Position numbers and translations under genes: made by a program. From Paremcibacter congregatus (GTDB lineage Bacteria > Pseudomonadota > Alphaproteobacteria > Sphingomonadales > Emcibacteraceae), in the NCBI RefSeq assembly GCF_006385135.1, contig NZ_CP041025.1:2387501-2451500 (forward strand): a DNA stretch of 64,000 nt, in the 5' to 3' direction. Below the pieces are notes generated by a model that did no database searches, was not told the origin of the DNA, and saw only the letters and a list, made by a program, of their open reading frames with translations. Position 1 is the stretch's first letter, and each line of letters begins with the position of its first letter. Positions 1 through 64,000 of the stretch are shown here, in pieces.

Positions 1-47
1 CACCCGAAGTTTCCATACCCTCCAATGATAAGAACGCGTTTAATCAT
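1..47 (-). CDS. N-terminus of an NAD(P)-binding Rossmann protein (cut by window edge)
   Basis: Only the first 15 codons are inside the window. They read MIKRVLIIGGYGNFG, a beta strand followed by a glycine-rich GGYGNFG turn, as in saccharopine-dehydrogenase-like and SDR-type nucleotide-binding proteins. The start ATG overlaps the stop of the DUF4166 gene in a four-base ATGA, so the two are probably translationally coupled. DUF4166 is known as a C-terminal domain of saccharopine-dehydrogenase-like proteins, so a partner encoded as a separate polypeptide fits. The exact family cannot be decided from 15 residues. Confidence 0.6.
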   Translation of the reverse strand, partial: MIKRVLIIGGYGNFG

Positions 48-649
48 ATGTTTTTCTTGACCTTAAAACGCCCACCATACTGATAAACCTTTCCCCACCA
101 CGGATGCGTAATAGTAACTTTCATATCAAAGCTGTTATCATCGATGGCGATCTCTTCGGCATTACCTTCTCCCAAAAGAAATGTCAGAGGAAGCGGAATC
201 AGACACCCAAACAAGTGAAAAACATATCCTTTATGTTTAAGCTTCACGCGTCCGGCTTCCCAAACATAGTGCATTCGCCAGCCAAAGCCGGACCACATAA
301 TCTCCACCACTTCATTATCTTTAATCTGCATCATTCTAGAATTAAAGCTGTAAGGTTTGCGTGTTTTGAAATTAAAAATGCGCCTGAAATGAAAAAAATT
401 ACTCTCTTCATCACTCTCGAAATTCACTACTACAGAAACATCCACCTCCGTATGTGGCGGAATACCACGCATAAGCCAAAAAATTGGCGCTAGGAATTTT
501 ATAGGTCCCGCACACATGACATCCAATGTCCCTTCAACTGTCGCCAAATCGGTTGTATAGGGACGATTGGCATAATGTTTATGCATTACGGGGGGAAGTT
601 TATTCCAATCTTCGCCAAAAATAGTTTTAAATATAGGGTCTTGTGTCAT
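44..649 (-). CDS. DUF4166 domain protein
   Basis: A 201-residue protein that begins MTQDPIFKTIFGEDWNKLPP, the usual opening of the DUF4166 family, in which an uncharacterised C-terminal domain often follows a saccharopine-dehydrogenase-like Rossmann domain. I chose the ATG at 649 rather than an upstream start at 721 because it forms an ATGA overlap with the stop of the DUF2269 gene and the domain begins right there. The middle is rich in aromatic residues and beta-type sequence (HFRRIFNFKTRKPYSFNSRM). A hydrophobic stretch near residues 148-160 could be a short membrane or lipid contact. The biochemical function is unknown. The start of a Rossmann protein follows with another ATGA overlap, so the pair may be a split form of the usual fusion. 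Confidence 0.8.
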   Translation of the reverse strand: MTQDPIFKTIFGEDWNKLPPVMHKHYANRPYTTDLATVEGTLDVMCAGPIKFLAPIFWLMRGIPPHTEVDVSVVVNFESDEESNFFHFRRIFNFKTRKPYSFNSRMMQIKDNEVVEIMWSGFGWRMHYVWEAGRVKLKHKGYVFHLFGCLIPLPLTFLLGEGNAEEIAIDDNSFDMKVTITHPWWGKVYQYGGRFKVKKNI

Positions 650-1119
650 ACTGGTTTCATCACCATCAAAAAGAAAACAGCAACAAGCCCAATGAATGCT
701 GGGCAACCGAGGATGAACCAAATTTTGAAGAGGGAATGATAACGTTCTGGTAAGTCTGTTTTTTCTGAAACGCTTTCCAGAATTTTCTTGAGCTCAATTT
801 GAATCCAGACGACCGGCAACCAACAGGCCCCCGCAATCGCGTAAATCACATATGTGATCACCAGCCAAGGTACCGTCCAGTCGTATCCAACTTGCCAAAC
901 TAGCCAGAACCCTGTTACAGGCTGAATAATCACGGCAGGCAAGGTAAAGATATAGTCAGCAAGAACTGTTGTCCGCACGGCATATAGTTTCGCCGCATGG
1001 TCAGCTCCAAAGTAAGAACGGAACATGAAGAACGCAATCCCGACACCAGTGCCAAACACTATCGTCGAGCTTATGATATGTAACGTCCTGATAATAAGAT
1101 ATGGATCAATATCCACCAT
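646..1119 (-). CDS. DUF2269 family integral membrane protein
   Basis: A 157-residue protein with four predicted membrane segments (about residues 8-30, 48-75, 83-103 and 130-155). It matches the DUF2269 family of small inner-membrane proteins, whose members carry conserved histidine and tryptophan residues in the helices (here RTLHIISST and PVTGFWLVWQVGYDW). No function is established for the family. It is the first gene of a coupled trio: its TGA overlaps the DUF4166 start, whose stop in turn overlaps the Rossmann protein start. dnaE ends 28 bp upstream, so readthrough from dnaE is possible. A GGGGGAA stretch serves as ribosome binding site before the ATG at 1119. Confidence 0.85.
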   Translation of the reverse strand: MVDIDPYLIIRTLHIISSTIVFGTGVGIAFFMFRSYFGADHAAKLYAVRTTVLADYIFTLPAVIIQPVTGFWLVWQVGYDWTVPWLVITYVIYAIAGACWLPVVWIQIELKKILESVSEKTDLPERYHSLFKIWFILGCPAFIGLVAVFFLMVMKPV

Positions 1120-1147
1120 TTATTCCCCCAGCCCCTTAAATCTCGCT

Positions 1148-4100
1148 TTAAATCTCCCGGGCATCCATCACGCCCTTCATGGTGATCAGCGCACTTCTGA
1201 TGTCAGGTGAAACTTTATATTTATCTTTTAATTCTATATCGATATCATACTCATCTTCATCCTTCACTTTAATTTTGAAAGTGACAAAACCCCGGCCGCC
1301 CTTGTGGTTGTCGAGTATTTCGCGGATGGCGGTGATGTTGCTGGCGTCGGTGAGGAATATCTCCAGCCCCTTGGCGCTGTTGGCCGCCACCACCTCGATC
1401 GCGGCAAAGCTTTTCGCCGTCACCCGCAGGCCGCGCTCCGGATCAATGCTCGCTTCCACGGTGGCAATCACCGAACTGCCCATCTGCAAAATTTCGTCAG
1501 CACTGTCGAGCAGTTCGGAAAACACCATCGTTTCCCAGCCGCCAAAGGCGTCGGAAAAGCCGATAAAGGCGAATTTCTTGCCGCGCTTGTTCTTCATCAC
1601 CCGGATGGTCTGCACCGTCCCGGCGAGCTTCACTGTACCGCCGCCCTTTGCTTTACGTTCCAGTTCGGTCGAGGGCAGGATTTTCTGGCGCTCGAGAATG
1701 ACTTTATAGGCATCAAGAGGATGGGCCGAGAGGTAAAAGCCAATGGCGTCTTTTTCATGGTTGAGCCGGACAATCAATTCCCAGTCCCGCGCTTCCGGCA
1801 GGGCAAGGGCCTGCGGTTCGACCACATCGCCGAACAGGCTGACCTGATTGCTGTTGCGGGCTTCGGTGGCGGCGCTGGCCTGTTTCAGGATCATCTCGAC
1901 CGACGCCAGCATCTGGGCCCGGTTAGGGTTGATGCTGTCAAAGGCCCCGGCCTTGGCGAGGTTTTCCAGCGCCCGTTTATTGACATGCTTGGTGTCGAGC
2001 CGGTTACAGAAATCAGCCACATCCTTGAACGGGCCGTTCTTGTCCCGCTCCTTGATCAATTGCTCCATCGCGCCAGAACCGACATTCTTCAGCGCCGCAA
2101 GACCATAACGCACCCCGCGCAGAATACCGTCGCCTTGCGCGCCGCCGACATTATCTTCGTCCGCCTTGCCCGGCACCACCTCGACCGAGAATTCCACCAG
2201 AGATTTATTGATATCAGGCGGCAAAATCGGGATGCCGAGGCTGACGACTTCCTGTTTGAAGATCGCCAGCTTATCGGTGTTATTGAGGTCGAGCGACATG
2301 ATCGCCGCCATAAATTCCACCGGATAATTGGCCTTGAGATAAGCGGTGTGGAAAGACACCAGCGCATAGGCCGCGGCGTGAGATTTATTAAAGCCGTAAC
2401 CGGCGAATTTCGCCACCTGATCGAAAATACCCGCCGCCTGCTTGGGATCTACGCCCTTCTTGGCGGCCCCATCCTGAAAGCGGGCGCGCTGCTTGTCCAT
2501 CTCGGCCGCGATCTTCTTGCCCATGGCCCGGCGCAGCAAATCCGCTTCGCCGAGGGAATAGTCCGCCAGCACCTGGGCGATCTGCATCACCTGTTCCTGA
2601 TAGATGATCACGCCATAAGTCTCGGTGAGGATTTCGGTGAGCAGAGGATGCAGATAGTCCGGGTCTTTCTCCCCATGCTTACAGGCGACATAGAGCGGAA
2701 TATTGTCCATCGGCCCCGGTCGATAGAGCGCCACGACCGCAATGATATCCTCGAACATGTCGGGCTTCATCTGCACAAGCACATTCTGCATGCCGCTACT
2801 TTCCAACTGGAAGACGCCGATGGTCTTGCCGCTGGACAACAGGTCGAAGCTCGGTTGATCCACCAGCGGCACCTGTTCCAGATTGACCGTGATGTCGCGC
2901 AGGGCGATATGTTCCACGGCCTTGGCCAGCACCGTCAGGGTCTTCAGGCCAAGAAAGTCGAATTTTACCAGTCCGGCCTGCTCGACAAATTTCATGTTGA
3001 ACTGGGTCACCGGCATATCGGACCGCGGATCACGATAGAGCGGCACCAGCTCATCCAGTGGCCGGTCACCAATCACCACCCCGGCGGCATGGGTAGAGGC
3101 GTGACGGAACAGACCCTCAAGCTGCAAGGCCATTTCAATCAGGCGCGCCGTCGCCGGGTCATTGTCGCGTTCAAACCGCAGCTTTTCTTCCGATTCCAGC
3201 GCCTCGCCCAAGGTCATGGGATTAGCGGGGTTGGCCGGGATCAGTTTTGACAGTCGGTCAACCTGGCCATAAGACATCTGCAGCACCCGTCCCACGTCGC
3301 GAACCACGGCCTTGGCCTGCAGCTTCCCGAAAGTGATGATCTGCGCCACCTGGTCATGGCCGTATTTCTCCTGCACATAACGGATCACCCGGTCGCGTTT
3401 GTCCTGACAGAAATCGATATCGAAATCGGGCATGGACACCCGCTCCGGATTGAGAAACCGTTCGAACAGCAGCCCGAACCGCAAAGGATCAAGATCGGTT
3501 ATCATCAGGGCCCAGGCCACCACGGAGCCCGCACCGGACCCCCTGCCCGGCCCCACCGGAATATTGTTATGCTTCGACCACTGAATAAAGTCCGCCACAA
3601 TCAGAAAGTAGCCGGGAAAGCCCATCTGATTAATAATGCCAATCTCAAATTCCAGACGATCCCAATAGGGCTTGGCGATCTCGTCGCGCTTTTCCGGGTC
3701 CGTTTCTTCATGAAAGACATGTTGCTCAAGGCGCTGATCCAGACCGTCACGGGCCATCTTTTCCAGCGCTTCCGCCTCACTGATATCCTCATAATCCGCC
3801 GCCGTCTTGTCCATACCATCGGTAAAATTCGGCAGGATCGGATCAATCGTCGGTACCTTGAAGGCGCAGCGCCGGGCAATCACCAGCGTATTCTGAACCG
3901 CCTCCGGCAGGTCTTCGAACAGGTCCGCCATTTCCTCGGCGGATTTAAAATAATGTTCAGGGGTCAGTTTCCGGCGGTCATCCTGCTCGACATAATTGCC
4001 GCCCGCGATACAGAGCAGAGCGTCATGGGCCTGATGCATCTTACGTTCCGGAAAGAACACCTGATTGGTCGCCACCAGCGGGATATCATGTGTGTAGGCG

Positions 4101-4693
4101 AGTTCGAGAAAATCTTCCTCTGTTGCTTCTTCCGGCGTCATGCCGTGGCGCTGAATTTCCATGTAGAGGCGATCTGGAAACAGGCTTTTCAGCTTGTGCA
4201 TCACCGCTTCGGCCTTCTCGCGGCCCTGGGGAGTGCCGGTGATCAGATATTTGCCCATCGGCCCTTCCGGCCCACCCGTAAGACAGATGATATCGTCCGT
4301 GTAGCCGCCGAGGTCATCAATATTCAACTGCGGGGTTTCGTGGCCATCGCCGCCGAGATGGGCCTTCGAGACCAGCTTCATCAGATTTTGATAGCCGCGT
4401 TCGGTCTGGGCAAGCAGCACCAGCCAGCCGGGTTCCGGCGTTTTGAAACTGCGGCTGTCCTGTTCGACCGCGTGGCGAATGGCCAGAGAACAACCAATGA
4501 TCGGTTGCACCCCGGCCCCGGGCAAGGTTAACGAGGCTTCCAGCGCGCCGAACATGTTATTGGTGTCGGTCACCGCGACTGCTGGCATATTATGGGCGGC
4601 GCAGAGTTTGCCCAGCGCTTTCACATGCACGGCCCCCTCGGACAGGGAATAGGCCGAATGCAATCGCAAATGAACAAAAGAAGAAGCCGTCAT
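1148..4693 (-). CDS. dnaE: DNA polymerase III subunit alpha
   Basis: The replicative polymerase catalytic subunit, 1181 residues, the normal size for a proteobacterial DnaE. Domain order is an N-terminal PHP domain (about 1-280), the palm/thumb/fingers of a C-family polymerase, a tandem HhH region and a C-terminal OB-fold (KLAGTVQTIRVMKNKRGKKF). The catalytic acidic motif PDFDIDF and GPGRGSGAGSVVAW are present. In the PHP domain the metal-binding histidines look lost: the first motif reads HLRLHSAYS rather than HLH, and the second reads VTDTNNMFG rather than TDH. Proofreading is therefore likely supplied by a separate DnaQ, as in E. coli. DUF1761 and lolDC lie just upstream on the same strand, so it may be read from their transcript. 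Confidence 0.99.
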   Translation of the reverse strand: MTASSFVHLRLHSAYSLSEGAVHVKALGKLCAAHNMPAVAVTDTNNMFGALEASLTLPGAGVQPIIGCSLAIRHAVEQDSRSFKTPEPGWLVLLAQTERGYQNLMKLVSKAHLGGDGHETPQLNIDDLGGYTDDIICLTGGPEGPMGKYLITGTPQGREKAEAVMHKLKSLFPDRLYMEIQRHGMTPEEATEEDFLELAYTHDIPLVATNQVFFPERKMHQAHDALLCIAGGNYVEQDDRRKLTPEHYFKSAEEMADLFEDLPEAVQNTLVIARRCAFKVPTIDPILPNFTDGMDKTAADYEDISEAEALEKMARDGLDQRLEQHVFHEETDPEKRDEIAKPYWDRLEFEIGIINQMGFPGYFLIVADFIQWSKHNNIPVGPGRGSGAGSVVAWALMITDLDPLRFGLLFERFLNPERVSMPDFDIDFCQDKRDRVIRYVQEKYGHDQVAQIITFGKLQAKAVVRDVGRVLQMSYGQVDRLSKLIPANPANPMTLGEALESEEKLRFERDNDPATARLIEMALQLEGLFRHASTHAAGVVIGDRPLDELVPLYRDPRSDMPVTQFNMKFVEQAGLVKFDFLGLKTLTVLAKAVEHIALRDITVNLEQVPLVDQPSFDLLSSGKTIGVFQLESSGMQNVLVQMKPDMFEDIIAVVALYRPGPMDNIPLYVACKHGEKDPDYLHPLLTEILTETYGVIIYQEQVMQIAQVLADYSLGEADLLRRAMGKKIAAEMDKQRARFQDGAAKKGVDPKQAAGIFDQVAKFAGYGFNKSHAAAYALVSFHTAYLKANYPVEFMAAIMSLDLNNTDKLAIFKQEVVSLGIPILPPDINKSLVEFSVEVVPGKADEDNVGGAQGDGILRGVRYGLAALKNVGSGAMEQLIKERDKNGPFKDVADFCNRLDTKHVNKRALENLAKAGAFDSINPNRAQMLASVEMILKQASAATEARNSNQVSLFGDVVEPQALALPEARDWELIVRLNHEKDAIGFYLSAHPLDAYKVILERQKILPSTELERKAKGGGTVKLAGTVQTIRVMKNKRGKKFAFIGFSDAFGGWETMVFSELLDSADEILQMGSSVIATVEASIDPERGLRVTAKSFAAIEVVAANSAKGLEIFLTDASNITAIREILDNHKGGRGFVTFKIKVKDEDEYDIDIELKDKYKVSPDIRSALITMKGVMDAREI

Positions 4694-4707
4694 CTAGAAA
4701 AAATATC

Positions 4708-5109
4708 CTATCGCCAAAACCCAATGATCGCCGCCATGGCGCTGAATTCGATTATATATTGTCCGCCGTAAATTGCCAGCAGCCGAAAACTACGGCCTTC
4801 GAAACCATGTAACGCCCCCAGTTGCGTGGTCATAATGCCAAGCCCGATCAGACATCCGACCGCCAGAGACTGCACACCGCCGAGATCGGCAAGCGTAATG
4901 AGTACCGCCAATGTGAAGGCGCTGACCAAACCAAGCAGGCCCGACAGCATCAGGGGGCCACGCGCAGCAATCAACTGATCTTTTTCCTGTCCCACTTCCG
5001 AAAGCCACATGGGCCCGAAAACCACAGGCGAGAACCACAGCACGCCGAGGATAAACTTGAGCACGGCCGCCACAAACACTGCGGTCAGATTAATGTCCTC
5101 AAACGCCAT
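4708..5109 (-). CDS. DUF1761 family membrane protein
   Basis: A 133-residue integral membrane protein with four predicted helices. The opening segment VAAVLKFILGVLWFSPVVFGPMW, with its LWFSP motif, is typical of DUF1761, a small membrane family of unknown function. Helices follow at about residues 52-74, 79-98 and 108-130. It lies 17 bp after lolD and 14 bp before dnaE, all on the minus strand, so it is probably an operon member. No catalytic residues can be named. Confidence 0.85.
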   Translation of the reverse strand: MAFEDINLTAVFVAAVLKFILGVLWFSPVVFGPMWLSEVGQEKDQLIAARGPLMLSGLLGLVSAFTLAVLITLADLGGVQSLAVGCLIGLGIMTTQLGALHGFEGRSFRLLAIYGGQYIIEFSAMAAIIGFWR

Positions 5110-5126
5110 TGGCCCTCCCGTCCCGT

Positions 5127-5801
5127 CTATTCCAGCAGACCGTTATGCAACGTCACACAACGGTCCATTTTCCGCGCCAGATCCTTGTTATGGGTGGCAA
5201 CCAGAGCCGAGATACCTTCTTCCCGCGACAGACGCAGCAATTCATTCATCACACCGTTGCCGGTCATTTCATCAAGATTGCCCGTCGGTTCATCGGCAAG
5301 CAGAATTTTCGGCTTGTTAATCAGAGCACGGGCGATGGCGACCCGTTGCTGTTCCCCCCCGGACAGTTCCGACGGCCGATGATCAACCCGTGCGCCAAGC
5401 CCGAGCTTGGTGAGCAACGCTTCTGCGTGCTTTGCCGCCTCGGATTTCGACAGGCCCGCGACGATCTGCGGCAGCATCACATTTTCCAATGCGTTGAATT
5501 CAGGCAGCAAATGATGAAATTGATAGATGAAGCCCACGTCATGGCGACGAATACGGGTGCGTTTGCGATCAGACAGTTTGCCACAGGCCGCGCCGTCAAT
5601 CACAACTTCCCCGGAACTGGCATGATCCAGCAGACCCGCGATCTGCAACAAGGTCGATTTCCCGGACCCGGAGGCCCCGACCAGTGTCACCACCTCGCTC
5701 TTTTTCAGGGTAAAATTCACCCCGCGCAGGATATGCAGGTCCTTGTCGCCCTGAATAAAGTGGCGGTGAATGTCCTGCAGCTCAAGAATACTCTCAGTCA
5801 T
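5127..5801 (-). CDS. lolD: Lipoprotein-releasing ABC transporter, ATP-binding protein
   Basis: A 224-residue ABC ATPase of the LolD/MacB/FtsE class. It carries Walker A GASGSGKST (about residues 41-49), the ABC signature LSGGEQQRVAIARAL, Walker B ILLADEPTGNLD and the switch histidine in ALVATHNKDLA. It powers extraction of outer-membrane lipoproteins from the inner membrane to LolA. The permease lolC lies directly upstream with a 12-bp gap, and an AAGGGG ribosome binding site precedes the ATG at 5801. One permease gene with one ATPase gene is the usual alphaproteobacterial arrangement (a LolC/E-type homodimer), unlike the lolCDE of E. coli. Confidence 0.96.
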   Translation of the reverse strand: MTESILELQDIHRHFIQGDKDLHILRGVNFTLKKSEVVTLVGASGSGKSTLLQIAGLLDHASSGEVVIDGAACGKLSDRKRTRIRRHDVGFIYQFHHLLPEFNALENVMLPQIVAGLSKSEAAKHAEALLTKLGLGARVDHRPSELSGGEQQRVAIARALINKPKILLADEPTGNLDEMTGNGVMNELLRLSREEGISALVATHNKDLARKMDRCVTLHNGLLE

Positions 5802-5813
5802 AGGTCGCGCCCC

Positions 5814-7070
5814 TTACTCATACCGCAATGATTTAACCGGATCGACCTTCGCCGCCCGCCAGGCCGGCAACAGGGTCGCGAAGAAGCTCATGCCAAGAGA
5901 CACGAGAATGACAATGGTAACCTCGGTCGGTTCCACAATCGCCGGAACTTCTGACAGGAAACGCACCTCCCCCTCCCACAGGCTGAGACCCGTCATTCGT
6001 TCGATAAAATTCAGAATTTCCTGAACATTATAAGCTATCGCCAGACCACAGATCGTCCCCAGCAGGGTCCCGACCATGCCGATGCAGGAGCCGACAATGA
6101 AGAAAATCCGCATGATAGAAGCGCTTGTCACCCCCATGGTGCGCAGGATCGCCACATCGCGGGTCTTGTTCTTCACCATCATGATCATCGTGGAAATGAT
6201 ATTGAAGACCGCCACCAGAATGATAAAGGACAGGATGATAAACATCACATTGCGTTCCACCTGCAGTGCATTGAAGAAACTCTGATTGAGCACCCGCCAG
6301 TCGACCAGCCGTCCTCCGGGGCTGATTTCCCGCATGGCCTGCTGTACCACAGGGTAAAGTTCAGTGATCATATCGGGATGGGTCAGGCTGATTTCCAGCG
6401 CCGCCACCTGATCATCATATTGAAAATAGCTCTGGGCGGCTTTTAACGGCAGGAAGAAATAGCCGGTGTCATAATTATATTCACCGACTTCGAAAATCGC
6501 CCGGATTTGATAATTGGCGATGCGCGGCACGGTGCCAAAAGGCGTAACCCGTCCGCGCGGCGTAACCAGTGTCACCAGATCACCCGGCGACAAGCCGTAT
6601 TTATCCGCGAGGCGTTTGCCAATCAGAATGTCATTATCGCCGGTGCCGAAATCATTCAGATCCCCGACTTTGATATTATCGGCGATCAGCGGCATATGGC
6701 GTATGTCTTCCGGTTTCACCCCGCGCACCAGAGCCGGGACGCTGTAACTGCCAAAAGTTGCCAGGGCATGGCCTTCGACAATGGGCAGAACTTTCACCAC
6801 ATGATCGACTTTCTTCAGATGCGCGACGGCGTCGTCATAGTCGTTCATCCGGCCACCGACCGGCTGATAAAGCATATGACCATTAAAGCCGATGACCTTG
6901 CTGAGCAATTCTTCGCGGAAGCCGTTCATCACCGACATGGTGACAATCAGCACCATTACGCCAATGGCGATCCCGAGAAGGGAAAACAGCGCCACAAGGG
7001 TCACAAACCCTTCGTTGCTTCTGACTTTCAGATACCTGAAAGCCACCATCCATTCATGCGCCCGGAACAT
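5814..7070 (-). CDS. lolC: Lipoprotein-releasing ABC transporter permease
   Basis: A 418-residue permease of the LolC/E family. It has an N-terminal membrane helix (about residues 25-48, preceded by the characteristic RYLKVRSNEGFVTLVALFS region), a periplasmic MacB-like domain (about 50-260) and three C-terminal helices with the FtsX fold (about 270-300, 320-350 and 380-405). The last residues PAWRAAKVDPVKSLRYE are the conserved C-terminus of the family. It works with LolD encoded 12 bp downstream. proS lies 24 bp upstream on the same strand. Only one permease gene is present, so the protein probably acts as a homodimer. Confidence 0.95.
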   Translation of the reverse strand: MFRAHEWMVAFRYLKVRSNEGFVTLVALFSLLGIAIGVMVLIVTMSVMNGFREELLSKVIGFNGHMLYQPVGGRMNDYDDAVAHLKKVDHVVKVLPIVEGHALATFGSYSVPALVRGVKPEDIRHMPLIADNIKVGDLNDFGTGDNDILIGKRLADKYGLSPGDLVTLVTPRGRVTPFGTVPRIANYQIRAIFEVGEYNYDTGYFFLPLKAAQSYFQYDDQVAALEISLTHPDMITELYPVVQQAMREISPGGRLVDWRVLNQSFFNALQVERNVMFIILSFIILVAVFNIISTMIMMVKNKTRDVAILRTMGVTSASIMRIFFIVGSCIGMVGTLLGTICGLAIAYNVQEILNFIERMTGLSLWEGEVRFLSEVPAIVEPTEVTIVILVSLGMSFFATLLPAWRAAKVDPVKSLRYE

Positions 7071-7094
7071 GGCGTCTCCCCTTGCTTGAACTTT

Positions 7095-8396
7095 TTAAGA
7101 TACTTTTTTCAGTGCGTCTTCCAGCGACAGTTCTTCCCGCTCTCCGGTTGCGCGATTTTTCACTTCAACCACGCCATTCTTCAAACCACGGGGACCGATA
7201 ATCAACTGCCAGGGCATACCCGCTAAATCCATGTCGGCAAACTTGCCGCCCGCGCCCATGTCACGATCATCATAGAGCACCTCGACACCCGCATCACCAA
7301 GTTGACGATAGATATCGTCGCAGGCCGCTGTGCATTCGTCGTCTTTAGTCCGCAGATTGATCAGTCCCACTTTGTAAGGGGCAACCGCTTCCGGCCAGAT
7401 GATGCCGTTATCATCGTGATTGGCTTCGATCAGGGCGCCCACCAGACGCGACACGCCGATACCGTAAGATCCCATTTCCACCGGCACGAGGTTGCCGTCA
7501 GGGCCCGCGACCTTGGCGTTCATGGCCTCGGAATATTTGGTGCCGAAGAAGAAAATATGGCCGACTTCAACGCCTTTTGCGGTGCGCAGGTCAGCCGCGG
7601 GAACCGGGCAATTGTCCGGATCATGCTTTTCTTCTTCCATGGCATAGAGGCTTTGCAGTTTCTCTACCGTTTCAGGATCAATGTCCCCGGCCAGACTGGC
7701 CAGATTGAAATCCTCGATTGCCTTGTCGTAATGCAACGTACTTTCACCGGTTTCGGCCAGAATCTGGAACTCATGGCTAAGATCACCTCCAATGGCCCCC
7801 GCGTCAGCCCGCACCGGGATAGCCACCATGCCAAGCCGCGCAAAAGTACGCAGATAAGCCACATACATTTTGTTATAGGTAATCCGCGCCGCATCTGTAT
7901 CAATGTCAAAGCTGTAATTGTCTTTCATCAGGAATTCACGGCCGCGCATGATGCCGAACCGGGGACGGATCTCGTCACGGAACTTCCACTGAATATGATA
8001 CAGCATCTTTGGCAGGTCTTTGTAGGTCTTGACGTTATTGCGGAACAGGTCCGTGACCATTTCCTCATTGGTCGGCCCATAAAGCATTTCCCGGTCATGG
8101 CGGTCGGTGATGCGCAGCATTTCCTTGCCATACGCGTCATAACGGCCGCTTTCCTGCCATAACTCCGCCGGTTGAATCGTTGGCATCAGGATTTCCTGGG
8201 CCCCGGCCCGGTCCTGCTCTTCCCGGACAATCTGTTCAATCTTGCGCAAGACACGCAGCCCCAGCGGCAACCAGATATAAATTCCGGCGCTGGTCTGGCG
8301 GATCAGCCCGGCCCGTAACATCAGGCGGTGAGACGTAATCTGGGCCTCGGCAGGGTTTTCCTTGAGAGTCGGCATAAAGCAGGATGAAAGACGCAT
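7095..8396 (-). CDS. proS: Proline--tRNA ligase, short alphaproteobacterial type
   Basis: Class II aminoacyl-tRNA synthetase of 433 residues that charges tRNA-Pro. Motif 2 ([21 protein letters not shown]) and motif 3 ([13 protein letters not shown]) are present, followed by the anticodon-binding domain. E. coli ProS is about 570 residues because it carries an editing insertion between motifs 2 and 3. That domain is absent here, as is usual in alphaproteobacteria, so mischarged Ala-tRNA-Pro would need a trans-acting deacylase. I chose the ATG at 8396 ([18 protein letters not shown]), which matches the family start and has AAGG eight to nine bases upstream. The in-frame extension to 8462 looks non-coding. 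lolC follows 24 bp downstream. Confidence 0.97.
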
Positions 8397-8524
8397 AACG
8401 GGGACCTTGTGTAATATAGGGACAGTCTTGTTTTTTAAGTTCTCATTTTTATAACCGCCCACGCCTCTGATGAACAGTTTTTTGTGCTATGCCCCTCTCT
8501 TTTAACAGCCCCGGTGATGATCTC

Positions 8525-8971
8525 TTACTTTTCGCCCTGACCCTGTGTCCGGCAAAAGGCGATCAACCTTTCGGTAGAACCGTCATCCAGCGGTACACCG
8601 TCCAGCATCGCCCGCCCGTCTTTCACCGTGATAATCCCCAGAATCATTTCTCCCGTCAGGCCGGCATTGGCTGCACCATCCCCCTGCGGGGGGCGCAATG
8701 TCAGGTTATGATCATCAAGAATCACTTGAAAAGAAATACTGTCTTCCAGATATCTGGCCAGCGCGGAAGAGGAAGATGCCGGCAAATCCGCCGGAGCAAC
8801 CGCTTTCCCCGCCACATCTACCCCCGGCCTGTATGCCACATCGGCATCAGGCTTATGAGCCGTTAGCAGACGACAATCTTTCGGTTCTATTTTCAGCGTT
8901 ACTTCTGCCGAAATGCTTGAAAATATTAAACTTTTGTTAATAATTATTGTTGCAAAAATACATCGCCACAT
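8525..8971 (-). CDS. Conserved hypothetical exported protein
   Basis: A 148-residue protein of unknown function. The start at 8971 is preceded by a good AAGGAG site at the right distance, while the longer in-frame reading (to 9184) crosses AT-rich sequence with no support. The N-terminus MWRCIFATIIINKSLIFSSISA looks like a signal peptide, so the mature protein is probably periplasmic. The middle contains KPDADVAYRPGVDVAGKAV followed by PADLPASSSSALARYLEDSI, and no cysteine pair or catalytic motif stands out. It ends 128 bp before proS. I do not recognise the family with certainty. Confidence 0.7.
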   Translation of the reverse strand: MWRCIFATIIINKSLIFSSISAEVTLKIEPKDCRLLTAHKPDADVAYRPGVDVAGKAVAPADLPASSSSALARYLEDSISFQVILDDHNLTLRPPQGDGAANAGLTGEMILGIITVKDGRAMLDGVPLDDGSTERLIAFCRTQGQGEK

Positions 8972-9257
8972 TTCCCTGCTCCTTCTACCCCCTATAAACA
9001 TTACGCTTTTTCCACCTCGCCCTACATGTGTTATTTTTACAACAATCCCCGACAAATTGCTTAAATTGCAAATATTGTTGATGACAGAGGCTAATCGCTC
9101 GACTATTGTCACTTTCGAACGTGAGGCCCAAGTCTGGGAGGGAAACTCTGCACCACGCTGAATAAGAAAAAGATATAAACTCAAAGAAGTTAATCATAAA
9201 ATCAGCGAAAGACTATTTATTAAAAAATAAAATAATAAGCACCAAATAATAAAAAAT

Positions 9258-9284
9258 GCAAGACTTGCGGGTCTTGCTTTTTTT
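9258..9284 (-). terminator. Rho-independent terminator (end of nuo-birA-coaX-rnj-mce-DUF1467)
   Basis: Stem GCAAGAC (9258-9264), a 6-base loop and GTCTTGC (9271-9277). It is flanked by seven T on one side (9278-9284) and six A on the other (9251-9256), so it can work in both directions. It lies about 90 bp past the DUF1467 stop on the minus strand and probably ends that long transcription unit. Confidence 0.8.
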
Positions 9285-9320
9285 ATGCCTGAAATCCTGC
9301 ACAATAGTAACAGACCGCAT

Positions 9321-9356
9321 GGCTTTCCCCCCTGATCATGGTCAGGGACGAAAGCC
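9321..9356 (-). other. Long 3'-UTR hairpin between DUF1467 and the terminator
   Basis: An imperfect 15-bp inverted repeat: GGCTTTCCCCCCTGA (9321-9335) and TCAGGGACGAAAGCC (9342-9356) pair except for two central bases, around a 6-base loop. It starts 20 bp after the DUF1467 stop and lies upstream of the true terminator. No T tract follows, so a role in mRNA 3'-end protection or processing is more likely than termination. Confidence 0.6.
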
Positions 9357-9375
9357 TTAGGCCTATAGCTGTTTT

Positions 9376-9618
9376 TTACACGATGGTGATCAAGCCAAAT
9401 TCCATGGCAGCCCAGAACGCGCCCCACAGAACAATGGTGATTCCCGTAGTGATCAGCATTTTCTTGCCAATTTGGGGCTTCACAGGTGATCCCGGCTCAA
9501 TCCCGGCCTCAAATTCGTCACCGCTTTCATGATGTCCTTTAACGCCCCACGGCAAAACCATGAAGAGAACCAGCCACCAGACCACCAGAAACACCACCAG
9601 ATGATTTGCTAATGTCAT
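9376..9618 (-). CDS. DUF1467 family protein
   Basis: A small membrane protein of 80 residues with two predicted helices (about 6-25 and 54-78), joined by a hydrophilic loop containing PWGVKGHHESGDEFEAGIEPGSP. The LPWGV motif after the first helix and the helix-loop-helix plan match DUF1467, an alphaproteobacterial family of unknown function. It starts three bases after the stop of the methylmalonyl-CoA epimerase gene, as is usual for the family, so the two are co-transcribed. It is the last gene of the run that starts at nuoA. Confidence 0.88.
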   Translation of the reverse strand: MTLANHLVVFLVVWWLVLFMVLPWGVKGHHESGDEFEAGIEPGSPVKPQIGKKMLITTGITIVLWGAFWAAMEFGLITIV

Positions 9619-9621
9619 TGT

Positions 9622-10029
9622 CTATACCTCTTCCAGTTCAACCAGTGTACCGCAAAAATCTTTCGGGTGCAAAAACAGGATCGGTTTGCCATGAGCCCCA
9701 ATCCGGGGTTCACCGGAACCAAGAATGCGCATGCCATCAGCGACAAGCTTGTCTTTCGCTGCATGGATATCCTCTACCTCATAACAAAGATGATGAATGC
9801 CCCCGGATGCATTCTTGTTAAGGAACCCCTGAATCGGAGAATTATCCCCCAATGGATAAAGCAATTCGATCTTGGTATTAGGCAGTTCGACAAAAACAGT
9901 AATCACACCATGATCCGGTTGCTCTACGGCTTCCGAAACAGTCGCGCCCAAGGTATCGCGATAAAGTGCGACCGCCGCATCCAGATCATTGACCGCAATG
10001 GCCACATGGTTCAGTTTTCCAATCATCAT
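9622..10029 (-). CDS. mce: Methylmalonyl-CoA epimerase
   Basis: A 135-residue vicinal-oxygen-chelate protein that interconverts (2S)- and (2R)-methylmalonyl-CoA in propionyl-CoA and odd-chain fatty acid breakdown. The metal ligands of the family are visible: His in LNHVAIAV near the start, His in GGIHHLCYEV and Glu in GTLVELEEV at the C-terminus. There are two adjacent ATG codons at 10029 and 10026, and an AAGGGA site precedes them. It sits 22 bp after rnj and 3 bp before DUF1467. Confidence 0.96.
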   Translation of the reverse strand: MMIGKLNHVAIAVNDLDAAVALYRDTLGATVSEAVEQPDHGVITVFVELPNTKIELLYPLGDNSPIQGFLNKNASGGIHHLCYEVEDIHAAKDKLVADGMRILGSGEPRIGAHGKPILFLHPKDFCGTLVELEEV

Positions 10030-10051
10030 TTAGTCCCTTGTTATTTGCAGG

Positions 10052-11716
10052 TTATATCCGGGTGACATTCACCGATGTCACGGGCCCGGTTTCCTTGTTG
10101 GTATAATATTTCGCCGCCTTGCGGGCTGCAACGCGCACGGCTTCTGAGATTTTGGTATCGTTCATTCGCTGTTTCCGGGTCAAGCCCCCTATCGCGGCAA
10201 GAGCCGCGTCGCGGATAACCTCGTCAAAAGGTTCCTGTCCGGCCGCGGGATTGCCAAGGTTGCTCACCTGTGGCGGGCTCAGGACATCCCCCGCGTCATC
10301 GACCACCAGCGACACCACCAGCGCCCCATTATACAGGATACGGCGGCGGGTAACGATGGCGTCATCCTCATCTGGAATCAGAAAATGCCCATCCAGGGCC
10401 AGTCGGCCGACATGAAACCGCTCTACAATTTCAACCGGGCCCGGCGCCAGCCTGATCAGGGTGCCGTTTGACGGAACGATGGTTTTGCCAATACCCTGTG
10501 CCCGACCAAATTCAGCCTGTCGTTGCATATGACGCAGCTCGCCATGCACCGGCACCAGAATTTCGGGCCTTGTCCATTCATACATCTGGGCCAATTCCTT
10601 TTGCCCCGGATGACCCGACACATGCACGAAAGCGTCTTTTTCCGTAATCACCTCGGCCCCCATGCCGATCAATGCATTATGCAGACGACCAATCAACGTC
10701 TCGTTCCCCGGAATGATCTTGGAAGAGAAAATCACCGTGTCGCCCCCGCTGATGGTCACATCCCGGTTATTGCCCTGGGTGATGCGCATCAGGGCGGCGC
10801 GCGCCTCTCCCTGACAGCCGGTGCAGATATACAGCACCCGGTCATTGGGCAGATACCCGGCGTCACTCTCATCAACGATATTGGGGAAATCTTTCAAATA
10901 GCCAGCTTCCCGCGCCGCCGCCACATTGCGTTTCAGGGACCGCCCGACCAGACAGACGTCGCGGCCATTGTCCCGCGCGGCCTGCGCCAGCGTATCGACC
11001 CGTGCGACATTGGACGAAAAGGTGGCGCAAAAAACCTTACCCTTCTTCGTTGCCAGAAGTTCCGTGATCGTCTGCCGCACCTTTTTCTCGGACCCGGAAG
11101 GCTCGACGTTAAATACGTTGGTCGAATCACACACCAGCGCCAGAACACCGTTATCACCGGCTTTACGGATTTTAGCTTCGTTGGTCTTATTACCCAGCAA
11201 CGGATTAGGGTCCAGTTTCCAGTCCCCCGTGTGAAAAACAGAGCCCAGCTTGGTTTTAATCACGACTGCATTGGGCTCCGGTATCGAATGCGTCAGCGAC
11301 AGGAAATCAACCGTGAAAGGCCCGACCTCGACACTACCCTCCAGCGGAACCTCGATCAACGGCACCTGATCAAGCAGCCCGGCTTCGGTCAGCTTTAGGC
11401 GGATCAGAATCATGGTGAAAGGCGTGGCATATACAGGACAACGGAACCGTTCCCACAAATGCGCCAAAGCGCCCACATGATCTTCGTGGGCATGGGTAAT
11501 GATCAATCCCGCCAGCTTGTCCCGGCGTTCTTCGATAAAGCTGGTGTTGGGCATGATCAGGTCAATACCCGGCAAGTATGTATCGGCAAATGAAATGCCG
11601 CAGTCCACCATCAGCCATTTCCCCTCGGTCTGATACAGATTGAGGTTCATGCCGATCTCCCCGGAACCGCCAAGCGGCAGGAAGTACAGGGCATCTTTAC
11701 TGTTTGATTTGGCCAT
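10052..11716 (-). CDS. rnj: Ribonuclease J
   Basis: A 554-residue metallo-beta-lactamase/beta-CASP ribonuclease with 5'-3' exonuclease and endonuclease activity, which in alphaproteobacteria matures rRNA and degrades mRNA. The zinc-binding HAHEDH motif is at residues 75-80. Further motifs are SLTHSIPEPNAV, FHTGDWKLD, the beta-CASP region (FCATFSSNVARV) and VHVSGHPGQKEL with VPVHGELRHM near residue 390. Length is normal for RNase J. It lies between coaX (18 bp) and mce (22 bp) in the same transcription unit. Confidence 0.96.
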   Translation of the reverse strand: MAKSNSKDALYFLPLGGSGEIGMNLNLYQTEGKWLMVDCGISFADTYLPGIDLIMPNTSFIEERRDKLAGLIITHAHEDHVGALAHLWERFRCPVYATPFTMILIRLKLTEAGLLDQVPLIEVPLEGSVEVGPFTVDFLSLTHSIPEPNAVVIKTKLGSVFHTGDWKLDPNPLLGNKTNEAKIRKAGDNGVLALVCDSTNVFNVEPSGSEKKVRQTITELLATKKGKVFCATFSSNVARVDTLAQAARDNGRDVCLVGRSLKRNVAAAREAGYLKDFPNIVDESDAGYLPNDRVLYICTGCQGEARAALMRITQGNNRDVTISGGDTVIFSSKIIPGNETLIGRLHNALIGMGAEVITEKDAFVHVSGHPGQKELAQMYEWTRPEILVPVHGELRHMQRQAEFGRAQGIGKTIVPSNGTLIRLAPGPVEIVERFHVGRLALDGHFLIPDEDDAIVTRRRILYNGALVVSLVVDDAGDVLSPPQVSNLGNPAAGQEPFDEVIRDAALAAIGGLTRKQRMNDTKISEAVRVAARKAAKYYTNKETGPVTSVNVTRI

Positions 11717-11734
11717 AAAGGTTATATGTTCCGT

Positions 11735-12517
11735 CTAACTGTTTCGGGTGTAAATTTCTGAAAGACCATACGTGGTCAGTTCTTGGTCAACGGCTTCCAT
11801 ATCGGGAATTTCATCGAAGAACAACGGTGCGAGACCGCCTGTGGCCAGGACTTTCATCTCTGCGCCCTTGTGGGTTTCGGCAAATTCCGCCTTGATCCGG
11901 CGCACAACCCCTTCCACCAGACCGACATAGCCCCAGAAAATGCCCGACTGGATCGCCGTAACCGTCCCGGTACCGATCACCTTTTCCGGCTTTTCGACCG
12001 CTACCCGTGGCAATTTCGCTGCCGCCATATGCAGGGCTTCCACCGACAGGTTAACCCCGGGTGAAATGATGCCCCCGCAATAGTCGCCATCCTCGTCAAT
12101 CACATCAAAGGTGGTCGCTGTGCCAAAATCAATAATGATCATCGGCCCGCCGTATTTGATATGGGCGGCAACGCCATTGACCAGCCGGTCGGCGCCCACC
12201 TCTTTCGGGTTGTCGAGCTTGATTTTTATCCCCAGATCAACATTGTCTTCGCCCACCACCAACGCCGTGCAGTTGAAATACCGCCGACATAGCAATTGCA
12301 GGGGAAACAGGGCCTGGGGCACCACGGTGGCGATGATCGCCCCACTGATTCCATCCGGGGAAATATTCTCAAGTTTCATCAGTTGGGTCAACCAGACCAT
12401 ATATTCATCGGCCGTCCGGCTCGACGAACTTGAAATTCGCCATTTATGACGCAACTCATTCCCGTCATGCAGCGCAAAAACGATATTGGTATTCCCCGCA
12501 TCTATCGCAAGAAGCAT
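11735..12517 (-). CDS. coaX: Type III pantothenate kinase
   Basis: A 260-residue CoaX, which catalyses the ATP-dependent first step of coenzyme A synthesis in bacteria with the type III enzyme. It shows the ASKHA phosphate-binding motif MLLAIDAGNTNIVFAL at the N-terminus, the pantothenate site motif GADRLVNGVAA, DFGTATTFDV and GGIISPGVNLSVEAL. The C-terminal ATGGLAPLF is also typical. The order birA-coaX-rnj after nuoN is a conserved alphaproteobacterial arrangement. Gaps are 33 bp to birA and 18 bp to rnj. Confidence 0.97.
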   Translation of the reverse strand: MLLAIDAGNTNIVFALHDGNELRHKWRISSSSSRTADEYMVWLTQLMKLENISPDGISGAIIATVVPQALFPLQLLCRRYFNCTALVVGEDNVDLGIKIKLDNPKEVGADRLVNGVAAHIKYGGPMIIIDFGTATTFDVIDEDGDYCGGIISPGVNLSVEALHMAAAKLPRVAVEKPEKVIGTGTVTAIQSGIFWGYVGLVEGVVRRIKAEFAETHKGAEMKVLATGGLAPLFFDEIPDMEAVDQELTTYGLSEIYTRNS

Positions 12518-12550
12518 AATCAGTCCTTAGGGTTAGCACAATTCATGGAA

Positions 12551-13309
12551 TCAGTTAAAGAAAACGTCTCCCGCTGTAATATGTCGCCTTTCGCCTGCGA
12601 CTTCAAGAATAAGTGCACCTGTTTCATCAAGATCGACAAAGCGCCCCTGAAGCGCTTCATTTGGCAAGCGGACAGTAATTTCCTGTCCGATGCCCTGGGC
12701 AACTGCTTTCCATGCCTTGCGGATCGGGGCAAAGCCGTGTTTTTTCCACTGGCACAGCCAATGGTCCATCGACGGCGCCAGGCGCGCCATCACCCGCGCT
12801 GGCGTTTCATCAACAGCGCCTTCCTGTTCAAGACAAGTCGTGGGATACAACACTTCTGTCGGGCAATGCCTGATATTGACCCCGATGCCGATCACCACAT
12901 GGGACGGCGCATTCCCGCCCTGCCCGGTCGTTTCCAGAAGAATTCCGGAGATTTTACGCCCCCCCACCAGAACATCATTTGGCCATTTGCAGGTGACCTG
13001 ATCAACGGACTGAAGAATATCCGCCATCGCATCCCGAACCGCCAACGCCGCGACAAAGGACAGCTGAGAAGCCGTTGCAAGGTCACAGTCAATCCTGTAG
13101 AGAAGTGATGTGAACAGGTTGCCGCTTTCCGATATCCAGGTGCGGCCCCGTCGCCCCTTGCCCGCCGTTTGCCGTTCGCTCACCACCCATAGATTTCCCG
13201 CATGTCCCGCCTCAGCGCATCGCACACACTCAAGATTGGTGCTGTCCAGAACGTCAAATGCCCGAAGGTCGAAACCTTCGGGCATCGGAAAGTTTTTCTC
13301 AAACGCCAT
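12551..13309 (-). CDS. birA: Biotin--[acetyl-CoA-carboxylase] ligase (class I)
   Basis: A 252-residue biotin protein ligase. It contains the biotinyl-AMP loop GRRGRTW (about residues 52-58), the biotin/ATP site KWPNDVLVGGRKISGILLE and the short C-terminal domain starting near QEITVRLPNEAL. There is no N-terminal helix-turn-helix domain, so it is a class I enzyme and cannot be a direct DNA-binding repressor like E. coli BirA. It starts 3 bp after nuoN, so it is made from the complex I transcript. Its likely substrates are the biotin carriers of acetyl-CoA and propionyl-CoA carboxylases, which fits mce three genes on. Confidence 0.96.
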   Translation of the reverse strand: MAFEKNFPMPEGFDLRAFDVLDSTNLECVRCAEAGHAGNLWVVSERQTAGKGRRGRTWISESGNLFTSLLYRIDCDLATASQLSFVAALAVRDAMADILQSVDQVTCKWPNDVLVGGRKISGILLETTGQGGNAPSHVVIGIGVNIRHCPTEVLYPTTCLEQEGAVDETPARVMARLAPSMDHWLCQWKKHGFAPIRKAWKAVAQGIGQEITVRLPNEALQGRFVDLDETGALILEVAGERRHITAGDVFFN

Positions 13310-13312
13310 GAA

Positions 13313-14803
13313 TTAGGAAATCAGGGCCGCAGCCGCCATTCTGGCATACTCCAGAACAGGGCCGTTGACCTGAGGCAACAGAAACAGGATCAGCAAAGTC
13401 GCCGACAAGGCCATGATCGTCGAGATATTTTTTGATTTCTGCGGCACAAATTCATCGGCCGGCGCATCAAAAAACATAACCTTCACCACCCTCAGGTAAT
13501 AATAGGCCCCGATCACGCTGGCGATCACACCGATAACCGCCAGAATAATCAAGCTGTAATTTGTCGCCATCGGATCGGCAACCGCCGTCGCAACAACTGC
13601 TTTGAAGACATACCACTTGCCCAGGAAGCCTGCCAGAGGGGGAATCCCCGCCAAAGACAACATCATGATCCCGAGACCCGCGGCCATCGCCGGACGGCTT
13701 TTCACCAGCCCGGACAGGTCGGTGATATCCTCCACCATACCGTTTTTGCGGCGCATGGACAGAATACAGGCAAAGGTGCCGACATTCATCACCAGATAAA
13801 TCGCCATGTAAATCACCAGACCGCGCAAGCCTTCCTGACTGCCGGCGGCAAGACCAACAAGCGCAAACCCCACATGACCGATGGAACTATAGGCCATCAG
13901 ACGTTTGATGTTGGTCTGCACCACAGCCGCAACGGAGCCCAGCACCATCGAGGCCAGCGACATAAAGATAATCACCTGGCTCCAGGAAGACGCCATATCA
14001 CCGAATGGCACATAGAGCACCCGCACCAGAAGCGCCAGAGCCGCCACTTTAGGGGCAACCGCGAAGAAGGCTGTCACCGGTGTTGGCGCGCCTTCATATA
14101 CATCCGGTGTCCACATATGAAACGGAACCGCAGAAATCTTGAATGCCAGACCGGACAGGATCAGCACCATACCGACGATCGCGCCGATATTGGCCCCGTG
14201 ATCACCGGCATGAGACAAGGTTTCCGCCAGAACGGAGAAATTCGTACTGCCAAGGAAACCATACACCAGAGAACTGCCGAACAGCAGCATACCGGATGAC
14301 AAGGCGCCAAGAACGAAATACTTCAGACCGGCTTCCGTCGACCGTTCACTTGTTCGACGAATAGAGGCCAGGACATAGAGGCTCAAAGATTGCAGCTCCA
14401 GCCCCATATACAGGGACATCAGGTCATTGGCGGATACCATCACCATCATGCCGAGGGTCGCCAGAACCATCAGAACCGGATACTCGAAACGTTCTTCCTG
14501 CTCGTCCTTGAAATACTGTAGCGACATGATCACCGCCAGAGCCGAAGCCACCAGCACCAGAAGTTTCATGAAAGAGGTGAAGCGGTCCGCAACGAACATA
14601 TCACCGAAAGTGAAAACGGCCGTGTCATTCCAGGTTACCGTAATGAACAGCGTGACAATCATCAGGCCTGCTGACAAAAGCGACACCAGAGACGTGGAAC
14701 TGTTGCCCCGGAACACCCCGAGCATCAAAAGCGCCATAGCGCCAACCGCCATCAACAGTTCGCCGTAAGCCGGTACAAGATCAGGAAGCATTGTTTCAGT
14801 CAT
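13313..14803 (-). CDS. nuoN: NADH-quinone oxidoreductase subunit N
   Basis: An antiporter-like membrane subunit of complex I, 496 residues with about 14 predicted helices. It has the conserved features of the proton-channel family: a glutamate in [13 protein letters not shown], a lysine in [20 protein letters not shown] and a lysine in [15 protein letters not shown]. It is the last nuo gene, 11 bp after nuoM and 3 bp before birA. Length is normal. It lies in the membrane arm and contributes one proton pathway. Confidence 0.98.
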
Positions 14804-14814
14804 TTCTATTCTCC

Positions 14815-16314
14815 CTAATGCGCAACGGTTTGAGCAACCGCCGACAGGGCTGCTTGATGATTAGTGATAAGATTTTCAACAGATACATGCATGAATTCCA
14901 TAAAGGTTGCCGGATAAATCCCCATCCACAAGGTGAAGATCACCAGAGGCGCAAAAATCAGAATCTCTCTTCTGTCCATATCCATCATGGCTTTCAGGTC
15001 TTCCTTGACCAACTCGCCAAACACCACCTTGCGATAGAGCCACAGCATATATGCCGCGCCAAGAATAAGACCGGTCGCCGCGAAGAAGGCTGTCCAGACA
15101 CTGACCTTGAACAGACCGATCAGGACCAGGATCTCGCCAACGAAGTTACCGGTGCCCGGCAGGCCGACAGAAGCCATGGTGAAGAACATGAACGTCAGGG
15201 CGTATTTCGGCATGATGTTGACCAGGCCGCCATAGCGGGAAATTTCCCGGGTATGCAGGCGATCATAGATCACGCCGACACAAAGGAACAAGGCGCTGGC
15301 GACAAAACCATGGGCCAGCATGACCATAATCGCGCCTTCAATCCCCTGAGAGTTGAAGGTGAATATGCCGAGCGTGACGAAACCCATATGCGCGACAGAG
15401 GAATAAGCAATCAGCTTTTTCATGTCCTGCTGCATCAGGGCCACCAGCGATGTATAAATGATGGCGATCACGGACAGGGTATAAATCAACCAGGCCAGTT
15501 CCACAGACGCATGCGGGAACATCGGCAGGGAGAACCTCAGAAAGCCGTAGCCGCCCATTTTCAGCAAGATCCCCGCCAGAATGACCGAACCCGCCGTTGG
15601 CGCCTGCACGTGGGCGTCCGGCAGCCAGGTATGCACCGGCCACATCGGCATCTTCACCGCGAAAGAGGCGAAGAAAGCCAGAAACAGCCAGGTCTGGGCG
15701 TTAACATCAAAACCGTGAGCCATCAGCGTAGGTATATCCGTAGTCCCCGCCTGGAAATACATATACAGCATCGCCAGCAGCATGAAGACCGAACCAAGCA
15801 GAGTATAGAGGAACAGCTTGTAAGAAGCGTACACCCGGTTCTTGCCACCCCATATCCCGATGATCAGGAACATCGGGATCAGGCCGCCTTCAAAGAACAT
15901 ATAGAACAGCACGATATCAAGAGCACAGAACACCCCGATCATCAATGTTTCCAGGATCAGAAAGGCAATAAGATATTCCTTCACCCGGTCCTTGATCACG
16001 TCCCATCCAGTCAAAATAACAATCGGCATGATAAAGGTGGTCAGCATCACGAACAAGATCGAGATACCGTCAACGCCCATATGATAGTTGATGTTATCGC
16101 CTAACCAGGCCGTTTTTTCGACGAACTGGAAATCAGCCGTGGTTTTGTCAAAAGTAAACCACAGGATCAGAGAGGCAATGAAGGTGAATATCGTTACCCA
16201 CAAGGCCGCGTTCTTCGCATTGCGTTCGGCGTTTTCGCCTTTGGTCAGCAAAATGAACACCACCCCCAGCAACGGCAGGAAAGTAATAATCGAAAGAATT
16301 GGGAAGTTTTCCAT
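14815..16314 (-). CDS. nuoM: NADH-quinone oxidoreductase subunit M
   Basis: A 499-residue antiporter-like subunit of complex I with about 14 helices. Recognisable segments are [21 protein letters not shown] with its conserved channel Glu, [23 protein letters not shown] and [19 protein letters not shown]. Its ATG shares the final A of the nuoL TAA (TAATG), which suggests translational coupling. Residue content and length agree with NuoM; the similar NuoL is longer because of its C-terminal amphipathic arm. Confidence 0.98.
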
Positions 16315-18245
16315 TAGCTTGCCCCTCCAATAAACCAGGTCACGAAGGCGGCAACGCCCATTAACATTGCGAAGGCATAGTGATACACATAACCGCTCTG
16401 CAACGCTTTAAACCGTCGGGCCAGGGTCATGACACTGGCCGCGGCCCCATCCGGCCCAAAGCGATCGATGACATTCTCGTCCCCCTTCTTCCACAGGAAG
16501 ACACCAATTTTTTTCGCCGGTTCAACAAACAGGAAGTCATAGATTTCGTCAATATACCACTTGTTGTAAAACAGGTTATAGAGGTAGCGGAAACTGCCGG
16601 CAAAAGCCGCCGGTGTTTCCGGTTTCCAGATGTAAGCGTAAATCGCCCCCAGGAAGCCCAGAACCATAACAACGAATGGTGCGGCGACAACCCAGCCCGG
16701 CACATGATGCGCGGCTTCCATAACATTTGCGGCAGCATCTTTCAGGAACAGGGCCTGACCCCAGAAGTCCTCGTAATGATGGCCAACAAAGTTTTCCTTG
16801 AAAACAAAACCGGCCGCCAGAGCGCCCGCCGCCAGAACATACAACGGCACCAGCATCCAGTTGGTGCTTTCATGCACATGGTCCTGAACCGACTGGGACG
16901 CGCGGGATTTGCCAAAGAAGGTCATAAACACCAGACGCCAGCTATAGAAGGACGTCAGCAAAGCTGCGAAGACCCCCATGAAGAAAGCATAATCCGACCA
17001 CGGGTTATTCGCGGCAAAGGCGGATTCGATGATCATATCCTTGGAATAGAAGCCAGCGAGAAACGGAAATCCGGTCAAGGCCAACGTTCCGATGGTCATC
17101 ATCGCAAAAGTAATCGGAATTTTATTCCACAGACCACCCATCTTGCGCATATCCTGCTCATCGCTCATGGCATGGATCACTGAACCGGACCCTAAGAACA
17201 ACAAGGCTTTAAAGAAAGCATGGGTGAAGAGATGGAAGATCGCCGCCCCGTAAGCCGACACCCCGAGTGCAAAGAACATATACCCCAGCTGCGAGCAGGT
17301 GGAATAGGCAATCACGCGTTTGATGTCATTCTGGGTCGTGCCAATCGTCGCCGCAAAGATAGCCGTCGATGCGCCAACCAGTGTCACGAACGCCAGCGCG
17401 TCAGGTGAAAATTCGAAAATTGGCGAACAACGCGCCACCATAAAGACACCAGCCGTCACCATGGTCGCGGCATGGATCAACGCCGACACTGGGGTCGGGC
17501 CTTCCATCGCGTCCGGCAACCAGGTATGCAAGCCGAGCTGAGCCGACTTCCCCATGGCGCCGATAAACAGCAGGATACACATGGTCGTGATCAGGTCGAG
17601 TTCCATCCACAGGAAGTGAATTTGCTGCCCCTGCAATTCCGGGATCTTGGCAAAGACGGTTTCAAAGTCAACCGACCCAGTTGCCATAAAGACCAGAAGA
17701 ATACCGAGTGCGAAACCAAAGTCGCCCACCCGGTTAACCAGGAACGCCTTGATGGCGGCGGCACAGGCGGACGGCTTCTTGTACCAGAAACCGATCAGCA
17801 AATATGAAGCAAGTCCAACGCCTTCCCATCCGAAGAACATCTGAACGAAGTTATCTGCGGTCACCAGCATCAGCATGGCGAAGGTGAACAGGCTCAGATA
17901 CGCCATAAAACGCGGTTTGTGCGGATCGTGGCTCATATAGCCGACGGAATAGATATGCACAAGACAGGAAACCGTATTGACCACCACCAGCATCACCGCC
18001 GTCAGGGTGTCAACCTTGAACGCCCAGTTAAAGCTCAAATCACCGGAGGTCACCCAGTTCATCACGGTGACATGCTCAACAGTATGACCAAGTCCAATCT
18101 GGAAAAACGCCACCCATGACAGGATCGCTGACAGGATCAACGCCCCGCAGGTTATGGCTTGCGCCCCCTTGTCCCCGAGCTTACGACCAAACAGACCCGC
18201 AATAATGGCAGCAAGAAGCGGTCCGAAAACAATTATCTGATACAT
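16314..18245 (-). CDS. nuoL: NADH-quinone oxidoreductase subunit L
   Basis: The distal antiporter-like membrane subunit of complex I, 643 residues. It carries [39 protein letters not shown] and [19 protein letters not shown]. The C-terminal quarter holds the lateral helix and final anchor that span the membrane arm. I start it at the ATG at 18245; an in-frame TTG one codon upstream is less likely because AAGGA in the end of nuoK is correctly placed for the ATG. It overlaps nuoM by one base. Confidence 0.98.
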
Positions 18246-18252
18246 CAAACTC

Positions 18253-18561
18253 TTATCCTTTCATCAGATTAATGTCTTCAACCGCGATGGTGCCACGGTT
18301 GCGGAAATAGATCACGAGAATAGCAAGGCCAATCGCGGCCTCCCCCGCGGCGACGGTCAGGATGAACATCGTGAACACCTGGCCCACCATATCCTGCAGA
18401 TAAGCCGAGAAGGCCACAAAGTTGATATTGACCGCCAGCAGAATAAGTTCCACCGACATCAAAATAATGATCACATTCTTTCGGTTGAGAAAGATGCCGA
18501 AGATGCCAATGGTAAACAACATGGCCGCAACGGTCAGATAATGAGCAAGTCCGATTTCCAT
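18253..18561 (-). CDS. nuoK: NADH-quinone oxidoreductase subunit K
   Basis: A 102-residue subunit with three transmembrane helices, homologous to MrpC and mitochondrial ND4L. Two conserved membrane glutamates involved in proton translocation are visible, one in [19 protein letters not shown] and one in [14 protein letters not shown]. It opens [20 protein letters not shown] and ends VEDINLMKG, both typical. It lies 27 bp after nuoJ and 7 bp before nuoL. Confidence 0.98.
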
Positions 18562-18588
18562 TTCTTTTTCCTACCTAAACTTTGGGCC

Positions 18589-19200
18589 TTAAACGCCTTG
18601 GCCAGGCTTAACTTTAACAACTTCATAGGCATCACCGCGACGCCGCATGACCTGCTTGTTGATATTCTGTTTCTTGACGCCCGGACGCTTGCGGTGGGTC
18701 AGCACAATCGCGCCGATCATCGCCACCAGCAGGATCATGCCGGCCATCTGAAACAGGAAGATATATTTCGTGTAGAGCAAACTGCCGAGCGCCTCTGTAT
18801 TGGACATCTCGTTCAAAGCAGGAATAGCTGTCGCCGGGTCAGTGACCACATGGTCCACCAGTCCCCAGCTCATACCAACCAGCGCCAGTTCCGCCAGCAA
18901 GATCACCCCGATCAGACCGCCAATCGGCAGATATTTCTGAAACCCTTTACGCAGTTCGCTGTAATCAATATCGAGCATCATCACTACGAACAGGAACAAT
19001 ACGGCGACCGCACCGACATACACAATCACCAGGATCATGGCGACGAATTCCGCCCCCAACAGAACAAATAGTCCGGCAGCGTTAAAGAAAGCCAAAATCA
19101 GATACAACACCGAATGCACCGGGTTGCGGCTTGATACCACCATCATCCCGGAAAAAACCGTGACAGTGGCGAATAGATAAAAGCACAATGTAAAAATCAT
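18589..19200 (-). CDS. nuoJ: NADH-quinone oxidoreductase subunit J
   Basis: A 203-residue membrane subunit of complex I equivalent to ND6, with five predicted helices. The hallmark segment PVHSVLYLILAFFNAAGLFV and the pi-bulge region VYVGAVAVLFLFVVMMLDID are present. A basic hydrophilic tail (about residues 165-203, RKRPGVKKQNINKQVMRRRG) follows the last helix, a little longer than in many homologues. It lies 11 bp after nuoI and 27 bp before nuoK. Confidence 0.98.
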   Translation of the reverse strand: MIFTLCFYLFATVTVFSGMMVVSSRNPVHSVLYLILAFFNAAGLFVLLGAEFVAMILVIVYVGAVAVLFLFVVMMLDIDYSELRKGFQKYLPIGGLIGVILLAELALVGMSWGLVDHVVTDPATAIPALNEMSNTEALGSLLYTKYIFLFQMAGMILLVAMIGAIVLTHRKRPGVKKQNINKQVMRRRGDAYEVVKVKPGQGV

Positions 19201-19211
19201 ATTATCTCATC

Positions 19212-19700
19212 CTACCTGTATGGTGCGTCAAGTTTGATGTTGGTGGCAATTTCCTGTTCCCACATGTCACCGTTCTTCAACAGCTTTTCTTTATTGTAGA
19301 AAAGCTCTTCACGGGTTTCTGTGGCGAATTCGAAATTCGGCCCCTCAACAATGGCTTCCACCGGACAGGCTTCCTGACAATAACCGCAGTAGATACATTT
19401 GGTCATGTCAATGTCGTAGCGGGTCGTGCGCCGCGTGCCGTCATCGGCGACGGCCGCCTCGATCACGATCGCCTGCGCCGGACAGATGGCCTCGCACAGC
19501 TTACAGGCGATACAGCGTTCTTCACCGTTTTCATAACGGCGGAGCGCATGTTCGCCGCGGAAGCGCGGGCTCAAGGGTCCTTTTTCGTAAGGATAGTTGA
19601 TGGTGGCTTTCTTGCGGAACATATAGCGGAATGTCAGCCACATGGCTTTGACAAATTCGCTCAGCAAGAAGGTCCGTGCTGCGTGTTTGAGAAGAGTCAT
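19212..19700 (-). CDS. nuoI: NADH-quinone oxidoreductase subunit I
   Basis: A 162-residue peripheral subunit with two 4Fe-4S ferredoxin motifs: [12 protein letters not shown] and [12 protein letters not shown]. These bind clusters N6a and N6b, which pass electrons towards NuoB. An amphipathic N-terminal region ([21 protein letters not shown]) anchors it to the membrane arm. The length and the C-terminus KLDAPYR match alphaproteobacterial and mitochondrial TYKY homologues. It starts 22 bp after the stop of nuoH. Confidence 0.98.
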
Positions 19701-19722
19701 ATCTATATCCGTCTCTTTTCCG

Positions 19723-20787
19723 TTACGCCGGTATCTTGTCGGTCAACAACAAGAATAATCCGGTTAAAACTACCCAAAGTAATGAAATCGGCAGGAATAC
19801 TTTCCAGCCCAGGCGCATCAGCTGGTCATAGCGGTAACGGGGGACCGTCGCCTTGACCCAGGCAAATACGAAGAACATGAAGAAAATCTTGCCAAAAAAC
19901 CAGATCCACCCCGGAATAACATAGAGCGGCGCCCAATCAAAAGGGGGCAGCCAGCCGCCAAGGAAAAGAATACTGGTCATAGCGCACATCAGAATGATGT
20001 TGGCATATTCGCCGAGGAAGAACAGGGCGAACGACATGGAGGAATATTCGATCTGGTAACCCGCAACAATCTCGGCTTCCGCTTCCGGCAAGTCAAACGG
20101 CGGCCGGTTGGTTTCCGCCAGTGCCGAGATGAAGAAGACAATAAACATCGGAAACAGTGGCGTGAACCAATATCCATTGACGCCCAGGAAGGTTCCCTTT
20201 TGCGCCATAACGATATCACTGAGGTTCAAAGACCCCACGCACATCAATACGGTCACCAGTACAAAACCGATGGAAACCTCGTAAGACACCATCTGCGCCG
20301 AAGACCGGAGTGCGCCAAGAAAGGCATACCGCGAGTTACTGGCCCAGCCGGACAGGATAATGCCGTAAACGCCGAGGGACGAAATCGCGAAGAGATACAG
20401 GATACCCACATTCAGATCCGCCAGAACCATGCCCGCATCAAAGGGGATCACCGCCCAGCCGACAAGGGCCAGAATGAAGGTCAAAGCCGGAGCCAACAGG
20501 AAGATAAACTTGTTGGCGCTCGCCGGAATGATGGTTTCCTTCAGGAACAGTTTCAGGCCATCCGCGAAAGATTGCAACAGGCCCCAGGGACCCACCACGT
20601 TTGGTCCGCGGCGCATCTGCATCCCGGCCCAGACCTTCCGGTCCATGTAAACGCTCATGGCGACAACCAGCAGCAGCGGCAGTGTAATCGCGAGAATGCC
20701 GGCAACAATACCCATACCGGTTGCGAGCCAGGGGGCCAGTGTGACGCCGAACGCCCAAAAGAAGAATTCAACGAGTAAATCAGCCAT
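19723..20787 (-). CDS. nuoH: NADH-quinone oxidoreductase subunit H
   Basis: A 354-residue membrane subunit (ND1) with eight or nine helices that forms much of the quinone chamber. It carries the conserved [20 protein letters not shown] loop, [19 protein letters not shown]-type sequence ([19 protein letters not shown]) and [13 protein letters not shown] near the C-terminus. Its start overlaps the end of nuoG by 8 bp. Everything agrees with a full-length functional protein. Confidence 0.98.
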
Positions 20788-22834
20788 TGGTTGCCTTTGC
20801 CTCCGCTACAAATTTGGCCCCTTCATAGGCCGTACTGCATTCCGCCATCACTTTCGATGCCCGTGCAATGGGATTGGTCTGATAGAAATCCCGGAAGATA
20901 TTGCTGATCGGTGTCTCGGACGCAGTGCCCGCCACCCCGAAATCGGCCCATTCTTCTTTGGGCAACTGGTCGACCTTAGCCACCTGCGGGAATTCAAGAA
21001 CAAGTTTGTTGCGCAATTCCGCCAGATTGTCATATGGCAGGGTATGACCCAGTTTTTCAGACAACGCCCGCAGGATCGTCCAGTCTTCGCGGGCTTCGCC
21101 CGGACCAAAGATCGCCCGCGGCGCGACCTGCACCCGGCCTTCGAGATTAATATAAGTGCCCGGTTTTTCCGTATAGGCAACACCCGGCAGGATGACGTCG
21201 GCATGTTTCACGCCTTCGTCGCCGTGATGGCCCTGATAAACCACAAAAGCCTTTTCCAGCCGTGCGCTGTCAAATTCATCCGCGCCCAGGTTAAAGATCA
21301 CCTCGATATCGCCGCTGGCGGCTTTATCAAGAATACCATTCACGCCCAGATCAGAGACAAGTCCCAGATCCATCGCACCGACCCGGCTCGCCGCATGATG
21401 CAGCATATTGAACCCGTTCCAGTCTTTCTTGACCATGCCGAACTTGTCGGCAATATCATGGGCAAGCTTCAGGATCGTGGCTCCGTCCGGATGACAAACC
21501 GCACCAGACCCGAGAATGATCATCGGCTTCTTGGCCGCTTTCAGGGTCTTGGCGAAATCGCCTTTGCCTTTCAGCAATTCTTCCAGAGCCTTCACTGTAT
21601 CGCCAAGATCCAGCACCGGATAGGTTAGGTTTTCCTGTTCGCCGACAGAAGCTATCGCGCCACGTTTTGATAAATAGCGCAGACGAATATTCAATACTGC
21701 CGCCTCTTTCCGTGGGTTTGTGCCCACCAGAAGCGCCGCGTCCGCCTCATCAATCCCGGCAATACTCGTATTGAAAAGATACCCGACCCGATGTTTGCCG
21801 CCATATTTAGCGCCGTCCTGACGACAGTCGATGGTGGTGGAGCCGAGCGAACCCAGCAAGCCTTTCAGGGCATACATGCTTTCCATATCACACAGATCAC
21901 CGACCAGACCGGCTATTTTGTCACCGCTCAGGCCCTTGACTTTCTGCGCGATAACGTCGAAAGCTTCGTCCCAGCTAGCCGCTTTCATCACACCATCTTT
22001 GCGCACATAAGGCGTATCAAGCCGTTTGTATTTCAGACCATCAACGGCCTGACGGGTTTTGTCGGAAATCCATTCTTCGTTAACATCTTCATGAACCCGG
22101 GGCAGGAAACGCATCACTTCACGTCCGCGGGCGTCAGCCCGAACGCTGGCGCCCATGGCGTCATGCACGTCGAAGGTTTCTGTCGATTTCAATTCCCAGG
22201 GCCGCGCCGTAAAGGCGTAAGGCTTGTTGGTCAGCGCCCCCACCGGGCAAAGATCAACCACATTGCCGGACAGTTCCGAGGCAAAAGGCTGTTCTTTATA
22301 GGTGGTGATTTCCATATGATCGCCGCGACCGATACCGCCCAAGGCCGGCACACCGGCAATCTCGTCAGCAAAGCGTACACAGCGGGTACAATGAATACAA
22401 CGGGTCATCACGGTTTTCACCAGCGGTCCGAAGTCATCCTTGGCGACAATCCGCCGGCCTTCTTCGTAGCGGTTATCATCGCCACTGTAATAGAGATACT
22501 GATCCTGCAGGTCGCATTCGCCACCCTGGTCACAGACCGGACAATCAAGCGGATGGTTGATCAGGGTGAATTCCAGCACCCCTTCCCGGCCGCGTTTGAC
22601 TTTTTCGCTCTTGGTATGGATGACCATACCGTCACCGGCAGGCATGGCGCAGGAAGCAATGAGCTTCGGCGCTTTTTCCATTTCAACCAGACACATGCGG
22701 CAGTTGCCCGAAATGGACAGACGTTCATGGAAACAAAAGCGCGGAATTTCAATCCCGGCGGCTTCACAGGCCTGAAGTACGGTTGACCCGGCTTCTACCT
22801 CTACCTCTATTCCGTCGACGTTAAGCGTTGGCAT
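20780..22834 (-). CDS. nuoG: NADH-quinone oxidoreductase subunit G
   Basis: A 684-residue iron-sulfur subunit (75-kDa homologue). The N-terminal domain has a 2Fe-2S ferredoxin fold (CRMCLVE), the N5 ligands in [18 protein letters not shown] and the N4 ligands in [16 protein letters not shown]. The remainder is a molybdopterin-oxidoreductase-like domain that has lost its cofactor in this family. The length is that of the alphaproteobacterial/mitochondrial form, not the longer E. coli form with cluster N7. It lies 20 bp after nuoF and overlaps nuoH by 8 bp. Confidence 0.98.
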
Positions 22835-22854
22835 TCGTTAAACTCCACACTTCC

Positions 22855-24138
22855 TCAAGCCGCAGTACGGCTGTTTTTATATTCCAGAATACGACGTTCC
22901 ACTTCCGGGCGAAAATGACGGAACAGACCCTGAATGGGCCAGGCCGCGGCATCGCCGAGCGCACAAATGGTATGCCCTTCAACCTTCCGGGTTACATCAA
23001 GCAACATATCGATCTCGTCCAGTTCCGCCTCGCCGGATACCATACGGATCATCACCCGTGACATCCAGCCGGTGCCTTCGCGACAAGGCGTACACTGACC
23101 ACAGCTTTCATGATGATAAAATTCGGACAGACGCGCAATCGCCCGCACGATGTCTGTAGATTTATCCATAACGATCACCGCCGCCGTGCCAAGACCCGTG
23201 CCTTCGGCGCGCAGACTGTCAAAATCCATAAGAACTGTATCGCAAACGCTTTTGGGGATCATATGAACGGAAGATCCACCCGGGATCACCGCCAGAAGAT
23301 TATCCCAACCGCCACGCACGCCACCGGCATGCTTCTCAATCAGTTCCTTCAGCGGAATGCCCATTTCCTCTTCCACATTGCAAGGATTGTTCACATGCCC
23401 TGAAATACAGAAAAGTTTGGTTCCGGTGTTATTTTCCCGCCCGAGGCTGGCGAACCAAGCCCCGCCGCGCCGCAGAATAGTCGGCGCAACTGCAATGGAT
23501 TCAACGTTATTCACCGTTGAGGGACAGCCATAAAGACCGACGTTGGCCGGAAATGGCGGCTTCAGGCGCGGTTGGCCTTTCTTGCCTTCCAGGCTTTCGA
23601 TCAATGCGGTTTCTTCGCCGCAGATATAAGCCCCGGCACCGCGATGGACATAAACATCAAACTTGTAGCCACTGCCGCAGGCATCGTCACCGATCAGGCC
23701 GGCTTTGTAACATTCGGCGATGGCGTCTTCCAGAACCTTGGCTTCATGGACGAATTCACCACGAATATAGATATAGGCCGCACAGGCCCGCATGGCGAAC
23801 CCCGCCACCAGACAGCCTTCGATCAGCTTGTGCGGGTCATGACGCATAATTTCCCGGTCTTTACAGGTCCCGGGCTCGCCTTCGTCAGCATTGACCACCA
23901 GATAATGAGGTCGGCCATCAGATTCTTTTGGCATGAAAGACCACTTCAGGCCGGTCGGAAAACCCGCCCCGCCCCGACCGCGCAGGCCGGAAGATTTCAT
24001 TTCGTCAATGATCCAGTCAACACCCTTGGCCAGAAGTTCCTTGGTGCCGTCCCAGTCGCCACGTTTTTTCGCCGCGTCAAGTCCATAGCTCTGATAGCCA
24101 TAGAGATTGGTAAAGATACGATCCTTATCAGCCAGCAT
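22855..24138 (-). CDS. nuoF: NADH-quinone oxidoreductase subunit F
   Basis: The 427-residue NADH-binding subunit (51-kDa homologue). It has the glycine-rich NADH site [10 protein letters not shown], the FMN site region [33 protein letters not shown] and the N3 cluster ligands in [14 protein letters not shown] with a fourth cysteine in [13 protein letters not shown]. Its ATG shares one base with the nuoE stop (TAATG). It passes electrons from NADH via FMN to the NuoE and NuoG clusters. Confidence 0.98.
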
Positions 24139-24755
24139 TATACTTTACCTCCCTGTGTCGCACAGAATTCTTTCAGGGTCGTCGGGCCGCCCTGAGGGGC
24201 AGACTTGTGACGGTCTGTGGTTTGTGGTCCGGGAACCGGCACCTCGCCGCTTTTAATCGCCTGAATGAATTTCCGGGTGCTCTGATCGTCCAGATCCTCG
24301 TAATATTCTTCTTTATAGGCAATCACGGGGGCATTGACACAGGCCCCGGCGCATTCAACTTCCAACAGGGTAAATTCGCCGTCTTCTGTTGTTTCGCCAA
24401 ACCCGATACCGAGTTCCTGCTTACAAGCGGAAACCACATTATCCGAGCCGCGCAACCAGCAAGGTGTCGTGGTGCAAACCTCGATCACATGCTTGCCAAC
24501 AGGCTTCAAATTATACATGGTGTAAAAGGTCGCGACCTCATTCACCCGGATATAGGGCATTTCCAGCATATCGGCGATATATTCCATCACCGGCACGGAC
24601 ACCCATCCATTGTTCTGTTCCTGCGCCTTTTGCAGCAGCGGCATGACCGCGCTTTGCTTCCGGCTTTCCGGGTATTTCGCCAATTGGGTTTCGGCCCATT
24701 TTAAATTCTCGGGCGTAAACGCGAACCCTTCGGCGTTTCTTACACTGATGTTCAT
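24138..24755 (-). CDS. nuoE: NADH-quinone oxidoreductase subunit E
   Basis: A 205-residue thioredoxin-like 2Fe-2S protein (24-kDa homologue) that binds cluster N1a. The four cysteine ligands are seen in [10 protein letters not shown] and [11 protein letters not shown]. The N-terminal helical region [18 protein letters not shown] is typical. It overlaps nuoD by an ATGA at 24752-24755 and nuoF by one base. The C-terminal 40 residues ([18 protein letters not shown] and on) are an extension common in alphaproteobacteria. Confidence 0.98.
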
Positions 24756-25930
24756 CGGTCAATTTCTCCGAACACGATATCAAAAGAACCGATCAATGCC
24801 GGAATATCCGCCAGCATATGACCCTTGGCGACATGGTCCATCGCCTGAAGATGCGCATACCCCGGTGCGCGAATTTTACAACGGTAAGGCTTGTTGCTGC
24901 CATCGGACACCAGGTAGACACCAAACTCACCCTTTGGCGCTTCGACCGCAGCATAAACCTCACCTTCAGGCACTTTAAAGCCTTCGGTATAAAGTTTGAA
25001 ATGCTGGATCAAGGCTTCCATCGACGTCTTGATCGTCGCCCGCGGCGGCGGAGTGATGGTGTGGTCCGTCGAGATCACAGGGCCTTTCGGCATCTTCTCA
25101 ATACACTGACGAATAATGCGCAGACTCTGATACATTTCCTCGATACGGACGACATACCGGTCATAGCAATCGCCGTTCTTACCGACAACAACATCAAAAT
25201 CAATTTCGTTATAAACATCGTAAGGCTGCGATTTACGCAGGTCCCACGGCACGTTTGAGCCCCGCAGCATCACACCACTGAAGCCCATGGCGTGACATTC
25301 CTCAACGGAAACCACGCCGATATCCACATTGCGCTGCTTGAAAATCCGGTTTTCCGTGACCAGTGTTTCCATGTCATTGAGCGTTTTAGGGAAATTATCG
25401 CACCAACGCAGAATATCATCGGCAAGACCGGCCGGCAGATCCTGATGAACACCGCCAGGACGGTAATAGTTGGCGTGCAGACGCGCACCACACACCCGCT
25501 CATAGAATTCCATCAGCAATTCGCGTTCTTCAAAGCCCCAGAGGATCGGCGTCAAGGCGCCCACATCCATACCATGAGCCGTGATATTCATAATATGATT
25601 GAGGATACGGCCAATTTCCGCATATAGAACGCGGATATACTGGCCACGCTCCGGCACTTCCAGTTCCAGCAACTTTTCAATCGCCAGACAGAAAGCGTGT
25701 TCCTGGTTCATCGGAGACACATAATCAAGGCGGTCAAAATAAGGAATTGCCTGCAGATAAGTCTTGTTCTCGATCAGTTTTTCCGTACCCCGGTGCAGCA
25801 GACCAATATGCGGATCGGCCCGCTCAACAACTTCGCCGTCAAGTTCCAGAATCAGACGCAGCACCCCATGCGCCGCCGGATGCTGTGGTCCAAAGTTGAT
25901 GTTGTAATTTTTAATGTCGACTTCAGCCAT
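24752..25930 (-). CDS. nuoD: NADH-quinone oxidoreductase subunit D
   Basis: The 392-residue 49-kDa homologue, related to NiFe hydrogenase large subunits without the metal ligands. It lines the quinone site with NuoB. Seen are [15 protein letters not shown] near the N-terminus, [32 protein letters not shown] and the C-terminal [10 protein letters not shown]. It is separate from nuoC, unlike the nuoCD fusion of enterobacteria. It lies 2 bp after nuoC and has a four-base overlap with nuoE. Confidence 0.98.
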
Positions 25931-25932
25931 AA

Positions 25933-26556
25933 TTAACCCTCCTGCCCTTGATCGTCAGCTTTTTCATCTCCGGGCAGAATATATTTGGCCCCTTCCCAGG
26001 GACTCATGAAATCAAAATCGCGGAATTCCTGTGGCAAGCTCACCGGCTCATACACCACGCGTTTTTCTTCTTCACTGTAGCGCAGCTCAACATAGCCGGT
26101 CAGCGGGAAGTCCTTGCGTTGCGGATGTCCCTGAAAACCATAATCAGTCAGGATGCGGCGCAGATCAGGATGATTATCAAACATGACGCCGTACATATCC
26201 CATACCTCACGCTCGTACCAACTGGCGGATGGGAAGACCTCTACCACGGAAGGCACCGGCGTTTCATCGTCGGCTTCGACCTTGATCCGAAGACGAATAT
26301 TGTGCTTCAGGCTCAACAGGTGGTAAACCACATCGAAACGTTTCGGACGTTCCGGGTAATCCACACCGCAGACATCGACCAACTGAACAAATTTACAGCT
26401 GCTCTCGTCGCGAAGATGGGTCAGGATCGTAACGATCTTGTCCGCACGGGCCGTAAGGGTCAATTCACCAAACGCCACCTCATAGCCGTTCACTTCATTT
26501 TCCAGGGCCCCAGCAATAGACTGACCCATTTCCTTGAGGGTATCCAGGTTACTCAT
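25933..26556 (-). CDS. nuoC: NADH-quinone oxidoreductase subunit C
   Basis: A 207-residue subunit (30-kDa homologue) of the hydrophilic arm. The diagnostic region [25 protein letters not shown] is followed by [44 protein letters not shown], which is highly conserved. I place the start at the ATG at 26556 (MSNLDTL), eight bases after AAGGTG; GTG 26565 and ATG 26562 are in frame and possible. It lies 12 bp after nuoB by this start. Confidence 0.97.
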
Positions 26557-26568
26557 CTGCATCACACC

Positions 26569-27105
26569 TTATCTGTCCAGGGACACTGTTCGACGAATTT
26601 TCTTCTGCAATTGAAGAATGCCATATACCAGCGCCTCAGCTGTCGGAGGACAACCGGGAACATAAATATCTACGGGAACAATTCTGTCGCAACCGCGCAC
26701 TACAGAATAAGAATAATGATAATAGCCGCCGCCATTGGCGCAGCTTCCCATGGAAATCACATAGCGGGGTTCCGCCATCTGATCATAAACCTTGCGTAAC
26801 GCCGGAGCCATCTTATTGGTCAGCGTCCCCGCAACGATCATCACATCAGATTGACGCGGGGAAGCGCGTGGGGCAAATCCCATGCGTTCCACATCATAGC
26901 GGGGCATACTGGAATGCATCATCTCAACGGCGCAACACGCCAGACCAAACGTCATCCACCACAAAGACCCGGTACGGGCCCAGGCAATGACATCATCCAG
27001 ATTGGCGACAACAAAACCCTTATCGGACAATTCATCAGAAATGGACTTAAAGTATGCATCCTGATCTGCAACCGGCAGATTTGCGATGTCGTCCTTCTTT
27101 GTCAT
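26569..27105 (-). CDS. nuoB: NADH-quinone oxidoreductase subunit B
   Basis: A 178-residue PSST homologue that binds cluster N2, the electron donor to quinone. The cluster cysteines are seen as the adjacent pair in [10 protein letters not shown], then in [20 protein letters not shown] and [13 protein letters not shown] chose the ATG at 27105 (MTKKDDIA): it comes two bases after the nuoA stop and GGGAG lies about 7-8 bases upstream. A start at 27117 would overlap nuoA by 10 bp and is the alternative. Confidence 0.97.
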
Positions 27106-27107
27106 GT

Positions 27108-27473
27108 CTACTCCCATTCCAAAGCACCTTTCTTCCACTCATAAATAAACCCGATGGTCAGAACCCCCAGGAAAATCATCATGGAGACAAATCCAAACAA
27201 GCCGATTTTACCAAGAGATACCGCCCAGGGAAAGAGGAAGGCCACTTCCAGATCAAAAATGATAAACAGAATGGCGACCAGATAGAAGCGCACATCAAAG
27301 GGCTTCCGGGCGCTATCAAAGGCTTCAAACCCACATTCGTACGCGGACAGCTTTTCCGGATCCGGCTTTTGCTTGACCAGCAACATGGGGAGCACAATGA
27401 ACACGCCTGACAAGACGATCGCAATAAAAAAGAAAATCAGAATTGGAAGATATTCGAGCAGCAATTCATTCAT
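27108..27473 (-). CDS. nuoA: NADH-quinone oxidoreductase subunit A
   Basis: A 121-residue membrane subunit (ND3 homologue) with three helices. The conserved quinone-cavity loop is seen in [39 protein letters not shown], quoted here only in part: YECGFEAF and [11 protein letters not shown]. It is the first gene of the complex I operon; upstream are 358 bp of non-coding DNA and tRNA-Asp. Confidence 0.98.
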
Positions 27474-27831
27474 CTGTGCCCAACCCCTTCTATATAAAAT
27501 TTGGTGAGCAGGATTCTATCTGACTAGAACGGAGCCACCCACATTGAAAACGGTCACTTGTTTGCTCAATCCTCAGCGTGCGCAACGGAACAGGTATGAT
27601 TGTTAAAACCACAAAACATAAGTTTCAGCCACCCACTCCAAGGCTTGAACCCTCGCCAAGCTTAATAGACTGAAGCGAAGCAAATTGCCAATGATTTTTT
27701 CGTAAAAAACTTCACTTATGAAATTATATAGCAGAGGAAAAGCAGATGTACAAATACTGACTTACAGAACCCGGACAGGAACCATATTAGAATTACATCA
27801 TGAAATGAATTTGAAATGAGGAAAAAGAGAG
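27474..27831. other. Non-coding leader and promoter region of the nuo operon
   Basis: 358 bp between tRNA-Asp and nuoA without a credible ORF. It holds a promoter-like pair for the minus strand (listed separately). The 10-base sequence GGGTGGCTGA/GGGTGGCTCC occurs twice on the minus strand, near 27630 and 27540. If the promoter call is right the mRNA leader would be about 180 nt. Confidence 0.5.
27662..27691 (-). promoter_or_regulatory. Candidate sigma70-type promoter for nuoA-N
   Basis: On the minus strand TTGGCA (27686-27691) and TATTAA (27662-27667) are separated by 18 bp. It is the best -35/-10 pair between tRNA-Asp and nuoA. Transcription would start near 27655. This is pattern matching only. 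Confidence 0.4.
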
Positions 27832-27908
27832 TGGCGGGAGTGACGGGACTCGAACCCGCGACCTCTGGCGTGACAGGCCAGCGCTCTAACCAACTGAGCT
27901 ACACCCCC
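27832..27908 (-). tRNA. tRNA-Asp(GTC)
   Basis: A complete cloverleaf on the minus strand: acceptor GGGGGTG pairs with CACTCCC, the D-arm is GCTC-AGTTGGTTA-GAGC, the anticodon arm is CTGGC-CTGTCAC-GCCAG, and the T-arm contains GGTTCGAGTCC. The anticodon is GTC, reading aspartate codons. The 3' CCA is encoded. It lies 108 bp after tRNA-Val on the same strand and may share its transcript. Confidence 0.97.
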
Positions 27909-28016
27909 CTGGGTGTGTGTGACTGATTTAAGCTATTGCCCCGGATCAGTCAAGCAACTTTTTAATTTTATTTCGAAGAAATTTAATCAACTAAGTTACT
28001 GTAATATTTAAGATAA

Positions 28017-28092
<76 letters not shown>

Positions 28093-28135
28093 CATCTTCT
28101 TAAATCAAGATGCCGTCAAGCATCTTGTGGGTGCA

Positions 28136-28164
28136 TATCTACAGGCTGCATGGAGATATGTAAA
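28136..28164 (-). promoter_or_regulatory. Candidate promoter for tRNA-Val (and tRNA-Asp)
   Basis: On the minus strand TTTACA (28159-28164), 17 bp, TAGATA (28136-28141). Transcription would begin about 35 bases before the tRNA-Val 5' end, a normal leader for RNase P processing. The pair sits just after the hupB terminator, so the tRNAs have their own start. Confidence 0.5.
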
Positions 28165-28168
28165 GCAT

Positions 28169-28209
28169 AAAAAAGACGGTTAGCATTTTTTTTGCTAACC
28201 GTCTTTTTT
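28169..28209 (-). terminator. Strong terminator of hupB, bidirectional
   Basis: An 11-bp perfect stem, GACGGTTAGCA (28175-28185) with TGCTAACCGTC (28193-28203), and a 7-base T loop. It is flanked by runs of A and T on both sides. It begins 11 bp after the hupB stop on the minus strand. Confidence 0.9.
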
Positions 28210-28220
28210 AATTAGATAAA

Positions 28221-28496
28221 TTACTTGTTCACAGCGTCTTTAAGGCCTTTACCGGCTTTAAATTTAGGCTGCTTGGAAGCAGGAATTTGTATTTTTTCAC
28301 CGGTACGTGGGTTACGGCCTTCGCTGGCTGCACGTTGTGCAACACTGAAAGTACCAAAACCGACCAAACGTACTTCGTCACCAGAAGCCATTGCGCTTGT
28401 GATTGAAGAAAATACGCCATCAACAGCTGATGCTGCGTCTGCTTTTGAAAGGTCTGCGGCAGTTGCCACGGCGGCGATGAGATCGTTTTTGTTCAC
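28221..28496 (-). CDS. hupB: HU family DNA-binding protein
   Basis: A 91-residue nucleoid protein of the HU/IHF fold. The DNA-binding arm region [30 protein letters not shown] is that of HU rather than IHF. The start codon is GTG at 28496, with AAGGGGAA about six bases upstream. It is the gene after lon, the standard lon-hupB order of proteobacteria, but here it has its own promoter-like sequence and a strong terminator on each side, so it is probably monocistronic. Confidence 0.98.
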
Positions 28497-28544
28497 TATC
28501 TTCCCCTTATGTAAAGTATTATTGAACTGGTTAAAAGTGAATGC

Positions 28545-28573
28545 AGTTTAGCCACGGTTTTTTCATCCGTCAA
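28545..28573 (-). promoter_or_regulatory. hupB: Candidate hupB promoter
   Basis: On the minus strand TTGACG (28568-28573), 17 bp, TAAACT (28545-28550). It lies 49 bp before the hupB start and after the lon terminator. Spacing and sequence fit a housekeeping promoter. Confidence 0.6.
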
Positions 28574-28648
28574 AGAAAAAACCCTACAAAACTGCGGTTT
28601 TTCACATAAAGTTTGCTTGACATTGAAATTAAGCTGCTATTATCCAAC

Positions 28649-28684
28649 AAAAAAGCACATCCTTCCGTCAAAGATGTGCTTTTT
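28649..28684 (-). terminator. Terminator of lon
   Basis: Stem AGCACATC (28654-28661) with GATGTGCT (28673-28680) and an 11-base loop, flanked by A and T runs. It lies 33 bp after the lon stop on the minus strand and separates lon from hupB. Confidence 0.8.
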
Positions 28685-28716
28685 AGGCTAATAAAAGCCG
28701 ATTTGTTAACCTTTTG

Positions 28717-31110
28717 TTAATGTCGTAGAGGTGCCTCAAAGTCAGAATCACCGCGGTCTGCCGCCATTGGCGTCGGCGGCTCCACATCTTCCGGCGCAAG
28801 TGGTGTAAGTGATTCTGCAAGCGCGACTTCCAAAACCTCATCCACCCGGCTCACCGCTTTGATATCCAGGCCGCGAATAACGTTGTCGGGAATTTCCGCC
28901 AGGTCCTTCACATTCTCTTCCGGGATCAAAACCGTCTTGATTCCACTGCGCAACGCAGCAAGCAGCTTCTCCTTCAATCCGCCAATAGGCAGCACCCTGC
29001 CCCGCAGACTGATCTCACCGGTCATAGCCACATCACGTCGTACGGCATTGTTGGTCAATACGGACACTATTGAGGTAATCATGCCCACCCCGGCAGACGG
29101 ACCGTCTTTAGGTGTCGCCCCTTCCGGCAAATGGATATGAATATCATTTTTATTAAAGACAGATGGCTGAATACCGAAATCCAGCGCGCGCGAACGCACA
29201 TAACTCATCGCCGCCTGAATGGATTCCTGCATCACATCGCCAAGTTTCCCGGTAACAGTGACCTTGCCCTTGCCAGGTGATGTGATGGCTTCGATCTGCA
29301 GAATAACTCCGCCGACCTCTGTCCACGCCAAACCGGTTGTTACCCCAATCATATCGACATCTTCCAGCTCGCCATAGGCAAAGCGTTTGACGCCACCATA
29401 TTTTTCGAGATTACGGGTCGTCACCTTCACGGCTTTGACTTTGCCCAGGACGATTTCCTTAACCGCCTTGCGCACCAACCGGGCAATTTCCCGTTCCAAA
29501 TTACGCACGCCCGCTTCCCGGGTATAAGACCGGATAAGATCTTTCAAGGCACCTTCGGAAATGGACCATTCCTCATCCTTCAGACCATGATCCTTCATCT
29601 GCTTCGGAATAAGATGACGTCTGGCGATCTCAACCTTTTCCTCTTCCGTGTAACCGGAAAGGCTGATCACTTCCATACGGTCCAGCAGCGGCTGCGGCAT
29701 ATTCAGGGTATTGGCAGTCGTCACAAACATCACATTCGACAAATCATAATCCACTTCAAGATAATGATCATTGAATTTACTGTTTTGTTCCGGGTCCAGA
29801 ACCTCGAGCAATGCTGAAGACGGGTCGCCGCGGAAATCCGCGCCCATTTTATCAATCTCGTCGAGCAGGAACATCGGATTGCTTGATCCGGCTTTTTTCA
29901 TGCTTTGAATGACTTTACCCGGCATGGAGCCGATATAGGTCCGGCGATGACCGCGAATCTCGGCTTCATCGCGCACACCCCCCACAGAAAAGCGGACAAA
30001 ATCACGCCCCGTCGCCCGGGCAATCGATTTTCCCAGAGAGGTCTTGCCAACACCCGGAGGTCCCACCAGACACAGAATCGGGCCTTTGATTTTCTGGGTG
30101 CGTTTCTGCACCGCCAGATATTCAAGGATCCGTTCCTTCACTTTTTCGAGACCATAATGGTCGGCATTGAGAATATTCTCCGCCTCAACCAGATCCAGCT
30201 TGGCCTTACTGTTCTTGCTCCACGGGATAGACAAAATCCAGTCAAGATAGTTGCGCACCACGGTTGCTTCCGCAGACATCGGGCTCATGGATTTCAATTT
30301 CTTGAGCTCGGCCTGCGCCTTTTCCTTGGCTTCCTTGCTCAATTTTGTCTTGGTGATTTTTTCTTCGAGTTCAACCAGCTCATCCTTGGCCTCGTCAGCC
30401 TCGCCCAATTCCTTCTGGATGGCCTTTAACTGCTCATTCAGGTAATATTCGCGCTGGGTCTTCTCCATCTGGTTTTTCACCCGGTGGCGAATCTTCTTCT
30501 CCACCTGCATGACACCAATTTCACCTTCCATCACGCTGTAGATTTTCTCCAGCCGTGACATAAGGTCAGAGTTCTCCAACAATTCCTGCTTCGAGGAAAT
30601 CGTCAGTGACAAATGCGATGCCACCACATCCGACAGTTTCGCCGGATCATCAATCTGGTTTACAGAAGTCAGAACTTCCGGCGGGATCTTTTTGTTCAGC
30701 TTGATATATTGCTCGAACTGTTTGACCACAGAACGAACAAGACCCTTCAGTTCATCCGTATCCTCGACAACAGGCTGGTCCAGTTCAGCCTCAGCCTCGA
30801 AATACTCTTCATTATCCAGGAAGTGTGTGATTCTGGCGCGCGCACTGCCTTCCACCAACACCTTGACGGTGCCATCCGGCAACTTCAATAGCTGCAAGAC
30901 ATTCGCGACGGTGCCGACGGTAAAAATATCATCGACATCAGGATCATCATCATTGGCGTCCTTCTGAGAGACAAGAAGAATCTTCTTATCATTGCTCATC
31001 ACATCTTCAAGAGCCTTAACAGATTTTTCGCGCCCGACAAACAACGGGACAATCATATGCGGAAAAACCACGATATCTCTTAAAGGAAGGACGGGATATG
31101 TAATACTCAT
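28717..31110 (-). CDS. lon: Endopeptidase La (Lon protease)
   Basis: ATP-dependent cytoplasmic protease of 797 residues. Domain order is an N-terminal LON substrate domain ([22 protein letters not shown]), a coiled-coil middle, AAA+ with Walker [10 protein letters not shown] (near residue 355) and Walker [12 protein letters not shown], and a protease domain with the catalytic Ser in DGPSAGVGM (near 675) and Lys in GGLKEKLLA (near 718). I start at the ATG at 31110 (MSITYPVLP), because an ATGGA sequence precedes it; an in-frame ATG at 31122 has no ribosome binding site. The acidic C-terminal tail ([19 protein letters not shown]) is a small extension. A heat-shock-like promoter lies upstream. 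Confidence 0.98.
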
Positions 31111-31133
31111 TGAGATTTCCATCTATTGGGGCA

Positions 31134-31153
31134 TTTTCCCTGCTCCGGGAAAA
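31134..31153 (-). other. Hairpin in the lon mRNA leader
   Basis: TTTTCCC (31134-31140) and GGGAAAA (31147-31153) form a 7-bp stem with a 6-base loop, 24 bp upstream of the lon start. It could be a leader structure that affects ribosome access. No T tract follows on the minus strand, so it is not a terminator. Confidence 0.4.
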
Positions 31154-31189
31154 TTCCATTATTAGGGCTGTTACAAACTATCCTATTGA

Positions 31190-31217
31190 ATCTAAGCTTT
31201 TCAGGCTGATATTCAAG
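31190..31217 (-). promoter_or_regulatory. lon: Heat-shock (RpoH-like) promoter candidate for lon
   Basis: On the minus strand CTTG (31214-31217) followed, after 17 bp, by CTTAGAT (31190-31196). This resembles the alphaproteobacterial RpoH pattern CTTG-N17/18-CYTATNT with one mismatch. lon is a usual RpoH target. It lies 80-107 bp upstream of the start. Confidence 0.5.
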
Positions 31218-31324
31218 AGGCTTGTCATGAATATTTACATGCAAGCCCCCTGATAAATAGGTTTGATACAGATATAAAGCGAGCCATCATTGAGGACAGC
31301 ACAGAAGCGCCTCGTCAGACGTTG

Positions 31325-32599
31325 TTAAACGCTGGCAACAGCGCCCGCCTCACCTTTTTTCGTCTTGGTGTAGATATAAAGCGGCTTGGTTGTGCCTTTT
31401 ACAACGTCACCGTTGACCACAACTTCTTCAACCCCTTCAAGGCCGGGCAGCTCAAACATGGTGTCCAGCAGGATATCCTCCATGATAGACCGTAGGCCAC
31501 GGGCTCCGGTTTTACGCAAAATAGCCTTCTTGGCAATTTCCAGAAGCGCATCATCGGTAAAGTTAAGGTCAACTTCTTCCATAGCAAACAAGCGTTGATA
31601 CTGCTTGACCAGGGCATTTTTAGGCCGACTGAGAATTTCCACCAGCGCACCTTCATCAAGATCCATCAGAGTCGCCAGAACCGGTAACCGCCCGACAAAT
31701 TCGGGAATCAGCCCGAAATGCAACAGATCATCAGGCTCAAGATCAGACAGAATCTCACCGATCATCCGGTCATCATCAGGCGCCACATTGGCGCCAAAAC
31801 CGATAGATTTACCTTCGAGACGGTTGGCAATAATTTTATCAAGGCCGGCAAAAGCCCCGCCGCAAATAAACAGGATGTTCGTGGTATCCACCTGCAGGAA
31901 TTCCTGCTGTGGATGTTTGCGACCGCCCTGCGGCGGCACGCTGGCCACGGTGCCTTCCATGATTTTCAGCAGCGCCTGCTGCACCCCTTCCCCGGATACG
32001 TCACGGGTAATAGAGGGATTATCGGATTTACGGCTGATTTTATCGACTTCATCAATATAGACAATGCCGCGCTGGGCCTCCTCCACATTATATTCAGCCG
32101 CCTGAAGCAGTTTCAGGATGATATTTTCTACATCTTCCCCCACATAACCGGCTTCGGTCAGGGTCGTGGCGTCAGCCATCGTGAAGGGGACTTCCAGAAT
32201 ACGCGCCAAGGTTTGCGCCAACAGCGTCTTGCCACAGCCTGTAGGGCCAAGCAAAAGGATGTTGGATTTCGCCAACTCAACATCATCACCCTGCGTGGAA
32301 TGCTGAAGACGTTTGTAATGGTTATGCACGGCAACCGACAGGACCTTCTTGGCCTGGGCCTGCCCAATGACGTAATCATTCAAGGTTTCCAAAATTTCCG
32401 TAGGAGTCGGCACACCATCTCCGGACTTGCCGGCAGATGTTTTGTTCTCTTCACGGATAATGTCCATACATAGCTCAACACATTCATCACAGATAAATAC
32501 GGTTGGCCCGGCAATCAGTTTTTTAACTTCATGCTGGCTCTTGCCGCAGAATGAACAATAGAGTGTATTTTTGCTATCACTAGAACTTGATTTCGTCAT
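31325..32599 (-). CDS. clpX: ATP-dependent Clp protease ATP-binding subunit ClpX
   Basis: A 424-residue AAA+ unfoldase. The N-terminal zinc-binding domain has Cys pairs in YCSFCGKS and [10 protein letters not shown] (about residues 14-41). Walker A is GPTGCGKT, the pore loop is in the [10 protein letters not shown] region, Walker B is [10 protein letters not shown], and the IGF-type loop that docks to ClpP is IGFGAN. It delivers substrates, including cell-cycle regulators in alphaproteobacteria, to ClpP encoded upstream. The 252-bp gap to clpP contains two inverted repeats, so separate control is likely. Confidence 0.98.
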
Positions 32600-32729
32600 A
32601 AGGTATCTATTCCTAAAGGTTCCCTATATGCTACTCCGACTGGCCCCTAAATCTCAATGGGTTTTTTTCCGGTCAGGCATATTTTCTGCAATCTGGTCCA
32701 ATTTGGGAAAAATCGGATCAAATCGCGGC

Positions 32730-32749
32730 ATTCATATGCTCATATGAAT
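32730..32749. repeat. Perfect inverted repeat upstream of clpX
   Basis: ATTCATATG, a 2-base centre, CATATGAAT. The 20-base dyad has short arms and no T tract and lies 131 bp before the clpX start. That suits a protein-binding operator or a small hairpin in the clpP-clpX spacer. No regulator can be named. Confidence 0.6.
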
Positions 32750-32804
32750 ACCCCGAACAGTCACACAACAGTGTTACAAACAACAAGGAAATAATTAATT
32801 AACA

Positions 32805-32834
32805 AACGTGATTAATATAAAAATTAATCACGTT
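32805..32834 (-). other. Stem-loop at the 3' end of clpP
   Basis: A 12-bp perfect stem: AACGTGATTAAT (32805-32816) pairs with ATTAATCACGTT (32823-32834) around a 6-base loop. It is 17 bp after the clpP stop. The base after the stem on the minus strand is T-rich but there is no uninterrupted T run, so it may stabilise or partly terminate the clpP mRNA. Confidence 0.6.
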
Positions 32835-32851
32835 CGCCTAATATTTAAATT

Positions 32852-33490
32852 TTATTTACTGGCGTCCGAACTTTCTGTGGCGACGCGGCTTTCAAAGATT
32901 TCGTCAACCAGACCGAAATCCTTGGCTTCCTGCGGCGACATGAATGTATCCCGCTCCAGCGCGTTCTGAATTTTCTCCAGAGTCTGCCCCGTATGCTTAA
33001 CATAAATATCATTCAGCCGTTCCCGCAAAGACAGGATCTCCCGGGCCTGGATTTCAATATCCGTCGCCTGGCCTTGGGCACCACCAGAAGGCTGATGCAC
33101 CATAATACGGCTGTTGGGAAGCGAATAGCGCAGTCCCGGCTCACCGGCCGCCAGCAACAAAGATCCCATAGAACAGGCCTGTCCGATACAAATCGTTGAA
33201 ACCTTCGGGCGAATATATTGCATGGTATCATAGATCCCCATGCCGGACGTCACGACGCCGCCTGGTGAATTGATATAGAAAGAAATATCTTTCTTTGGGT
33301 TTTCCGCTTCCAGGAACAACAGCTGGGCTGTAATCAATCCGGCGACCTGATCATTTACCTGACCAGTCAGAAAGATAATTCTTTCCTTCAGCAGCCGGGA
33401 AAAAATATCAAAAGAACGTTCCCCACGACTGGTTTGCTCCACAACCATGGGAACCAGTGTATTCATATATGTATCACGTATATCGCTCAT
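32852..33490 (-). CDS. clpP: ATP-dependent Clp protease proteolytic subunit
   Basis: A 212-residue serine protease that forms the tetradecameric Clp chamber. The catalytic Ser is in [14 protein letters not shown], the His in IMVHQPSGG and the Asp in the [11 protein letters not shown] region. I start at the ATG at 33490 ([19 protein letters not shown]) because AGGAAGG stands seven bases upstream and the family begins there; the in-frame extension to 33550 is not conserved in style. It works with ClpX and ClpA. tig ends 91 bp upstream. Confidence 0.98.
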
Positions 33491-33581
33491 ATCAGCCTTC
33501 CTGAGTTTAAAGGGGTAACGGACGTTTTTATAATCAACCCCCGTCACCAAATCCTTAATTTAGTCTCCCCCGGCCGAGTTT

Positions 33582-35099
33582 TTATTTTTCAGCCTTGGCT
33601 TTTTTAGGAGCTGCCTTTTTAGCCGCTGGTTTCTTTTCAGCAGCCTTCTTCGCAGGTTCTTTCTTTGGCGCAGCAGCTTTTTTCGCAGCCGGCTTCTTTG
33701 CGGCGGCTTTTTTCGCAGGTTTCTTCTTCGCTGCCTTCTCGGCTGCATCTTCAGATTCTTCTGCTTCAATCGCTGCAACAAGCTCGTCCCGGGTAACATT
33801 CTTATCCGTAACATCAGCCAGTTCAAGAATGAAGTCTACTACTTTTTCTTCGTAAAGCGGGGCGCGAACCTGGGCCATGGCTTGCGGATTCTTCTGATAG
33901 AATTCGAAGACCTGCTTTTCCTGACCTGGGTAACGTTGTGCCTCAGTCGAGATCTGACGGGTCACTTCTTCTTGAGTAACCTGAACATCATTCTTCACGC
34001 CGATTTCGGACAACAGAAGACCCAAACGAACCCGACGGACAGCAATCGCCTGATATTCTTCTTTAACGTCATCTCCTGGCTCTTCGATGTCTTCCGGCTT
34101 GATTTCCGGATTTTCTTCCAATGCCTCACGGTGGAGATCCTGCTTCAGCTGCTGCCAGATCTGGTTGAACTCCAGCTCAACCATACTGGCGGGAACGTCG
34201 AAGGAAACTTCATCTGCCAGCATATCAAGCAGCGCACGTTTCAATTTTGTCCGGGCCAGACCATTGCTTTCCTGCTCGACTTGCTTACGCACGATGTCTT
34301 TCAGGGCGTTCAGATCTTCCAGACCAAATTTCTTGGCCATTTCGTCGTCAATTTCAACATCGGCAGGCTTCTGCACTTCATGAATTTTGACATCAAAGAC
34401 AACATCTTTACCGGCCAGATTGTCCGCGTGGTAATCGGCCGGGAAAGTCACATCAACGGCCTTTTCGTCACCGGCTTTAACGCCAACCAGTTTTTCTTCA
34501 AAACCAGGGATAAAGCTGTTGGAGCCCAGCTCCAGCTGATGACCTTCGGCTGCGCCGCCGTCAAAAGCTTCACCGTCCATTTTCCCGACAAAGTCCATCA
34601 GAACCGCATCACCGGTCTTGGCTTTGTATGTTTTGGCGGCCGCTTTGAAATTCTTCTGCTGAGACGCGATGTTGGTAACCGCTTCCATAACCTGCTCGTC
34701 AGTTGCTTCAACAACCCAACGCTCCAGCTTCAGCTTGGAAAGGTCCGGCAGGTCAAATTCCGGCGTGACTTCAACTTCAATGGAATATTCCAGATCTTTG
34801 CCTTCGTCGAAAGAGATCACTTCGATCTTCGGCTGCATGGCCGGACGGATCTCGTTCTTTTCAAGCGCTTCCTGAGATGTCGCATTGATGGTTTCTTCCA
34901 AAACCTGACCCAGAAGATTCTTGCCGTGCAGTTTTTTCAACAGAGACAAGGGGGCTTTACCGGGGCGAAAGCCGGGCATTTTTACCTGACCCTGGATCTT
35001 TTTGACTTCTGCGTCAACGCGTGCGTCCAGATCGGCTGCGGAAATCACAACCTTATACTCGCGTTTCAAACCTTCTGAATTTGTTTCTGTTACCTGCAT
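33582..35099 (-). CDS. tig: Trigger factor with Lys/Ala-rich C-terminal tail
   Basis: The ribosome-bound chaperone and peptidyl-prolyl isomerase, 505 residues. It has an N-terminal ribosome-binding domain (with GFRPGKAPLSLL, about residues 44-55), an FKBP-type PPIase domain (about 155-240, containing DAVLMDFVGKMDGEAFDGG) and a helical C-terminal domain. From about residue 455 there is a tail made almost only of Lys, Ala and Pro (KKPAKKAAAKKPAAKKAA and similar), resembling histone H1-like tails and absent from E. coli trigger factor (432 residues). The order tig-clpP-clpX-lon is the standard proteobacterial one. Confidence 0.97.
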   Translation of the reverse strand: MQVTETNSEGLKREYKVVISAADLDARVDAEVKKIQGQVKMPGFRPGKAPLSLLKKLHGKNLLGQVLEETINATSQEALEKNEIRPAMQPKIEVISFDEGKDLEYSIEVEVTPEFDLPDLSKLKLERWVVEATDEQVMEAVTNIASQQKNFKAAAKTYKAKTGDAVLMDFVGKMDGEAFDGGAAEGHQLELGSNSFIPGFEEKLVGVKAGDEKAVDVTFPADYHADNLAGKDVVFDVKIHEVQKPADVEIDDEMAKKFGLEDLNALKDIVRKQVEQESNGLARTKLKRALLDMLADEVSFDVPASMVELEFNQIWQQLKQDLHREALEENPEIKPEDIEEPGDDVKEEYQAIAVRRVRLGLLLSEIGVKNDVQVTQEEVTRQISTEAQRYPGQEKQVFEFYQKNPQAMAQVRAPLYEEKVVDFILELADVTDKNVTRDELVAAIEAEESEDAAEKAAKKKPAKKAAAKKPAAKKAAAPKKEPAKKAAEKKPAAKKAAPKKAKAEK

Positions 35100-35193
35100 G
35101 TCACTCTGCTTTTCTTCAGGGGCTCATTCGCCCGTTAATGGATTTCACAACTTCGAAGAGCTTTATACTCTTTTGCCATATTTTCAAGGAAAA

Positions 35194-35278
35194 TGGTGCG
35201 GGTGGAGGGACTTGAACCCCCACGTCATAAGACACTAGAACCTAAATCTAGCGCGTCTACCAATTTCGCCACACCCGC
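35194..35278 (-). tRNA. tRNA-Leu(TAG)
   Basis: A class II tRNA on the minus strand: acceptor GCGGGTG pairs with CACCCGC, the anticodon arm is CTAGA-TTTAGGT-TCTAG, there is a long variable arm (GTGTC...GACGT region), and the T-arm is GGGGGTTCAAGTCCC. The anticodon TAG reads leucine CUN codons. CCA is encoded at 35194-35196. It lies directly upstream of tig. Confidence 0.97.
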
Positions 35279-35448
35279 ATTTTTATGATTGATATGGTCG
35301 AATCTGCATATATGATGGCCTTTATAGTCATTTAATTATAAATTTCCACAGAAAAAACGGCTTTCGTAAAGAAAGCTTCAAAACACGCTTTTCCGTCACC
35401 CCATAGTGGGCCAAACATGTCAACCATAAGAGGATTGTCAACCCCTTG

Positions 35449-36954
35449 TCAGAAATTTGCTGTATGAATCTCTTTCAGGGCCGCGGGAATCTGCCCTTCG
35501 ATTTCCTCTGATATCAAACCGGGGCCAAAAGCCATCGCCGCCCTACTGTGGCACCAAACCGCCGCCGCCGCCGCCTCAAATGCCGGCATGCCCTGCGCCA
35601 TCAGGCCCGTACACAGACCGGCCAGGACATCACCAGAACCCGCCGTCGCCAACCAGGGCGGCGCAATATCATTGATCACCGCCCGCCCATCCGGGGCCGC
35701 AATCACGGTATCCGGGCCTTTCAGCAGGATCACCGACCCGGCGCGCTTCGCCGCCTCCCGGGCGGAAAGCAGTTTGTTATAACCTTCCGTGACTGAACCA
35801 AGATCAGGGAACAACCGGTAAAATTCACCGTCATGCGGGGTCAGTATCGGCATTCGGGATGCCTTTCGGGTCACCTGAAACAATTTATCCGGATCAGGCG
35901 CAAACACCGTTAACCCGTCCGCATCAATAACACAGGCCCGACCAGCACCCACGACATCCAGGACATACCCCCCCGTCCGGTCCGTAACGCCATTTCCCGG
36001 CCCCACACACCAGGCATTGAGCCGCTGGTCCTGAAGCAATTCCTTAATACCTCCCCGCCCTGAAAAAGGCTTGATCATAACAGCCGTCAAATGGGCCGCA
36101 TGAGGTATGATTGCATCTTCCGGACAGGTGATACTAACCAGGCCCGCCCCGATTCTGAGCGCCGCTTTCGCCGCGAGACGCGCGGCCCCACCCTGCGCGG
36201 CCCCACCGCTGATCACCACCCCGTGGCCCCGGCTGTATTTATGACCGGTTGCGGTGTGCCTTGGAAAGCTTTCACGCCACAATGCCGGATCGTTCCGCCA
36301 AGTCCGGGGAGGTATTTCGTTGAGAACCCGGGGCAGGATTCCAATATCGGTGACCTCCAGTTCCCCACAGAGCGCCCGCCCTGGATAAAGTAAATGCCCT
36401 GGCTTGCGCCGGAAAAAGGTCACAGTTGAAGTCGCCTGCAGCGCCACCCCCCGCACCTGCCCGCTGTCGCCATCCACGCCGGAGGGCACATCCACCGCCA
36501 CCAGAGAACATTCGGCGGCATTTATCTGATTTATCAGTTGCGCCACGTCTCCCTCTATAGACCGACACAAGCCCGCACCGAAGATCGCGTCAACAATTAG
36601 CCCATGATCCCGCAACACGGCCGTTCCGATCGGTTGAATTTTGCCGGGGTAACAGGCGGCCATCACGGCCGCATCGCCACGCAAGTTGGAAACCTCCCCC
36701 AACAAGGCCAGGTCAACGCCCCAACCGGCCTGCGCCAGATGACGCGCCACGACAAAACCGTCCCCGCCATTATTTCCGGGGCCGCAAAGCACCAGAACCT
36801 TCTGCGGGCTGTACCGCGCCATGATATGGCGGACAACGGATAGTCCCGCCGCCTCCATCAGGTCATGACCCGCTATGCCATAATCAATCGTGAGTTGATC
36901 CGCCCGGCCCATTTCGGAAACGCTGAGTAAGGCATTGCCCTGTTTATCGTCCAT
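35449..36954 (-). CDS. nnr: Bifunctional NAD(P)H-hydrate epimerase / ADP-dependent hydrate dehydratase
   Basis: A metabolite-repair enzyme of 501 residues that restores damaged NADHX and NADPHX. The N-terminal YjeF epimerase domain (about 1-215) has LVLCGPGNNGGDGFVVARHL (shown in part: GPGNNGGDGFVVARHL). The C-terminal ribokinase-like dehydratase domain has LTPHDGEFYRLFP and ATAGSGDVLAGLCTGLMAQG with its catalytic Asp. I chose the ATG at 36954 (MDDKQGNALLSVSEM), with GGGAG nine bases upstream; longer in-frame starts at 36981 and 37014 exist. It stands alone between tRNA-Leu and a terminator. Confidence 0.95.
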   Translation of the reverse strand: MDDKQGNALLSVSEMGRADQLTIDYGIAGHDLMEAAGLSVVRHIMARYSPQKVLVLCGPGNNGGDGFVVARHLAQAGWGVDLALLGEVSNLRGDAAVMAACYPGKIQPIGTAVLRDHGLIVDAIFGAGLCRSIEGDVAQLINQINAAECSLVAVDVPSGVDGDSGQVRGVALQATSTVTFFRRKPGHLLYPGRALCGELEVTDIGILPRVLNEIPPRTWRNDPALWRESFPRHTATGHKYSRGHGVVISGGAAQGGAARLAAKAALRIGAGLVSITCPEDAIIPHAAHLTAVMIKPFSGRGGIKELLQDQRLNAWCVGPGNGVTDRTGGYVLDVVGAGRACVIDADGLTVFAPDPDKLFQVTRKASRMPILTPHDGEFYRLFPDLGSVTEGYNKLLSAREAAKRAGSVILLKGPDTVIAAPDGRAVINDIAPPWLATAGSGDVLAGLCTGLMAQGMPAFEAAAAAVWCHSRAAMAFGPGLISEEIEGQIPAALKEIHTANF

Positions 36955-37018
36955 AAATGCAATCTCCCTGATGCAGACCATCGAATTATAACGCCCCGTC
37001 CGGTCGCAAGCCACCCAA

Positions 37019-37053
37019 ATAAAAAGGCCCGAACAAAGATTCTGCCCGGGCCT
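37019..37053 (-). terminator. Terminator of the DUF885 gene
   Basis: Stem AGGCCCG (37025-37031) with CGGGCCT (37047-37053) and a 15-base loop, followed on the minus strand by TTTTTATTT. It begins 25 bp after the DUF885 stop, so nnr is a separate unit. Confidence 0.8.
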
Positions 37054-37077
37054 GTATTACATGTCTTTAAATCGCCC

Positions 37078-38937
37078 TTATTTCTGGGAAGCGATCCATT
37101 CGTTGACTTTTTCTTCCAGAATAGCCAACGGCAAAGCACCGTCCCGCAGAACCACTTCATGATATTTCCGAATATCGAATTTATCGCCGAGTTCCGCCTT
37201 GGCATGGGCCCGAAGTTCCAGAATTTTGTTCATACCGATTTTGTAAGCAGTTGCCTGCCCAGGCATGACAATATAGCGTTCAATCGCCTTTACCACATCA
37301 CCATGCGGATTCGGGGTATTGGCGGCAAGATATTCAATGGCCTGTTCACGGGTCCACTTCTTATAATGAATGCCGGTATCAACCACCAGACGACAGGCGC
37401 GCCAGATTTCCATCGCCAGACGCCCGAAATCGGAATAAGGGTCAGAATAAAATCCCATCTCTTTGGGCAGGTATTCAGAATAAAGTCCCCAACCTTCCGT
37501 ATAGGCGGTATAGCCACCGAATTTGCGGAATTTCGGAATATCCTGCAATTCCTGCTGAATGGCCAACTGCATATGATGGCCCGGGATACCTTCATGGTAG
37601 GCCAATGCTTCCATCTGATAGGTAGGCATATCGGTCATTTTGTACAGATTGGCGTAATAAATCCCCGGACGACTGCCGTCAGGCGCCGGACGGTTATAGA
37701 ACGCCTTGCCCGCCGACTTTTCACGGAAAGCCTCTACCTGTTTGACAATAAGGTCCGCCTTGGGCTTGGTGATGAACACCTCATCCAGATGTTCCTTCAT
37801 AATATTGATCAGGTCCGTCGCATCTTTCAGATATGCGGTTTTACCTTCATCGGTTTCCGGATAATAGAATTGCTTGTCCGTACGGGTGAATTCGAAAAAC
37901 TCCTGCAGCGTGCCGTCAAATTTCACCTGCTTCATGATATCGCGCATCTCGTTATGAATGCGCGCCACCTCGTCCAGGCCCAACTGATGGATTTCATCAG
38001 CTGTCATATCCGTACTGGTCATTTGACGCAGACGGTAGGTATAAAATTCTTCCCCATCCGGTAACTTCCAGGCTCCGTCTTCCGTGGTCGCCACCGCTTC
38101 CTGTGCTTCCAGCAAGGTCATCAGACTTTCATAGGCCGGCTTTACAGACGACAGCAACGCCGCCTCGGCCCGCTTTGTCAGCTCTGCCGCCTTGTCGGCA
38201 TCTTCCAGTTTTAGGCCGGTGAGCTTCTTTTTGAAATCAGCCATCAATGTGCTGTCTTCACCCTCGGTGAAAGGAGCCCCTTTCAGGACGTTTCTCGCAT
38301 CATCCATAACATAAGCAAAAACAAACTTCGGCGGCAGAACACCTTTTTCCTGATTGCGTTTCATCATCTCCATACGTTGATCCGCCGTGGCTTGAACCCC
38401 TTCAAGCCGGGAGATATAAGCCTCAAGGTCCTCCACAGAAGTCACACGGTGAAAATTAATCAGAAAAGACGGCAGGCTCGACTGCCAGCCAAACATCTGA
38501 TTCACCGGATACCCGTGATAGCGCCATTTATACCCCTCGATCTGTTCCTTCAATTGACGTTCGGCCAGACGGTAGCTGAGCTTTGTCGCCTCATCCAGTT
38601 TTTCATAGTCAAAATCTTCTTGCAGGGTCTTCAGGTCGGCAATCGTCCGGGCGTGATCCGCAGCAGCTTTTTCTTCCGTACGTTCATCCCATTTCCCATA
38701 ATCCTTTTTCATGCCGAGATATGTCTGGAACTCCGGACTGTCCATCACATCACGCATAAAGGTTTTTTCGAAATGGACGTTCAGCCGTTCTGATTCCGTA
38801 ACCGGCGCAGTTGCCTCAGCAACGGTTGCCCCGGCCTGAGCCGCAGTCTCGCCCTTCTGGCTCGCTTTATCTTCACCGCAGCCGGACAAGGCCAGCAAAG
38901 CAATCACAGCGGTAGTGGTAATTAAGGTCGATTTCAT
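37078..38937 (-). CDS. DUF885 family lipoprotein (probable metallopeptidase)
   Basis: A 619-residue protein of the DUF885 family. The N-terminus MKSTLITTTAVIALLALSGCGED is a lipoprotein signal with lipobox LSGC, so the protein is exported and lipid-anchored. The family motif is AYHEGIPGHHMQLAIQQEL near residue 455, an HEXXPGHH-type sequence resembling zinc peptidase centres. Peptidase activity is an inference from family similarity, and no substrate is known. A low-complexity Ala/Thr/Glu stretch (residues 25-48) follows the lipidated cysteine as a linker. It is monocistronic, with a terminator downstream, and diverges from the S1-domain gene. Confidence 0.9.
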   Translation of the reverse strand: MKSTLITTTAVIALLALSGCGEDKASQKGETAAQAGATVAEATAPVTESERLNVHFEKTFMRDVMDSPEFQTYLGMKKDYGKWDERTEEKAAADHARTIADLKTLQEDFDYEKLDEATKLSYRLAERQLKEQIEGYKWRYHGYPVNQMFGWQSSLPSFLINFHRVTSVEDLEAYISRLEGVQATADQRMEMMKRNQEKGVLPPKFVFAYVMDDARNVLKGAPFTEGEDSTLMADFKKKLTGLKLEDADKAAELTKRAEAALLSSVKPAYESLMTLLEAQEAVATTEDGAWKLPDGEEFYTYRLRQMTSTDMTADEIHQLGLDEVARIHNEMRDIMKQVKFDGTLQEFFEFTRTDKQFYYPETDEGKTAYLKDATDLINIMKEHLDEVFITKPKADLIVKQVEAFREKSAGKAFYNRPAPDGSRPGIYYANLYKMTDMPTYQMEALAYHEGIPGHHMQLAIQQELQDIPKFRKFGGYTAYTEGWGLYSEYLPKEMGFYSDPYSDFGRLAMEIWRACRLVVDTGIHYKKWTREQAIEYLAANTPNPHGDVVKAIERYIVMPGQATAYKIGMNKILELRAHAKAELGDKFDIRKYHEVVLRDGALPLAILEEKVNEWIASQK

Positions 38938-39104
38938 AGATTATCCCTTTAATTTAGTTGATTTTATTGATTTTGACTTCTTCAACTATATAGAATGGTC
39001 TGCCAGAGGCAAGGCTCTTTTGCCCTACAGCATGCTCGACTCTTGCCGCAATTCACTATAGAAGCAGTACAGAATTGACGTAAATTAAAGAATGTGATCC
39101 ACAA

Positions 39105-39956
39105 ATGCTTGAAATAGGCAAAACCCATGTGCTCGAAGTTGTCAAACATGTCGACTTCGGAATCTATCTTGACGGGGGCGATGGCGAAGAAATCCTGCTG
39201 CCGAGCAATTATCTGCCGGAAAATAGCGCCGACTATGCCGTGGGGCAGTCTCTCACTGTTTTTCTTTACCTCGATTCTGAAGATCGCCCCATCGCCACCA
39301 CCGAAGTCCCCTTCGCAGAAGTCGGCGATTGCGCCTTTCTCACCGTGGTTGAAAAGAGCCAGTTCGGCTCCTTCCTCGACTGGGGTCTGATGAAAGATCT
39401 TCTGGTACCCTTCAAGGAACAACGGGTGCCAATGGAAGTCGGGCGCTCCTATGTCGTCTATCTCTACCTGGATGTCACCGGCCGCATCGCAGCGAGTTCC
39501 TACCTCGGGCGTCACCTGAGAGAAGAAAACGACGATGAGTTCGACATCCGCGAAGAAGTCGACCTGTTTGTCGCCAGCCGCAGCGATCTTGGCTACAAGG
39601 CCATTATCAACGGCACCCATCTGGGCCTGATCCACAGCAATGAAATCACCCGCCCGGTGAAAATCGGCGATACCTTCAAAGGTTTCATCGGGGAACCCCG
39701 CGAAGATGGTCGCATCAATTTGACTTTACAGAAACCAAGCCTGGAAATACGGGACGAGCTGTCTGATAAAATTCTGCAGTATCTCAAAGATCATGGCGGC
39801 AGCACCTATCTTACGGACAAAAGCGATCCGGCGGATATCAATGCCGTCTTTCATGTCAGCAAATCAAACTATAAAAAAGCGCTCGGCAAGCTATATAAGG
39901 ACCGTCTGATCACGATCGAAAACAATCGGGTCACCCTGGCTGGCGAAGGTTATTGA
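39105..39956 (+). CDS. S1-domain RNA-binding protein, CvfB/YitL-like
   Basis: A 283-residue cytoplasmic protein of the CvfB family (COG2996). It opens with an S1/OB-like repeat (MLEIGKTHVLEVVKHVDFGIYLDGG), followed by two further S1-like segments (VGDCAFLTVVEKSQFGSFLDWG near residue 70 and IGDTFKGFIGEPREDGRINLTLQ near 185). It ends with a winged-helix domain (residues 220-280; HGGSTYLTDKSDPADINAVF). CvfB homologues bind RNA and affect virulence factor expression in Gram-positive bacteria; the role here is not known. No clear ribosome binding site precedes the ATG. Confidence 0.88.
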   Translation: MLEIGKTHVLEVVKHVDFGIYLDGGDGEEILLPSNYLPENSADYAVGQSLTVFLYLDSEDRPIATTEVPFAEVGDCAFLTVVEKSQFGSFLDWGLMKDLLVPFKEQRVPMEVGRSYVVYLYLDVTGRIAASSYLGRHLREENDDEFDIREEVDLFVASRSDLGYKAIINGTHLGLIHSNEITRPVKIGDTFKGFIGEPREDGRINLTLQKPSLEIRDELSDKILQYLKDHGGSTYLTDKSDPADINAVFHVSKSNYKKALGKLYKDRLITIENNRVTLAGEGY

Positions 39957-39984
39957 TCCTCGCGCAATTGTTATGTTGAAAGGA

Positions 39985-40014
39985 TTGCATTCGTTCTCCA
40001 CCTGAAGCTATACT
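39985..40014 (+). promoter_or_regulatory. Candidate promoter of the subtilase gene
   Basis: TTGCAT (39985-39990), 18 bp, TATACT (40009-40014). It is 34 bp before the start of the subtilase gene. The -10 hexamer is near consensus and the spacing is slightly long. Confidence 0.5.
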
Positions 40015-40047
40015 ATATATAAGTTAGGTTTTAGCTTGGGGTATGTC

Positions 40048-42444
40048 ATGCGCTGTTCAAAAATTTCATATGCTACAAAGTCACTGCTTCTTGCCGGTTG
40101 TCTGACACTCAGCGCCTGCGGCGGCGGTTCTCCGACTCAACTTGCATCCCCTTCAAGACCCACGACAATACTGCCGCCGCCGGTTTCGCTCCCCCAAAAC
40201 CCATCCGATTTTGAAACAACAGAATATAAATCCGACTGGTCCCTGCGCGCCATCAATGCATCCGATGCCTATGCCCGGGGTTTTACCGGTAATGGCGCCA
40301 TTATCGGCATGGTGGATTTCGGATTTGAACTGCATAATCCGGAAATTGACTGGCACCCATCAAGCCACGGACCGGATCAGCGCTGGGTTGACATGTATGA
40401 GTCCTATCTCGGTGTTGAAGTCACCGAAAGCCATCACGGGCATTGGGTATCCGGCATTGCCGCAGGCCGCAAAAACAGTCTTGCAACTCAGGGCGTTGCT
40501 TTTGACGCCCAGGTTCTCGCCGTAGACTTTTTTGCCGGTGTCAACCGCCATACGGAATTCTCCTACGGCGTTACATACACCGTATCCGACCCTTGGGGCT
40601 ATGTAGTCAACAACGGCGCACGGGTGGTCAATAAATCCATCGGTTATGATGAAGAAGACTTTATATCAAACCCACCGGCCAGTAACGGCAACCAACATTA
40701 CACCATAACCAATGCCGCCCGGGTCGTTGAACTTGGCGGTCTTCTTGTCGCCGCCGCCGGCAATGACGGGGACCCAGATCCCATGGTGTCCAACATTGAT
40801 ACCCTGACCCTGATCAACCAGAATAATCTCTGGGCCAGCGGAGGATTTTTTCTGGTGGCGGGATCCGTCAGTCCAAATGGCCTGATCTCGTCCTTTTCCG
40901 ACCGTGCCGGTATCCTGAAAGATTATTATCTGGTCGCTCCCGGGGACAATATCTCGATCAGCGCAGAAGAATTTGGCCTCAGCGGATATAGCACAGGCTG
41001 GAGAGGCACCAGCTTCGCCGCCCCCCATGTGGTTGGCGCCGCCGCGCTTTTGTTTGGACAGTGGCCCCAGCTGAGCGCCGCCAAAGTCGCCGATATCCTG
41101 CTAAGCACCGCCACGGACATAGGGGATCCTGGCGTTGATGCCGTTTATGGTCATGGCCTGCTTAACCTTGATGAAGCCACCAAACCGAGTGGCCAGACCA
41201 CCGTTGCCGTGAAGAACACGTCCGCCGCCGTAACCCTGACGGACGGCATGATCGTTATGGGCACTGCCTTCGGTGATGCAAGTCCGCAAAACCTCGCCAA
41301 CGTCATGGTCCTTGATCGCTATAACCGGGATTTTTACGTTGATGCGCGCGCCAACGTCATCTCGCCCCCGTCAAGCCTTGATTTCAACAGCGTTCTGGAT
41401 CAACGGCGCGCGCCCTTAAGCACAGCTGTACAGTTAAATTCCGGTCTGGCCGCCTATATCTCGATCAATAATACTGCCCAGGCTACCTTGCCGCCGGAAA
41501 CTTTTCTGACCGAACGGGAGAAACTGGACAATAAACCACACCTTCAGGCCTGGCATGTCACCGGACATTTATCCCCCACCGTTCCCTGGGTTGTCGGACA
41601 GGGGTATCAACTGCATCAGGCCCTGGATATCATTGATAACAACGACATCCAGACCCGCACCCTTTTCGTAACCGATCATAAAAGCCAACCCGGACGCTCG
41701 ACACGGGACATGTTTTTTGCCAGTGGCCTTCCCCTGGACGCCAACAACCGGCTGACTTTTGCCGTCACAACCGGTACAGAGGCCGCCCAACCGGATCACA
41801 ATCTTGTCGCCTATCACCAGGAAATGCGACGACAGGGCCTTGAAACCCGCCTCTCCCACAATTTCTCCCGTGGTCAGATCGCCCTTGGTCTCGGCGCATT
41901 ATGGGAACAGAATGCCCTGCTCGGAAGCCGCTCCAGCGCTGGACTGAAACTGGCGGATCAGACCGTAACAGGCCGTCTGTCCCTGCAAGGCCATATCACC
42001 CTCGGTACAGTTCTCGGCCATGACTGGACACTGGAAGCCCGCGCCATCGCCGGGATAAGTGATGTTTCGACCTCATCAGCATCTCTGTTTGAAAAGTTCA
42101 ACCACTTCACCAGCAGTCAATGGCAAACCCGTCTTACCAGTCAGAATGTTATTGTCGAAGGCGACCAGTTCGGTCTGAGCCTGTCACAGCCACTCCGGGT
42201 GGAAAACGCCCGTGTCCAAGTGACCCGTGCGACGGGCTATAATCTGGCAGTTGACGCGCCCGACTTTGCTACCCAGTGGCTCAACCTGAGCCCGACGGGA
42301 CGTGAAATCGCCCTGGAGGCAGGCTACGCCCGCAAAACGGAAGACTGGACCTTCAGCGCCAATATCATCCGCCGATTCAACGCCGGACATCGCGCCGGCG
42401 TGACCGATGACTCACTGCTGCTCCACGTCCGCACCCGCTTTTAA
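40048..42444 (+). CDS. S8 family serine peptidase with lipoprotein signal and C-terminal autotransporter-like domain
   Basis: A 798-residue surface protease candidate. The N-terminus has a lipobox (LTLSACGGG), then a proline-rich linker, then a subtilase domain (about residues 60-400). The triad is visible: Asp in GMVDFGFE, His in ESHHGHWVSGIAAG and Ser in GTSFAAPHVVGAAALL. The last 260 residues are rich in alternating polar and hydrophobic beta-type sequence and end LLLHVRTRF with a terminal Phe, as in outer-membrane beta barrels. A lipid anchor plus a barrel recalls SphB1/NalP-like autotransporter subtilases. The ATG at 40048 was preferred to a TTG at 40036. The neighbours give no partner. 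Confidence 0.88.
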   Translation: MRCSKISYATKSLLLAGCLTLSACGGGSPTQLASPSRPTTILPPPVSLPQNPSDFETTEYKSDWSLRAINASDAYARGFTGNGAIIGMVDFGFELHNPEIDWHPSSHGPDQRWVDMYESYLGVEVTESHHGHWVSGIAAGRKNSLATQGVAFDAQVLAVDFFAGVNRHTEFSYGVTYTVSDPWGYVVNNGARVVNKSIGYDEEDFISNPPASNGNQHYTITNAARVVELGGLLVAAAGNDGDPDPMVSNIDTLTLINQNNLWASGGFFLVAGSVSPNGLISSFSDRAGILKDYYLVAPGDNISISAEEFGLSGYSTGWRGTSFAAPHVVGAAALLFGQWPQLSAAKVADILLSTATDIGDPGVDAVYGHGLLNLDEATKPSGQTTVAVKNTSAAVTLTDGMIVMGTAFGDASPQNLANVMVLDRYNRDFYVDARANVISPPSSLDFNSVLDQRRAPLSTAVQLNSGLAAYISINNTAQATLPPETFLTEREKLDNKPHLQAWHVTGHLSPTVPWVVGQGYQLHQALDIIDNNDIQTRTLFVTDHKSQPGRSTRDMFFASGLPLDANNRLTFAVTTGTEAAQPDHNLVAYHQEMRRQGLETRLSHNFSRGQIALGLGALWEQNALLGSRSSAGLKLADQTVTGRLSLQGHITLGTVLGHDWTLEARAIAGISDVSTSSASLFEKFNHFTSSQWQTRLTSQNVIVEGDQFGLSLSQPLRVENARVQVTRATGYNLAVDAPDFATQWLNLSPTGREIALEAGYARKTEDWTFSANIIRRFNAGHRAGVTDDSLLLHVRTRF

Positions 42445-42625
42445 AAGATGGTATAATCTCCTGTTCGTCGCGGCTCAATATCCTCTTGTCGCAGAAGCCT
42501 TCGCTTGGCCGCAAACAGCTCTGATTTCATCGCATACAGATATCTTTCCCGCCTGAACCGGGTAAATTCATCTTCAACAGGCTGATTTGAATAAGCCACG
42601 AATATTATATTTACGGACAGAGAAG

Positions 42626-42853
42626 ATGAAAACGCAGATGACAATGACTTATAATTTTATGGACCTTTTGAAAGACCATGGCGCAGTACCTGAGCTTGCG
42701 ACCGAAACCCTTGGCGAGCGCCTTAAAGCCCTCTTTGTTCAGGTAGAGGCCCCGGAATTTGAGTACGACTATGACTTTATGGATCTGATGCAAAGCAAGG
42801 GGTATGTACCTCAACATTGCAATGACAATGATCTGTGGTCTAACGCCATGTAA
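42626..42853 (+). CDS. Hypothetical small protein with tandem YxFMDL motif
   Basis: A 75-residue acidic protein that I do not recognise. It contains a repeated unit: YNFMDLLKDHGAVPE (about residues 9-23) and YDFMDLMQSKGYVPQ (about 47-61). The ATG at 42626 comes after GAGAAG. No signal peptide or membrane helix is present. It lies 181 bp after the subtilase and 14 bp before the end of the convergent deaminase gene. The internal repeat makes it more likely to be real than other short frames here, but conservation has not been checked. Confidence 0.5.
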   Translation: MKTQMTMTYNFMDLLKDHGAVPELATETLGERLKALFVQVEAPEFEYDYDFMDLMQSKGYVPQHCNDNDLWSNAM

Positions 42854-42867
42854 CGCCACTGCTGCGG

Positions 42868-43341
42868 CTATTCGGCATTCCATGCGGTGGTCCAGTAATC
42901 CAAATGTTGCTGGACCGCATTATCTTCCAGAACCGGCCCTTGTACTTTGGGCGCATCGACAGCCCCCTGGTATATCTCCTGACAATGGCAGGCAAGACTC
43001 GCGCCGGCAATCTCGTTCAAACGCGCAGCGGAACAGCCATAAACAATTTGACCTATCCCGGCCCAGTAAATGGCGCCGGCGCACATGGCACAGGGTTCCG
43101 TGGACGTATAAAGCGTCGTGGTCGCCCGCTTGTCGACGGACAATTCGCGACAGGCAAGGCGCACCAGATTCATCTCGGCATGACACGTTGCATCATTCTC
43201 GCTCAACACCGTGTTTTTCGCCTCGAGAATAATTTTACCTCCCCTCACCAGCACCGCACCGAAGGGATGATTTCCCGCAGCAACAGACAGATCCGACAGC
43301 GCCAGCGCCCGGGTCATGAAAGCTTCTTTATCGTCCCTCAT
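42868..43341 (-). CDS. Nucleoside deaminase (cytidine deaminase-like fold)
   Basis: A 157-residue zinc-dependent deaminase. It has the catalytic HAE (ATCHAEMNLVRLA) and the zinc-binding PCAMC (TSTEPCAMCAGAIYWAGI) motifs. It resembles the guanine deaminase/TadA-like group of small deaminases. It is probably not TadA, since tadA is usually elsewhere and lacks this C-terminal end (HCQEIYQGAVDAPKVQGPV), but the substrate cannot be told from sequence alone. The ATG at 43341 overlaps the GIY-YIG gene stop as ATGA. Confidence 0.88.
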   Translation of the reverse strand: MRDDKEAFMTRALALSDLSVAAGNHPFGAVLVRGGKIILEAKNTVLSENDATCHAEMNLVRLACRELSVDKRATTTLYTSTEPCAMCAGAIYWAGIGQIVYGCSAARLNEIAGASLACHCQEIYQGAVDAPKVQGPVLEDNAVQQHLDYWTTAWNAE

Positions 43342-43601
43342 GCACATAACCCCTTTTCTTCGATCAGCTGTTGTTTTGCCGCCCGGCTTAATTTCTTGAG
43401 CGCATATTCACGTTTGGAGGCTAGGCTTCTGTCCGGAAACCCTTCCTGATAGACCAAAGTGAAAGGACCGCGCCCCCGGGTATATTTCGCCCCCAGGCCT
43501 TTTTCATGATCCGCGATACGTTTCGGCAAATCATTGGTGATGCCAGTGTAATAACTCGTATCCTGACAATGCAGAATATAAACCGTCCAGGAAGATGTCA
43601 T
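43338..43601 (-). CDS. GIY-YIG nuclease family protein
   Basis: An 87-residue single-domain protein of the small GIY-YIG group (YhbQ/UPF0213-like). The motif is seen as WTVYILHCQDTSYYTGITND, followed by a helix with the catalytic-type Arg (PKRIADHEKG) and the conserved ARYTR-like KYTRGRGPFTLVYQE. The ATG at 43601 was chosen since the domain begins directly after it. DNA nuclease activity is known for some relatives but is not shown for this one. It is coupled to the deaminase by an ATGA overlap. Confidence 0.88.
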   Translation of the reverse strand: MTSSWTVYILHCQDTSYYTGITNDLPKRIADHEKGLGAKYTRGRGPFTLVYQEGFPDRSLASKREYALKKLSRAAKQQLIEEKGLCA

Positions 43602-43657
43602 ATGCTTTCTCTTTCCTCCCCTGGCAACTCTATCTTCAAGGCATTTGATCGTCAATA

Positions 43658-44095
43658 TCAGAGAGAGCCCGACCATTCCATATAGAATTCATCCTCATCC
43701 TCGCCAACGGTTTTAAAACCGAGCTTATGATAGAGATTTTGTGCCGGATTTTGCTTTAATACCGAAAGCATCACTTTCTTGCCGTCCCGTTCGGCGTCAG
43801 ACAATAGCTGCTGCAAAATTGTTTTGCCAATCCCCTGCCCCTGAAAATCGGGAGAAATTTGCACCTGCATGATGTCGATTTTATCTTCCATGACCCTATA
43901 TTTAATCATGCCTACTGCTGCGCCGTTTCTCACAATAATAAAACAATATTCGAAACCGTCCTGCAAACGGAGAAGATGCTCTTCTTCGCTGAGAAAAAGG
44001 CCCGCACGCACAAAATGCTCCCCCATGCTCGTTTTGCGCAGTTGCAACAGGTACGCCAGATCATCAGTACCGGCCTTGACCAGATTTAACGCCAT
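43658..44095 (-). CDS. GNAT family N-acetyltransferase
   Basis: A 145-residue acetyltransferase. The acetyl-CoA binding motif A is seen in VQISPDFQGQGIGKTILQQLL, and the C-terminal strand in NLYHKLGFKTVGED. The acceptor substrate is not known. It starts 9 bp after gshB and ends 56 bp before the GIY-YIG start on the same strand, so these genes probably form one transcript. Confidence 0.9.
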   Translation of the reverse strand: MALNLVKAGTDDLAYLLQLRKTSMGEHFVRAGLFLSEEEHLLRLQDGFEYCFIIVRNGAAVGMIKYRVMEDKIDIMQVQISPDFQGQGIGKTILQQLLSDAERDGKKVMLSVLKQNPAQNLYHKLGFKTVGEDEDEFYMEWSGSL

Positions 44096-44104
44096 GGTCC
44101 TACC

Positions 44105-45046
44105 CTAGCGCCTCTTTTCGATCGCATCCCAGACCATGGCAGCGATATCGGTACCGTCGAAACGCTTAATTTCCTGAATGCCTGTCGGGGACGTCACGTT
44201 TATTTCAGTAAGATAATCCCCTATCACATCAATGCCGACAAACAGCAAGCCCTGTTCCCGCAATGTCGGGCCGATGGCTTCACATATTTCAATTTCCCGA
44301 TCTGTCAGACCGGTTTTCTTGGCTTCCCCGCCCACATGCATGTTGGACCGGATTTCCCCCGCCAGTGGCACCCGGTTGATGGCGCCAACCGCTTCCCCGT
44401 CGACCAGAATGATTCTTTTGTCGCCTTTGACCACATCAGAAAGATATTTCTGAACGATGAAGGGTTCCGGGTAAAATTCCTGGAACATTTCAACCAGGCT
44501 ATTAAGATTTTGATCATCTTCCCGAATGCGGAACACCCCGGCACCGCCATTGCCATAGAGCGGCTTGACGATTATATCCTTATGCTCTTTCCGGAAACTG
44601 TCGACATCGCGGGCGTTGCTGGTGATCAGGGTCGGTGGCATCAGGTCCGGGAAACGGGTCAGGAAGATCTTCTCCGGCGCATTACGCACCGACGCCGGAT
44701 TATTGACCACCAGGGTTTTCGGGTGAATATGCTCCAGAATATGTGTCGCGGTGATATACCCCATATGAAAAGGCGGGTCCTGCCGCATCAGGATGACATC
44801 AACATCCTTCTCAAGATCAATCTTGGTCTCAATCCCGAGCGAGAAATGATTACCCAGCTCCCGGCGCAAGGTCATGCCTCGCGCATGCGCGGTGACTTTT
44901 CCATCCTGAAAGGACAGATCCTTCACATCATAATGAAACAGTTTATGGCCGCGCTTTTCCGCTTCTATCCCCAGAGCAAAGGTGCTGTCGCCATTGATAT
45001 CCACGGCTTCAATCGGGTCCATTTGTATCGCAACGGTCAGGCTCAT
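44105..45046 (-). CDS. gshB: Glutathione synthase
   Basis: A 313-residue ATP-grasp enzyme that joins gamma-glutamylcysteine and glycine. Seen are [21 protein letters not shown] near the N-terminus, the conserved [18 protein letters not shown], the ATP-grasp loop [12 protein letters not shown] and the C-terminal [18 protein letters not shown] with Mg-binding residues. Length is normal. It is 18 bp after the SirB1-family gene and 9 bp before the GNAT gene. Confidence 0.98.
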
Positions 45047-45064
45047 CTTGTCATTTCCTATCGG

Positions 45065-45967
45065 TTAGTCGTTATCTCTGTGTAAGTTCAGAACATTGGA
45101 CTGCTGTTTTACTTTGTCCTTTTGTTCAATATCGGTCAGGGTGTTCCGGATTTGCTGCTCCATCAGGTCATTCTGGTCAAATTGGTCCATATGATCCATG
45201 CAATAGCCAAGGCTTTCCCGCGCCAGGTCATTCTGTTCCACATGGGCGAGCAACATGCCCATTTCATAATGATGCTGAATCTGCCCAGGATCAATCATCA
45301 CCAGGCGGGACAAGACAGTAATCGCCTGCCCCAGGTCACTGACCTTCAGGCATCTGATCTTGATATTATTCAGCAACCGCACCAGGATTTCCTTATCTGA
45401 AACAGCTTCATAATAATCCGGTCGCAACCCCGCATCTTCATCAGAAAATTTCTGGGTCAATTCTCTCAGGTCGCGGGCGGTCAGGACAGCGCCATCGTGA
45501 AACGGGTCCAGAATCACCTGATCGCCAATTTCGTTCGTCGCTCCGTAAAGCCGGATCAGGAAGTGGCCGGGAAATCGCAAGCCTTCCGCCCGCCAGCCCT
45601 GAAGACGGGCCGCATGCAGATAGAGGATACTGAGCGCCACCGGCAATCCCTTACGGGTATCAATCACCGACATCAGGTTGGCATTCTGCAAATCATCATA
45701 AAAGGCCTGATTGCCGGTGTATTCATGACGACCATGAAGAACCTCCGCCAAAACACGGGCGCGTTCCGTAGCCGAAGATTTCGTCAGCTTTTCAGCCGCG
45801 ACATCCAGCCCGAGAATCTCCAGATGATGTTCATATTTCTGAAACGACACGCCCGGCCGGTCAAGAGACGCCAGAACAAGCGCCGTATAGGCAATATTGG
45901 ACAAGATGCCATCGCTCTCTCCAACCTGCTTCAGGTGCGCTAAAAATTCTGTACTTGTCTCAATCAT
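45065..45967 (-). CDS. SirB1 family protein (transglutaminase-like plus TPR)
   Basis: A 300-residue protein of the SirB1/UPF0162 group. The first part (about 30-190) is a transglutaminase-like domain with VIDTRKGLPVALSILYLHAARLQGW and GHFLIRLYG; the last 90 residues resemble tetratricopeptide helices (LLNNIKIRCLKVSDLGQAITVLSRLVMIDP region). The family has no firm biochemical role. I take the ATG at 45967 because the spacing to AAGG is better than for 45973. It is in line with yraN, rsmI and gshB. Confidence 0.9.
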   Translation of the reverse strand: MIETSTEFLAHLKQVGESDGILSNIAYTALVLASLDRPGVSFQKYEHHLEILGLDVAAEKLTKSSATERARVLAEVLHGRHEYTGNQAFYDDLQNANLMSVIDTRKGLPVALSILYLHAARLQGWRAEGLRFPGHFLIRLYGATNEIGDQVILDPFHDGAVLTARDLRELTQKFSDEDAGLRPDYYEAVSDKEILVRLLNNIKIRCLKVSDLGQAITVLSRLVMIDPGQIQHHYEMGMLLAHVEQNDLARESLGYCMDHMDQFDQNDLMEQQIRNTLTDIEQKDKVKQQSNVLNLHRDND

Positions 45968-45979
45968 CCACATCCGCCT

Positions 45980-46372
45980 TCAGGTTTTCTTTTGCCATGC
46001 ATCTTTTACATGGGTGGGCCAGCGCCAGGGTTCAACCGCCATCACATCAAAACGATAACTCATTTGTAAAATATTACCGTGCTCCGTTGAACAATTTTTC
46101 GTGAGATACCATTCCGCCGCCCGCATAATCCGTTGTTGCTGATGAAAGGATACTGCTTCCAGCGCATCCCGCCGATCACGGCGCGCCTTGACCTCGACGA
46201 AACAAATCATCTGGCCCTTTTGCGCAATCAGATCAATTTCCCCGACCTTGCATTTAAACCGGCGCGCCAGAATACGATAGCCTTTCAGAAAAAGAACCCC
46301 GATGCACAGCCATTCCGCGCTCTGCCCCCAAAAATAGGCTTTTCTTTTGCTCTGACGCGCTGGCTGGTTCAT
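45980..46372 (-). CDS. YraN family protein (UPF0102)
   Basis: A 130-residue protein with a restriction-endonuclease-like fold. The nuclease-type motif is KVGEIDLIAQKGQMICFVEV. The family is nearly universal in bacteria beside rsmI, but its function is unclear. Its ATG overlaps the rsmI TGA (ATGA), so the two are translationally coupled. SirB1 follows 12 bp on. Confidence 0.93.
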   Translation of the reverse strand: MNQPARQSKRKAYFWGQSAEWLCIGVLFLKGYRILARRFKCKVGEIDLIAQKGQMICFVEVKARRDRRDALEAVSFHQQQRIMRAAEWYLTKNCSTEHGNILQMSYRFDVMAVEPWRWPTHVKDAWQKKT

Positions 46373-47241
46373 CCTGCGCCTTTTAAGTCCAGGGCCCGGG
46401 CATATACTTGTTTGCGTTTTAACCCCAATTCCCCCGTCACCGATGCCACAGCCTCTTTCAACGATTGTGTTTCCAACGCGGCCAACAGGGCTGCATCAAG
46501 TTGATCGGCACTCACCACCGTTTCCTGCGGCGGCCCCACGACGATCACAATTTCCCCTTTGGGGCGATCCGCCGCCTCATAATGCGCCGCCAGTTCTGTC
46601 AGAGAGCCTTTGCGCACTTCTTCAAACAACTTGGTCAGTTCACGACAGACGGCGGCTTCCCGCGGCCCAAGAACCGCCGCAATATCCCGCAGGCTGTCCT
46701 TCAGGCGCTTGGGCGATTCGTAAAATACCAAGGTCGCCTGAACATCTGCGACACTCGCCACCATTTTCTGACGCGCCAGGGTTTTATTGGGCAGGAAACC
46801 CGCAAACATAAAACGATCCGTCGGCAGACCTGCACTGGCCAGGGCGGCCAGTATGGCGCTCGCCCCGGGAATGCTGCTGACGAAACTGCCCTGATCACGG
46901 GCCTCTTTAACCAGCCGGTAGCCTGGGTCGGAAATCAACGGCGTGCCAGCGTCACTGACCAGGGCAACGATTTCCCCCGCCGCCAAACGGTCAAGCAACT
47001 GCGGCAGGATACGTTCTTCATTGTGGTCGTGATAAGGCACCGTCGGCGTCTTGATATCGAAATAGGCCAGCAGCTTCCCCGTTACCCGGGTATCTTCACA
47101 GGCAATGATATCCGCCTGGTCCAGCACCTCTCGTGCGCGAAAGGTCATATCGCCAAGATTGCCGATCGGTGTCGCGGTCACATAAAGGCCAGGCGCCACT
47201 TTTTTTCTTTTTTCGGCTTTTTTATCTAATTCAGTTGGCAT
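46369..47241 (-). CDS. rsmI: 16S rRNA (cytidine(1402)-2'-O)-methyltransferase
   Basis: A 290-residue SAM-dependent tetrapyrrole-methylase-like enzyme that 2'-O-methylates C1402 of 16S rRNA. Motifs are YVTATPIGNLGDMTFRAREV, CEDTRVTGKLL, LVSDAGTPLISDPGYRLV and MFAGFLPNK. The ATG at 47241 has AAGGG seven bases upstream; 47247 is a close alternative, while the longer frame to 47481 runs into the divergent lipoprotein gene. It is the first gene of the rsmI-yraN-SirB1-gshB run. Confidence 0.97.
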   Translation of the reverse strand: MPTELDKKAEKRKKVAPGLYVTATPIGNLGDMTFRAREVLDQADIIACEDTRVTGKLLAYFDIKTPTVPYHDHNEERILPQLLDRLAAGEIVALVSDAGTPLISDPGYRLVKEARDQGSFVSSIPGASAILAALASAGLPTDRFMFAGFLPNKTLARQKMVASVADVQATLVFYESPKRLKDSLRDIAAVLGPREAAVCRELTKLFEEVRKGSLTELAAHYEAADRPKGEIVIVVGPPQETVVSADQLDAALLAALETQSLKEAVASVTGELGLKRKQVYARALDLKGAG

Positions 47242-47259
47242 TTTCATACCCTTGCCATA

Positions 47260-47265
47260 ATTATA
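47260..47265 (-). promoter_or_regulatory. Consensus -10 element for rsmI
   Basis: A perfect TATAAT on the minus strand, 18 bp before the rsmI start codon. No good -35 hexamer is present at 16-18 bp, so this is a weak call. The region between rsmI and the divergent lipoprotein gene is only about 120 bp and must hold both promoters. Confidence 0.35.
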
Positions 47266-47359
47266 GTCTTCTCTGGGATCGTAGCGTATTTTTGTTATAA
47301 AGAGTATGACAGAAAAAAACAGAGAAGAATGACCAAGACAGAGTAGACGGGACCCTGGT

Positions 47360-48862
47360 GTGCGGAACGGCTTGATAAAAAATTCGGCAATGATACTTAT
47401 CCTGACCTTGGGTCTGGCGTCCTGCGGTGGCGGCAGCAAGCCATTGACACGGGATGGCGGCAGCCTGCCCCCGGCAACCACCCAACAGGACCAACAAGAC
47501 AGAGATCAGCTTAGCGCAGAAGACGACCGCACACCCCGGCAGGAAATCCGTATTGGCTTTCTTGTCCCCCTTAGCGGGCCCGACGGCCCCATTGGGCAGG
47601 CGATGCTGAATGCGGCGACCCTTGCATTGTTTGATTCCCATGACAAAAGACTGGTTCTGTTGCCCCACGACACACAAGGCACCGCAGAAGGTGCAACGGA
47701 GGCCATGACATCGCTTGTCGCGCAACAGCCGGACCTGATCCTCGGGCCATTGTTTTCTCATTCCATTGCCGCCATAAAACCCCTTGCCCAAAACGCCGGC
47801 ATTAATGTCATCGGCTTTTCAAGCGATCATACCGTCGCCGGCAACGGTGTCTTTCTGATGAATTTCCGCCTGGAAGAACAAATCCGCCGCGTGATGCGCT
47901 ACAGCTCCGATCAGGGCTATGCCCGCTATGCCGCCCTGGTGCCTGAAACCTCTTATGGCACCCGCGCCCTTGAAGTGTTCGGCGCCAGCGTCATGGATCT
48001 GGAACGTGACATGGTGACGGTGGAATTTTATCCAGCCGACAGCACCAAACTGGTGCCACCCGTGAAAAACATCGCCAATTATGACCACCGTCGCAACCTG
48101 TTTATCCGCGAAATGGCCTTCCTTGACAGCCTCGGGGACGAGGATGACTTCGCCTCCGAACTCAAGGAAGACATCAAAAACGCTGAAACCCTCGGCACCA
48201 TAAAATTTGACGCCCTGTTACTGCCCGAAGGCGGCGCCATGCTGACCACCCTCGCCGCATGGGTATCCTATTATGAAATTGACCCGACCAAGGTCAAGTT
48301 GATCGGCACCGGATTGTGGGATGATGAAATGCTGTTTCATGAACCGCAACTTTACGGCGGCTGGTTTGCCGCCCCGGACCATGAAGTCTCCGATAAGTTC
48401 CTCGCCCGTTATCGCGACAGCTACGGTAAGGATAGCCCGCGGCTCAGTACCCTGGCCTATGATGCCATGGCACTGACAGCAACTCTGGTGCGTCATGATG
48501 CCGTGCCGAATTTCTCCACCGAAAATATCATAGATGAAAATGGTTTCACCGGCGTGGAAGGCTTGTTCCGCTTCACACAGGATGGTCTGATCGAACGAGG
48601 GCTTGCGGTTTACGAGGTAACGGCCAATGCCTTCATCGTTGTTGATCCTGCCCCCACACATTTCATTGATCAGGACAGGGAAACCGCTGTCCGGAACCTG
48701 ACGGCGGCAGTCACGCCAGAAGACGCCCCAGAAGACCATTCAGCAAAGGCATCCCTTGGGCTGTCACCCCCAAATGAGCTTGTGCCTGCGCCGCCGGTTG
48801 ATACGCGGCCTTTTCCATATAATCCAGTTCAAAAAGACGCTCTAAATACTGAGAATCAATGA
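47360..48862 (+). CDS. Penicillin-binding protein activator (LpoA-like) lipoprotein
   Basis: A 500-residue lipoprotein with a periplasmic-binding-protein type I fold (about residues 65-420). The signal ends in the lipobox LASC. The domain opens IRIGFLVPLSGPDGPIGQAML, as in LppC/LpoA proteins that activate PBP1A in gammaproteobacteria and in related alphaproteobacterial proteins. The start is probably the GTG at 47360 (an ATG at 47390 would cut the signal). The final 50 residues ([21 protein letters not shown] and on) are low-complexity and lie antisense to hemW. rsmI diverges upstream, as is typical for this gene. Confidence 0.88.
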   Translation: MRNGLIKNSAMILILTLGLASCGGGSKPLTRDGGSLPPATTQQDQQDRDQLSAEDDRTPRQEIRIGFLVPLSGPDGPIGQAMLNAATLALFDSHDKRLVLLPHDTQGTAEGATEAMTSLVAQQPDLILGPLFSHSIAAIKPLAQNAGINVIGFSSDHTVAGNGVFLMNFRLEEQIRRVMRYSSDQGYARYAALVPETSYGTRALEVFGASVMDLERDMVTVEFYPADSTKLVPPVKNIANYDHRRNLFIREMAFLDSLGDEDDFASELKEDIKNAETLGTIKFDALLLPEGGAMLTTLAAWVSYYEIDPTKVKLIGTGLWDDEMLFHEPQLYGGWFAAPDHEVSDKFLARYRDSYGKDSPRLSTLAYDAMALTATLVRHDAVPNFSTENIIDENGFTGVEGLFRFTQDGLIERGLAVYEVTANAFIVVDPAPTHFIDQDRETAVRNLTAAVTPEDAPEDHSAKASLGLSPPNELVPAPPVDTRPFPYNPVQKDALNTENQ

Positions 48863-49922
48863 ATTCATCTATTTTCTGACCGACCCGCTTCTCAAATGCA
48901 TCCAATGCAATTCCCCCGTTAAGCCGCAGCCCCATCATAATCATTTCTTCCGCCTTCATCTGTGCGGACAGGGCCTCTTTCTGATCCGTAGCATGTCCCG
49001 CGGCAGCCACATTTTTCAACCATTTCTCCGGACTGCGGTCCTGGGTCAGGGCATAAAGCTCCCCCTCTATGGTCAGACGACCATGAGCGCCAGGCCCGAC
49101 GCCAATATAATCCTGATAGGTCCAATAGGCCAGATTATGCCGGCTTTCCTCGCCGGGGCGCGCATGATTGGACACTTCATAGGCCGGAAGACCATGGGCG
49201 TTACAAATCTGCTGCGTCAAATCATACATATCCGCCGCCACATCTTCTTCCGGCAGAATAAGGCGGCCCTTCTTATGGGCGTGATAGAAAGATGTGCCGC
49301 GTTCTATGGTCAGTTGATAGAGCGACAGATGTCCGGCGATATTGCTGTCGTCGACCAGAGCCAGCGCCTGTTTCAATTCCGTTTCCCATGCCGTCAGGGA
49401 CTGGCCCATACGGGCATAAATCAAATCAAAGCTCGACCTGGTGAAATATTTCTGGGACAGGGCGATGGCGTCTAATGCCTCTGAAACACTATGTTCCCGG
49501 CCAAGCGCCTTCAGGTCTTCATCCTGAAGCGCCTGAATGCCGAGCGAAACCCGATTAATCCCCGCAGCGGAAAAGTCTTTGAATTTTTGTGCTTCCACAC
49601 TGGTTGGGTTGGCTTCCAGAGTGATCTCGACTGCCCGGTCCACCGTCCACAATTGAGCGATGGTCGTCAGGACACGTTCCGTGGTGGTTGCTGCCATCAG
49701 GGACGGGGTGCCACCGCCAAAGAACACGCTGGTCACCTGTCGCGGGCCGGATAAGCCCCGATAATGGGTCAACTCACGGCACAGGGCGTCAGCCCAGGCC
49801 GTCTCGTCTATGCTGTCCCGCACATGACTGTTAAAATCACAGTAAGGGCATTTGGACAGGCAGAATGGCCAATGTACATAAATCGCCAGAGGCGCTATGG
49901 GAGTGTCAGGTAAAGCAGGCAT
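48711..49922 (-). CDS. hemW: Radical SAM family heme chaperone HemW
   Basis: A 403-residue radical SAM protein. The CX3CX2C cluster motif is in [15 protein letters not shown], and GGGTPSLM follows. HemW proteins bind haem and are no longer thought to be oxygen-independent coproporphyrinogen oxidases. The C-terminus [19 protein letters not shown] is the usual family end, so the gene is full-length although its last 152 bp overlap the convergent LpoA-like gene. The start overlaps the end of rdgB by 17 bp. Confidence 0.96.
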
Positions 49923-50535
49923 TGATTAATTTTCTAAAGGCATCGGCCCGATGGCTCATGCCATGTTTTTTGGCGGCCTCCATCTCGCCGAATGTCAGGG
50001 TTTCCCCGTCGGCCTGAAACATGGGATCATAGCCGAACCCCTGATCGCCACGGGTTGGCCAGACCAGCGTTCCGTAAACCCGACCTTCGAATGTTTCCAC
50101 ATGGCCTTCAGGATAATCGGCAGACGCCGGCCAGGCGAGCGACAGGGCGCAGGCGAAGTAAGCCGCCCGATCAGCATCTGTTTTTTCCAGCTCCCGCTGC
50201 AGTTTTTCCATACCATAGGGGAAATCGCGTTCCCCCGTTGCCGGATTGATCGCCCAGCGGGCCGAATGGATACCGGGTCGCCCGTCGAGCGCCGGCACCA
50301 CCAGTCCACTGTCATCGGCAAGCGCCATAAGGCCGGCCCGCGACGCCGCACTTTTCGCCTTCAGTTCGGCATTGGCGATAAAGGTCGCACCGTCTTCCAC
50401 GGGTTCCGGTAAATCAAGTTCCGCCGCCGAAAGGGTTTCCACCCCGAACGGCGCCAAAAGGTCCCCGATTTCCCTCACCTTGCCGGCATTATGGCTGGCG
50501 ACCACCAATTTCTCGCCGCTAAATTTTCGTGTCAT
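49906..50535 (-). CDS. rdgB: RdgB/HAM1 family non-canonical purine NTP pyrophosphatase
   Basis: A 209-residue housecleaning enzyme that hydrolyses dITP, XTP and ITP to monophosphates. Seen are the N-terminal [13 protein letters not shown], the catalytic region [21 protein letters not shown] and the C-terminal [15 protein letters not shown]. It lies 23 bp after rph and overlaps hemW, the conserved order rph-rdgB-hemW of alphaproteobacteria. Confidence 0.97.
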
Positions 50536-50558
50536 GTTGATGGTCCCTCTTCCGTATC

Positions 50559-51275
50559 TTAAAGGCCCAGGGCCTCATTCTGCAGTTTCACCAGCTGGTC
50601 CACACCAATACGCGCCAGACGCATCAGACGCAGAAATTCTTCTTCCGTGAAAGGATGCTCTTCGGCAGTCCCCTGAATCTCGACAATCCGCTTGTCGCCG
50701 GTAAGAACAAAATTGGCGTCGGTTTCCGCCACGCTGTCTTCATCATAATCCAGATCCAGCACCGGCTGACCTTTATAAATACCACAAGAAACCGCCGCCA
50801 GGGGCGACTTGATCGGCAAGCGGTCCAGCTTCCCTTCCGCAATCATTTTCTGGAAACACTGCACCATTGCCGCATAAGCGCCGGTGATTGATGCGGTGCG
50901 TGTTCCGCCATCGGCCTGAAGCACATCACAGTCCAGGCGAATCTGACGTTCCCCCAAGGCTTCCATATCGACAACGGCCCGCAGAGAACGTCCGATCAGA
51001 CGCTGAATTTCCTGGGTTCGGCCTGATTGCTTTCCCCGGGCTGCTTCCCGTCCCATACGGCTGTGGGTGGAACGTGGCAGCATGCCATATTCGGCTGTCA
51101 CCCAGCCCTTGCCCGTATCGCGCAGGAACGGAGGCGCCTTGTCTTCCAACGTCGCCGTACACAACACATGGGTGTCGCCAAACTTGATCAGGCATGAGCC
51201 TTCCGCATGTTTGGTAAAGCCCATCTCTAGAGTAACGTCGCGAAGTTGGTCTGCGGTACGGCCTGAAGGACGCAT
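50559..51275 (-). CDS. rph: Ribonuclease PH
   Basis: A 238-residue phosphorolytic 3'-5' exoribonuclease that trims tRNA 3' ends. It shows [14 protein letters not shown] at the start, [20 protein letters not shown], the phosphate-binding [18 protein letters not shown] and [21 protein letters not shown]. An AGGAG site stands eight bases before the ATG. It heads the rph-rdgB-hemW unit. Confidence 0.98.
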
Positions 51276-51331
51276 ATTAAGTCTCCTGGTAAATCAAATT
51301 TTCTCTGCCCCCTTCTACAGCGTTGAGAAGG

Positions 51332-51520
51332 TCAAGGGAAGAAGATTTCCTCGATTTTCCGGTCAAACAATTTGGCCAGACTAAAGGCCAGCGGTAAACT
51401 CGGATCATACTTGCCGGTTTCGAGGGCGTTGATGGTTTGCCGTGAGACACCCAATACTTCCGCCAACTGGGCCTGTGACATTTTTCGTTCTGCTCTGAGA
51501 ACCCGTAATTTATTTTCCAA
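51332..51520 (-). CDS. XRE-family helix-turn-helix regulator
   Basis: A 62-residue single-domain Cro/CI-type regulator: MSQAQLAEVLGVSRQTINALE is the HTH (quoted in part: QLAEVLGVSRQTINALE), followed by PSLPLAFSLAKLFDRKIEEIF. The start is TTG at 51520, with a full AGGAGG eight bases upstream. It is the last gene of a three-gene cassette behind a membrane protein. Small regulators of this kind often repress their own operon together with a membrane partner. Its likely site is the palindrome at 52266-52275, but that is an inference. Confidence 0.9.
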   Translation of the reverse strand: MENKLRVLRAERKMSQAQLAEVLGVSRQTINALETGKYDPSLPLAFSLAKLFDRKIEEIFFP

Positions 51521-51595
51521 AGCAGTTTCCTCCTGGACAATTTGGCAAGAATTTCCCTATTGACCTGAGTAAATCCAGACGAACTTCAAAGAGGC

Positions 51596-52012
51596 CTATA
51601 GACATCCCCCGCCTCCATGCTTTCGACTTAAATAGGCATAGACCAGAAAATACACTGGACAGATCAATGAGGCGGCCAGGAATAAATCCGGGGCAGGAAT
51701 CCCCACAGAAATCAGTAACCCATAAGCAAATCCAATAAAATTAACAATCACCAGAGTAACGACTGCACTTTCCCCATGAAGTTTACGGATGAATTCATCT
51801 GAGCGTTGAATGAAACGAATAACGGCGCGAAAGACGAAAAATATTGGCACCAAAGGCGATAATGCAACGGGATATACCCATACACTCCCCTCAAGGTCAT
51901 CCTGCACCAAATTTAGGGTAAAAATCAGCACGACATAAATGACTATCGGTGGGAAGAATTCCTTAAAATATTGATTTTTATTACTTTTTTCTTTTGTTGT
52001 ATATTCTTTCAT
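51596..52012 (-). CDS. Integral membrane protein of unknown function, paired with an XRE regulator
   Basis: A 138-residue protein with four predicted helices (about 18-38, 45-65, 85-105 and 112-130). The pair of helices around an amphipathic PVALSPLVPIFFVFRAVIRFIQRSDEFIRK resembles small DUF-type membrane proteins that accompany XRE regulators in many bacteria. The ATG at 52012 has a strong GGAGG five to nine bases upstream. It ends with the odd GGGG tail KHGGGGCL. The gene is AT-rich compared with its neighbours. No function can be named. Confidence 0.8.
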   Translation of the reverse strand: MKEYTTKEKSNKNQYFKEFFPPIVIYVVLIFTLNLVQDDLEGSVWVYPVALSPLVPIFFVFRAVIRFIQRSDEFIRKLHGESAVVTLVIVNFIGFAYGLLISVGIPAPDLFLAASLICPVYFLVYAYLSRKHGGGGCL

Positions 52013-52053
52013 ATGCACCTCCTGCAATCTGTCCCTTAATCAAATTCAGAATT

Positions 52054-52191
52054 TTACAAAATTTTGAAGACAAGGAGCCCGAGAACACAAATAATAATTG
52101 TCGGCAGAACTCTTTTCACAAAATTCTTCATATTTCTTTTTTCACACTCAATTACTCTGCTCATCATTTTGTTATGAACTGTCGTCATCAT
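52054..52191 (-). CDS. Predicted 45-residue single-pass membrane peptide
   Basis: A 45-codon ORF, too short for ordinary gene calls, that reads MMTTVHNKMMSRVIECEKRN followed by a basic NFVKRVLP and a C-terminal hydrophobic segment TIIICVLGLLVFKIL. The AAAGGAG site four bases before the ATG is near-perfect. It precedes the membrane protein and the XRE gene in the same direction, 41 bp from the next start, so it looks like the first gene of that cassette. The fold is a cytoplasmic-in, C-terminal single helix by prediction. A toxin-like or regulatory membrane peptide is one possibility; nothing more can be supported. Confidence 0.65.
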   Translation of the reverse strand: MMTTVHNKMMSRVIECEKRNMKNFVKRVLPTIIICVLGLLVFKIL

Positions 52192-52201
52192 ATTTCTCCT
52201 T

Positions 52202-52267
52202 TATAAATTCAGATTGATTAAAATTGTCAACCTTCCTTTACATTACATGCAAAAATATAAATGTCAA
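52202..52267 (-). promoter_or_regulatory. Two tandem promoter candidates for the membrane-peptide/XRE cassette
   Basis: On the minus strand: TTGACA (52262-52267), 16 bp, TAATGT (52240-52245); and TTGACA (52225-52230), 17 bp, TTTATA (52202-52207). The second would start almost at the ribosome binding site, so the first is more likely to drive translation with a leader. The -35 of the first overlaps the palindrome at 52266-52275. Confidence 0.5.
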
Positions 52268-52275
52268 GTATACTT
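52266..52275. promoter_or_regulatory. Palindromic operator candidate AAGTATACTT
   Basis: A perfect 10-bp palindrome that overlaps the -35 of the cassette promoter (minus strand) and is 6 bp from the -35 of hrcA (plus strand). It is a good place for a repressor such as the XRE protein encoded two genes on. Binding is inferred, not shown. Confidence 0.5.
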
Positions 52276-52281
52276 AACATT

Positions 52282-52310
52282 TTGACAACATAACTTTCCA
52301 TATATTTATT
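52282..52310 (+). promoter_or_regulatory. Candidate promoter of hrcA-grpE
   Basis: TTGACA (52282-52287), 17 bp, TTTATT (52305-52310). The -35 is consensus, the -10 is weak but lies in an A/T-rich run. No CIRCE repeat is present. The start of hrcA is about 50 bp downstream of the probable transcription start. Confidence 0.5.
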
Positions 52311-52366
52311 TTTCACCCTCACATTGAATTTGCCGCCACCTACCATTACATTTGGGTTTAGGAAAA

Positions 52367-53419
52367 ATGTTGATAGAAGAATTAAACCAGCGGTCCCGGA
52401 CCATATTCCGGCAGATTGTGGACACCTATATTCTGACGGGTGAGCCAGTGGGATCGCGCACCCTGTCGCAACAGCTTGCCGACCCCCTGTCCCCCGCCAG
52501 CATACGCCACGTTATGGCCGACCTGGAAGACAGTGGTCTCGTTTATGCCCCCCATAAATCAGCCGGGCGCATTCCCACCCAAAGCGGCTTGAGGCTTTTT
52601 GTTGATGGTATGCTGGAAATGGGGAACCTGACCAAGGAAGAACGCACCAACATCCGTTTGCAGTGTCAGGAAAGTGGCAAAAATGTAGAGGACATGCTAA
52701 CCCGGGCGACCAGCCTTTTATCCGGCCTGTCCCATTGCGCCAGCCTGGTGATCGCCCCTAAAAATGACCTGCCCCTGAAACATATTGAATTCGTCTATCT
52801 TAATCCCACTCAGGCGCTTGTGGTTCTGGTCAGTGAAAACGATGATGTGGAAAACCGCGTCATTACCATTCCCCTGGGCCTTACCCCGGCAGCTCTCACC
52901 CAGGCGGGAAATTATCTTAATGCAAGACTTGTTGGACGGACCTTCGCCCAGGCGCGTGAGCAAATTCTCAAAGAACTCGACAATCAGCAGGCCGAACTGG
53001 ACAGTCTGACCCAATCTTTGGTGGCGCAAGGTCTGGCTGTATGGGCTGGCGAACAGGATAAGACCTTCAACGGCGCCCATGAACATCTGATCATCCGTGG
53101 CCAGGCCAACCTGCTTGAGGATATGACCGCCATTCAGGACCTGGAAAGGGTCCGTCGTCTGTTCCGGGACCTGGAGTCTAAAAAGGACCTGATCAAGCTG
53201 CTGACCAATGCCCGCGCGGCGGAAGGTGTAAGAATTTTTATCGGTTCGGAAAATAATCTCTTTTCCCTGTCCGATTCTTCTGTTATCGCTTCCCCCTATA
53301 TGGATGGCAATAACAATATCCTGGGTGTAATAGGGGTCATCGGGCCGACGCGCCTTGATTATGCCCGTATCATTCCTTTGGTGGATTATACGGCGAAAGT
53401 AATCGGTAAGATCTTGTAA
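52367..53419 (+). CDS. hrcA: Heat-inducible transcriptional repressor HrcA
   Basis: A 350-residue repressor of chaperonin genes that binds the CIRCE element. The winged-helix N-terminus is TIFRQIVDTYILTGEPVGSR followed by SPASIRHVMADLEDSGLVY; the C-terminal part is the HrcA GAF-like dimer domain (LGVIGVIGPTRLDYARIIPLVDYTAKVIG region). The ATG at 52367 has AGGA four bases upstream; an in-frame TTG at 52352 was rejected. It is followed by grpE, the usual alphaproteobacterial pair. Confidence 0.97.
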   Translation: MLIEELNQRSRTIFRQIVDTYILTGEPVGSRTLSQQLADPLSPASIRHVMADLEDSGLVYAPHKSAGRIPTQSGLRLFVDGMLEMGNLTKEERTNIRLQCQESGKNVEDMLTRATSLLSGLSHCASLVIAPKNDLPLKHIEFVYLNPTQALVVLVSENDDVENRVITIPLGLTPAALTQAGNYLNARLVGRTFAQAREQILKELDNQQAELDSLTQSLVAQGLAVWAGEQDKTFNGAHEHLIIRGQANLLEDMTAIQDLERVRRLFRDLESKKDLIKLLTNARAAEGVRIFIGSENNLFSLSDSSVIASPYMDGNNNILGVIGVIGPTRLDYARIIPLVDYTAKVIGKIL

Positions 53420-53475
53420 CATCAGGGTAAATGGTAATATATAGCTAGTAATTTGAAAGACCGAGAGACAAATAC

Positions 53476-54111
53476 ATGACGGAACATAGCGAAAAAAACG
53501 ATAAGCCGACAGAAAATGCGGACGTAACATCTGACAATGACGCCTCGACAACGGAGGCCTCCGAAGCCGCTGAGACTGCCGAAACAGCCGCGCCGGCAAA
53601 TGACGCGGATGCCCTCGCTACGGCGCAGGCTGAAATTTCCGACCTGAAGGATAAGTTGCTGCGGGCGGTTGCGGAAACCGAGAATATTCGTCGGCGTTCC
53701 GAACGGGAAAAGACAGATGCCGCCAATTATGCCATCACCGCCTTTGCCCGCGACCTTCTGGGCGTCGGAGACAATCTGCGTCGGGCATTGGACTCCATCC
53801 CGGAAGAGGCTGATCTCGGTGAAAATGCAAAGAATCTGGTCGAAGGCATCGAAATGACAGAGCGGGAATTGCTGAACATGCTTGAGCGCCACAAGATCAA
53901 GAAGATTGATCCTAAAGGCGAGAAATTCAGCCATGACCTTCATCAGGCTCTGTTTGAAGTTCCCGATACCGGTGAAGAAGATGGCACCATTGTACAGGTA
54001 ATGCAGGTAGGTTATGTGATCAAAGACCGCCTGTTGCGTCCCGCCATGGTGGGGGTTGCCAAAGGCGGCAACAAAAAAGAACCTATGGAACATGTAGACA
54101 CCAAAGTCTAA
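53476..54111 (+). CDS. grpE: Nucleotide exchange factor GrpE
   Basis: A 211-residue DnaK cochaperone that releases ADP. An acidic Ala/Glu/Thr-rich N-terminal arm (residues 1-50) precedes the coiled-coil with ISDLKDKLLRAVAETENIRRR and the beta domain with VMQVGYVIKDRLLRPAMVGVAKGG. Length is normal for the class. It is 56 bp after hrcA, and a strong terminator follows 22 bp after the stop. Confidence 0.97.
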   Translation: MTEHSEKNDKPTENADVTSDNDASTTEASEAAETAETAAPANDADALATAQAEISDLKDKLLRAVAETENIRRRSEREKTDAANYAITAFARDLLGVGDNLRRALDSIPEEADLGENAKNLVEGIEMTERELLNMLERHKIKKIDPKGEKFSHDLHQALFEVPDTGEEDGTIVQVMQVGYVIKDRLLRPAMVGVAKGGNKKEPMEHVDTKV

Positions 54112-54133
54112 AAAAATTCCCCTGCAGAAAAAA

Positions 54134-54161
54134 ACCGGTGCCTTCACGCACCGGTTTTTTT
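54134..54161 (+). terminator. Terminator of hrcA-grpE
   Basis: Stem ACCGGTGC (54134-54141) with GCACCGGT (54148-54155), a 6-base loop and seven T from 54155 to 54161. It is 22 bp after the grpE stop. Confidence 0.9.
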
Positions 54162-54288
54162 AATGGAGATCAGCCAATAAATAGGAATAAATTTAGCACC
54201 ATCTACATATTAACCTTCTAATAAGCTTAAAACATTAGTATAGATTAAAGTAAATAGTGCATAAATAATTATAAGAGTCCCGCCAGAT

Positions 54289-56316
54289 ATGTGGAAAGTC
54301 TGTCTTTTTTCTCTTTACCTGCTACATTCCTTAAACGGCATTGATCAAGCCCTTTGGGCCGCGCCAACGTCCGAAACCACATCGGCATCCTTTTCCGCTT
54401 CGCAACTTGAATCACTCAAGAAAATGGTCGATTCCAATCCAAAAAAAGCTTATGCCGATGCAGCACTCATTATGGATACCCAGCGGCTCTCCTTAGATCC
54501 GGAAGAAAAAATAGCCCTCATCGGCATTCAATCCATGGCGCGCACCCGTCAGGGGCATTTCAGATTTGCATTGGAACGCGCAGAAGCAGCACAAAAACTA
54601 ATCACCGAAAAACAACAGGTATCTCCGGTCACGCAAGCTTATATCTACACGGCGATCGGGCACAGCCAGGAAGGCCTTGGCCACATTCCCGAAGCCATGC
54701 GGTCCTACCAGAAAGCCCATGAACACTACAGCAAAGCATCTCATCAACATGGTATGGCGGCCTCACGCATTGATATTGCAAGCCTTTTTGTCAGCGCAAA
54801 ACTTTATGACAAAGCCATAGAATCCTATAAAAATGCTCTCGTCCTGATAGACCCGAAAGAAGATTCTTTTCTCTATAGCCGGATATTGAATAATCTGGCC
54901 TTTACCTTGAAAGAAAACGGTACGCCCGAAAAAGCCCTTCCCCACCTTGCTCTCGCGCGACAACTATCCACGAATATAAATGAAACGCTATTGCTGGCCT
55001 ATCTCAATTCGAATACCGGTGAGGCCTATTATCATATGGGGCAATATGAACTCGCGGAGAAATTCCTCAACCTCGCCATGAAAGAAGCCGTTGATCGTGA
55101 TCTGGAAAGCTTATCCACAGCCGTCAACCATTACCTTGGACTCATTAAATTTTCTCAGGGAAAGCATTCTGAATCCCAGTCTTTTACGGACCGCGCTCTA
55201 AAAAACGCTCTTAAATTCGACGACATAGAAAGTCTTTCCAAACTCTATGACCTGAAAGCAAAACTGGCTTACACCCGGGAAAACTATAAAGATGCGTTGA
55301 TGTTTCGCGATATGAGGGACAAATATGAAGATGAACTCGCCAGTCAGAATACCGTTACAGCATTATCATTGTTACAGGCAGACTATACCCTGAAAGAAAG
55401 ACAGCAACAAATTACCTTGTTACAACAGGACAATGAAATTCAGCGTCTCTCCCTGCAGGACGAAAGATACCTTAGATTTCTCGGGGGCGGCCTGGTGATC
55501 ATTCTCTGCATCAGTGTTGGCGCCCTGCTCTATACGGTGCGGATCAAAACCACCGCCTCAAAATTGGCTCTCTCTCGGGAAAAAGATCTTCGAAACGCCA
55601 AAGTCGCCGCCGAGAAGGCCAATATCGCAAAGTCTCAGTTTCTCTCCTATATGAGCCATGAATTACGCACACCACTTAACGCAGTCATCGGCTTTTCTGA
55701 ATCGTTACGGCTTAAAATATTTGGCACCTTAAACGAAAGGCAGTTGGAATACGTTGAGCATATCCATCAAAGCGGTACTTTGCTGCTCAAACTAATCAAT
55801 GATCTTTTGCACCTTTCAAAAATTGAAGCAGGCGCCATTGAGCTTGATTTGCAGAAGTGTGATTTGCGGAAACTGGTTGTTGATATTGTTCCCACTGTCG
55901 ACCACCTGCTCAAAAATAATGATATCAATTTACATATGGAGACTTTGCCCCATGATTTACCCCCTGTCTATGTTGACAAGATTCGCATGGATCAAATACT
56001 CCTCAACTTGATATCAAACGCCATTAAATACGGCCGCGAAGGCGGAAATGTCTGGCTGTCCATTGAAAAAACAAGCCCTGAAAGAATAAGGGTAAATGTA
56101 AAGGATGACGGATTGGGAATAGCGGCAGACCAATTTGAAAATGTCTTTATCCCTTTCAACCGTGCCGGCAAGGAAGAATCCGGCATTGAAGGCACCGGCG
56201 CCGGATTGTCAATTGTTAAAGCATTGATAGAAGCCATGAGAGGCACCATCGGATTTGAAAGTATTTTCAACGAAGGTTCAAACTTCTGGATTGATGTTCC
56301 TGTTGCAGACCTGTGA
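54289..56316 (+). CDS. TPR-containing membrane sensor histidine kinase
   Basis: A 675-residue kinase. A signal-like N-terminus (residues 1-25) is followed by a long region of tetratricopeptide repeats (about 40-370; e.g. AYIYTAIGHSQEGLGHIPEA), a short coiled-coil and one membrane helix (about 396-418). The kinase core has the phospho-acceptor His457 in SHELRTPLNAVIGF, the N-box LNLISNAIKYG near 575, DDGLGIA and GTGAGLSIVKAL. With a signal and one helix, the TPR region should be periplasmic. There is no receiver domain. Codon use and A/T content are higher than in flanking core genes. The signal and partner are unknown. Confidence 0.9.
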   Translation: MWKVCLFSLYLLHSLNGIDQALWAAPTSETTSASFSASQLESLKKMVDSNPKKAYADAALIMDTQRLSLDPEEKIALIGIQSMARTRQGHFRFALERAEAAQKLITEKQQVSPVTQAYIYTAIGHSQEGLGHIPEAMRSYQKAHEHYSKASHQHGMAASRIDIASLFVSAKLYDKAIESYKNALVLIDPKEDSFLYSRILNNLAFTLKENGTPEKALPHLALARQLSTNINETLLLAYLNSNTGEAYYHMGQYELAEKFLNLAMKEAVDRDLESLSTAVNHYLGLIKFSQGKHSESQSFTDRALKNALKFDDIESLSKLYDLKAKLAYTRENYKDALMFRDMRDKYEDELASQNTVTALSLLQADYTLKERQQQITLLQQDNEIQRLSLQDERYLRFLGGGLVIILCISVGALLYTVRIKTTASKLALSREKDLRNAKVAAEKANIAKSQFLSYMSHELRTPLNAVIGFSESLRLKIFGTLNERQLEYVEHIHQSGTLLLKLINDLLHLSKIEAGAIELDLQKCDLRKLVVDIVPTVDHLLKNNDINLHMETLPHDLPPVYVDKIRMDQILLNLISNAIKYGREGGNVWLSIEKTSPERIRVNVKDDGLGIAADQFENVFIPFNRAGKEESGIEGTGAGLSIVKALIEAMRGTIGFESIFNEGSNFWIDVPVADL

Positions 56317-56409
56317 ATAAAACATTCATTATAGTTTCAACGTAAAAACAACTAACCGCATACAGAAACTAGCTAAATATTAATATTTTAACTTTATAAA
56401 TTAAATATA

Positions 56410-56453
56410 CCTAATATTAGGAAGGTCGCCCTGGCGGAAAATACCGATCGGTG
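56410..56453 (+). other. Dyad-rich leader of the hybrid kinase gene
   Basis: Three short dyads lie just before the ribosome binding site: CCTAATATTAGG (56410-56421), CGCC-CT-GGCG (56427-56436) and ACCGATCGGT (56444-56453). They could form small hairpins in the mRNA or bind a regulator. The GTG start follows 14 bases after the last dyad. Confidence 0.4.
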
Positions 56454-56466
56454 TTAAGGAGTATGA

Positions 56467-58221
56467 GTGGCACAAACTGAGAATCCGGAACAAAAGGAAC
56501 CTGCAAACAGTGCGGTCATTCAGGACGAGTTGAACCAGACGTCATACGACAGTTTGCCAAGCTTTCTCCTGATTATAGCCACCTATTACCTGCTACGCAC
56601 TGTCGGGTATTATTTCGCGGAAAATTCAGCAGACATCACGGAATTACTCTGGCTTTCCCTGGGAACGACAGGGATATGTCTCTGTCTTTACACATTTCAC
56701 TTCAAAGGGTGGCTGAATGTCCGGATGACAAGCCTTTTGTCCCTGATCGTTGGCTTTTTACTGATGATCAACGTTTATGCCAATCTGTATATTATCGGTG
56801 ATTTCTTCCAAATCGCCTTTGCCATGCTCGCCCTTACCGTATTGGGGCTCACAACCATGTCCGTCTTTGTCTGGGCCATCCAGCAGTTCTTTGGCGCCGG
56901 ACTCTATTTTTATTATATATTCAGCCAGTTAGAAACCACGAGCGAAAAATATATTCTGGTCTGGTGTGCTGCATTCTTCATTTCCCTGTCCTTCCTGGTA
57001 TCGCGCATCCAGGGCACCACCAAGAGAATCCGCTACCAACTGGCCAGTGAAGCCAGGGCGGCGGCACTTGAAAAAGCGAATAGTGCAAAATCAAAATTTC
57101 TTGCGGTGATGAGCCATGAAATCAGAACACCAATGTCTGGCGTCATAGGCATGTCAAAGCTGCTTGAAGAAAGCGAACTGCAAATACACCAAAAACAATG
57201 GGCTCACAGCATTACTACGTCTGCCGAAAACCTTCTGGATATTCTCAATGAAATTCTGGATCAGTCAAAACTGGATGCCCATAAAGTCATCCTTGCTCCT
57301 GTGGATTTTAACCTGCGTGATTTTATTACCGAAATGACGAACCTGATTACCCCAACGATTGAGGAAAAAGGACTTTATCTTAAGTTTGATATGGAAAAAG
57401 ACCTACCTGAAGTCATTCACGCTGACAGAGGCCGCCTTGGACAAATTTTGTCTAACTTATTGAACAATGCTCTCAAATTCACCCGTGAAGGAGGAATCAC
57501 ATTAAAAGTTTGTCAGTTAAAGCAAAATTCTAATCGGTTAATGCTGCAATTCGAAATTATTGACACCGGCCTCGGCATTGACCTGCCCGCACAGAAAAAA
57601 CTATTCCGTCCCTTTGTTCAGGCGAACAATTCAACCTCACGCGAATTTGGCGGGACCGGGCTCGGTTTATCCATTTCAAAAGACCTTGTACGGTTGATGG
57701 GGGGAAATATCAACTTTGAGAGCAAACTTCATCAGGGCAGCCGTTTTTGGTTTACCATGACCTGCCGAGCGGCCCTGAATGATGTTCAACCAACCTCGGA
57801 CGAAACATCCAACCGGGTATGGCGCGCGTCACGTGTCCTTAACATTCTTATCGCAGAAGATATTCTGATCAACCAACAAATCATGCAGGCCATTTTTTCC
57901 AAACTTGATCATCAGATCACTTTTGCAAATAATGGCAAAGAAGCTGTAGACGCCCTCACAGTAGGAGTTTACGATTTAATTCTTATGGACATAAGAATGC
58001 CGACAATGGATGGCCTGGACGCGACAAAAGCCATCCGTAATATGACGGGAGAGAAATCTCAAACCCCTATCATTGCGATTACCGCCGACATAAGCAAAGA
58101 TCACATTGATACCTTCCTCAGTGCGGGATTGAACCATGTCTGTGCCAAACCCCTCAACCTCCCCCTGCTGTTAAAGGCCATAAACAAAACGCTCAAAGAG
58201 GATATTCACACCGAATCCTAA
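56467..58221 (+). CDS. Hybrid sensor histidine kinase with six membrane helices and receiver domain
   Basis: A 584-residue hybrid kinase. The sensor part has six predicted membrane helices (about residues 28-50, 58-78, 84-108, 115-133, 138-158 and 160-180), similar in plan to MASE-type sensors. The kinase core has the phospho-acceptor His217 (MSHEIRTPMSGVIGM), the N-box LSNLLNNALKFT and GGTGLGLSISKDL. A receiver domain follows (459-575) with the acidic pair E464/D465, the phospho-acceptor D508 (LILMDIRMP) and K561. The start is GTG at 56467, five bases after AAGGAG. Phosphate transfer beyond the receiver would need an HPt protein not seen here. The stop overlaps that of the next kinase. Confidence 0.92.
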   Translation: MAQTENPEQKEPANSAVIQDELNQTSYDSLPSFLLIIATYYLLRTVGYYFAENSADITELLWLSLGTTGICLCLYTFHFKGWLNVRMTSLLSLIVGFLLMINVYANLYIIGDFFQIAFAMLALTVLGLTTMSVFVWAIQQFFGAGLYFYYIFSQLETTSEKYILVWCAAFFISLSFLVSRIQGTTKRIRYQLASEARAAALEKANSAKSKFLAVMSHEIRTPMSGVIGMSKLLEESELQIHQKQWAHSITTSAENLLDILNEILDQSKLDAHKVILAPVDFNLRDFITEMTNLITPTIEEKGLYLKFDMEKDLPEVIHADRGRLGQILSNLLNNALKFTREGGITLKVCQLKQNSNRLMLQFEIIDTGLGIDLPAQKKLFRPFVQANNSTSREFGGTGLGLSISKDLVRLMGGNINFESKLHQGSRFWFTMTCRAALNDVQPTSDETSNRVWRASRVLNILIAEDILINQQIMQAIFSKLDHQITFANNGKEAVDALTVGVYDLILMDIRMPTMDGLDATKAIRNMTGEKSQTPIIAITADISKDHIDTFLSAGLNHVCAKPLNLPLLLKAINKTLKEDIHTES

Positions 58222-59936
58222 GAGGTTTCTTCCCCCAGGGGAATACGAAAGGTCACCGTGGTGCCCACGCCTTCCTGGCTCTCAATTTTGAGAGAACCCT
58301 TATGCAACTCCACCAGGGATTTCACGATTGCCAGCCCCAGGCCAGTGCCTTCAACGGCCTTAAAAGGGTCCAGGCTACCTCGGTCAAACCGGTCCGTGAT
58401 CCGCGCCAACCGATGTGCGGCAATGCCCTGACCCGTGTCGGCCAACTGAAATACATGATTGCGGCCTTCTTGTCTTACCGTCAGCTTTATGGTTCCCCCT
58501 TCCGGGGTAAATTTAACCGCATTGGTCACCAGATTCACCAGAATCTGCTTCAAAGCCCTTTCGTCGGCATATACAGGGGAAATATCCGCCGGGATGTCCC
58601 GCTGGCAGTTTTGTTTTTTCTCCCGAAGAAACTGGTCCACAAGGATATGGCACTCATCAACAACATTTAGTACATCCAGTTGTGTCTTGCTGATTTTCCG
58701 TTCCAACGCATCAATCGCCGCCAGATCCAGAATATCATCAATCAAATTCAGCAAATACTTGCCTGACCCGAGAATATCCTGAGCATATGTTTCATATTTC
58801 AAGTCGCCTAAAGCGCCAAAAACCTGTCGCGTCATCATCTCTGAAAATCCAATGATCGCATTGAGAGGCGTCCGCAACTCATGACTCATATTGGCCAGAA
58901 AATCAGATTTTGCCTTATTCGCGCTGGTTGCCTCAATCATCGCTTCTGTCAAGGCTGTCATCGCCTCTTTGCGTTCTGTGATATCGTGACATACCGCAAA
59001 CAGAGCTGTCCGTCCCTGATAAGGAATTCTCGTCAAGGTCACATCCATCGGAAAATCTTCACCACATTTCTTCTGATGAACCCACTCAAACTTATGATGC
59101 CCCTTTTCTATTGCCAGACGCATCATGCGCTCGGCTTTTTCATAAGAAGAGTTACCATCCGGTTGAAATTCCGGTGACACGACCGACGGATGAATGGCCT
59201 GCATTTCCGCCCTGTTACTATACCCGAAAACTGCTGCCGCAGCCTCATTACATAAGTCGAAATTATTTTCCGTCAAAACCATCATCGGATCATCCGATGT
59301 TTCAAACAACAACCTGTATTTTTCTTCGCTCTCGGACAATTCTTTTTGGCTCTGCGTCAATTTGTCCAGAACCTCCCACTGGGCAATGCGTGAGGCCAGC
59401 ATGGTGGCAATTGTGGTCAGCATTTCCAGATGAAGGCCGGTAAAATAATTGGGTGTCGGATGCTCACAATCAATCACGCCGAACAAACGGTCCTCATGTA
59501 AAATCGGCACACAAATTTCAGAAGACATGGATTTCAGATCCGCGATATAACCGCTATGGTGCCGTGTATCATGAATAATGACCGGCTTGCGATCAACCGC
59601 AACACGGCCCGTGATGCCCTGTCCCAATGCAATTTCAATGGCATTACTCGTGTCAATTTTTTCATTGCGTTTATCACCAAAAGCAGCCTGTTGCACCAAG
59701 ACATGGCGCGTTTCATCATAGAGATAAATCACACAATCGACGAAACCGGCCTGTCCCGCGACCTTTTCCACAACATGCCAAATTAGCTCATCCCGTGAAG
59801 AAAGCTGAATAAGGTCAATCGCAAAATCCTTGATAATACTCAACAACTGACTGCCATCAACATTGAGTTCTTTTTCACTCATCGCACTGGATTCGCCGGT
59901 TCTTTGAGGGTCTTGATTTTCTTCCTGCCTGAACAT
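58218..59936 (-). CDS. GAF-PAS sensor histidine kinase
   Basis: A soluble 572-residue kinase without membrane helices. A GAF domain (about residues 30-185; DELIWHVVEKVAGQAGFVDC region) is followed by a PAS domain (about 205-330, ending CHDITERKEAM) and a kinase core with the phospho-acceptor His352 (MSHELRTPLNAIIGF), LVNLVTNAVKFTPEGG and GTGLGLAIVKSL. The start is uncertain: ATG 59936, ATG 59882 and a longer frame to 60125 are all possible, none with a good ribosome binding site. The first 63 residues of the longest reading do not look protein-like. Its stop overlaps the preceding kinase gene tail to tail by 4 bp. Confidence 0.88.
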   Translation of the reverse strand: MFRQEENQDPQRTGESSAMSEKELNVDGSQLLSIIKDFAIDLIQLSSRDELIWHVVEKVAGQAGFVDCVIYLYDETRHVLVQQAAFGDKRNEKIDTSNAIEIALGQGITGRVAVDRKPVIIHDTRHHSGYIADLKSMSSEICVPILHEDRLFGVIDCEHPTPNYFTGLHLEMLTTIATMLASRIAQWEVLDKLTQSQKELSESEEKYRLLFETSDDPMMVLTENNFDLCNEAAAAVFGYSNRAEMQAIHPSVVSPEFQPDGNSSYEKAERMMRLAIEKGHHKFEWVHQKKCGEDFPMDVTLTRIPYQGRTALFAVCHDITERKEAMTALTEAMIEATSANKAKSDFLANMSHELRTPLNAIIGFSEMMTRQVFGALGDLKYETYAQDILGSGKYLLNLIDDILDLAAIDALERKISKTQLDVLNVVDECHILVDQFLREKKQNCQRDIPADISPVYADERALKQILVNLVTNAVKFTPEGGTIKLTVRQEGRNHVFQLADTGQGIAAHRLARITDRFDRGSLDPFKAVEGTGLGLAIVKSLVELHKGSLKIESQEGVGTTVTFRIPLGEETS

Positions 59937-60110
59937 CTGATTTTTTTCTATTCTTAATGTTTTTAACGCACACCAATCCTCATTCTGCCCATTCCCCAGG
60001 GCATGCTTGCTTTTTAGAACGAGAAAGCTGGCATAATAATTACACATCGTAAATATCTCATTAACCACATCAGCATTACCTCGTGCGGCAAAAAATATTC
60101 CGTTATTTTT

Positions 60111-60124
60111 TGACCAAATGGTCA
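60111..60124. promoter_or_regulatory. Dyad TGACCA-AA-TGGTCA upstream of guaD
   Basis: A perfect 14-base dyad, 18 bp upstream of the guaD -35 element. The length and symmetry suit a dimeric repressor or activator of purine breakdown. No regulator gene for it is in the window. Confidence 0.5.
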
Positions 60125-60142
60125 TTTTTTTAGATTTGAGCG

Positions 60143-60171
60143 TTTACAAGCTTTAGGGAATATTTTATTCT
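60143..60171 (+). promoter_or_regulatory. Candidate promoter of guaD
   Basis: TTTACA (60143-60148), 17 bp, TATTCT (60166-60171). Transcription would start near 60178, about 105 bases before the chosen start codon. This also argues against the TTG start at 60175. Confidence 0.5.
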
Positions 60172-60282
60172 CCTTTGAACAAGCGGACATCTTGGAAACG
60201 CAACAGATCATGTTGTCGTGATATGCTTTCAAAACCGCCCTTTTTCCTTTCGGGCTTTTTGCCAACACACATTGGATACCAC

Positions 60283-61581
60283 ATGACAGAAACTAGCGGG
60301 ACAGCGATACGCGGGCAATTATTGTGGTTTACCGGCGCCCCCGATACGCCCTCTAATATCCACCACATCGAAGACGGCGTCCTGCTGATGGAAGACCGCA
60401 AGATTACTGCCTGTGGTCCAGCCAAGGATATCCTGCCCCGTCTGCCAAAAGGAACGGCTGTCGATCATTATCCGGGCCACCTGATCCTGCCAGGATTCAT
60501 TGACGCCCATGTGCATTATCCCCAGATTCAGATCATGGGCGCTCACGGCAAACAACTGCTCGACTGGCTCAATGATTACACCTTCAAGGCAGAACTCGCC
60601 TACAGAAATCCTGATCATGCGACATTAAATGCGGAGTTTTTCTGCGATGAATTGCTGCGCAACGGCACCACCACCGCCGCCACCTTCTGCACGGTCCACC
60701 CAACCTCCGCCGAAGCCCTGTTCACCGCCGCGAGCGGACGCCACATGGCGATGATCGGCGGGCGGGTGATGATGGACCGCCATGCCCCGGAGGGCTTGCG
60801 CGACACCCCGCAACAGGCCTATGAGCAATGCGGCGCCCTGATCCGCAAATGGCACAAAACCGGGCGCAACCGTTATGCCCTGACCCCGCGTTTTGCCCCG
60901 AGCTGCTCGCCGGAACAGATGGAAGTGGCGCAAAGCCTGCGTCAGGAATATCCCGATGTCTATGTCCAGAGCCACCTGTCGGAAAACTGCGCCGAAATTG
61001 ACTGGGTGAAAGAGCTTTACCCCGAGCGTAACGGTTACCTCGACGTTTATGATCACTATGAACTTACCGGGCCGCGCAGCCTGCTGGGACATGGCATTCA
61101 CCTGACCGATGCGGAATGGCAAAGCCTCGCGGATCGTCAAACCACGCTGGTGCATTGCCCGACCTCCAACCTGTTCCTCGGCAGCGGTCTGTTTGACCTC
61201 GCACGGACCAGAACCGAAAACGTACCCGTGGCGCTCGGTACAGATGTCGGGGCGGGCACTAGCCTGTCCTTACTGGCAACCCTCGGCGAAGCCTACAAAA
61301 TAGCCCAACTGCGCGGCGCGTCGCTAAGCGCCTTCGAGGCTTTTCATATGATTACCCTTGGCGCGGCCCAGGCGCTTAATCTGGATCATGAGATCGGCAG
61401 TTTTGAGGTGGGCAAGACGGGCGATGTGGTGGTGCTCGACCCCAACGCGACGTCTTTACTGCACCACCGCATGAAATATACGGACACTCTGGAAGAACTG
61501 CTGTTCGTGCTGATGACCATCGGCGATGACCGCGCAATCAAGGCCACTTACACCGCCGGTGAGAAACGCCACAGCCGTTAA
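60283..61581 (+). CDS. guaD: Guanine deaminase
   Basis: A 432-residue amidohydrolase that converts guanine to xanthine. Zinc ligands and substrate motifs are visible: HVHYPQIQIMGAHG (about residue 77), TPRFAPSCSPEQM, QSHLSENCAEIDWV, GHGIHLTD, HCPTSNLFLGSG and LGTDVGAGTS. I start at ATG 60283 (MTETSGTAIRG), since a TTG at 60175 would lie at the predicted transcription start. It converges on the alc-uraD-puuE genes with a 10-bp gap and no terminator, and it fits their purine-degradation role. Confidence 0.95.
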   Translation: MTETSGTAIRGQLLWFTGAPDTPSNIHHIEDGVLLMEDRKITACGPAKDILPRLPKGTAVDHYPGHLILPGFIDAHVHYPQIQIMGAHGKQLLDWLNDYTFKAELAYRNPDHATLNAEFFCDELLRNGTTTAATFCTVHPTSAEALFTAASGRHMAMIGGRVMMDRHAPEGLRDTPQQAYEQCGALIRKWHKTGRNRYALTPRFAPSCSPEQMEVAQSLRQEYPDVYVQSHLSENCAEIDWVKELYPERNGYLDVYDHYELTGPRSLLGHGIHLTDAEWQSLADRQTTLVHCPTSNLFLGSGLFDLARTRTENVPVALGTDVGAGTSLSLLATLGEAYKIAQLRGASLSAFEAFHMITLGAAQALNLDHEIGSFEVGKTGDVVVLDPNATSLLHHRMKYTDTLEELLFVLMTIGDDRAIKATYTAGEKRHSR

Positions 61582-61591
61582 GACTTAAGAC

Positions 61592-62584
61592 TTAATCGGT
61601 CACCCGACCCATCAACCGCATCCGGGCGATACCGCCGTCCGGATAGATATTAAGCCGCACATGGCTGACCGGCCCGAGGTTCTCCAGCTTATCGGAAAAT
61701 TCATGAATGCCGTCGGCCGAGAGTTTCTGCTCAGGCAATAACAGCGGCCAATCCACCGCCTGGATCAGCAAATTTTCATCCGTCCCTGCCCCTGCATTGA
61801 TCGCCTGCAGGGAAAAACGGTCGGGATAATTGCCCTTGAAATGTGTGGTCTCAATCCGTACCTGTTCCAGAACACCGGGATGGGCTAGCGCAAAGACGGC
61901 CCAGTCGTGGCCCGGCGTACGGCGTCGGCGGGTTTCCCAGCCATCACCCATATTCTCGGCCACGCCGGGGGTGATGATATTCATCGGCACGCCAAAATGC
62001 GCGTCATTGCAGCCCAAGGGCATGCCGCCCCATTCCAGTGCCGCCAAATCAATGAGCGCGCCCTGCTTCGATGTCCAGTCCACTTCGATCTCGCCGTAAA
62101 CCCGAAGCCGCGCCACCCCGCCATCAGGATAGATATGCAACCGGATATGAGTCCAGACCTGATTATTACCGATATCAAAGAAATGTTGACGGTCCCCCTG
62201 CAACTCTTCCTGCGGCAAAACCTCGATCCAGGCCACATCGACTGCCGGACAACCGTCAAGACTATAACAGGCTTCCAGCGAAGCCGCCGGAGGATAATTG
62301 CCGGTAAAATGCCGGGTATCGATTTCCACACCGTGCAGTCGGCCGGGTTTGGCGAGCTTCACGACGCAATGATCATGGCCGGGCGTGCGCTTGCGGCGGC
62401 TTTCCCAGCCGTCCATCCACTTGCCGTGATCATCATATTTGTCAGGAATAAATACCGGGTCCGTCCGACTGATCAGTCGTTCTTTCGGGGCAAAAAAATC
62501 ATCGGTGGCGGACACCACTTTCGCGCCAAGACGGGCTTCCGCCAAATTGGGATAGCGTGTGACAAACTCAGGCAGTACATTCAC
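61592..62584 (-). CDS. alc: Allantoicase
   Basis: A 330-residue enzyme that hydrolyses allantoate to ureidoglycolate and urea. The family is made of two related beta-sandwich halves, and both repeats are seen: MDGWESRRKRTPGHDHCVV (near residue 60) and GDGWETRRRRTPGHDWAVF (near 215). Length is normal. It is the third gene of the puuE-uraD-alc unit, 15 bp after uraD. Confidence 0.96.
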   Translation of the reverse strand: MNVLPEFVTRYPNLAEARLGAKVVSATDDFFAPKERLISRTDPVFIPDKYDDHGKWMDGWESRRKRTPGHDHCVVKLAKPGRLHGVEIDTRHFTGNYPPAASLEACYSLDGCPAVDVAWIEVLPQEELQGDRQHFFDIGNNQVWTHIRLHIYPDGGVARLRVYGEIEVDWTSKQGALIDLAALEWGGMPLGCNDAHFGVPMNIITPGVAENMGDGWETRRRRTPGHDWAVFALAHPGVLEQVRIETTHFKGNYPDRFSLQAINAGAGTDENLLIQAVDWPLLLPEQKLSADGIHEFSDKLENLGPVSHVRLNIYPDGGIARMRLMGRVTD

Positions 62585-62599
62585 GATGTGGTTTTCCTT

Positions 62600-63115
62600 T
62601 TATAGGTTTTTGAGGCGCAAGAGGGCAATTTTATGAACTTCGGCCAGTGCCGTCGCGAATTCAGTCTCCCGGTCATGATGCACCCGCAGCCGGAAGCTCT
62701 CGATAATATCAGTTCTGGTCAGCCCACGTACGGCAATGATGAACGGAAAACCGAATTTTTCCCGGTAGAGTTTATTCAATGCTTGCAACTCTTCAAATTC
62801 CGCTTCTGTGCAAAGATCAAGGCCGGCGCTCATTTGTTCTGCCGTTGACTCAGCCGTGAGTTCCCCGGCAAGCGCCAGTTTGCCCGCGAGATCAGGATGG
62901 GCGCAAAGTAACGCCAGTTGCTTTTCTTCCCCCGCCCCGTCAACAATTTGCTTCATAGCAAAATGCAGGCTCGCCGGCCGGTCCACTGTAAAACGCATAT
63001 GCAACTGCCATACTTTTTCCGCCACCCAGGGCGAATGCTCATAGATTCCGCCGTAAGCGTCAATAAATTCCTCATGCGAGAGGCTGCTCGGCCGCAGAGG
63101 CAAATAATCAGTCAT
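62600..63115 (-). CDS. uraD: 2-oxo-4-hydroxy-4-carboxy-5-ureidoimidazoline decarboxylase
   Basis: A 171-residue OHCU decarboxylase of the urate oxidation pathway, yielding S-allantoin. Seen are FIDAYGGIYEHSPWVAEKVW at the N-terminus, the conserved LLCAHPDLAGKLA and the substrate-site region KFGFPFIIAVRGLT. It starts one base after the puuE stop and precedes alc by 15 bp, so the three are probably one operon. No urate oxidase or HIU hydrolase is in the window. Confidence 0.95.
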   Translation of the reverse strand: MTDYLPLRPSSLSHEEFIDAYGGIYEHSPWVAEKVWQLHMRFTVDRPASLHFAMKQIVDGAGEEKQLALLCAHPDLAGKLALAGELTAESTAEQMSAGLDLCTEAEFEELQALNKLYREKFGFPFIIAVRGLTRTDIIESFRLRVHHDRETEFATALAEVHKIALLRLKNL

Positions 63116-63116
63116 T

Positions 63117-64000
63117 TTAGTCCCCTTTTCTTACCGGGTGTGTCATCCGCCAATGACGGGCAATATCAATGCGCCGGGTAAACCAGACATCCTGATGTGT
63201 TGTCGCATATTTGATGAACCGTTCCAGCGCGGCAATCCGCCCCGGGCGCCCGGCAATGCGACAATGCAAACCGATGGACATCATGCGCGGACAATCTTCG
63301 CCTTCGGCATAGAGCACATCGAAGCTGTCCTTCAGGTAACTGTAAAACTGATCCCCGGCATTAAACCCCTGGGCGGTCGCAAAACGCATGTCGTTAACAT
63401 CCAGCGTATAGGGCACCACCAGATGATCCTTGTCGCCAACCTTTACCCAATGGGGCAGATCATCGTTATAATCATCCGCATCATAGAGAAAACCGCCCTC
63501 CTCGACAACCAACTCACGCGTGTTAGGCCCCGTGCGCCCCGTATACCAGCCGAAAGGCCGCTCCCCGGTTAGCCGGGTAATGATCTCAATGGCTTTCTGC
63601 AGATGCTCGCGTTCCACCTCTTTGGGCACATCCTGATAATTGATCCAGCGGTATCCATGAGAGCAAATCTCGTGCCCGGCCTTGAGAAACGCCTCCACCA
63701 CCTGCGGGTGACGCTCCAGCGCCATGGCGACGCCGAATATGGTCAGGGGAATATCATAGCGGGCGAACAGCTTCAGCAAGCGCCAGACCCCGACCCGGCT
63801 GCCATATTCATAGTTGGATTCCATGCTCATATGCCGTGCGCCCAACACCTCCGGCGCCGCGATCATCTCGGAGAGAAACCGCTCTGCGCCCTCATCGCCG
63901 TGCAAAATACAATTCTCGCCGCCCTCTTCGTAATTGAGGACGAATTGTACTGCGATTTTCGCCTTTCCCGGCCAGCGGGCCTGCGGCGGCGTCGCGCCAT
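63117..64000 (-). CDS. puuE: Allantoinase PuuE (5' end outside window)
   Basis: A polysaccharide-deacetylase-like allantoinase that opens S-allantoin to allantoate, here lacking its first residues because the gene continues past 64000. In frame from 63998 it reads GATPPQARWPGKAKIAVQF and then NYEEGGEN. SMESNYEYGSRVGVWR and SHGYRWINYQ follow. An apparent start at 63905 (TTG) is only an internal codon, since the upstream residues match the family. It heads the visible part of the purine unit. Confidence 0.95.
   Translation of the reverse strand, partial: GATPPQARWPGKAKIAVQFVLNYEEGGENCILHGDEGAERFLSEMIAAPEVLGARHMSMESNYEYGSRVGVWRLLKLFARYDIPLTIFGVAMALERHPQVVEAFLKAGHEICSHGYRWINYQDVPKEVEREHLQKAIEIITRLTGERPFGWYTGRTGPNTRELVVEEGGFLYDADDYNDDLPHWVKVGDKDHLVVPYTLDVNDMRFATAQGFNAGDQFYSYLKDSFDVLYAEGEDCPRMMSIGLHCRIAGRPGRIAALERFIKYATTHQDVWFTRRIDIARHWRMTHPVRKGD

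Follow-up and report, generated by a model that had tools for sequence, protein, structure and literature searches.

Long convergent overlaps between bacterial genes are mostly written off as errors of annotation or as accidents; selection in overlapping genes has reportedly been addressed by Rogozin et al. In the excerpted text of PMC2478687, 178 convergent overlaps of more than 60 bp are considered, of which 124 were judged to be errors and 54 possibly real, and most of the possibly real ones are conserved only in very close species. The (123:132) arrangement is the commonest phase in the excerpt of PMC2174442, accounting for 49% of 1218 convergent overlaps of 5 nt or more, and the stop-codon changes needed for convergent overlaps are treated in PMC4161906, likewise excerpted. 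A related group of systems comprises antisense proteins embedded in bacterial genes, which the excerpted text of PMC7457138 reviews and which are also the subject of PMC9927249 and PMC5960689, as excerpted. Our literature searches (hemW or Emcibacteraceae with overlapping genes, in one wording each) gave an unrelated paper and a taxonomy survey and found no account of an overlap between hemW and a lipoprotein gene, the arrangement described here.

Results

The window analyzed here, a 64,000-nucleotide stretch of Paremcibacter congregatus DNA, lies in a genome of 4.19 Mb assembled as a single contig. It contains a lipoprotein gene and hemW in tail-to-tail orientation, with yraN, rsmI, rdgB, and rph as neighbors of the lipoprotein gene:

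47360..48862, plus strand: lipoprotein gene, 500 amino acids, GTG start, TGA stop
Plus strand, within the lipoprotein gene: signal peptide with lipobox LASC (recognized by eye), the cysteine being residue 22
Residues 62–421 of the lipoprotein: Peripla_BP_6 (type-1 periplasmic-binding-protein) domain, followed by a linker and the C-terminal tail
48711..49922, minus strand: hemW, 403 amino acids, radical SAM and HemN_C, with an end normal for its family
48711..48862, both strands: convergent overlap of 152 bp including both stop codons, phase (123:132)
48713..48862, plus strand: last 49 lipoprotein residues and stop, wholly antisense to hemW
48806..48826, plus strand: RPFPYNP motif, unchanged in all 14 genomes sampled from the genus

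Both frames are open and full-length, as first noted; both genes are bona fide and, lying on opposite strands, have well over 60 bp of 3' coding sequence in common. HemW passes its equivalog model (TIGR00539, 286.8 bits against a cut-off of 205.4), and the last 20 residues in question align with the other hemW ends of the family (30 sequences), which confirms the earlier view that this end is family-like. In the (123:132) phase, hemW codon positions 1, 3, and 2 lie opposite lipoprotein positions 1, 2, and 3; the hemW wobble position is the lipoprotein second position, and the hemW second position is the lipoprotein third position.

What kind of protein carries the antisense-encoded tail? The description LpoA-like can be kept only in part. 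The Pfam LppC score of 28.6 bits falls below the curated cut-off of 28.8, and the match spans only LppC positions 219–384 of 563, whereas Peripla_BP_6 scores 95.5. A structure model built from 36 sequences (mean pLDDT 85, pTM 0.79) has a well-folded periplasmic-binding-protein domain preceded by few, mostly low-confidence residues; its best fold matches are LivJ-type ABC solute-binding proteins, with H. influenzae LpoA (5vbg) among the matches at rank 49. A literature search found no paper joining penicillin-binding protein activator, Alphaproteobacteria, and LpoA. The prediction was made to learn whether the tail docks on its own lipoprotein domain; the tail was modeled as disordered, with residues 464–500 below pLDDT 50. 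The original prediction had called the tail low-complexity; this agrees with the disorder and with a composition rich in Pro, Asp, Glu, and Ala by eye, but the tail does hold an invariant motif.

The overlap is a property of the family rather than of one genome. Our sample consisted of 32 genomes of the family, relatives of which bear the name Emcibacteraceae; the records of named relatives in the window's genus and family read Emcibacter sp., Emcibacteraceae, Kordiimonadaceae, or unclassified Alphaproteobacteria assembly. Both genes occur as convergent neighbors in 30 of them; the other two, G003 and G004, have no orthologue of either gene and are assemblies that are 64% and 69% complete. The pair overlaps in 29 of these 30 genomes by 122–206 bp (lengths of 122, 125, 128, 131, 137, 140, 152, 164, and 206 bp), an agreement in length among orthologues that guards against misannotation. 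Exactly 131 bp are shared in 15 of the 29, every length is 2 modulo 3, so that a single codon phase, (123:132), is used in 29/29, and the lipoprotein tail antisense to hemW measures 40–68 residues. Four genera retain the overlap, with lipoproteins at about 50% identity. G018 is the sole genome with both genes and no overlap, the two being separated by a 67-bp gap. In G010 the lipoprotein is split by an assembly frameshift, and the overlap was measured from its C-terminal piece alone. Two of the genera, g2 and g3, are represented by one genome each and entered the overlap count, the openness estimate, the Leu-codon check, and the tree. G014, near-identical to G009, was kept for the overlap count, openness estimate, parsimony steps, and Leu-codon check and dropped from the rate, folding, and third-position tests.

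By eye, a 12-bp tandem repeat is visible inside the overlap at loci L042 (G010), L003 (G008), and L005 (G006), where the overlaps measure 164, 152, and 140 bp, respectively. The repeat extends both proteins together in opposite directions, by PIDT units in the lipoprotein and YQSG units in hemW.

Outside the family, the two genes mostly abut or overlap by at most 39 bp, and the lipoproteins mostly stop just before, or just inside, hemW. Among other families of the same order, 19 of 26 loci are convergent pairs (overlap −137 to 57 bp), the other 7 having no convergent hemW in the stretch; two further loci of this set, L052 (G015) and L053 (G004), come from family genomes and carry a divergent second lipoprotein copy, at about 35% identity, without an adjoining hemW in the fetched stretch. 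A set of further order members yielded 11 pairs from 20 (−88 to 32 bp), with no lipoprotein match next to hemW in the other 9. The named set, whose loci largely repeat family genomes and some order-set genomes so that counts are not summed together, provided 36 convergent pairs at 51 loci outside the family, 15 loci being without convergent hemW in the stretch. Same-phase overlaps of 23 or 26 bp occur in 15 of these 36 pairs, four pairs overlap by 90 bp, and the others overlap by at most 32 bp or not at all.

The four 90-bp overlaps (L136, L138, L143, and L150, with records labeled Rhodobiaceae, uncultured Alphaproteobacteria, and IMCC14465) involve the same lipoprotein/hemW pair in another codon phase and apparently represent a second overlap, independent of that in the family. 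Their lipoprotein end, V.P[VI]LQ, is conserved, and the tail is also present in L145 (PS1 clade) but stops short of hemW there.

Which of the two genes was extended? HemW ends at query residues 402–403 in 30/30 family members, and of the 19 convergent pairs from other families of the order, 17 have a hemW that reaches residues 401–403, which rules out hemW as the extended partner. With the hemW end fixed and outside-family lipoproteins ending near it, overprinting by a 3' extension beyond an old lipoprotein stop, as originally proposed, is upheld. A tree (FastTree) built from those positions of hemW and the lipoprotein that are not shared, with 21 chosen loci from outside the family, unites the 29 overlapping genomes in one clade (local support 0.981), and G018 is their sister inside the 30-genome family clade (support 0.998); the root is rough, Sneathiella standing next to the family at 0.50. 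A single gain, placed on the stem of the 29, is enough, whereas an earlier gain followed by a loss in G018 takes two steps.

An antisense frame may stay open by chance. Given the hemW protein and codon usage, the probability of a frame this open is 0.39–0.61 per genome across the window's genus, with 0.41 for the window genome itself. It is 0.05–0.22 in g5, the other well-sampled genus, and 0.31 for g2 and 0.59 for g3, each represented by one genome. A single open frame proves nothing, whereas its conservation in 29/30 genomes together with codon-level constraint does. Of 40 hemW genes from beyond the overlapping clade, 3 have this antisense frame open for at least 122 bp (1/20 in the same-order set, G018 included, and 2/20 in the further order set). 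No in-frame stop is seen within the overlap, compared with 8.3 expected from synonymous resampling in the window's genus (g1) and 20.8 in g5. One leucine codon is critical: placed before an asparagine that is Asn in 30/30 family members, CTT or CTC at this hemW position would stop the lipoprotein, and neither is used in any of the 29 overlapping genomes. Together, CTT and CTC account for a share of 0.22 among the leucine codons of hemW in g1 and of 0.36 in g5, and the leucine just before is CTT in 19/29. Based on the outgroup overlaps and the rarely open frame outside the clade, it is likely that changes in hemW lengthened a short same-phase overlap; this probably happened once, and the longer form would then have been kept.

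How freely does hemW evolve within the overlap? Rate tests covered 13 of 14 genomes in g1 and 13 of 13 in g5, with g2 and g3 left out. Among amino-acid-matched pairs, the overlap has a hemW codon identity of 0.712 in g1 (expected, 0.511) and 0.715 in g5 (expected, 0.421), and this was matched by 0 of 20,000 random column sets in each genus; the best of 282 contiguous background windows has an excess of +0.059 in g1, and likewise in g5. Substitutions that are synonymous in hemW and change the lipoprotein occur at 0.131 per opportunity in g1 and 0.125 in g5, as compared with 0.216–0.233 and 0.242–0.274 in four control windows; synonymous change in the older gene is lower inside the overlap in two genera. 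The reciprocal class, which changes hemW and is synonymous in the lipoprotein, lies above all four controls in g5 (0.090 vs 0.049–0.067) and only just above the top control in g1 (0.074 vs 0.044–0.070). The class altering both proteins is not lowered, at 0.054 in g1 and 0.064 in g5 (controls 0.048–0.076 and 0.058–0.076).

Pair counts in the codon-identity and substitution-class tests are not independent events; parsimony, which counts tree steps instead, yields for hemW positions 1/2/3 a per-codon step count of 1.50/1.27/1.82 in g1 (14 genomes; background 1.24/0.86/3.47) and 1.90/1.61/1.98 in g5 (13 genomes; background 1.69/1.03/4.49). HemW second positions vary more in the overlap than in the background, and the ratio of position-3 to position-2 steps, 1.43 in g1 and 1.23 in g5, is below that of every background window (minima 2.25 and 2.78).

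The lipoprotein frame shows the other side of this pattern. Antisense-frame identity is 0.589 in g1 and 0.584 in g5. Synonymous resampling gives 0.314 and 0.236, respectively, and no control window exceeds 0.447 in g1 or 0.378 in g5. The corresponding z values, which are not probabilities, are 20.2 and 35.0 for the overlap and 2.7–12.4 for the controls, which exceed the resampling null because related genomes share codons. A contrast of synonymous with nonsynonymous third-position transversions in the lipoprotein frame (1.61 vs 1.23, sd 0.46, in g1; 1.49 vs 1.33, sd 0.33, in g5) does not by itself separate the overlap from the controls in either genus.

Opposite the invariant RPFPYNP of g1, hemW switches between D and G in 4 steps and among K, M, and R in 5, all at hemW second positions and with no wobble step. 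In g5 the tail motif is different, [FY]DP[VI]FGL, and hemW keeps particular codons opposite this region, such as ATA for isoleucine in 13/13 genomes, the background ATA share being 0.27. Tail sequences differ between genera while position and phase are kept. A tail shared by distant relatives had been named as evidence against overprinting; the same motif does recur throughout the genus, but across genera the sequences differ. The earlier suggestion, by implication, of an accident confined to one lineage that left a tail devoid of meaning is not supported, considering that the overlap is family-wide, that one origin suffices, and that the tail behaves as if under purifying selection in its own frame. 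Judged from these sequence comparisons, the tail is probably a genuine peptide of some use rather than residual junk.

Discussion

We propose the following model for the origin of the overlap. The ancestral genes would have stood tail to tail, either without any overlap or sharing a short stretch, commonly of 23–26 bp. On the family stem, after the G018 lineage had split off, changes at the hemW end would have removed the lipoprotein's in-frame stop, and the lipoprotein frame would then have run 40–68 codons into the hemW antisense strand in the (123:132) phase. The new tail would be an unstructured C-terminal extension of an envelope lipoprotein and would have gained a short linear motif, RPFPYNP in g1 and [FY]DP[VI]FGL in g5, that would now be under purifying selection, most simply through docking of a periplasmic or envelope partner. 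A disordered tail with an invariant seven-residue stretch suggests such a docking motif, and the difference between the genera would mean that either the partner's preference or the motif itself changed. We infer the translation of the tail, the order of these events, the docking role, and the partner. With considerable confidence, we regard the tail as overprinted, with a genus-specific short motif and purifying selection in both frames. We lean slightly towards the further proposal that a functional motif born from the hemW antisense strand now dictates hemW codon usage and steers its choice of amino acids; if so, a newer sequence constrains an older, conserved enzyme.

Could the overlap have persisted passively, the stop having been lost once, with hemW happening to leave the frame open and the tail a tolerated, unselected ballast? 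The chance openness calculated for the window's genus, the disorder of the tail and its divergence between genera, and the undiminished class of substitutions altering both proteins are all compatible with this. Synonymous change in hemW, however, is about halved only in the overlap, hemW amino acids vary where the lipoprotein is synonymous, and the frame rarely reaches 122 bp in hemW genes outside the overlapping clade, which makes passive persistence improbable. An annotation or assembly artefact, whereby a frameshift or missed stop in one genome would overstate the length of the lipoprotein, has a precedent in the many public overlaps judged to be errors (PMC2478687, as excerpted), but the same phase and similar lengths in 29/30 family genomes render it barely credible here. 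The same count rules out a sequencing error or a recent, lineage-specific loss of the stop.

Constraint might instead act on the nucleic acid, if the 3' end of hemW contained a shared terminator, a hairpin, or a regulatory site that fixed the codons. The convergent transcripts could form a 152-bp RNA duplex, as envisaged from the sequence. Consensus folds of the overlap, on both strands, have a modest stability advantage over shuffles (z −2.2 to −4.5), but the signal is weak: the energies amount to only −3.6 to −7.4 kcal/mol, and of the control windows, three per genus, 1/6 reaches z −3.4 to −3.6. At g5 loci (e.g., L016 and L021) a conserved imperfect inverted repeat, ACCAAA...TTTGGT, spans the hemW 3' end and its stop; by eye, it was not seen in the window's genus. 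Terminator-like matches in 46900–50700 are at shuffle level (7 vs a mean of 4.9, sd 2.4), one weak plus-strand match (48796–48810) falling inside the overlap. Moreover, the hemW wobble position is constrained and hemW second positions are not, and an element of this kind would not be expected to track lipoprotein codons. The codon-position pattern fits protein coding better than a nucleic-acid role, and we consider the latter unlikely as the source of the constraint.

What is the relevance of such an overlap? Given a single-origin fit, an overlap-free outgroup, many genomes, and measurable constraint, the pair can be used to study the birth of a C-terminal peptide from antisense sequence and the yielding of an older enzyme gene to it. 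It also calls for caution, as trimming of such overlaps during annotation can delete a conserved part of a protein.

Based on the lipoprotein's fold, the LpoA/LppC penicillin-binding-protein activators are comparable in that they, too, are lipoproteins with a type-1 periplasmic-binding-protein fold; in contrast to them, the protein described here falls just under the LppC cut-off, and many LivJ-type solute-binding proteins match it better. Embedded antisense proteins (PMC7457138, PMC9927249, and PMC5960689, in the excerpted text) resemble the tail in being encoded antisense to a conserved gene through overprinting. Unlike these, the tail prolongs the product of an already existing, conserved gene at its C terminus, and no new promoter or start is needed because the lipoprotein's own start lies outside the overlap. 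Also comparable are the long convergent overlaps in the excerpted PMC2478687 and PMC2174442, which are likewise tail to tail over more than 60 bp, via 3' extension of one gene; the phase found here, (123:132), is the commonest among convergent overlaps. The overlap described here differs from those of PMC2478687, as excerpted, in extending over four genera with a single-origin fit and in showing constraint consistent with coding in both frames. That the lipoprotein/hemW pair joins the known long convergent overlaps, and is unusual among them in its age and measured constraint, is well supported.
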